Part shown: piece by piece, positions 1 to 33,682 of the stretch | Layout of the letters: every line of letters starts with the position of its first letter | How positions within the stretch are numbered: the first letter of the stretch is position 1 | Source of the DNA: Dysgonamonadaceae bacterium | Lineage (GTDB): Bacteria; Bacteroidota; Bacteroidia; Bacteroidales; Azobacteroidaceae | DNA length: 33,682 bases | Assembly: GCA_031263685.1 (NCBI GenBank) | Contig: JAISFI010000294.1 | Location: 1-33,682 of the forward strand | Direction of reading: 5' to 3' | The notes under the pieces: model-generated | Told to the model about the DNA's origin: nothing | What the model saw: only the letters and a program-made list of their open reading frames with translations | Databases searched by the model: none | Made by a program: the position numbers and the translations under genes

Positions 1-1
1 T

Positions 2-451
2 AATATTCAGGTGCTGACGGCGCGGTGGAATCAGAATTTTAAGGCGGGAGCGCTGCACTGGGACAATGAAGTGGTGTATCAAAAGTCGTCGGATGCAGGA
101 ATTATTCCGTTGCCCGACCTGGCCGTGTATTCCAATCTGTATCTGGATTTCAAGCTTATCAAAGTGCTGCATCTGCAACTGGGCGCCGATGTGCATTATT
201 TTACTAAATATTATGCTCCTGCCTACACAGCGCCTACACAGCAGTTTCACCTGCAAAGGAATACCGCTATCGGCAATTATCCGCTGGCGGGCGCTTACCT
301 GAATGGCAAGCTGCATCAGGTGCGGTTTTTCATCAACTTTTATAATGTTACGTCCTCGCTCATCAATGGCGCGGAGCATTTCTCGCTGCCGCATTATCCC
401 GTCAGTCCGATGGTAATGAAGTTCGGATTATCGATCGATTTCAATAATTAA
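2..451 (+). CDS. C-terminal fragment of a putative outer-membrane porin-like beta-barrel protein (5' end outside window)
   Basis: Open frame from the window edge; alternating beta-strand composition and terminal strand ending MKFGLSIDFNN, typical of Bacteroidota outer-membrane barrels. Confidence 0.55.
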   Translation, partial: NIQVLTARWNQNFKAGALHWDNEVVYQKSSDAGIIPLPDLAVYSNLYLDFKLIKVLHLQLGADVHYFTKYYAPAYTAPTQQFHLQRNTAIGNYPLAGAYLNGKLHQVRFFINFYNVTSSLINGAEHFSLPHYPVSPMVMKFGLSIDFNN

Positions 452-465
452 TAAATCCTGAAAAC

Positions 466-1278
466 ATGAAGACACCTAAACATTACGCCTGGATAGCTGT
501 TTCTTCGGCGGTGCTGTTTCTCCTGTTGTATGCGGCTTATGCAATGCGTGCAAAGCCGTTGCCCGTCCGAGACTTCCATGACATTGAGAAGGAAAGAACG
601 ATCCGGATTGTCACCGAATATGGTGCAAACAGCTACTATGTATCGGCCGACAGTATTGACGGATTTCAATACGAGCTGGCTAAAGCGCTGGGCGCGCATT
701 TCGGCTGGCAAGTAACGTTCTTCCTGGAAAACAACCTGGCTCATTCCATTCACGGATTGAAGATGCAAACATACGATTTGATTGCGCGCAACATTCCCGT
801 CACAACCGAAAACCGGGAGGATCTTTTATTTACCGACCTCATCCTGCTCGACCGGCAAATTCTGGTACAGCGAACGGAAAGCAGCAACCGGGGCGTTCCT
901 CCTGTTCGGAATCAAATTGAGTTGGGGAAGAAAACGCTGTATGTCCCCGAAAATTCTCCGGGTATTTTACGGTTGAAAAACCTTTCGGAAGAAATCGCCG
1001 ACACGATTTACATCCTGGAAGAAAAACAGTATGCTGCCGAACAACTGATATTTATGGTGGCCAGAGGAGACATCGATTTTGCCGTCGTAGATTACCAGAC
1101 GGCGCTAAAATACCAGCAATACTACCCGGAACTGGATATTGATACGGATATTGGTTTTACGCAGATGCAGTCGTGGGCGGTACGGAAAGAATCGCCGCTG
1201 TTGCTCGATTCTGTTAATGCGTGGCTAAAGGTTTTTAAAACGGGAAAGGAGTTTGCGGCCATGAAGAAGAAGTATTAA
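466..1278 (+). CDS. Transporter substrate-binding (SBP_bac_3 / MltF N-domain-like) protein with N-terminal membrane anchor
   Basis: 270 aa; N-terminal hydrophobic helix followed by a periplasmic binding-protein pattern (TIRIVTEYGANSYYV...GFQYELAKALGAHFGW); no lytic transglycosylase domain follows. Confidence 0.7.
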   Translation: MKTPKHYAWIAVSSAVLFLLLYAAYAMRAKPLPVRDFHDIEKERTIRIVTEYGANSYYVSADSIDGFQYELAKALGAHFGWQVTFFLENNLAHSIHGLKMQTYDLIARNIPVTTENREDLLFTDLILLDRQILVQRTESSNRGVPPVRNQIELGKKTLYVPENSPGILRLKNLSEEIADTIYILEEKQYAAEQLIFMVARGDIDFAVVDYQTALKYQQYYPELDIDTDIGFTQMQSWAVRKESPLLLDSVNAWLKVFKTGKEFAAMKKKY

Positions 1279-1325
1279 TTGAAAGAAAATTTCTATTCAT
1301 CTGCGAGTAATTAAATTATTTCATG

Positions 1326-1333
1326 TATCTTTG
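1326..1333 (+). promoter_or_regulatory. Bacteroidota -7 box TATCTTTG
   Basis: Matches TAnnTTTG; upstream of the 1411 CDS. Confidence 0.6.
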
Positions 1334-1410
1334 CACCCATGAGTGAGTTTTTAGGGTTCACTCTCTTTACTCAGGAATATTTATAATAATCTCTTAACCG
1401 ATTAAACATT

Positions 1411-2148
1411 ATGTCAAAGAAATTTACATGGAAAGTCTGGCTGCTGCCAAACCTGCTGACCAAAGATGTGCACAACGACTACACTGCCGACGTATCTACC
1501 GCCGGCGAAACCAAACACAACGACGACATCGCGAAAGCCATCAAAGAAGAAGGCTCCGACCTCCAGATGGAAACCCTCATCGACGTCCTCAACCGCGGCG
1601 ACCGCTGGAAACGCCGGTTCCTGCTCGAAGGCACTTCCGTACAGGATGGCAACCTGCACCTGTCGCCTCGCGTAAAAGGCAACTGGGAAGGCACCGACCC
1701 CCACTATGACCCCAAAGATCACAAAATCACCCTCAACGCCATCCTCACTGCCGACCTGCGCAAAACCATCGAGGAAGAAGTCGGCGTCGAAGTCCTGGGC
1801 AAGAAAATCGACGGTGGCGCCTTCATCGGCCTGGTTACAGACGTGACTACCGGCAAGAAAGACGGTACCATCACCCCCGACGGCGACGTGATCATCACCG
1901 GCAATAAAATCAAAATCGACCCCGTTGGCGAAGAAGGCCTGGGCGTATTCTTTGTCGATGTCTACGGTACGGAAATACCCGTTACACACCCTTTTACGCA
2001 GAATGACCCGAAAAAAGTCGTATGCCGCATACCCATCCTGGCCGCAGGAGAATACACGCTGAAAATCGTAACGCAATTTTCCAACAGCGCCATATTGCTG
2101 AAAGCGCCACGCACCATTACCTATGAATTGCCACTGACGGTAGAATAA
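1411..2148 (+). CDS. HU-like DNA-binding domain / DUF4469-type protein
   Basis: 245 aa; N-terminus resembles Bacteroidota HU-like domain proteins, with a C-terminal Ig-like DUF4469-type region; strong C-ending codon bias. Confidence 0.7.
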   Translation: MSKKFTWKVWLLPNLLTKDVHNDYTADVSTAGETKHNDDIAKAIKEEGSDLQMETLIDVLNRGDRWKRRFLLEGTSVQDGNLHLSPRVKGNWEGTDPHYDPKDHKITLNAILTADLRKTIEEEVGVEVLGKKIDGGAFIGLVTDVTTGKKDGTITPDGDVIITGNKIKIDPVGEEGLGVFFVDVYGTEIPVTHPFTQNDPKKVVCRIPILAAGEYTLKIVTQFSNSAILLKAPRTITYELPLTVE

Positions 2149-2161
2149 CCGTCATTCCTTG

Positions 2162-2299
2162 TAATGAGGTTCGTTAGCGTACATTAATGAGGTTCGTTAG
2201 CGTACCTTAATGAACCTCGTTACTGGAAACTAACGAACCTCGTTACCGGGAACTAACGAGGTGCATTACCGGGAACTAACGAGCTTCGTTAATTTCCCT
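2162..2299. repeat. Tandem array of six 23-bp units, each a 15-bp dyad (TAAYGA-NNN-TCGTTA-like) plus 8-bp linker
   Basis: Units at 2162, 2185, 2208, 2231, 2254 and 2277, e.g. taatgaggttcgttagcgtacat, taacgaacctcgttaccgggaac, taacgaggtgcattaccgggaac. Confidence 0.95.
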
Positions 2300-2349
2300 T
2301 TTTTTTTGCCTGTCTCAACATAACCCCCATTTATACCATCAATATGGTA

Positions 2350-2380
2350 TTGCCCATCATTTGCAAACGCCGTACCTTTG
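2350..2380 (+). promoter_or_regulatory. Promoter: TTG (2350-2352), 20 nt, TACCTTTG (2373-2380)
   Basis: Matches Bacteroidota -33/-7 spacing, immediately upstream of the trans-sulfuration gene. Confidence 0.65.
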
Positions 2381-2395
2381 TCCCAAAAAAAAATC

Positions 2396-3646
2396 ATGGA
2401 AAGAGACTTCAACATTCATTCATTGGGCGACCGGACAAAAGCTATTCATGCCGGCGAAAAGCCCGACTCCGCAACCCGCGCCTCAGCGCCGAACATAGTA
2501 ATGTCTACCACCTTTATAGCCGATGCCGACAGCGGTTTTTCGGTCGAAAACATGGAAGAGAACGACGGCTGGCTTTATAGCCGTTGGGGAAATCCTACGG
2601 TAAGGCAATTGGAAGAAAAGCTGGCAGTGCTGGAAGATGCCGAAACGGCAATCGCCTTTGCCAGCGGGATGGGAGCGATTACGGCTTTGCTGTTTCACAC
2701 GCTTCGATCGGGCGACCATGTCGTGGTGAGCGACGTCGCCTATGCCGCCCTGTCGGAGATGACGAATGAGATGATTCCGAATTTGGATATTGCCGTCACC
2801 AAGGTAGATACAAGCGATTTGGAGGCTGTTCGGCAGGCAGTTGGCTCCAATACGCGGCTCGTTTATATCGAAACGCCCTGCAATCCTTTGCTTCGGATTA
2901 CCGATATTGAAGCCGTTGCGGAGATTGCGCACCGTGTGGGTGCACAATTGGCGGTCGATTCTACTTTTGCATCGCCCGCTGCTACCCGTCCCCTCCGCTT
3001 GGGCGCCGACTTTGTGATTCATTCGCTGACAAAATATCTGTGCGGACATGGCGATGCACTTGGAGGCGCTATTCTGGGCAAGAAAGCCGATCTGCTTCCT
3101 TTGCGCAAAAAGACGGCGATTCGCCTGGGCGGGGTATTGAGTCCTTTCAATGCGTGGCTGATTATGCGCGGGCTGGCGACGTTTCCGATACGGATGCGGG
3201 TGCATGAAGAAAATGCCCTGCTCGTTGCACGCTTTCTGGAGCAACATCCGATGGTGAAGCGGGTTTTTTATCCCGGATTGCCTTCTCATCCACAGCATGA
3301 TTTGGCGCGAAAGCAGATGCGAAACTTTTCCGGCATGATTACTTTCCAGACGGAAAACGGCAGGGAAATGGCGCGTCAATTGGCCGGGCGACTGCAGATT
3401 GTCCATTATGCCGTGTCGCTGGGACATCATCGCTCGCTGATTTTCTATCTGCCAAGCGAGGATTTATTGAAGACTACGTTTCAATTTGCCGGCAAAAAAC
3501 AGTTGGAGTCATGGAAGCGGTTTGCAGGCGACGGGATTTTCCGCCTGTCCGTTGGATTGGAGGATGCCGAAGATATTATTGCCGATTTAAGACAGGGGCT
3601 GGAAAAAGAAAACGCACCTCTGTTTACACATAGGCGCGTTCTCTAA
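2396..3646 (+). CDS. Trans-sulfuration family PLP-dependent enzyme (cystathionine gamma-synthase / methionine gamma-lyase-like)
   Basis: YSRWGNPTVRQLEEKLAVLE, PLP-lysine region HSLTKYLCGHGDALGG; ATG at 2396 preferred over TTG at 2378, which falls inside the -7 box. Confidence 0.9.
   Translation: MERDFNIHSLGDRTKAIHAGEKPDSATRASAPNIVMSTTFIADADSGFSVENMEENDGWLYSRWGNPTVRQLEEKLAVLEDAETAIAFASGMGAITALLFHTLRSGDHVVVSDVAYAALSEMTNEMIPNLDIAVTKVDTSDLEAVRQAVGSNTRLVYIETPCNPLLRITDIEAVAEIAHRVGAQLAVDSTFASPAATRPLRLGADFVIHSLTKYLCGHGDALGGAILGKKADLLPLRKKTAIRLGGVLSPFNAWLIMRGLATFPIRMRVHEENALLVARFLEQHPMVKRVFYPGLPSHPQHDLARKQMRNFSGMITFQTENGREMARQLAGRLQIVHYAVSLGHHRSLIFYLPSEDLLKTTFQFAGKKQLESWKRFAGDGIFRLSVGLEDAEDIIADLRQGLEKENAPLFTHRRVL
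3608..3643 (-). terminator. Hairpin followed by a T-rich tract on the minus strand (likely terminator for the NagB/PIG-L gene)
   Basis: GAAAACGC...GCGTTCTC outer stem with inner CCT..AGG and TGT..ACA pairs; minus strand continues into TTTTCTTTTTCC. Confidence 0.5.
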
Positions 3647-3665
3647 AAACAACATCAAAAATACG

Positions 3666-5645
3666 TCAAATCTTATATTCCACGAAAGCTTCAATTGCTT
3701 CGTAGGCAGCCAATCCCAGGTCGCTGTATAAATCGGCAGTAGCCTTGTTCCGGTCTTCTGCGCGTTGCCAGAACAGGCGTTCATCGCTGCCCATGAATGG
3801 CGCGCTTTCCATTTGGGATTGATGTTTCAGGATGGCGTTGCGTTTCTGTCGCAGTTCTTCCGGGCTGATGGGCACTGCCATTTCGATATGGTCTATCTCC
3901 CATTCCATCCAGGCGCCGCGATACATCCAGATGCGGCAGTTTTTTAGCCACTTCTCGTTTCTCAGTTCGTCGATGGCGGCCAATACGGCGTCCAACGCTA
4001 CTTTATGCGTGCCGTGAGGGTCGGCCAGGTCGCCGGCAACAAATATCTGGTGGGGTTTGACTTCCTGAAGTAACTGGATGACAATATTTACATCAGCTTC
4101 CGTCAAGTCGCCTTTTTTGATCTTTCCGGTTTCATAAAAGGGCAGGTCAAGGAAATGAATGTTTTCCGGTTTCACGCCGATGTAGCGACCGGCCATTCGA
4201 GCTTCTCCCCTGCGGATGCGTCCTTTCAGGAACAGAACATCGGAAGAATCGGAATCGCCGTCTCTCTTTTCTTTTGTCAAAAACTGTAAAGAACGTTCGT
4301 AAAATTCGGTGAAAGGTTTATTTTCGGGATCGAATTTGAGTGTCATACTGTTCAGGAAGGCCAGGAAGCGAACCGCTTCGTCATCTCCCACCGCAATATT
4401 TCCGGAAACTTCATAAGCAACGTGAACATCGTGATGCTGATCGACCAGCCGCTTGAGCGTTCCACCCATAGAAATCACGTCGTCGTCCGGATGTGGACTG
4501 AAAACGATGACTTTCTTGGGATAAGGCGTTGCCCGTTCGGGTCTGTGTGTATCGTCGGCATTGGGTTTGCCGCCCGGCCATCCGGTGATGGTGTGTTGCA
4601 AATCGTTAAATATCTTGATGTTTACGTTGTAGGCCGATTTATAAAGTACCAGCAGTTCACTTAATCCGTTCTCGCTGTAATCTTTATTTGTTAATTTCAG
4701 GATAGGCTTTTGCAATTTCCGACAGAGCCAGACGATGGCGCGGCGAATCATCTTATCATCCCACTCGCAGGAGGTTACAAGCCAGGGAGTAGAAATCCTC
4801 GTTAAATCGTAAGCCGCAGAGACGTCGATAACGATTTTGGCGTTGTTATGTAACTGTAAATAGGTTGCCGGCACGATGTCGGTAACTTTTCCTTCGACGG
4901 CGGTTTTAATGATTTTAGATTTGTTGTCGCCCCAGGCTACCAAAACGATTTTCTTGGCGCTGAGAATGGTGGAAGCGCCCATGGTTATTGCGCTGACCGG
5001 CACGTTGTCGGCAGAGATAAACGATTTGGCAGCTTCTTTCCGAGAATCATTGTCCAACAGCACTAAGCGTGTATGGGAGTTGCTGCTGGATCCCGGCTCG
5101 TTGAATCCAATGTTTCCGGCGTGCCCGATGCCTAAAAGCATGAAGTCGATGCCGCCTAAACTTTGAATCCGTTGTTCGTACATTCGGCAAAATTCGTAAA
5201 TATCTTTTTTGTCTATCAATCCGTCGGGAGAAAAGACGTTGCGGGGATCGATGTCTATGTGGTCCAGCAACTGCGTTTTCAGGAAGTGAAGATTGGAATT
5301 TTGCGGATTGAGAATGGGATAAAATTCAAAGAGGTTGAAGATAACAACATTCTTAAAGCTGAGATTTTCCGTTCGATGAAGGCGTACTAATTCTTGATAA
5401 ATCGTTTGAGGAGAATGTCCTCCCGGTAATGCCAGGACAAAAAACTGTCCGGAAGTCTGTTTATTTTTGATAGCATGTGCTATTTCGCGTGCTATCTTCA
5501 GCGAGCCTTCTTCGGCCGATTCATAGATATCGACGGGTACATTTTCATAACGTGTCAACGCGGATCTTTCAAAAGCGTCTGCCGGTTCATAATAGCGCCG
5601 TAAAACCCTGTTCAAGGTAATCTGGGAACTTAAGTTTGTATTCAT
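3666..5645 (-). CDS. NagB-like (glucosamine-6-phosphate deaminase family) domain fused to PIG-L/LmbE deacetylase domain
   Basis: N-terminal NagB-like fold motifs (LALPGGHSPQTIY, FNEPGSS, LQLHNNAKIVID); C-terminal PIG-L motif VVFSPHPDDDVISMGG-like (VIVFSPHPDDDVISMGG) and DPHGTHK. Confidence 0.9.
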   Translation of the reverse strand: MNTNLSSQITLNRVLRRYYEPADAFERSALTRYENVPVDIYESAEEGSLKIAREIAHAIKNKQTSGQFFVLALPGGHSPQTIYQELVRLHRTENLSFKNVVIFNLFEFYPILNPQNSNLHFLKTQLLDHIDIDPRNVFSPDGLIDKKDIYEFCRMYEQRIQSLGGIDFMLLGIGHAGNIGFNEPGSSSNSHTRLVLLDNDSRKEAAKSFISADNVPVSAITMGASTILSAKKIVLVAWGDNKSKIIKTAVEGKVTDIVPATYLQLHNNAKIVIDVSAAYDLTRISTPWLVTSCEWDDKMIRRAIVWLCRKLQKPILKLTNKDYSENGLSELLVLYKSAYNVNIKIFNDLQHTITGWPGGKPNADDTHRPERATPYPKKVIVFSPHPDDDVISMGGTLKRLVDQHHDVHVAYEVSGNIAVGDDEAVRFLAFLNSMTLKFDPENKPFTEFYERSLQFLTKEKRDGDSDSSDVLFLKGRIRRGEARMAGRYIGVKPENIHFLDLPFYETGKIKKGDLTEADVNIVIQLLQEVKPHQIFVAGDLADPHGTHKVALDAVLAAIDELRNEKWLKNCRIWMYRGAWMEWEIDHIEMAVPISPEELRQKRNAILKHQSQMESAPFMGSDERLFWQRAEDRNKATADLYSDLGLAAYEAIEAFVEYKI

Positions 5646-5672
5646 AATATCTTAGTTGTTTTTTTTAGCTCA

Positions 5673-5680
5673 CAAAGGTA
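5673..5680 (-). promoter_or_regulatory. -7 box TACCTTTG (minus strand) for the NagB/PIG-L gene
   Basis: CAAAGGTA on + strand, 28 bp upstream of the start codon. Confidence 0.55.
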
Positions 5681-5727
5681 CATGAAATTTTCTAATAACA
5701 CAGATACTAAGAACTAAAAAATCTACC

Positions 5728-6828
5728 TTACAAATACTCCGGGTAGTCTCTTCTCAATTCCTCTAATTTCTTTCTGATTTCACCCACTGTATCGTCGCTT
5801 TTACTCAATCCTTTTTCAAGGGTTTTGATGGCCTTTCTGATCTCTCCGAGGTGGAACAGGCATTTACTTTTGTATAAGTACACAAAATCTAATGTCGAAT
5901 TTACATCCAGGATATTTTCCGTATACTTCAGGGCGCGCTCCCATGCTTCTATTTCCATAGACATATTGGCGGCCAGGAGGTTAATGACATAGTCTTCGGG
6001 GATCTCCTGCAAATATTCGTCCGTTTTTTCCAGTGCTTTCAGGATATTTCCGTTTTCTTTGTAGGAGTAGATCAGGTTGATCTGGTCTACCAGATCGTCT
6101 CTACCCAGGGAAATAGCAAATTCAAAAGCTTCAATCGCCTTCTCTTTTTCGTCGATATCTTTATATGCCATACCTAAACGGCTCCACGTGTCGGCATCCA
6201 TCGGATTGATGGCAAGGATCTGATCGCAGAGCTTCAGTACATTTTCTTTATCATTCAATGAAAAGTAGCTTTGCAGCAGCAGCCAGAGAAAATCATCGTT
6301 ATCTTCGACGTCAATTTGAGGCAAAATTTCATGAACAACATGTATGGAAGCTTCGTATAAATCTACATCGTTCAATGTTTCGGCCATCGTCAGGTACAAG
6401 ACAATCAACATCTCGTCGTCGTTGGCATATCTTTTTTTCGCCTGTCCGAAACAGATAAAAGCATCTTCTTCCATGCCCAAGTGCAGGAGAGCGGCAATTC
6501 GTTGTCCTTCGGTGCAATATTGATCAAGGTTTCTATATTTATTTGTCAGATCCAGCAAATCATTCCAGCGCTCATACTCGTTCAATATCAGCATAATGTC
6601 GTACATCATGTCTTCATTGTCCCGATGCACCCTGATCGCATATACCATAGCCCTCCGGCTTTCTTCCTCCTTATCAAGAGAAAGATAAATATCTATGATG
6701 TCGCATAAGTCGTCCGGATCATAATAACCGTGAGGAATATTATCTTCCATCTCTCCGTTCCATCGCCAAAAAGCGTCGGAAAAGTCATCATCTTCTATAT
6801 CATCATCAAAATGGTCAAATTCAAACAT
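5728..6828 (-). CDS. Tetratricopeptide repeat protein
   Basis: 366 aa with repeated TPR-like helices (e.g. ADTWSRLGMAYKDIDEKEKAIEAFEFAISLG). Confidence 0.88.
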   Translation of the reverse strand: MFEFDHFDDDIEDDDFSDAFWRWNGEMEDNIPHGYYDPDDLCDIIDIYLSLDKEEESRRAMVYAIRVHRDNEDMMYDIMLILNEYERWNDLLDLTNKYRNLDQYCTEGQRIAALLHLGMEEDAFICFGQAKKRYANDDEMLIVLYLTMAETLNDVDLYEASIHVVHEILPQIDVEDNDDFLWLLLQSYFSLNDKENVLKLCDQILAINPMDADTWSRLGMAYKDIDEKEKAIEAFEFAISLGRDDLVDQINLIYSYKENGNILKALEKTDEYLQEIPEDYVINLLAANMSMEIEAWERALKYTENILDVNSTLDFVYLYKSKCLFHLGEIRKAIKTLEKGLSKSDDTVGEIRKKLEELRRDYPEYL

Positions 6829-6843
6829 AATTCAGGTTTTCAT

Positions 6844-8559
6844 TTACTCTTTGCTTTTAATCTTACTCCAGGCATCTTTCAGAGAAACCGTTCGGTTAAA
6901 GATAAGATTTCCTTCTTTACTGTCGGGATCTACGTTGAAATATCCTAATCGCTGGAATTGAAAAACGTCCAACGGTTTAGCTTTCGCCAGTTCGGCCTCT
7001 ATCCGACAATGATGGAGGACTTTCAAAGAATCCGGATTCAGTAATTCTTTGAAATCCCTGTCTTTTTCTTCGCCCGGATTTTCGACGATGAAAAGCCGGT
7101 CGTAAAGCCGGACTTCGGCCGGAAGACTATGCGCTACGGATACCCAGTGCAAAGTGCCTTTTACCTTGCGATTACTGTCGGGCATGCCACTGCGTGTTTG
7201 GGAGTCGTATTCGGCATAAATTTCGGAGATTTCGCCCTGTTCATCTTTTTTGCAGCCGGTACATTTGATGATATATGCGTTTTTCAGGCGCACTTCCTGT
7301 CCGGGAGTCAGGCGGAAGAACTTTTTGGGCGCATCTTCCATGAAATCGTCCCGTTCAATATAGATTTCGCGGGCAAAAGCGATCCGGTGCGTCCCCATAC
7401 TCTCATCTTCCGGATTGTTGATGGTTTCCATCATTTCCACCTGTCCTTCGGGATAATTGGTGATAATCAGTTTAACGGGGTCGATGACTGCCGAAACACG
7501 GGGCGCTTTTACGTTCAGATCTTCCCGGATAGCGTGTTCCAGCAAGGCCACGTCGATGATTGCATCGTATTTGGTATAACCGATTTTTTTGATGAAGTTC
7601 TTGATTGCTTCCGGTGTGTAACCTCTTCTCCTGTAACCGCATATTGTCGGCATACGGGGATCATCCCAGCCATTGACCAGTTTTTCCTGCACCAGTTGCA
7701 GGAGTTTTCGCTTACTCATTAATGTATAGGTGAGATTCAAGCGGTTAAATTCGGTTTGTTGGGGACGGTAATCGCCGTCTTCCGGCCTGATTTCTTTCAA
7801 TTGATCGATAAACCAGTTATATAACGGCCTGTGTACTTCAAATTCCAGGGTACACAGGGAATGGGTAACGCCTTCAAAATAATCACTCTCACCGTGCGCG
7901 AAATCGTACATGGGATATGCTTTCCACGTCGTTCCCGTACGATGATGCGGATGGGTGATGATGCGATATATAATCGGATCGCGGAAGTGCATATTGGAAG
8001 AAGCCATGTCTATTTTAGCCCGTAAAACCATAGCGCCTTCTGCGATTTCACCTTTGTTCATCTTTTCAAACAGCGCGAGGCTTTCGGACACCGGACGGTC
8101 GCGGAAAGGACTTTTCGTACCGGCTTGCGTGGGAGTTCCTTTTTGTCGAGCGATTTCCTCTGCCGATTGCTCATCGACATACGCTTTTCCGTTTTGAATC
8201 AAAGCAAGGGCAAAATCCCATAATTGAGGAAAATAATCCGATGCATAGAAAACATTTTTCCACTGAAAACCCAACCATCGAATATCTTCCATGATGGAAT
8301 CTACATATTCAACATCTTCTTTGGTTGGATTCGTATCATCGAAACGAAGATTACAGCATCCTCCATATTTTTGCGCAATGCCGAAATCCATACAAATGGC
8401 CTTAGCATGGCCTATATGCAGGTATCCGTTAGGCTCCGGAGGGAAACGCGTTTGGATTCTTTTTCCATTTTTTCCTTTCGCCAAATCATTTTCGACGATG
8501 GCTTCAATAAAGTTAAGACCTTTTTTTTCTTCTTCGGGAACAACAATTATTTCTGTCAT
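6844..8559 (-). CDS. glnS: Glutamine--tRNA ligase
   Basis: HIGH motif (PNGYLHIGHAKAICMDFG) and MSK motif (TLMSKRKLLQLV); start set at MTEIIVVPEEEKKG. Confidence 0.96.
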   Translation of the reverse strand: MTEIIVVPEEEKKGLNFIEAIVENDLAKGKNGKRIQTRFPPEPNGYLHIGHAKAICMDFGIAQKYGGCCNLRFDDTNPTKEDVEYVDSIMEDIRWLGFQWKNVFYASDYFPQLWDFALALIQNGKAYVDEQSAEEIARQKGTPTQAGTKSPFRDRPVSESLALFEKMNKGEIAEGAMVLRAKIDMASSNMHFRDPIIYRIITHPHHRTGTTWKAYPMYDFAHGESDYFEGVTHSLCTLEFEVHRPLYNWFIDQLKEIRPEDGDYRPQQTEFNRLNLTYTLMSKRKLLQLVQEKLVNGWDDPRMPTICGYRRRGYTPEAIKNFIKKIGYTKYDAIIDVALLEHAIREDLNVKAPRVSAVIDPVKLIITNYPEGQVEMMETINNPEDESMGTHRIAFAREIYIERDDFMEDAPKKFFRLTPGQEVRLKNAYIIKCTGCKKDEQGEISEIYAEYDSQTRSGMPDSNRKVKGTLHWVSVAHSLPAEVRLYDRLFIVENPGEEKDRDFKELLNPDSLKVLHHCRIEAELAKAKPLDVFQFQRLGYFNVDPDSKEGNLIFNRTVSLKDAWSKIKSKE

Positions 8560-8566
8560 AAAAACG

Positions 8567-8583
8567 TTCAAAATTATTTTGAA
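8567..8583. repeat. Perfect 17-bp A/T-rich palindrome TTCAAAATTATTTTGAA just upstream of glnS
   Basis: 8-bp arms around a single centre base; minus strand continues CGTTTTTATG into the glnS start. Confidence 0.8.
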
Positions 8584-8628
8584 TTGTAAAGACAATATTA
8601 ACGTGGACACTCATTTGCGTGAACCACG

Positions 8629-8701
8629 AGCGGGAAATGGGATTCGAACCCACGACCTGAAGCTTGGGAAGCTTCCGCTCTGCCAACTGAGCTATTACCG
8701 C
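8629..8701 (-). tRNA. tRNA-Gly (anticodon CCC)
   Basis: Minus strand GCGGTAATAGCTCAGTTGGCAGAGCGGAAGCTTCCCAAGCTTCAGGTCGTGGGTTCGAATCCCATTTCCCGC; cloverleaf with anticodon loop TTCCCAA, discriminator T, CCA not encoded. Confidence 0.97.
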
Positions 8702-8718
8702 AGTGTCAAAAAAGTTTG

Positions 8719-8750
8719 CAAACGTAAGAAAAAAATAAAGAATCAGCAAA
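8719..8750 (-). promoter_or_regulatory. Promoter for tRNA-Gly: TTTG, 20 nt, TACGTTTG (minus strand)
   Basis: CAAACGTA at 8719-8726 and CAAA at 8747-8750 on + strand. Confidence 0.7.
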
Positions 8751-8756
8751 TATTAT

Positions 8757-8790
8757 AAAACTAAAAACTAAAAACTAAAAGTTAAAAGTT
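8757..8790. repeat. Short low-complexity tandem repeat (CTAAAAA)n
   Basis: actaaaaactaaaaactaaaagttaaaagtt. Confidence 0.8.
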
Positions 8791-8852
8791 GACTAATGCA
8801 CACAAATACTAAGAATTACGAATTGTCACTGCGCGCATTTAACACAGCCTCT

Positions 8853-11003
8853 TTAAAACTCCAACTCCTTTCCCGTCTTCATTCCGTTTTTCTCCCGGAA
8901 GTCCTGTATTATTTTTAATACTTCCGAACCAAACTGTTTCAGTTTTTTCTCTCCAAATCCGTTGATTTGCAATAGCTCTTTGGAATTGACCGGCAATTTC
9001 TCCAATAAATCCAGTAAGGTTTTTTGCTGTAGTACAATATAAACGGGCATTGCTAATTCTGCCGCTTTCTTCGCCCTCCAGTTCCTCAGCGTTTCGAACA
9101 GTTTGGGATGGATGATGCCGGAAGAAGCCGGAGATGCGCCGCTTGTCGCTTTTCCTTTCTCTTTCTTTATTTTTTTAATCTTTTGAGACTCTGCCAACAT
9201 GGTTTTTGCTTTGACTTTCAAATAGTTCTTGACGTAGAAACCATTGAGTGCATCGACCAGACAGGCGACTTTTACTTCGATTTCTTCCTGCAACTTTTGA
9301 TAATAATCCGTCCACTGTTTTCGGACTTGTTTATTATCTGTTTCGATCGACAAATCTTCGATAAATTCAATGATGATTGCTTGTGTTTTGCCTAAGAAAT
9401 AGGCAGCGCCTTTTTTAATCCTGTCCTGTAACACTTCATTGTTCTCTATTCCATCTTTGAGCAGGTTTTGTATCTGTGCTTTAAACTTTTCGGCAACCGT
9501 AACAACTTCCGTCCGAAATTCCAGTACCATTTTTTCCACCGTTTTTCCTGTTGTTGGAGGAATAGCGCCCGGATTGTCCGTATATACTTTCTGGATGAGA
9601 TAAATCCAACGCTGTACCCTTAAAAAATCAAACAATTCCAATAATAAATACTGCTGATATTCCAGCCGGGCATGTTGTAACAAATCATTCGTTGGCTTAT
9701 TCTCGTCTATCTCGCTCGTAAATTGCTTGACAGTTGTATCGTTAATGATGCTCCTCTCCGATAAAGGGGCGGTCAATACCATTCCTTCCAATGTTCGGCA
9801 ACGGCTCAGCGCAACATATACCTGCCCGTGCGCAAAAGAGGCGTTTGCGTCGATGATTGCATGTTCGAATGTTAAGCCCTGACTTTTGTGTATCGTAATT
9901 GCCCAGGCTGTTTTTAAGGGATATTGCGTGAAACTTCCGATTTTTGTTTCCTTGATTTCTTTGGTTTCTTCCGATATTTCATATCGCATGTTTTCCCATA
10001 TCGCCTGTTCTACGGTAATCGGTTGTGAATCGCCGGCGCACATCACGATGATTTCTTCGCGGGAAATAGAGACTATTTTGCCAATCTTTCCGTTGAAAAA
10101 TAATTTCTCCGGCGAAGCGTCGTTTTTGACAAACATGACTTGTGCACCTTCCTTCAATGTCAATTGATGGTTAGTCGGGTAAGCGTGTTCAGGAAATTCT
10201 CCTTCAATGATGGCGGTAAACGTATAGGGTTTAGTGGACAACTGGCTGATCTTAACCTCATTCATACGTTGTGCCTGATAATTATGAGTGGTCAGGGTGA
10301 TATATCCTTCCGTTTGCCCATCGGAAAAACCGGGAATATACCGTTTGTTCAACGCATCCAACGTGGGTTGATCCATATTGTTTTCCCTGATTTTATTCAA
10401 AATAGCAATGAATGTATCGTCGCTTTGACGATAGACGGTTTTTAACTCTATCCCAATATAATCCGTTTTTTGCAGCGCATGACTGCTGAAGAAATAAGGC
10501 GTTTTATAATGCGGTTGCAGCAAACTCCATTCTTCGTCCTTGATGACGGGCGAAAGCTGTTGCAAATCTCCAATCATCAGTAACTGCACGCCACCGAAAG
10601 GTTGAGTACGATCGCGGAAACGCCGCAACACCGCATCCACACCATCCAGTAAATCTGCCCGTACCATGCTTATTTCATCAATGACCAATAAGTCCAGACT
10701 GCGGAGGATATTGATTTTTTCCTTATTAAAGCGGAATAACTGAAAGTTATCATTTGCCTGTTGATATTCAGGAAGATAAGGCCCTAAACTCAACTGAAAA
10801 AGAGAGTGGACTGTAACTCCTCCTGCATTGATTGCTGCAACTCCGGTCGGTGCGACGACCACCATTCGCTTGGGAGACTGTTCTTTCAAACGATGCAAAA
10901 AAGTAGTCTTTCCCGTACCGGCTTTTCCTGTAAGAAAGATATTTTTGTTGGTGTATTGAACAAAATCAAAAGCAAGTTTTAGTTCCTGGTTGTCTGTAAG
11001 CAT
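8853..11003 (-). CDS. PIF1-like / AAA helicase with C-terminal HRDC-like domain
   Basis: Walker A IFLTGKAGTGKTTFL, Walker B LLVIDEISMV, TIHKSQGLTFEHAIID; C-terminal LLDLLEKLPVNSKELLQINGFGEKKLKQFG. Confidence 0.92.
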   Translation of the reverse strand: MLTDNQELKLAFDFVQYTNKNIFLTGKAGTGKTTFLHRLKEQSPKRMVVVAPTGVAAINAGGVTVHSLFQLSLGPYLPEYQQANDNFQLFRFNKEKINILRSLDLLVIDEISMVRADLLDGVDAVLRRFRDRTQPFGGVQLLMIGDLQQLSPVIKDEEWSLLQPHYKTPYFFSSHALQKTDYIGIELKTVYRQSDDTFIAILNKIRENNMDQPTLDALNKRYIPGFSDGQTEGYITLTTHNYQAQRMNEVKISQLSTKPYTFTAIIEGEFPEHAYPTNHQLTLKEGAQVMFVKNDASPEKLFFNGKIGKIVSISREEIIVMCAGDSQPITVEQAIWENMRYEISEETKEIKETKIGSFTQYPLKTAWAITIHKSQGLTFEHAIIDANASFAHGQVYVALSRCRTLEGMVLTAPLSERSIINDTTVKQFTSEIDENKPTNDLLQHARLEYQQYLLLELFDFLRVQRWIYLIQKVYTDNPGAIPPTTGKTVEKMVLEFRTEVVTVAEKFKAQIQNLLKDGIENNEVLQDRIKKGAAYFLGKTQAIIIEFIEDLSIETDNKQVRKQWTDYYQKLQEEIEVKVACLVDALNGFYVKNYLKVKAKTMLAESQKIKKIKKEKGKATSGASPASSGIIHPKLFETLRNWRAKKAAELAMPVYIVLQQKTLLDLLEKLPVNSKELLQINGFGEKKLKQFGSEVLKIIQDFREKNGMKTGKELEF

Positions 11004-11012
11004 ATTTTTTCT

Positions 11013-12467
11013 TTATCTTTTTACAAGTATTGCATTATAGTAAATCAACTCATCTTCCTTATGAAACTGGATGAGTGTTTCGTAATCTCTGCAACTGTCA
11101 TTGTTAGAAAAATATTCCGGAATAATTTCCTTGTGGGAAACAGGATGTTTATAGATTTCGTCTCCATTCAGGAGGACGGAAACGACTGCATCTGTATTTC
11201 TATTATCGGTATACAGTTTATACAGTGGATTTTTGTCAAATGTATGGCCGGATTTCAGTTGGTGCAAATAATTTTCGATGGATTCTTTGGAGTCGGCAAC
11301 GATCAAATATCCTTTGTAGAGCGTAAAAATATTCCAATCGTTCTTGTCATAGATTTTTCCCAGGCAAGACGTCAGATGTACAGACGGATGCAGTTGAAAA
11401 ATCTTCTCCTCTTTATGCGGATGATTATCTTCACTGTTAATAATTTTAAGGTAAAGGTCTTGATCTTTGTTTTGCAAAACACAGGAAGACAATTCTTTCA
11501 GGAAGTCTTCCCGGTTTATCAATTCCACACAGATGGCCTTGTGGACAGAAGATGCAGTATCGGTATAGTAAACCAGGGAAACATCTCCCGTAGCATGTCG
11601 CAGTAACAAAGAATCTTTTTTGATTTCGTTTACGTGAAGCTGATCGTAACTTGTGTTGCTGTAAATGATTCCGGAGGCTGTTCCCGGTATGAGTTCCGGA
11701 TTGAGTTCGTGACCTCCGGGTGTCAGGTTAAATGTCTCGTACAATTCTTTGGGAGAGTAGGCCGGCAACAGGCATCCGTCCAGCCAATAGTTTCCATTAT
11801 TATAAGATATGTCGAAAGCAAACCAGTCATTTTTTTTGAAGAAACAGGATGCTAAAGATTTTTCTCCCGATATTTTTAATAACATGTTGAAAGAATCGCT
11901 GTTTCTTACGGTTTCTTTTGCTCCACTTGTGTCTAATACACTGTAAATCATTTTTTTACTAAAACTTCCAACAAAAGCGCCCTGATAGTAGGCAAAACAG
12001 AAGAAACGATTTTCGGCAGTCAGATAAGCAAAAATGGTGGTGTTTCTGTAAAGTTCTTTTTGGGGAGCAAATAAAAATTCCTGATTTTTAATTCTTGTTT
12101 CTTCCCATTCCCGAATCTTCTGCGGCGTAGATCGATAGAGAATCAAGTCGTCGTCATCCTTGAAAGAGAGAATAATTTCATTGCCTCCGGAAATATTGGC
12201 ATTACTCTGACATTCTGTATATACGGACTTTGCCACCTGAAAACAGGAAGGGTCTTTAAATAAAGCACTCGGAAAAAGTTCCGTTAAGTTTTGGGGATCG
12301 TGAGAGTAGAACAAAATATCATTCTCGGAAGGAACCAGACTGAACAGGTCTGCATGGTAAACTTCTTCATTAAACTTCAGTTTGATAAATGCATAAACAC
12401 CTATGGCTATGATACTTCCAACTACGATAGAAATAAAAATAACTCTCAATACTTTTTTTGTTTGCAT
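11013..12467 (-). CDS. Membrane-anchored hypothetical protein (DUF3352-like appearance)
   Basis: N-terminal TM helix then a large extracytoplasmic region; start at ATG 12467 (MQTKKVL) or 12476. Confidence 0.6.
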   Translation of the reverse strand: MQTKKVLRVIFISIVVGSIIAIGVYAFIKLKFNEEVYHADLFSLVPSENDILFYSHDPQNLTELFPSALFKDPSCFQVAKSVYTECQSNANISGGNEIILSFKDDDDLILYRSTPQKIREWEETRIKNQEFLFAPQKELYRNTTIFAYLTAENRFFCFAYYQGAFVGSFSKKMIYSVLDTSGAKETVRNSDSFNMLLKISGEKSLASCFFKKNDWFAFDISYNNGNYWLDGCLLPAYSPKELYETFNLTPGGHELNPELIPGTASGIIYSNTSYDQLHVNEIKKDSLLLRHATGDVSLVYYTDTASSVHKAICVELINREDFLKELSSCVLQNKDQDLYLKIINSEDNHPHKEEKIFQLHPSVHLTSCLGKIYDKNDWNIFTLYKGYLIVADSKESIENYLHQLKSGHTFDKNPLYKLYTDNRNTDAVVSVLLNGDEIYKHPVSHKEIIPEYFSNNDSCRDYETLIQFHKEDELIYYNAILVKR

Positions 12468-12492
12468 AAATTCCAAAAGAAAACTACATTTG
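12457..12492 (+). promoter_or_regulatory. Promoter for the GldF/GldG-like gene: TTTG (12461-12464), 20 nt, TACATTTG (12485-12492)
   Basis: Matches Bacteroidota -33/-7 consensus and spacing. Confidence 0.7.
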
Positions 12493-12496
12493 TACG

Positions 12497-12527
12497 CAAA
12501 TGTACTATAATGATTTTGTTGTACAAA
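12497..12527 (-). promoter_or_regulatory. Divergent promoter for the 11013-12467 gene: TTTG, 19 nt, TACATTTG (minus strand)
   Basis: CAAATGTA 12497-12504 and CAAA 12524-12527 on + strand. Confidence 0.7.
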
Positions 12528-14891
12528 GAAATTAAGTCTTTTTTTAATACATCCGTAGGATTGTTTTTTCTTTTGAGCTTTCTGCTGGTGGCCGGTTTGC
12601 TGTTATGGTCAGTGCCTGGGGCGTATCATATTCCGGGAAGCACATACGCTTCTCTGGATAATTTTTTTGCACTGCTTCCGGTATTGTTAAGTGTGCTGAT
12701 TCCTGTTTTTTCCATCAACATATTTTCGGGAGAAAAAAAACACCGGACATTGGAGTTGCTGCTGACCCGGCCGATAAGAATATCCGGCATTGTCGCGGCG
12801 AAGACACTGGCGATATTTCTGATCGTCCTGTTAACATTTCTGTTGTCTTTAAGCTATTTGTTTACAATATCTTATTTTGCTATTCCGCAAGGGAATGTTG
12901 ATTGGGGCGCCATTGGTGGAGCTTATTTCGGATTCCTGTTTTTGTCGTTGACATTCGTGTCGATTACAGTCCTGGCATCGTCCCTGACGTCCAATCAGGT
13001 GATGGCTTTTATTGTTGCTCTGTTTGCCTGTGTTGGAAGTTATTATGGTTTTGAGTTATTGTCTTTGCTGTTTGCATCCGGAGAGACTCAATTGTTTATC
13101 AAGAAGTTTGGTTTATTCTCCCATGTCGTTTCCATGCAGCGGGGCGTGATTGACAGTCGGGATCTGGTCGCATTGCTTTCCCTGTCGGCTTGCTGTTTTA
13201 CGCTAACCTGCGGGTTGTTATCTGTTGGAAAACGTAAGAAAATGTTATGGGGAGCTGTCTTGATATTATTGTTGCCAAACATGTTGAGCGCCAACTTTCA
13301 TTTCCGTTGGGATTTAACGAGCGAAAAAAGATATACGCTCAGTGAACAGAGCGGGTCAATTTTGAAAGCGTTGAAAGAACCGCTGACTGTAGAAATCTAC
13401 CTGGACGGAGCGTTAAATGCCGGATTTACCCGCCTGAAAGAAGCAACTGTAGCAATGCTGTCCGAATTTTCGCTCATTACTCCGGTCAACCTCCAAGTTC
13501 GGATGATTGATCCGTATCAGTCGAAAGAGCCGGATTTTATTTCACACCTGGCTGAAGCCGGTATCAAGGGAATTGCCGTCAATGAGCGTGACATGACCGG
13601 AAAAGTGACGCAAAAAATAGTTTTTCCCTATCTGAAAATTACGGATGGAGAAGCCGCCCTCGTCGTTCCGCTGCTCATTCATTCTCCTTATAAATCCGGC
13701 GAGGAGAATTTGAATACTTCGATTGAAAATATTGAATATCAGCTAATCAGCAATATATACAGATGGACGGAAAAGCGGCAAAGAAAAATTGCTTTCCTTG
13801 AAGGACATGCCGAATTTGCAGACATGGAAATCGGAGATGTTACCGAAATGCTCAGCCACTATTATCAAATAGACCGGGGACAATTATCGAATGATATTCA
13901 CCAACTGTCCGACTATGATTGTGTTATCCTTGCGGGGCCGCAAATGCCATTCTCGGAACAGGAAAAGTTTATACTGGATCAATATCTGATGAAAGGCGGT
14001 ACTTTGCTGTTTCTCGTCAACGGCGTTAAATTGCTGCCGGATCAATTGGCAGCGACCGGCCAGACACCCAGCATGGTCAATGATGTCCATTTGGACGACA
14101 TGCTTTTTACTTATGGTATTCGTATCAATCCCGTTTTGGTCGAAGATTTGCAATGCCTGAATATTCCGGTTAAAACCGAATTGAGTGCAAGTGAAAGCGA
14201 CTTCCAACCGCTTCCCTGGCATTTTGCGCCGGTCTTGTATCCGGCAAACAACCATCCGGTAAGCAAAGATCTGATGCTCATTAAGTCGGAATTTGTCAGT
14301 AGCCTGAGTTTTGTCGGTCAACGGGTAAATCTTCAACAGATACCATTATTATATACATCTGGTCAGAGTCATTTGGTGCCGGTTCCGGATATGATTACAT
14401 TCCGATCGCCGGAAGAAGCACACGATGCTTCCCGTTTCACGGCGCAGCAAGTGATGGTCGCCGCCCTGCTGGAAGGGAAATTTACCTCCGTCTTTAATCA
14501 CCGTTCCGTTCCGGAAGGAATTGATGCACCGGAGATAATGCAGGAAAGTGTCCCGACCAAAATCATCGTAGCCGGAACGGAAGAAATCATCCGAAATGAT
14601 GTGGAACGTACAGCATCCGGCGAGAAACTTCTCCCTGCCGGATACGATAAATATATGGATATTCAGTTCGGCAACAGGGAATTTATGCTGAATGCCGTTA
14701 ACTACCTGACTGATAATGAAGGATTAATGAATCTGAAAGATAAACATCTAAAAATAAGACTTTTAGATAAAAATCGTTTGCAGCAGGCAGGATCTTTGCC
14801 GATCTGGATAAATGCCGTCTGTCCGTTAGCATTTATATCGGCCTTATTTCTAATTAATTATCGAACCCGGAGAAAAAAGTATTTTAAATAA
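12510..14891 (+). CDS. GldF-GldG fusion-like protein (ABC-2 type permease plus Gldg family domain)
   Basis: N-terminal multi-TM ABC-2 permease (GEKKHRTLELLLTRPIRISGIVAAKTLA) then GldG-like region (RWDLTSEKRYTLSEQSGSILKALKEPLTVEIYLDG) and a C-terminal TM; start reset to ATG 12510. Confidence 0.88.
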   Translation: MILLYKEIKSFFNTSVGLFFLLSFLLVAGLLLWSVPGAYHIPGSTYASLDNFFALLPVLLSVLIPVFSINIFSGEKKHRTLELLLTRPIRISGIVAAKTLAIFLIVLLTFLLSLSYLFTISYFAIPQGNVDWGAIGGAYFGFLFLSLTFVSITVLASSLTSNQVMAFIVALFACVGSYYGFELLSLLFASGETQLFIKKFGLFSHVVSMQRGVIDSRDLVALLSLSACCFTLTCGLLSVGKRKKMLWGAVLILLLPNMLSANFHFRWDLTSEKRYTLSEQSGSILKALKEPLTVEIYLDGALNAGFTRLKEATVAMLSEFSLITPVNLQVRMIDPYQSKEPDFISHLAEAGIKGIAVNERDMTGKVTQKIVFPYLKITDGEAALVVPLLIHSPYKSGEENLNTSIENIEYQLISNIYRWTEKRQRKIAFLEGHAEFADMEIGDVTEMLSHYYQIDRGQLSNDIHQLSDYDCVILAGPQMPFSEQEKFILDQYLMKGGTLLFLVNGVKLLPDQLAATGQTPSMVNDVHLDDMLFTYGIRINPVLVEDLQCLNIPVKTELSASESDFQPLPWHFAPVLYPANNHPVSKDLMLIKSEFVSSLSFVGQRVNLQQIPLLYTSGQSHLVPVPDMITFRSPEEAHDASRFTAQQVMVAALLEGKFTSVFNHRSVPEGIDAPEIMQESVPTKIIVAGTEEIIRNDVERTASGEKLLPAGYDKYMDIQFGNREFMLNAVNYLTDNEGLMNLKDKHLKIRLLDKNRLQQAGSLPIWINAVCPLAFISALFLINYRTRRKKYFK

Positions 14892-14895
14892 AGTA

Positions 14896-14925
14896 TTGGA
14901 AATCCATAGATTTTCCTTACATTTG
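14896..14925 (+). promoter_or_regulatory. dnaN promoter: TTG, 19 nt, TACATTTG
   Basis: TTG 14896-14898; TACATTTG 14918-14925. Confidence 0.65.
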
Positions 14926-14975
14926 CTGCCCATTCTTTTATAGGAACGCATATAATAAAATAAAACAAATACATT

Positions 14976-16097
14976 ATGAGATTCGTAGTATCCTGTACAT
15001 CTTTATTAAGCCATCTACAGATAGTTGGCCGAGTGATTGCTTCTAAAACTTCCATTCCTATGCTGGAAAGTTTTCTTTTCGACTTGAAAGGAACTCAATT
15101 AACCATTACAGCCTCAGATACGGAAACCCGTATGGTTACTTCCATTCAGGTGAGTGACACCAACGGAGACGGTACGGTTGCCATCGTTGCCCGTAACCTC
15201 CTGGATTCTCTCAAAGAGCTGCCGGAACAGCCCATTACTTTCGAGATTGACGAAAACAAAGGAATTGTTATTCTCTATGAAAATGGAAAATATAATTTTA
15301 TCGGCGCAGCAGGAGATGATTACCCGCAATTCAAATCATTGAAAGACGGTGCAGCAGAATTGATCATCCCTTCGTTGGTACTTTCTTCGGGAATTAACCA
15401 TGCTTTATTTGCTACAGCAGACGATGAATTGCGTCCTGTGATGAATGGCGTATTCCTGGATATATCGGAAGATAATATTATTTTCGTTGCTTCCGACGGA
15501 CATAAACTGGTGCGTTATAAAACATTCGAAGCGAAAGGATCGGAACGTTCGTCCTTTATTCTTCCTAAAAAACCGGCCAATTTGCTGAAAGCTATTCTGC
15601 CTAAAGAATCCGGAGAATGTAAAATCCTCTTCGACGACAGCAACGCTTATTTTACGCTGGAAAATTTCCAGTTAAGTTGTCGGTTGATAGATGGTCGTTA
15701 TCCGAATTACAATGCGGTCATTCCACAGGACAATCCGCATAAAGTGACGATTGACAGGTTATTATTTACCAATGCACTGAAACGGGTGGCTATCTTCTCC
15801 AATCCCTCCAGCAGTTTGGTAAAACTTCAACTTACGGCCAATCAAATCGTTGTTTCTGCTCAAGACATTGATTACTCCACTTCTGCTGAAGAAACAATTG
15901 CCTGTGTATACAACGGAGACGATATGAATATTGGCTTCAAAGGAACTTTCCTGATTGAAATACTCTCCAACGCACCTTCATCGGAAATCATACTGGAATT
16001 GGCCGATCCTTCCCGCGCCGGACTGATACTTCCTTCCGAAGACGAAGCGAACGAAGAACTCCTGATGCTGTTAATGCCAATGATGCTGAACGAATGA
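14976..16097 (+). CDS. dnaN: DNA polymerase III subunit beta (sliding clamp)
   Basis: 373 aa; clamp-type sequence throughout (ELRPVMNGVFLDI, SDGHKLVRYK) and C-terminal LLMLLMPMML. Confidence 0.96.
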   Translation: MRFVVSCTSLLSHLQIVGRVIASKTSIPMLESFLFDLKGTQLTITASDTETRMVTSIQVSDTNGDGTVAIVARNLLDSLKELPEQPITFEIDENKGIVILYENGKYNFIGAAGDDYPQFKSLKDGAAELIIPSLVLSSGINHALFATADDELRPVMNGVFLDISEDNIIFVASDGHKLVRYKTFEAKGSERSSFILPKKPANLLKAILPKESGECKILFDDSNAYFTLENFQLSCRLIDGRYPNYNAVIPQDNPHKVTIDRLLFTNALKRVAIFSNPSSSLVKLQLTANQIVVSAQDIDYSTSAEETIACVYNGDDMNIGFKGTFLIEILSNAPSSEIILELADPSRAGLILPSEDEANEELLMLLMPMMLNE

Positions 16098-16105
16098 TCT
16101 GATAT

Positions 16106-16876
16106 ATGGAATTAAACCTTAGAAATCCATTGGTATTCTTCGATTTGGAAACCACGGGTACCAATGTTGTATCCGATCGTATTGTCGAAATATCGTACTT
16201 GAAAGTCTATCCTAATGGCAAGGAAGAATGTAAAACACGGCGAATCAATCCGGAAATGCCCATTCCCGCGGAAGCAACAGCTATACACGGAATCTCGGAC
16301 GATGACGTAAAGGACTGTCCCACTTTCAGGGAAATAGCCAAGTCTTTGGCCACACATATTGAAGGATGCGACTTGGCAGGATACAATTCCAACCGGTTCG
16401 ACATCCCGTTGCTGGTCGAAGAATTTCTACGGGTGGACGTGGATGTGGATTTTCACAACCGAAAGTTTGTGGACGTACAAACGATTTTCCACAAAAAAGA
16501 GCAACGTACGCTTTCGGCCGCTTTCAAATTCTACTGTAACAAAAATCTGGAAGACGCCCACAGTGCGGAAGCCGATACAAAAGCTACCTACGAAGTACTG
16601 AAAGCTCAGTTAGACCGCTATGAGGATTTGAAAAACGACATAGAATATCTGTCCGATTTTTCTTCTTTCTCCAACAATGTCGACTTTTCCGGACGTATTA
16701 TATACAACGAGAAAAAAGAAGAAGTCATCAATTTCGGAAAACACAAAGGGCGTTTGGTGGCCGAAGTGCTGAAATCGGATCCTGGCTATTACGGCTGGAT
16801 TATGCAGGGAGATTTTTCGCTTCACACCAAAAAAGTCCTTACAAATATCCGTTTGAGAGGGCTTACCGGAAAATAA
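16106..16876 (+). CDS. 3'-5' exonuclease, DEDDh type (DnaQ-like)
   Basis: VFFDLETTGTNVVSDRIVEI, GYNSNRFDIPLLVEEF, AHSAEADTKATYEVL. Confidence 0.92.
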   Translation: MELNLRNPLVFFDLETTGTNVVSDRIVEISYLKVYPNGKEECKTRRINPEMPIPAEATAIHGISDDDVKDCPTFREIAKSLATHIEGCDLAGYNSNRFDIPLLVEEFLRVDVDVDFHNRKFVDVQTIFHKKEQRTLSAAFKFYCNKNLEDAHSAEADTKATYEVLKAQLDRYEDLKNDIEYLSDFSSFSNNVDFSGRIIYNEKKEEVINFGKHKGRLVAEVLKSDPGYYGWIMQGDFSLHTKKVLTNIRLRGLTGK

Positions 16877-16928
16877 TCGCTACATTCAACAAGACAGAAT
16901 ACTCTGTAAAGAGTTAATACTAATAGTT

Positions 16929-18470
16929 ATGAAATATACATTTAATCTGCGCACGCTGTGGATGTGCCTTTGTTTGTTTTTAGCTGTTCAGCTTGCAGCG
17001 CAAACGGCCGAAAGTTCCCGAATCCCCTTAAAGCATGGTGCGCATCGTACCGGTAAACGTGCCGATGCCGACATGCAGCGCTGGCGCGAATACGGATTAG
17101 GTCAGTTCATCCACTGGGGAGTGTATGCTATTCCCGGCGGACAATGGAACGGAAAAACAAGTACTTATGCGGCAGAATGGTTTCGGTCGTCGGGATTAAT
17201 TACCAGGCAGGAATACGATAATCTGTATAAACAGTTCAACCCTACGGATTTTAATGCCGTGCAATGGGCGAAACAAGCCAAACAGATGGGCGCCAAGTAC
17301 ATGATTTTCACGACCAAACATCACGATGGATTTTGCATGTGGCCCAGTAAATATACCGATTATACCATCGCAAACACTCCTTACCAAAAAGATATTGTTC
17401 GGGAAATTGTAGATGCCTACAATGCCGAAAGTATAGATGTGTATCTTTATTTCTCCATTATAGACTGGAGTCATCCCGGCTATCAGGCTGGCGCCGGGAT
17501 TACAAACGACGATCGACTTAATTGGGCGGGATATACAGCAATCCCGGACGAGAAGGATAAAGCCCGTTATGAAACATTTAAAGAATTTACACGCAACCAG
17601 TTGATAGAGCTTTTGACGAATTATCCAACACTCAAAGGGCTTTGGTTTGACGGTTCTTGGGATGGTGCCTGGATGAAAGAGGCTGCATGGGTTGACGATT
17701 TGGGTAAGGAGTTGAGTGAAATGCATCCCGGACTGATTATCGGCAGCCGTTTCAGAGCGGACGAGAACGGCAAACGCCACGTGGATACAAATGGAGACTT
17801 GATAGATGATTACGACCAACGTTTTGAACGTAACCTGCCCAATACCCTCGCCGAAACAGGAGGCAATGATTGGGATTGCGTCATGACGATTCCCGAAAAT
17901 CAATGGGGATATCATCGTGACTGGTCGCTGAGTTACCTCAAAACTCCTTTCGACTTGATAGAGATGATGGTAAAAGCCAATTCCCTGGACGGTAACTTTG
18001 TGATTAATTTCGGTCCCGATGGAAATGGCAATATCAGAAAAGAAGAAGCAGATATTGCCCAACAAATCGGCAATTGGATGACGATCAACGGTGATGCAGT
18101 CTATGGTGCTCATCATTCCATGCTCGAAAAGCAGGACTGGGGATATGCCACTCAAAAAGGAAATAACATCTATTTGACCGTATTAAATGTGCGGACAAAC
18201 AATCAAATACGGGTAAAAATCCCCAAAAGCAACAATAAGGACAAAGTTTTCGTTATCGACAAAACCGAATTTATAGCTACGAAGCAAGCCGCTAAAATCA
18301 AAGACGGAGGCAAGTCGAACTCCTATTACCGGGATAAATTCGGTTCTTCCTATTATGACATCATCATTCCCGAAAAAATCAGGAAACAACCTCTCCCTTT
18401 TGTAATTCTTCTGCAACTGAAAGAGGTCGACAAAAAAGATTTGGAGGCTTACCAGCAAGCATTAACCTAA
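16929..18470 (+). CDS. Alpha-L-fucosidase (GH29-type), secreted
   Basis: Signal peptide; REYGLGQFIHWGVYAIPGGQW, KYMIFTTKHHDGFCMWPSKYTDY, nucleophile region LKGLWFDGSWDGAW. Confidence 0.93.
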   Translation: MKYTFNLRTLWMCLCLFLAVQLAAQTAESSRIPLKHGAHRTGKRADADMQRWREYGLGQFIHWGVYAIPGGQWNGKTSTYAAEWFRSSGLITRQEYDNLYKQFNPTDFNAVQWAKQAKQMGAKYMIFTTKHHDGFCMWPSKYTDYTIANTPYQKDIVREIVDAYNAESIDVYLYFSIIDWSHPGYQAGAGITNDDRLNWAGYTAIPDEKDKARYETFKEFTRNQLIELLTNYPTLKGLWFDGSWDGAWMKEAAWVDDLGKELSEMHPGLIIGSRFRADENGKRHVDTNGDLIDDYDQRFERNLPNTLAETGGNDWDCVMTIPENQWGYHRDWSLSYLKTPFDLIEMMVKANSLDGNFVINFGPDGNGNIRKEEADIAQQIGNWMTINGDAVYGAHHSMLEKQDWGYATQKGNNIYLTVLNVRTNNQIRVKIPKSNNKDKVFVIDKTEFIATKQAAKIKDGGKSNSYYRDKFGSSYYDIIIPEKIRKQPLPFVILLQLKEVDKKDLEAYQQALT

Positions 18471-18542
18471 TCTATGGTATGAATTGATTATTTTGAGTAA
18501 AAGAAAAAACAGATATAGCAAAAGTTTTTTTTACTCGGTGCT

Positions 18543-18550
18543 TATCTTTG
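18543..18550 (+). promoter_or_regulatory. -7 box TATCTTTG upstream of the PL8-like gene
   Basis: Matches TAnnTTTG, 30 bp upstream of the CDS. Confidence 0.55.
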
Positions 18551-18579
18551 CGCTCACCAGAAGTTAAATTTAAATAAGA

Positions 18580-21500
18580 ATGATGAAAACACTAAGTTTT
18601 AAATGTTTACTGCTTGTTTCCCTCTTGATGGGAACACACGTTTACCTGTTCAGTGAAGAAATCACAAGTATCATACCCGTAGCGGAAGATGCGAGTGTAC
18701 GTTCGGACAATAACGTATCTCCACCGGCTAAATTATTGGTTTACAACAATAGTTCGGGAGGTTTGAATGTTGATACTTACCTGAAGTTTGACATATCGGA
18801 GTTTGCTTCCATCAGTAGCGCCACGCTCAAACTGACCATTGCCGGATATTCTCAAACCGGCAGGAATGCAGCATGGAAAATTACGATTGCCGGCAGTGAC
18901 TGGACGGAAAGCACGATTTCCTCTTCCAAACGTCCTGCCGATACGGGAACAGAAGTGGCCGCACTCGCAGCCACGCTTGGCGGTAAAGTAACCGAATCTA
19001 CCAACCAGTGGATGGAAGAAACGTATACCCTTATTCCGCTGGATATTCCGTTGAACATTACGGCAATACAAGATTATTTCGCTGCAGGCAACAAAGTGAT
19101 TACTTTCCGCATTCGTTTGGCCGCAGCAGTCAGCAACGGCGGTGAGATCAATCTGGCAGCCCGTGAAGCTGAAGCCGGAACATTTGGAAACGGCACCACA
19201 GTAGTTCGTACAGACCTTGTTGGCAAAGGCCCTAAACTGGAAGTGACAGGAACGCTGGAAACACAACCGGTTACACTGAGCGATCTGAAAATAAACGGAA
19301 CGACTCCCGGTGAGTTCTATACTTCAAAGGCGAATTATACCATCTACCTCGATGCTGCTACCGCTTATCCTTCTATTACGCCCACTGCAACGGATGCGAC
19401 GGCAGTCATCAGCGAAATTACTTACAATCCGGAGGTTTTCGATCCCAACGCTACGGCATATAATACCGCTACATTTACCGTCACCAATGGAGACAGGACG
19501 GCAACCTATACGCTCGTATTCAGGAACGAAGAGTTTGGTTTGCTCATTCAACGGATTCAAACGGAAAATGAAAAGAGCTATGATGTCGCTACATTGGCAA
19601 ATACGGTTGCCGGCCACCTGACTAAATTCAGCAATGTCACCTCGGCATTCAACGATATTGACTACAATGATACTGAAGGACGCCTCCATGACTGGTTTGC
19701 CCTCACGCACATTGACCGCCTCAAAGACATGGTATTTGCCTATACAATGCCTGATAACAGTTATTATCAAAGTGACGATCTTTACGACAAAATCATTAAG
19801 CTCCTGACTTATTGGGCGAATAATCATCCGCCGGCAAACACCAACTGGTGGCATAATGATATTCCTGAACCCCAACGGCTGGGTATCCTGCTGATCCAAA
19901 TGCGCAAGGGGAAAGAAAAAGTGCCCGCAACGCTCGAATCCAAACTCATAACCGACCGAATGAAACCGGGATGGCATCGAGGGACGGCTTATTTTACCGG
20001 AGCTAACCGTGTAGATATAGCTACACACTGGGTATATGGCGCCTGCCTCAACAGGGACGCTGCCCTGTTGCCAACAGCTACCAACGAAGTTTACTATCCG
20101 CTGCAGTTTGTCACTGGCGAAGGATTACAGTACGATTACTCATTCTTTCAGCATGGTAATCAGCTTTATATCGGCGGTTACGGAGACGAAATGATTAAAG
20201 GAGTTACACTCATTGCCTCGTATGTTGCCGGAACGGAATTTGCTATTCCGGAAGCTAAACGCGACATACTTGGCGCTTTCATGCTTCGAACGTGGTTGCC
20301 TTCTATTCGCGGACAATACTTGATGTGGAATACAACGGGACGCGGCATGAGTCGCAAAAACACGCTGTCGAAAAATGGCGCTTCCGTTTTTGCCGAGCGC
20401 ATGATTGCCATCGATCCCGATCATGCAGCAGCATACCGCAGCGCTGTAAAACGGATGCGTAACGAAGCGCCGGCCAACTACGGTGTTTCCAACGAAAGCA
20501 CACACTTCTATCGGGGCGACTATACGCTGCATACCCGCGCCAACTACAGTGCGAATGTCCGCCTGGTTTCTACCAACACGAAAACCATCGAATACGGTAA
20601 CGATGAAAACCTGAAAAATTATTATCTCTCCGATGGCAGTATGAATATTGTCACCCACGGAGGCGAATATTATGATATTTTTCCTGTTTGGGACTGGACG
20701 CGCATACCGGGCGTCACCACGCCACAGCGTCCATTTGTGCAGGATCCCAATTACATACATGCCAGCGACGGTTCTTCCAATCCTTACCTGCCTCATGGCG
20801 GAAATGCGGGCAATACGGGAACTTCTACCTTTGCCGGTGGCGTGAGCGACAGTTTATATTCGGTTACGGCATACAGTTATTCGCCGGGCGGTACTTACGG
20901 AACGGGCGTCGGAGGCAAAAAAGGCTGGTTCTTTTTCGATGATGAAATCGTTTGTCTGGGAACTGCAATCAATGCGAATACTTCGGTTGCCGGTTACGAC
21001 ATTTTCACGACGCTCAACCAAACGCATCTGAAAGGCGATGTAAGTCATTCGATGGGAGGAACAGTCGGTACTTTGCCGGCTCAAACGGAACAGATTTACG
21101 AAACTGCTCCCAACTGGGTATGGCATGACGGCACTGGCTATGTTTTTCCTCTGGGCGGAAGCGTGGGCGTGAGCAACAAAACACAAACCGGTAACTGGTA
21201 CGACATCAACATGTCCATGCCCAACGAGCCGGTGAGCGGCGATGTTTTCACGCTGTATCTCAATCACGGTAAAGCGGTGACAAATGCCAATTATGCTTAC
21301 GTGCTTGTACCCGGAATGACGGCGAATCAAATGAACGAATATGCCGCGAATCTTCCTGTCGAAATACTGGCAAATACCGATTCTCTGCAAGTGGTACATC
21401 ACAAAGGATTGGGTATCTGGTCGATGATATGCTACAAGCGCGCCACGTTTGAAAGCGGTGATATCGCATTGAGAGCCAACGGAGCCTGTGCCTTGATACT

Positions 21501-21843
21501 GAAACGGCAGGATGGGTTTTACAGCCTGCATGTTGCAAGTCCGGCGCGGGCAAGTTCCGTGTTACTGTCTACGCGCATTCCGGCTACTGCCAAAGACTGG
21601 GAATCGACGACTTACAGTCTTCCCACAGGCAATTATGCCGGATCGAGCAAAGCCTTTACGATTATACCTCAAAAGCTTACAGGTATTACGGAGACGAAAG
21701 CGAACGATTCGGTCGTGAGCGTGCATTATTATAATTTGCTGGGACAGTTTCAGGAACAGCCGCTGGATTCCGGCGTATATCTTGAAAAAAAGATATATGC
21801 TTCAAAAAAAGCAGAAACAAATAAAATACTTGTTATAAAATAA
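18580..21843 (+). CDS. Secreted multidomain protein: N-terminal DNRLRE-type domain, PL8-like (chondroitin/hyaluronan-type) lyase, likely T9SS C-terminal tail
   Basis: DASVRSDNN..DTYLKFDIS..ISSATLKLTI (DNRLRE-like); NWWHNDIPEPQRLG, YDYSFFQHGNQLYIGGYG, RGMSRKN, NESTHFYRGDYTLHTRANY (PL8-like); C-term YYNLLGQFQEQPLDSGVYLEKKIY...KILVIK. Confidence 0.88.
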   Translation: MMKTLSFKCLLLVSLLMGTHVYLFSEEITSIIPVAEDASVRSDNNVSPPAKLLVYNNSSGGLNVDTYLKFDISEFASISSATLKLTIAGYSQTGRNAAWKITIAGSDWTESTISSSKRPADTGTEVAALAATLGGKVTESTNQWMEETYTLIPLDIPLNITAIQDYFAAGNKVITFRIRLAAAVSNGGEINLAAREAEAGTFGNGTTVVRTDLVGKGPKLEVTGTLETQPVTLSDLKINGTTPGEFYTSKANYTIYLDAATAYPSITPTATDATAVISEITYNPEVFDPNATAYNTATFTVTNGDRTATYTLVFRNEEFGLLIQRIQTENEKSYDVATLANTVAGHLTKFSNVTSAFNDIDYNDTEGRLHDWFALTHIDRLKDMVFAYTMPDNSYYQSDDLYDKIIKLLTYWANNHPPANTNWWHNDIPEPQRLGILLIQMRKGKEKVPATLESKLITDRMKPGWHRGTAYFTGANRVDIATHWVYGACLNRDAALLPTATNEVYYPLQFVTGEGLQYDYSFFQHGNQLYIGGYGDEMIKGVTLIASYVAGTEFAIPEAKRDILGAFMLRTWLPSIRGQYLMWNTTGRGMSRKNTLSKNGASVFAERMIAIDPDHAAAYRSAVKRMRNEAPANYGVSNESTHFYRGDYTLHTRANYSANVRLVSTNTKTIEYGNDENLKNYYLSDGSMNIVTHGGEYYDIFPVWDWTRIPGVTTPQRPFVQDPNYIHASDGSSNPYLPHGGNAGNTGTSTFAGGVSDSLYSVTAYSYSPGGTYGTGVGGKKGWFFFDDEIVCLGTAINANTSVAGYDIFTTLNQTHLKGDVSHSMGGTVGTLPAQTEQIYETAPNWVWHDGTGYVFPLGGSVGVSNKTQTGNWYDINMSMPNEPVSGDVFTLYLNHGKAVTNANYAYVLVPGMTANQMNEYAANLPVEILANTDSLQVVHHKGLGIWSMICYKRATFESGDIALRANGACALILKRQDGFYSLHVASPARASSVLLSTRIPATAKDWESTTYSLPTGNYAGSSKAFTIIPQKLTGITETKANDSVVSVHYYNLLGQFQEQPLDSGVYLEKKIYASKKAETNKILVIK

Positions 21844-21872
21844 ATAACAGGTTTCGATATTATATCAAAAAG

Positions 21873-21905
21873 CTGTCACGGCACTTAAAATTGCCGTGGC
21901 GGTTT
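21873..21905 (+). terminator. Rho-independent terminator
   Basis: ctgtCACGGCA-cttaaaat-TGCCGTGgcgg followed by ttttt. Confidence 0.85.
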
Positions 21906-21926
21906 TTCTTTATCCTTAGTTTACAG

Positions 21927-24900
21927 ATGAAACAGCACATTTTTCGATTAAGTATCTTCTTGCTTCTTCTCTTTTCACAGGGCTACATACATGCAGAAGA
22001 GCGATACCGGTTCCGGACACTTTCGCCCGAAGGTGGTTTTTTGTATGATGGCATTCGTTCTATCTTGCAGGATAAAGACGGTTTCATCTGGATATTAATG
22101 AATAACGATCTTTGTCGTTTTGACGGTTATGAATACAAGCATTTTTATACCGGTTTCACCCAATTAGACACGGCAAAGGAATGGATACTGTACAGTATGG
22201 CAATAGATTCGAGAGGAACGCTTTTCGTCAGTACAGAAAACGGTTTATATCGCTACGACAAGTCTTCAGATACATTCCATAACATCTGCGCAGCGCCGGC
22301 AACGACTGTTAAAACAGATGCGAAAGATCATATCTGGCTCATGAGCGATAATCAGTGGAATATCCTGGATCTTGAAACGAATCAATTAAAAACGCCACTG
22401 GTTGAAGGTGAAAATATGGTTGGAGGTAAAAAGCTCTCTCTGCCGAATAGCATTTTCTGTCTAAACAATGAAGACTTGTATGTGTGCGGATACGGAAATA
22501 TATACCGGTTCAACGAAACTAAAAATGAATATTCGCTATGTATCAGGATGCCGAATCCGAATAAGCGTATTTTGCAGGCCAGAGCATACAAGGGGAAGCT
22601 TTGGGTGATGGTGCAGGGCGACGGTATCTATAAAATCGACCTGTCTACGTTTTCGATAGAGGCGGTTTTCGACTTTTTCAAAGAAAACGAAAGCATTTCC
22701 GTTCGCGCATTTTACATTGACGAAAGAGGTCATATCTGGATTGGGACGATCAACGGCTTGTATGTGCTGAATACGCAGACGGGTGAATATACGCATTATC
22801 AACATTCACAGTCAGACCCTTTCAGTTTGCCGAATAATTCGGTTTGGACGATTAATGAAGATAATCAGAAAAATATTTGGATTGGCACTTATTCGGGCGC
22901 CGTCTGTTATGTTAATCCGAATGAAAAGATTCCTTTTACAACGTATTTTCCTCAGGAAAAGGCGTTGAGTCATATACCCGTCAGCGCTTTTGCCGAAGAT
23001 GAAGCGTCGCTTTGGATTGGAACGGAAGGCGGCGGTATTAACCGGATGGATAAGGAGACGGGGCGGTTTTCATACTATCTGCATGAAAACGAAGGAAACG
23101 CACTGGCACATAACAATATCAAGTCGATGGTTATCGACAAAGACCGTCGCCTCTGGATTGCCATGTTTACCGGCGGATTGGATTGCTTCCATATCCCTTC
23201 CCGCCGGTTCAAACATTTCAAACAGAACGGGACGGATAATTCTTTGAAATATAATAATATCCGGAAGATAATAGCGGAGGGCGATTCGGGTTTGTGGATT
23301 GCTTATCAGGCGCGGAATTTAGTGATTTCGTTCTATTCCTTCAAAAGGCAGTCGTTCACACATTACAGTCTTGAGAAAGAAGGTAAGAATTTTTACATTT
23401 TTGATATATTGAGAGGTAAAGGTAATCAATTGTGGATTCTGAGTAATGAAAAACTCTACCTCTTGCATGTAGAAAGCGGCGCAATAACGGAAGTACAGAT
23501 TAAGGCAAATACATTCATGAATTTTCACGCTTTCTGTATGGACGATTCGGGCAATTTATGGATGGGCACTATCGGTAACGGATTAATCAAGTACAAGCCG
23601 GAAACGGGCGAATACAGGATTTACGATAACTTACTGCAGCATGACGATTTTTCTTCCATCTACAGTATCTGTTACGACGATGAACGAAACATCTGGCTGG
23701 GAACGAACAATGGCCTGGTTCGTTATAATATCGACAGCAACCGGTTTTCCCGATACGACAAGAAAGACGGTGTGCAGGGACAGGTATATTATCCCCTGGC
23801 GTCGCTGAAGGGGATGGACGGGCATTTGTATTTTGGCGGAACGAACGGATTTACAGCCATCAAACCTTCGGAAATCAGTCCGAACATCTATCGTCCGCAG
23901 GCAATCATTTCGGATTTTTATATCAACTATTCACCATCGAAATCTATTCTTGAAGCAAACCGGGAGGAAATCAGCCTGAATCACAGGCAGGAGAACTTCG
24001 GATTTAAGTTCTCTTCCGATAATTACCTCATCCCCGAAAAGAACCTTTTCCGCTACCGGCTGCGAGGTTATTACGACCATTGGATTGAAACCGATGCTTC
24101 CCGGCGGGAAATACAATATTCGAAAGTCAAGGCGGGCGTCTATTACTTCGAGGTGGAAGCTGCCAATAACGACGGCTTGTGGAGCGGCTGGCCAACGACG
24201 ATCAAGATTGTGAGACGGCCTAATCCGTGGCAAAGCTGGCCGGCTCTTATCTCTTACGCCCTCCTGTTTGCTGCCATCTGCTGGGTGATGGCCTATTATT
24301 TTCGCATGAAGAAAAAGCTGGAACTGCAGCTTTATCTCGAAAATATAGAAAAAAACAAGCAGGAAGAGCTTCATCAGTCGCAATTACGCTTTTTTGCAAA
24401 TATTTCGCACGATTTCAAGACGCCTTTATCGCTGATTATCGCTTCGGTCGAAAAATTACACCGCGAGGGTTTGAAAGAATCTTATTACTGGATATTGAAC
24501 CGCAATTCGCGCCGCCTGCTCAACCTCGTGGATGAAATCATGGACTTGCAAACGATAGAAAACGGCGTCCTGAACCTGAAGTTACAAGCGGTAGATGTTA
24601 AAGCCTACGTGCAGGAGATAGCTGCCGACTTTGCCGATTATACCGCGCAACGAAACATTGCGTTTACGGTTCATTGCGACACCGATTTCCCGGCATGTTT
24701 GAATGTGGACAAAAACATGCTGGAAAAGATCATCATGAACCTCTTGAACAACTCCCTTCGCTTCACTAAAGACGGAGGATCTATCGGCATTGAACTGCTG
24801 TCGAGCCGGCAGCGCTTCAAGTCGCCCTATTCGGCAAGGTATGCGGTGAAAGATGAAAACGTTTTTTCCGGCGACGGTTTCGTGCTGGTGATTCGCGATA

Positions 24901-25955
24901 ACGGCATTGGCATTGAAAAGCAGGTCATGGATCGGATATTCGATCGCTTCTACAAATCCAACTCCGTCAATACGGATACTTATGTAGGAACAGGTATCGG
25001 ACTTTCGCTGGTTAAAAGTCTCGTTCTGCTGCATAAAGGAGCCATCTGTGTTTGCAGCGAACTGAACAGGGGAACAGATATAGCCATTTGCCTGCCCCTG
25101 GAAAAAGCGACGCCGGAGGTGAACGAAGAGCATAAAGCGCCCGCTACCTACACGCAGGAAGAGGTTTTGTCGGAACTGCTGCCTTCCGAAAAGAAGCGTA
25201 TCCTGCTGGTGGAAGATAATGAAGATTTGAAACATCTCCTGGCCGATTTTCTCTCCTCCGATTTCGATGTGCTGACAGCTTCCAATGGCCTGAAGGCTAC
25301 GGAGATGCTATCGAACCGATTGATTGATATGGTTATCAGCGACATCATGATGCCGATAAAAGATGGAGTGACGTTATGCAGCGAAATCAAAAACAGGGTA
25401 GAAATTTCCCACATCCCGGTCATACTCCTTACTGCAAAGACCGGCATCGAAAGCAGAATAGAAGGCGTGGATTCCGGCGCCGATGTTTATCTGGAGAAAC
25501 CGGTCGACCTCAATTTGCTGAAGCTTTCCATCCAGAATATCTTCCGTCACCAGCAGCAGTTGAAAGAATACTATGCCAAGAACCACTATGCCGACAGCAC
25601 TAAACTGTTTTCCAACGAACGCGACAACCGGTTTCTGAAAGATTTCATTCAGGTCATCGAAGACAACATGAGTCACTCGGAAATGGACGTCGACCTTATC
25701 ACATCGGCCTTATCCATGAGCCGCAGCAAACTGTACCGCAAAATTAAAGGCATGACCGGCAAATCCATCATCGAGTTCATCCTGAGTCAACGCCTGCGGA
25801 AAGCCGCCCGGCTCATCATCGAAAACAACCTCTCAATACGCGAAGTCATGGACGAGATAGGCATTGAAAGTCAGGCCTATTTTACGAATGCTTTCAAGAA
25901 AGAATTTGGAGAGACGCCTACGATGTTTGCGAACAGGCAGCGGGCGAAGATGTGA
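21927..25955 (+). CDS. Hybrid two-component system regulator (HTCS): beta-propeller sensor, Y_Y_Y, histidine kinase, REC, AraC HTH
   Basis: Propeller repeats (DKDGFIWILMNNDLCRFDG), ANISHDFKTPLSLI, DNGIGIEKQVMDRIFDRFY, REC DMVISDIMMPIKDG, AraC C-term; ATG 21927 preferred because the TTG at 21891 lies in the terminator. Confidence 0.95.
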   Translation: MKQHIFRLSIFLLLLFSQGYIHAEERYRFRTLSPEGGFLYDGIRSILQDKDGFIWILMNNDLCRFDGYEYKHFYTGFTQLDTAKEWILYSMAIDSRGTLFVSTENGLYRYDKSSDTFHNICAAPATTVKTDAKDHIWLMSDNQWNILDLETNQLKTPLVEGENMVGGKKLSLPNSIFCLNNEDLYVCGYGNIYRFNETKNEYSLCIRMPNPNKRILQARAYKGKLWVMVQGDGIYKIDLSTFSIEAVFDFFKENESISVRAFYIDERGHIWIGTINGLYVLNTQTGEYTHYQHSQSDPFSLPNNSVWTINEDNQKNIWIGTYSGAVCYVNPNEKIPFTTYFPQEKALSHIPVSAFAEDEASLWIGTEGGGINRMDKETGRFSYYLHENEGNALAHNNIKSMVIDKDRRLWIAMFTGGLDCFHIPSRRFKHFKQNGTDNSLKYNNIRKIIAEGDSGLWIAYQARNLVISFYSFKRQSFTHYSLEKEGKNFYIFDILRGKGNQLWILSNEKLYLLHVESGAITEVQIKANTFMNFHAFCMDDSGNLWMGTIGNGLIKYKPETGEYRIYDNLLQHDDFSSIYSICYDDERNIWLGTNNGLVRYNIDSNRFSRYDKKDGVQGQVYYPLASLKGMDGHLYFGGTNGFTAIKPSEISPNIYRPQAIISDFYINYSPSKSILEANREEISLNHRQENFGFKFSSDNYLIPEKNLFRYRLRGYYDHWIETDASRREIQYSKVKAGVYYFEVEAANNDGLWSGWPTTIKIVRRPNPWQSWPALISYALLFAAICWVMAYYFRMKKKLELQLYLENIEKNKQEELHQSQLRFFANISHDFKTPLSLIIASVEKLHREGLKESYYWILNRNSRRLLNLVDEIMDLQTIENGVLNLKLQAVDVKAYVQEIAADFADYTAQRNIAFTVHCDTDFPACLNVDKNMLEKIIMNLLNNSLRFTKDGGSIGIELLSSRQRFKSPYSARYAVKDENVFSGDGFVLVIRDNGIGIEKQVMDRIFDRFYKSNSVNTDTYVGTGIGLSLVKSLVLLHKGAICVCSELNRGTDIAICLPLEKATPEVNEEHKAPATYTQEEVLSELLPSEKKRILLVEDNEDLKHLLADFLSSDFDVLTASNGLKATEMLSNRLIDMVISDIMMPIKDGVTLCSEIKNRVEISHIPVILLTAKTGIESRIEGVDSGADVYLEKPVDLNLLKLSIQNIFRHQQQLKEYYAKNHYADSTKLFSNERDNRFLKDFIQVIEDNMSHSEMDVDLITSALSMSRSKLYRKIKGMTGKSIIEFILSQRLRKAARLIIENNLSIREVMDEIGIESQAYFTNAFKKEFGETPTMFANRQRAKM

Positions 25956-25968
25956 TTTTTCTTTCTAT

Positions 25969-26287
25969 ACGATTACTGTATTCACTGAGGATAAGCGTCA
26001 ACGCCCCGTCACTTGTTACATTACAAGCCGTACCGAAGCTGTCTTGAAGCCAGCAACAGCGCAATCGCCAGCAACCGCGAAGCATTACTGCCGAGTTGTG
26101 TGATAGATGGCGCAATAAATCCGATAATAATGAGCGGAATGGTAAACATGATGACGGCGCTCAACAGGTGCTGAACGGTCACCACTACTTGCATGACGCT
26201 TGCACCGGCAACAAGGCCGCCGGAGATGCCAACCAGCAAAGCGAGCGCCAAACGAAAAGGTAAACTGCGGAATATTTTTTTTATCAT
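25969..26287 (-). pseudogene. Remnant of a dicarboxylate/amino acid:cation symporter: N-terminal TM segments joined out of frame to a C-terminal fragment
   Basis: MIKKIFRSLPFRLALALLVGISGGLVAG...FTIPLIIIGFIAPSITQLGSNASRLLAIALLLA, then in another frame WLQDSFGTACNVTSDGALTLILSEYSNR. Confidence 0.75.
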
Positions 26288-26317
26288 ACTGTTGTTATTT
26301 GTTAAAAAAAAGGCGCT

Positions 26318-26519
26318 CCCTTGATTAAAGGGAATGCCCTCTCTTGATTGAAGCATCGAGGCTCGAACAGTCGATTCACCGAGGCTCGAACAGTCGATTC
26401 ACCGGCGGTGGACGATCAAATCATCGGCGGTGAACGATCGATTCACCGCCGGTGAACGATCAATTCACCGCCGGTGAACGATCAATTTGACGAGGCTCAC
26501 AACGATAAATTTCCAGACT
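26318..26519. repeat. Degenerate tandem array of about nine 22-23-bp dyad-bearing units
   Basis: Units at 26318, 26341, 26364, 26387 (23 bp) and 26410, 26432, 26454, 26476, 26498 (22 bp), e.g. gaacgatcaattcaccgccggt. Confidence 0.93.
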
Positions 26520-26542
26520 TCGTCCCGACATTTCACGCCAAA

Positions 26543-27019
26543 CTACCGGGCCTGCACCCGTTCCGGATGCCCTTGCCTGAATAATCTTTTCCGCGCCAAC
26601 TTCTCATATTGAGTACCAGGCAAGCCATAATTTACATACGGATAAATGCTGATGCCTCCACGGGGAGTAAAAATACCGGTGACTTCTATGTATTTGGGAG
26701 ACAGCAAACGGATGAGATCTTTCATGATGATGTTCACACAATCTTCATGAAAAGCCCCATGATTACGGAAACTGAAAAGATACAGTTTCAGACTTTTACT
26801 TTCCACCATCTTGACAGCAGGGATATAATCTATGTAAATGGTTGCGAAATCCGGCTGTCCCGTAATAGGACACAGACTGGTAAACTCCGGACAGTTAAAC
26901 CGTACCCAGTAATCATTTTCCGGATGCTTGTTGACGAATGTTTCCAGCACTTCGGGAGCATAATCCTGCCGGTACACCGTTTGTCCGCCTAATAAGGTGA
27001 GCGTTTCCTGTTCTTTCAT
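26543..27019 (-). CDS. queF: NADPH-dependent 7-cyano-7-deazaguanine reductase
   Basis: [43 protein letters not shown]; start at [12 protein letters not shown]. Confidence 0.95.
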
Positions 27020-27047
27020 ATCTTGCTGTTCAATGTTACTGTTTCCT

Positions 27048-27716
27048 TTAAATCCTTGTTTGCAAATACGCTTCCAGTCCATTCCGGCGCAGGGTGCAGG
27101 ATGGGCAATGTCCGCATCCGTCGGCTTTGACGCCATTGTAGCACGTCAAGGTTTCGTAACGGACAATATCGAAGACTCCCAACTCGTCGGCCAGCGCCCA
27201 TACCTCTTTCTTGTTTTTCCACATAAGAGGCGTATGGAAGATGAATTGCTCATCCATCGCCAGGTTGATGGTGACATTTGCGGAGCGTACAAACGTGTCC
27301 CGACAATCCGGATAACCGCTGTAGTCCGCTTCGGAAACGCCGGTCACAATATTTCGGATGCCGTGAGAACGGGCGACGACTGCCGCAAACGTCAGGAAAA
27401 ACAGGTTCCGTCCCGGTACGAATGTATTCGGATAGGAATCGTCCGGTTTTTCCTGATCCATGATGATTGTTCCATCTGTCAATGAGTTTGACGAAAGGTT
27501 GCCGATAACAGGAGCATCCAGCAACAGAAACGGCACCTGCGCTTTTGCGGCAATACTCCGGGCAATGTCCACTTCGATAGCATGTCGCTGTCCGTAAGTA
27601 AAGCATAGCGCCCGGACATTGTCGAAATGCTTCAGCGCCCAATATAGGCAGGTGGTAGAATCCTGTCCGCCGGAAAAGAGCACCAAAGCATCGTTATTTG
27701 ATTTATTTGTCAGCAT
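27048..27716 (-). CDS. queC: 7-cyano-7-deazaguanine synthase
   Basis: [19 protein letters not shown]; zinc cysteines [22 protein letters not shown]. Confidence 0.96.
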
Positions 27717-27723
27717 ATATTTG

Positions 27724-28605
27724 TTATACGGTACCTTGTAGCGTTTCCACTTCGGCATTAATTTTCTTCACGAGACCCTGTAAAACGCTTCCCGGGCCGA
27801 CTTCCGTGAAAGAGCTTGCACCGTCGGCAATCATCTGACGGATAGATTGCGTCCATTTGACGGGAGCCGTAAGCTGGGCGATGAGATTCTTTTTGATGGT
27901 TTCGGGATTTGTTTCGGCAAGCGTACTGACATTTTGATATATTGGGCAGACAGGACTTGCAATAGCTGTTGCATGGATAGCTTCGGCGAGTTCGGCACGT
28001 GCCGGTTCCATCAACGGAGAGTGGAAGGCGCCGCCGACTTTCAGCTTCAACGCTCTTTTTGCACCGGCGGCCAGCAGTTGTTCACAGGCGAGGTCTATGC
28101 CGGGAATAGAACCGGAAATAACAATCTGTCCGGGACAGTTATAATTGGCGGGGACGACGATTGCATCTATATCAGCACAAATCGTTTCTACCGTTTCATC
28201 CGGAAGACTCAATACGGCAGCCATCGTGGAAGGTGTTGCTTCGCAGGCTTTTTGCATGGCTGTAGCGCGGGCGTAAACCAGCCGCAGTCCATCTTCAAAA
28301 GACAGCGCCTGTGCTGCAACCAAAGCTGAAAATTCGCCCAGCGAATGGCCGGCTACCATGTCTGGCCGGGACTTGCTGCCCATGATTTTGGCCAATATAA
28401 CGGAATGAAGAAAAATGGCCGGTTGAGTGACTTTCGTCTGCTTCAAATCTTCGTCTGTACCGTTGAACATCAAATCTGTGATACGAAATCCGAGTATCTC
28501 ATTCGCTTGCTCGAACATTCGCTTTGCTTCGGGAAACTGATCGTACAAATCTTTTCCCATGCCTGTAAATTGTGCTCCCTGACCGGGAAATATAAATGCA
28601 TTCAT
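27724..28605 (-). CDS. fabD: Malonyl-CoA:ACP transacylase
   Basis: [35 protein letters not shown]. Confidence 0.96.
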
Positions 28606-28652
28606 AATAATATATGTTTTTAAAAATTGATCGTATGTTTAAATCTCATCTC

Positions 28653-30572
28653 TTATCTCAACAATTCCTCCCACCGCTCCATTTCGCTCGATAACTGCCG
28701 TTGCAAATCGGTAAGCCTTGCGTATAAGGTCGTGTCGGAAGCTCCTTCAACAGTATTCAGCGCGCTTTCCAGACGTGAAATTTCTGCTTCCAGTGAGGCG
28801 ATTTTTTCCTCCACGTCGGCAATGTCTTTTTCCAACTTCTTTTTGAGGCGGTTTTGTTCCTTCTGTTCTTCGCGCGAAAGCTTGTTCAAGGGGATGGGAG
28901 ACGATTTGTCAACCGCGTTGGAAAGCGTTTTGGATGGCGCGTTTCGTTCCAGTTCCTGCAAACTGTCTAATTTTTTCTTTTCAAGAAATTCGTAGATGCC
29001 GCCCAAATGTTCTTTCACCCGCTGGTTGCCAAATTCGTATACCTTCTCGACCAGTCCGCCGAGAAACTCCCGGTCGTGAGAAACCAGGATAACCGTCCCG
29101 TCAAAAGCAATCAAAGCTTCTTTCAACACATCTTTGGAACGCATGTCCAAATGATTGGTCGGCTCATCGAGAATCAGCAGGTTGACCGGCTCCAGGAGCA
29201 GGCGAATCATCGCCAGCCGGCTTCTTTCTCCACCGGAAAGGACGGCGACTTTCTTGTCGGACGCTTCTCCTCCAAACATGAAAGCGCCCAGTATATCCCG
29301 AATCTTTGTCCGGACATCCCCTGTAGCGACATAATCAATGGTCTCGAAAACAGAAAGCTTGGGGTCTAACAAATCGGCCTGATTCTGTGCGAAATATCCG
29401 ATTTTTACCTGATGCCCTAATTGCAACTTCCCCTCGTAAGGAATCTGTTCCATGATACATTTGACCAGCGTAGACTTCCCTTCCCCGTTTTTACCGACAA
29501 AAGCAATTTTTTCACCCCGATTGATGGTCAGGTCAACCTGCTCAAAAATCAGGTGGTCGCCATAACTTTTGGCAACCCCTTCCATAATAATCGGAAACGA
29601 GCCGGAACGCGGCGCTGGTGGAAACTTCAACCGCAAGGTCGAACGATCTTCATCATCAATCTCTACCCGGTCGATTTTTCCCAACTGCTTGATGCGGCTT
29701 TGTACCTGCACGGCTTTAGTGGCCTTATAACGGAATTTTTCGATGAAAGCTTCCGTATCCTGAATTTGTTTCTGCTGGTTTTCAAACGCCCGCATCTGCT
29801 GCTCCTTCCGCTCTTTGCGAAGAACGACGTATTTGGAATAGTTGACCCGGTAATCGTAAATCTTTCCGAGCGATATTTCGATCGTTCTGCGGGTAACGTT
29901 GTCGATAAAATCCCGGTCGTGCGAAACCAGCAGCACCGCATTCGCCTGTGTTGCAAGAAAATTCTCCAGCCACTGGATAGATTCGATGTCCAGGTGATTG
30001 GTCGGTTCGTCGAGCAATAGGACATCCGGCTTTTTCAGCAAAAGTTTGGCAAGCTCTATGCGCATCCGCCAGCCTCCGCTGAACTGGTGTGTAGAACGGC
30101 CGAAATCTTCCCTCCGGAAGCCCAAACCCATCAATGTTTTCTCTATTTCCGACTGATAATTGTTTCCGCCCAGCAAAAGCAGTTGCTCGCTAAGCGAAGT
30201 CATTCGGTCAATAATATTGTGATAATCTGCGGATTCGTAGTCTGTTCTCTCCGTTAGCGACAAGCTGAGCCGGTCTATCTCGGCTTCCATCTGGTGGAAG
30301 TGTTCAAAAGCCAGCGCCGCCTCTTCCTGTACGGTGCGGACATCGCTCAAATTCATCTGTTGAGGAAGATAGCCGATGGTGATATCTTTCGGAATAGAAA
30401 CACGTCCGGAGGTCGGCTCCTGCAAGCCGGCAAAAATCTTGAGCATGGTCGACTTCCCTGCGCCGTTTTTTCCTACCAGCGCAATCTTATCCTTTTTATC
30501 TACGACAAACGAAATTTCATCAAAAAGATTATATCCACCGAAAGAAACACTCAGACTGTCGACCGAAATCAT
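28653..30572 (-). CDS. ABC-F family ATPase
   Basis: Two ABC cassettes (GKNGAGKSTMLK / GKNGEGKSTLVK), LLLDEPTNHLDIES / LILDEPTNHLDMRS, C-terminal coiled coil; start at MISVDSLSVSFGG. Confidence 0.94.
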   Translation of the reverse strand: MISVDSLSVSFGGYNLFDEISFVVDKKDKIALVGKNGAGKSTMLKIFAGLQEPTSGRVSIPKDITIGYLPQQMNLSDVRTVQEEAALAFEHFHQMEAEIDRLSLSLTERTDYESADYHNIIDRMTSLSEQLLLLGGNNYQSEIEKTLMGLGFRREDFGRSTHQFSGGWRMRIELAKLLLKKPDVLLLDEPTNHLDIESIQWLENFLATQANAVLLVSHDRDFIDNVTRRTIEISLGKIYDYRVNYSKYVVLRKERKEQQMRAFENQQKQIQDTEAFIEKFRYKATKAVQVQSRIKQLGKIDRVEIDDEDRSTLRLKFPPAPRSGSFPIIMEGVAKSYGDHLIFEQVDLTINRGEKIAFVGKNGEGKSTLVKCIMEQIPYEGKLQLGHQVKIGYFAQNQADLLDPKLSVFETIDYVATGDVRTKIRDILGAFMFGGEASDKKVAVLSGGERSRLAMIRLLLEPVNLLILDEPTNHLDMRSKDVLKEALIAFDGTVILVSHDREFLGGLVEKVYEFGNQRVKEHLGGIYEFLEKKKLDSLQELERNAPSKTLSNAVDKSSPIPLNKLSREEQKEQNRLKKKLEKDIADVEEKIASLEAEISRLESALNTVEGASDTTLYARLTDLQRQLSSEMERWEELLR

Positions 30573-31342
30573 AGACCAACCGCTTTTAGCCAGGCATTTT
30601 TCATCAATACAGCGCCGGCAATGGACGGATGTACGCCATCTGCTCCCCAATAGTCGACAGGCGCTTTTTTCAGCGCCTGGTCAAAGACCGACTGGAAAGG
30701 CACAAATATAGCCTTAAACTCTCTGGCTAAGGTTTGAGCGGCTTCTCGGTAGGCATCGAAAGCAGGATACCAGCTATTGTCCAGACTTTTTCCGCCCTTG
30801 ATGGTGAATGGCTCACATATAACTAACTGTATGTTAGGAAGCTGAGATTTAGTGTCCGACAACAGTTTCCGGTAATCATTGATATACGTCTCAATAGTGC
30901 CGGCATATCCACCCGATTTTGTGTGCCAGAAATCGTTGACGCCTATCAGGATGCTCAGCACATCGGGTTTCAAGTCCATGCAATCCTTTTCCCAACGCTC
31001 CTGCAGTTGATAGACTTTATTGCCGGAGATACCGCGGTTATATATTTGCAGATTTTTGTCGGCATGTACCGCCAATAATTCGGATGCTGTATACAGCGAA
31101 TATCCTCTTCCCAGCATGTCGCGGTCGTTTACTTTGTCTTCTTTTTCCCTGTCCCGTCCGGCATCCGTAATAGAATCGCCCTGAAGCAGGATGACGGCGC
31201 CGTTTTTCAGTTTTAAATCGCTGGCTGTCATTTCGCGTACTTCCGGCATGGCAGCTTGTATGATATTCGGAAACAGTGCAGCGCTTACTCCTGTCAGCGC
31301 CACACTTTTAATAAATTTTCTTCGGTTAGGCATGATATTCAT
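30569..31342 (-). CDS. SGNH/GDSL-family hydrolase, twin-Arg-like N-terminus
   Basis: LLQGDSITDAGR, LIGVNDFW, DGVHPS; N-terminus MPNRRKFIKSVALTGVSAALF; start at 31342 or 31333. Confidence 0.88.
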   Translation of the reverse strand: MNIMPNRRKFIKSVALTGVSAALFPNIIQAAMPEVREMTASDLKLKNGAVILLQGDSITDAGRDREKEDKVNDRDMLGRGYSLYTASELLAVHADKNLQIYNRGISGNKVYQLQERWEKDCMDLKPDVLSILIGVNDFWHTKSGGYAGTIETYINDYRKLLSDTKSQLPNIQLVICEPFTIKGGKSLDNSWYPAFDAYREAAQTLAREFKAIFVPFQSVFDQALKKAPVDYWGADGVHPSIAGAVLMKNAWLKAVGL

Positions 31343-31346
31343 CATT

Positions 31347-32252
31347 TTACCACAACTTCGACGGATATTCACCCTGTGCAATCAGGTTATTGATTTTATC
31401 GACAACCGACTGACGGTCGTCGGCATACGTCACTCCAAACCATTTGGAAGGCGTATCCAGTACCTTTACACGGGCAATGCCGGAAGTAATCAAGTGATTC
31501 ACCAGCAGTGGAATAAAATACTCGACTTTAATATTTTCCTGATTTTCTTTCAGGAAGTCAATAAAATAATCTTCCGAATACTGGAAATATTCGGGCGTAA
31601 ATCCCCACATGTTCATGGAAACAGGCGTATTTTCTCCGGCGGGCACCAGTTGATCGCTTTCATCTTTATATTTGATGACGCCATCGCTGTCACGGACAAT
31701 ATAGGTACGTTCGACGACGGTAGATAAATATCCTTTATCGTCTGTTTCGCAAATGCCACGGGCAACGGATCCGCTTTCCGACAGCGTATTGCCCAGCCGG
31801 TAGCCGACCATGCAATAATCGTCCTTTTTATTTTCCAGTCCCGACAGGTAATCGGCCAGAATCTTGTAGCTTTCTTTTCCGTAGAAATCGTCGGCATTAA
31901 TCACTGCAAAAGGCTCTTTGATAGCATCTTTACCCATAAGTACGGCATGATTGGTACCCCAGGGTTTAACTCTTTCCGGATGAACGGTAAAGCCTTTGGG
32001 AAGATAATCCAGTTCCTGAAATACCCACTCTACCGGGATTTGATGAACGTATTTTTTGATGATTTTTTCACGGAAATCATCTTCAAAACTGTGACGGATA
32101 ACGAATACTACTTTGCCGAATCCGCCCCGGATAGCGTCGAAAATAGAGTAATCCATGATCGTTTCTCCGTTCGGACCTAATCCGTCGAGTTGTTTCAATC
32201 CTCCGTAACGGCTACCCATGCCGGCGGCAAGAACAAAAAGTGTTGGTTTCAT
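31347..32252 (-). CDS. Sugar-phosphate nucleotidyltransferase family protein
   Basis: MKPTLFVLAAGMGSRYGGLKQLDGLGPNGETIMDYSIFDA, VINADDFYGKESY. Confidence 0.88.
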   Translation of the reverse strand: MKPTLFVLAAGMGSRYGGLKQLDGLGPNGETIMDYSIFDAIRGGFGKVVFVIRHSFEDDFREKIIKKYVHQIPVEWVFQELDYLPKGFTVHPERVKPWGTNHAVLMGKDAIKEPFAVINADDFYGKESYKILADYLSGLENKKDDYCMVGYRLGNTLSESGSVARGICETDDKGYLSTVVERTYIVRDSDGVIKYKDESDQLVPAGENTPVSMNMWGFTPEYFQYSEDYFIDFLKENQENIKVEYFIPLLVNHLITSGIARVKVLDTPSKWFGVTYADDRQSVVDKINNLIAQGEYPSKLW

Positions 32253-32286
32253 AAGCTAATTATTGTGTTTTTTGAAATTGAAGCCC

Positions 32287-32294
32287 CAAAGGTA
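32287..32294 (-). promoter_or_regulatory. -7 box TACCTTTG (minus strand) for the nucleotidyltransferase gene
   Basis: CAAAGGTA on + strand. Confidence 0.5.
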
Positions 32295-32307
32295 TGAATT
32301 TTCTCGC

Positions 32308-32315
32308 TAACTTTG
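32308..32315 (+). promoter_or_regulatory. -7 box TAACTTTG for the M16 peptidase gene
   Basis: Matches TAnnTTTG; CDS starts at 32338. Confidence 0.5.
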
Positions 32316-32337
32316 CACGCAAAAAAAGGATTAAATT

Positions 32338-33579
32338 ATGATTGATTTCAACAAATACATCTTGCCTAACGGATTACGACTGCTTCATCATCGGGATGTA
32401 TCGACTGCCATGGTAGCGCTTAATCTCGTCTACAATGTGGGTTCCAGGGATGAAAATCCCGAAAAAACAGGTTTTGCTCATTTATTTGAGCACCTGATGT
32501 TTGGCGGATCCGTACATATTCCGGCCTATGACACGCCGGCACAGGAAGCCGGTGCGGAAAATAATGCGTGGACGAGCGACGATGTTACCTGTTATTATAT
32601 CACCCTTCCTGTCCGGAACATAGAAACGGCCTTTTGGCTGGAATCGGACAGAATGTTGTCGCTCGCTTTTTCGGAGCAAAGTTTGGAGGTACAGAAACAG
32701 GTTGTGATAGAGGAGTTTAAACAATGCGCCTTGAATCAACCTTATGGAGATGTGCCGCATCTCATACGGGGATTGACATATCAAGTGCATCCCTACCACT
32801 GGCCTACCATCGGGAAAGAGTTTGCCCATATCGAACAGGCAACATTGACCGATGTCCGGGATTTTTTCTTCCGCTATTATGCGCCGGACAATGCCGTTTT
32901 ATCGGTTGCCGGCAATATTTCTTTGGAAGAAACCATACGCCTGGCCGAGAAATGGTTTGCTCCCATCAACCGACGAAATGTCGTTAAACCGACACTCCCC
33001 GAAGAGCCTCGGCAAACCGCTCCCCGTTTCCTGCAAGTAGACCGGCATGTTCCTGCCAACGCGATCTACAAGGCATATCATGTCTGTGGACGCACGGAGG
33101 CTGCTTATCATGCCTGTGATGTGCTGTCCGACCTGTTGGCGCATGGCCGCTCTGCCCGTTTATATCGTCATCTGGTGATGGAGCAACATCTTTTTTCCGA
33201 GATAAATGCCTACATGTCGGGGAATACAGACCCGGGATTACTGTATATTACAGGCAAACCTTCGCCGGGCGTTTCGCTGGAAAAGGCAGATAAAGCCATT
33301 CAGACAGAATTACAGCGGATAAGCGCCGATAAGGTACCGGAACGGGAATTGGAAAAGGTGAAGAATAAATTTGAATCCAACGATCTTTTTTCCAATATCA
33401 ATTATCAGAGCAAAGCCACCAATCTGGGCTTATTTGAATTATTGGGAGATGCTTCCCTCATTAACCGGGAAGTATCCGAATACAGAGCCGTCACACCGGA
33501 ACGTCTTCGGAATGTTGCTGCGGAAATATTTGATGAGAAAAACAGTTCTACGCTGTATTACTGCGCACTTGCCCGCTAA
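32338..33579 (+). CDS. M16 family (insulinase-like) zinc metallopeptidase
   Basis: HxxEH motif in GFAHLFEHLMFGGSVHIP and downstream VVIEEFKQ. Confidence 0.93.
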   Translation: MIDFNKYILPNGLRLLHHRDVSTAMVALNLVYNVGSRDENPEKTGFAHLFEHLMFGGSVHIPAYDTPAQEAGAENNAWTSDDVTCYYITLPVRNIETAFWLESDRMLSLAFSEQSLEVQKQVVIEEFKQCALNQPYGDVPHLIRGLTYQVHPYHWPTIGKEFAHIEQATLTDVRDFFFRYYAPDNAVLSVAGNISLEETIRLAEKWFAPINRRNVVKPTLPEEPRQTAPRFLQVDRHVPANAIYKAYHVCGRTEAAYHACDVLSDLLAHGRSARLYRHLVMEQHLFSEINAYMSGNTDPGLLYITGKPSPGVSLEKADKAIQTELQRISADKVPERELEKVKNKFESNDLFSNINYQSKATNLGLFELLGDASLINREVSEYRAVTPERLRNVAAEIFDEKNSSTLYYCALAR

Positions 33580-33625
33580 GAGTTTTACTTGGTAAGTGAA
33601 ATTTCAATTATTTTTTGCATGAATA

Positions 33626-33656
33626 TTTGTTTTTCATCTTTTTTGCATTACCTTTG
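33626..33656 (+). promoter_or_regulatory. Promoter for the gene beyond the window: TTTG, 19 nt, TACCTTTG
   Basis: TTTG 33626-33629; TACCTTTG 33649-33656. Confidence 0.6.
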
Positions 33657-33682
33657 CGCCCAAACTTTTTAAAAGTGAAAAG

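Follow-up and report, generated by a model that had tools for sequence, protein, structure and literature searches.

An array of 22- and 23-bp dyad units downstream of queF in a Dysgonamonadaceae bacterium, and the linkage of similar arrays to HU-DUF4469 genes

Between the queF gene and a fragment of a symporter gene, a contig of a Dysgonamonadaceae bacterium carries a short head-to-tail repeat whose units contain inverted repeats, and the locus raises the question of what such an array is, how it came to lie there and which protein, if any, it serves. The window analysed here is the whole stretch of 33,682 nucleotides (contig JAISFI010000294.1, assembly GCA_031263685.1), to which all positions refer unless another sequence is named. 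Bacteroidales are dominant gut bacteria that encode many HU-like proteins of unknown function, and one family of these proteins proved to be relevant to the question.

The array is real. A repeat search of the window gave start-to-start spacings of 23, 22, 22 and 22, and TRF reported two blocks, one at 26357-26404 with 2.1 copies of a 23-bp unit (100% match, score 96), the other at 26397-26487 with 4.1 copies of a 22-bp unit (88% match, score 140). The best score in 1000 Markov shuffles of 26318-26519 was 57. The initial annotation, made from the letters alone, had placed a head-to-tail array here, between the queF stop (26543, minus strand) and a symporter remnant, and was right in both respects; its count of about nine units, however, is reduced to six regular units with one worn unit at each end. 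The features of the locus are as follows.

26543 to 27136, minus strand: queF, whose 3' untranslated region contains the array (Pfam QueF, E=1e-32)
26303 to 26334, minus strand: probable intrinsic terminator of queF, stem at 26316-26334 followed by a T-run (terminator scan)
26021 to 26356, minus strand: N-terminal fragment of a sodium:dicarboxylate symporter (Pfam SDF, 27.8 bits, just below the cut-off of 27.9)
26343 to 26364, no strand: worn left-end unit, reading cttgattgaagcatcgaggctc (sequence reading)
26365 to 26498, no strand: the six regular units (repeat search, TRF, unit split)
26365 to 26387 and 26476 to 26498: units of 23 bp (unit split)
26388 to 26409, 26410 to 26431, 26432 to 26453 and 26454 to 26475: units of 22 bp (unit split)
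26398 to 26478, no strand: dyad-bearing stretch (sequence and inverted repeats)
26499 to 26511, no strand: worn right end, reading acaacgataaatt, common to an array on contig C172 that lies behind an HU-like gene (alignment)

The regular units are of two types with a common 17-bp body, GAAC(GA/AG)TCRATTCAYCG. Type 1 ends in GCGGT, which brings the unit to 22 bp and completes the dyad TTCACC-GSC-GGTGAA, and type 2 ends in AGGCTC, which brings it to 23 bp. All dyads quoted in the initial annotation were found: the perfect TTCACC-GCC-GGTGAA at 26442-26456 and again at 26464-26478, and TTCACC-GGC-GGTGGA at 26398-26412. Adjacent units do share halves, as had been noticed, but since this sharing stems from two unit types with a common body, the array is, as its units read, a 22/23-bp block mosaic and not the product of smooth stepwise drift. 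A CRISPR array was rejected, the units following one another head to tail at a spacing of 22-23 with no unique spacers between them.

The hairpin TCCCTT-GATTA-AAGGGA, previously counted as unit 1 of the array, is a terminator-like site on the minus strand, where the sequence reads TTCCCTTTAATCAAGGGAG, followed by CGCCTTTTTT. It is the sole terminator-like site of the region and is placed correctly for queF; the placement is the chief argument for it, as the scan yields 1.4 such sites by chance. The combination of a G+C-rich stem and a T-run is confined to the hairpin at 26316-26334 and is absent from the repeat units. On the other side, the symporter fragment has a plausible start near 26288, outside the array.

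Homologues of the array were sought in the source genome (3.99 Mb in 446 contigs, fragmented, with an estimated contamination of 6% and some contigs ending inside arrays), in 60 relatives and in 147 further Bacteroidota genomes. About five other sites were found in the source genome, on contigs C28, C172, C96 (both ends) and C140, and none in the relatives or the further Bacteroidota. The C28 array has the same order of unit types as the window array, with 94% identity over 145 bp, and shares CATCGAGGCTC with its worn left-end unit; the right end, GAGGCTCACAACGATAAA, recurs on C172. No match was found between any 400-bp flanks of the six homologous arrays. Because the order of units recurs on C28 and the right end on C172 between unrelated flanks, the array must have been copied as a block and did not grow from nothing at its present site. 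A decayed coding sequence, which the initial annotation had named as a refuting result, was not seen: neither period, 22 or 23, is divisible by three, and no homologous sequence occurs in the 60 relatives and 147 other genomes.

Several side observations concern these homologues and other arrays. C96 and C140 both begin, at position 1, in arrays of the same subtype that face each other, and one array of at least 15 units probably spans the gap between the two contigs; the end of C3 and the start of C272 also lie inside arrays. Two homologous arrays (L015:2361-2559 and L018:13883-14009) adjoin genes with a GH88 match, by chance or through a shared regulon.

The C172 array lies directly behind a gene for a protein with an HU-DNA_bdg and a DUF4469 domain (hereafter HU-DUF4469) and is the closest relative of the window array that is linked to such a gene. 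The window array itself, next to queF and the symporter fragment, is not 3' of one. The window does hold its own example elsewhere.

1411 to 2148, plus strand: HU-DUF4469 gene (Pfam PF14848, E=9.7e-21; PF14734, E=8.8e-22)
2162 to 2291, no strand: array 1, a 23-bp dyad array beginning 14 bp past the stop of this gene (TRF)

A search of the source genome gave no further copies of array 1. A PF14848 search of the same genome gave 16 genes, 15 of which have a 3' tandem array with a period of 22-24; nearly all of these arrays follow the stop directly, and no two have the same sequence. Over the source genome and its relatives, such an array (mostly of period 23) follows 27 of 32 HU-DUF4469 genes, or 27 of the 30 that have a 3' flank, two of the five genes without an array being truncated by a contig end. 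The arrays typically begin 10-30 bp past the stop, and a 5' array was seen in only two genes. Among control ORFs of the source genome, 25 of 530 (~5%) have such an array (Fisher p=9e-27 against HU-DUF4469 genes). Gene calls were simple ORF calls, and HU genes that are related to one another do not count as independent observations, but the set spans widely differing identities, several genera and a second species, Parabacteroides distasonis, in which all five HU-DUF4469 genes, on records labelled as plasmids, have a 3' array. In 150 kb of annotated P. distasonis DNA, an array accompanies each of the three such genes, and roughly five more of this period lie elsewhere. Sequence differs between arrays near different HU-DUF4469 genes, whereas period, place and dyads are common to them. 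HU-DUF4469 genes and 3' arrays are thus linked, and of this linkage we are practically certain; the open-access literature searched gave no mention of DUF4469 and no account of a link between an HU-like gene and a tandem array.

In one P. distasonis locus (L286, 2637-3363), HU and DUF4469 are annotated as two overlapping ORFs, an apparent frameshift, and the 3' array is still there. The P. distasonis records labelled as plasmids (NZ_OY725757.1, NZ_OY725834.1 and sister records) look like pieces of chromosome, because they contain rpoB, tuf, priA and ribosomal protein genes. The P. distasonis protein had no relative in a scan of viral contigs; two unannotated faecal 'phage' contigs contain an HU-DUF4469 gene without the usual adjacent array. 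Shorter HU-like proteins have a 3' array in 2 of 12 cases, counted by inspection in the same searches. Xylanibacter rodentium has 6.9 copies of a 22-bp unit upstream of an HU-HIG gene (L086:4543-5240), which may parallel the HU-DUF4469 link.

The HU-linked arrays have an anatomy in common. Their mean best dyad arm is 5.6 bp, against 3.48 +/- 0.16 in column permutations. When the units within an array are compared with one another, 12% of comparisons differ in the arms and 30% at the other positions, a contrast reached in 0 of 300 permutations; the stem was chosen from consensus letters only, and the permutations were put through the same choice. A significant dyad is present in 15 of 27 single arrays, about half being without one. 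The arms are the least variable part between units of arrays of this kind, and change of the arms, which had been proposed as a general rule of their growth, does not hold as such a rule. Proteins that are 70-82% identical often have unrelated arrays, whereas a few close pairs share arms, and a co-evolution of protein and array was rejected, the overall correlation being weak (Mantel p=0.06). A hypervariable DNA-binding arm was not clearly seen among close HU relatives.

Arrays of similar period form a wider class. The initial annotation had suggested scanning intergenic DNA for more of them, and more were found, with periods of 20-23, in about 774 kb sampled from the source genome; part of this DNA was picked for holding arrays, and all survey samples are small. 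Intergenic tandem repeats in the sample have periods of 20-23 or multiples of these and almost none of 24-39, and the arrays are mostly unrelated to one another in sequence. Most of the others have neither an adjoining HU gene nor a sequence match to an HU-linked array, and arrays in general show no marked bias to 3' ends over divergent spacers. A set of 80 named Bacteroidales loci likewise shows a period peak at 21-22. Other orders of the class show it more weakly, and their signal at 21 may stem from A+T-rich 7-bp repeats; it is absent from 200 kb of E. coli and pSymB. In sampled Bacteroidota intergenic DNA, A+T-rich 7-bp repeats also produce peaks of repeat lag at 14 and 21; these repeats form a class apart from the 22-23-bp arrays.

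One member of this wider class bears on how units are gained. Three Bacteroides/Phocaeicola genomes that are closely related to one another, those of Bacteroides caecigallinarum strains and a relative, have another 22-bp array in the orthologous queC-queF spacer, and it is exactly one unit longer or shorter at one end (L040 against L041/L080). This exact one-unit difference, and the identity or near-identity of neighbouring units, support the local duplication that had been proposed. Other arrays lie near queF as well: 12.7 copies of a 15-bp unit in the queC-queF interval of Phocaeicola intestinalis (L074:3786-3976), and two different 43-bp arrays behind queF in a Prevotella genome (L112:4492-4671 and L112:4996-5174), unrelated in sequence to the window array.

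As the best explanation we propose, with a probability of roughly 45%, that the HU-type protein binds its neighbouring array as DNA and that the window array (26343-26511), whose type is normally found 3' of an HU-DUF4469 gene, is an orphan copy. By its Pfam match the protein contains an HU-type DNA-binding domain, and in line with other HU/IHF proteins it would be expected to form a dimer; the dimeric HU of E. coli favours cruciform or kinked, distorted DNA (PMC6907758). Such a dimer would bind the two-fold symmetric units of the array, about one per 22-23-bp unit, that is, per two helical turns, and a regular nucleoprotein stretch would form just downstream of the protein's own gene. A row of dimers on DNA fits the data, because dyads at two-turn spacing adjoin a gene of HU type, and recognition of structure fits because the geometry is constant while the sequence changes. 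Symmetry and spacing would be kept, leaving the sequence free to turn over between modules, with the arms within one array held alike; the arms could be alike because a specific half-site is kept or because slippage homogenises them. Orphan arrays may act as extra docking sites. The linkage, the long and little-varying arms, the equal numbers of G-T and A-C arm mismatches and the homology of the window array to the C172 array speak for this reading. Against it weigh the unrelated arrays beside proteins of 70-82% identity, the weak overall correlation of protein and array, a DNA-binding arm that is not clearly hypervariable among close HU relatives, the single arrays without a significant dyad, and the majority of other arrays in the source genome, which have neither an HU gene next to them nor a match to an HU-linked array. 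Binding, the dimer-per-unit stoichiometry and an effect on neighbouring genes or chromosome structure are all things that we infer.

An unlikely, purely neutral account would have slippage, helped by hairpins of the nascent strand, make and turn over 22-bp arrays in non-coding DNA without any function, the 3' ends of HU-like genes being hot spots or permissive sites and the dyads arising by template switching between arms. The gain or loss of whole units in the queC-queF spacer, the rapid turnover of array sequence beside conserved proteins and the presence of same-period arrays where an HU gene is absent are all in keeping with it, but slippage alone leaves unexplained why 27 of 30 HU-DUF4469 genes, against ~5% of others, have an array, and why variation is lower in the arms than in loop and linker.

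Two further accounts are improbable. In the first, the array would serve the upstream gene as its 3' untranslated region, and the series of hairpins into which it folds would terminate, protect or regulate the transcript, with HU perhaps binding it as RNA: the arrays do start 10-30 bp past the stop, the window array lies between queF and its terminator, and E. coli HU binds an RNA that a REP element encodes, naRNA4 (PMC6907758). Read on the sense RNA, however, arm mismatches comprise 49 G-U and 51 A-C, which is what constraint on the DNA and not on the sense RNA would be expected to give, and because the two are equal there is no sign of selection on a sense-strand hairpin, which was rejected on this count; similar arrays also lie between divergent genes, and Rfam families were rejected, with matches only at chance level, far below the gathering score. 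Slightly more improbable still is a dispersal of the arrays as MITE- or REP-like elements, with the orphan as an insertion. About six homologous arrays at unrelated sites would agree with this, as would the BrickBuilt element, likewise an intergenic minisatellite with a 23-nt unit, from a Bacteroidales species (PMC4596501). A MITE with shared ends was rejected, as the six arrays have no common leader, tail or terminal repeat, and the HU-linked arrays of different genes are unrelated in sequence, unlike one mobile family.

A bolder and rather doubtful reading is that HU-DUF4469 proteins, each paired with its 23-bp dyad array, make up many protein-DNA modules (at least 14 here) that exist side by side in one genome and are independent of one another, a new class of cis-linked nucleoprotein element in which geometry is fixed and sequence changes freely, with orphan arrays recruiting the protein to other loci. 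The linkage gives each HU-DUF4469 protein a candidate DNA target, which simple binding or deletion experiments in Parabacteroides could test. One relative has a solved structure, 4fmr, still named uncharacterised.

Four known systems invite comparison. The HU-HIG (Pfam PF18291) and related HU expansions of Bacteroidota, reportedly covered by a 2017 survey of Burroughs, Aravind and colleagues, belong to the same HU superfamily and are likewise lineage-specific, but we know of no described link between them and tandem arrays, and the short HU-like proteins seen here, unlike HU-DUF4469, mostly lack a 3' array. The BrickBuilt minisatellite-MITE of Porphyromonas gingivalis resembles the present arrays in its intergenic, head-to-tail repeats of ~23 nt, its Bacteroidales host, its about 19 dispersed, non-identical copies and the gain or loss of whole units between strains (PMC4596501). 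Its copies have a common leader, tail and IS5-type terminal inverted repeats, whereas the arrays here have no common flanks and the HU-linked ones have unrelated unit sequences; the parts of its description that were consulted report no adjoining HU-like gene (PMC4596501). The link between HU-type genes and arrays offers a frame for minisatellites like BrickBuilt, whose origin is unexplained. REPtrons, which combine RAYT genes with REP palindromes (PMC3733652), are similar in that a protein gene is flanked by its own palindromic repeats, with orphan copies elsewhere, but their protein is a Y1 tyrosine transposase, in place of which an HU-DNA_bdg and DUF4469 protein is found here, and the present arrays are tandem, one-sided (3') and fixed in period at 22-23 bp, and most of them have no dispersed copies. 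HU of E. coli, which acts with REP325/naRNA4 and prefers cruciform DNA, likewise pairs an HU protein with a palindromic repeat; there, gene and repeat are not adjacent and a genome has one HU pair (PMC6907758), whereas here at least 14 paralogues each have an array of their own.
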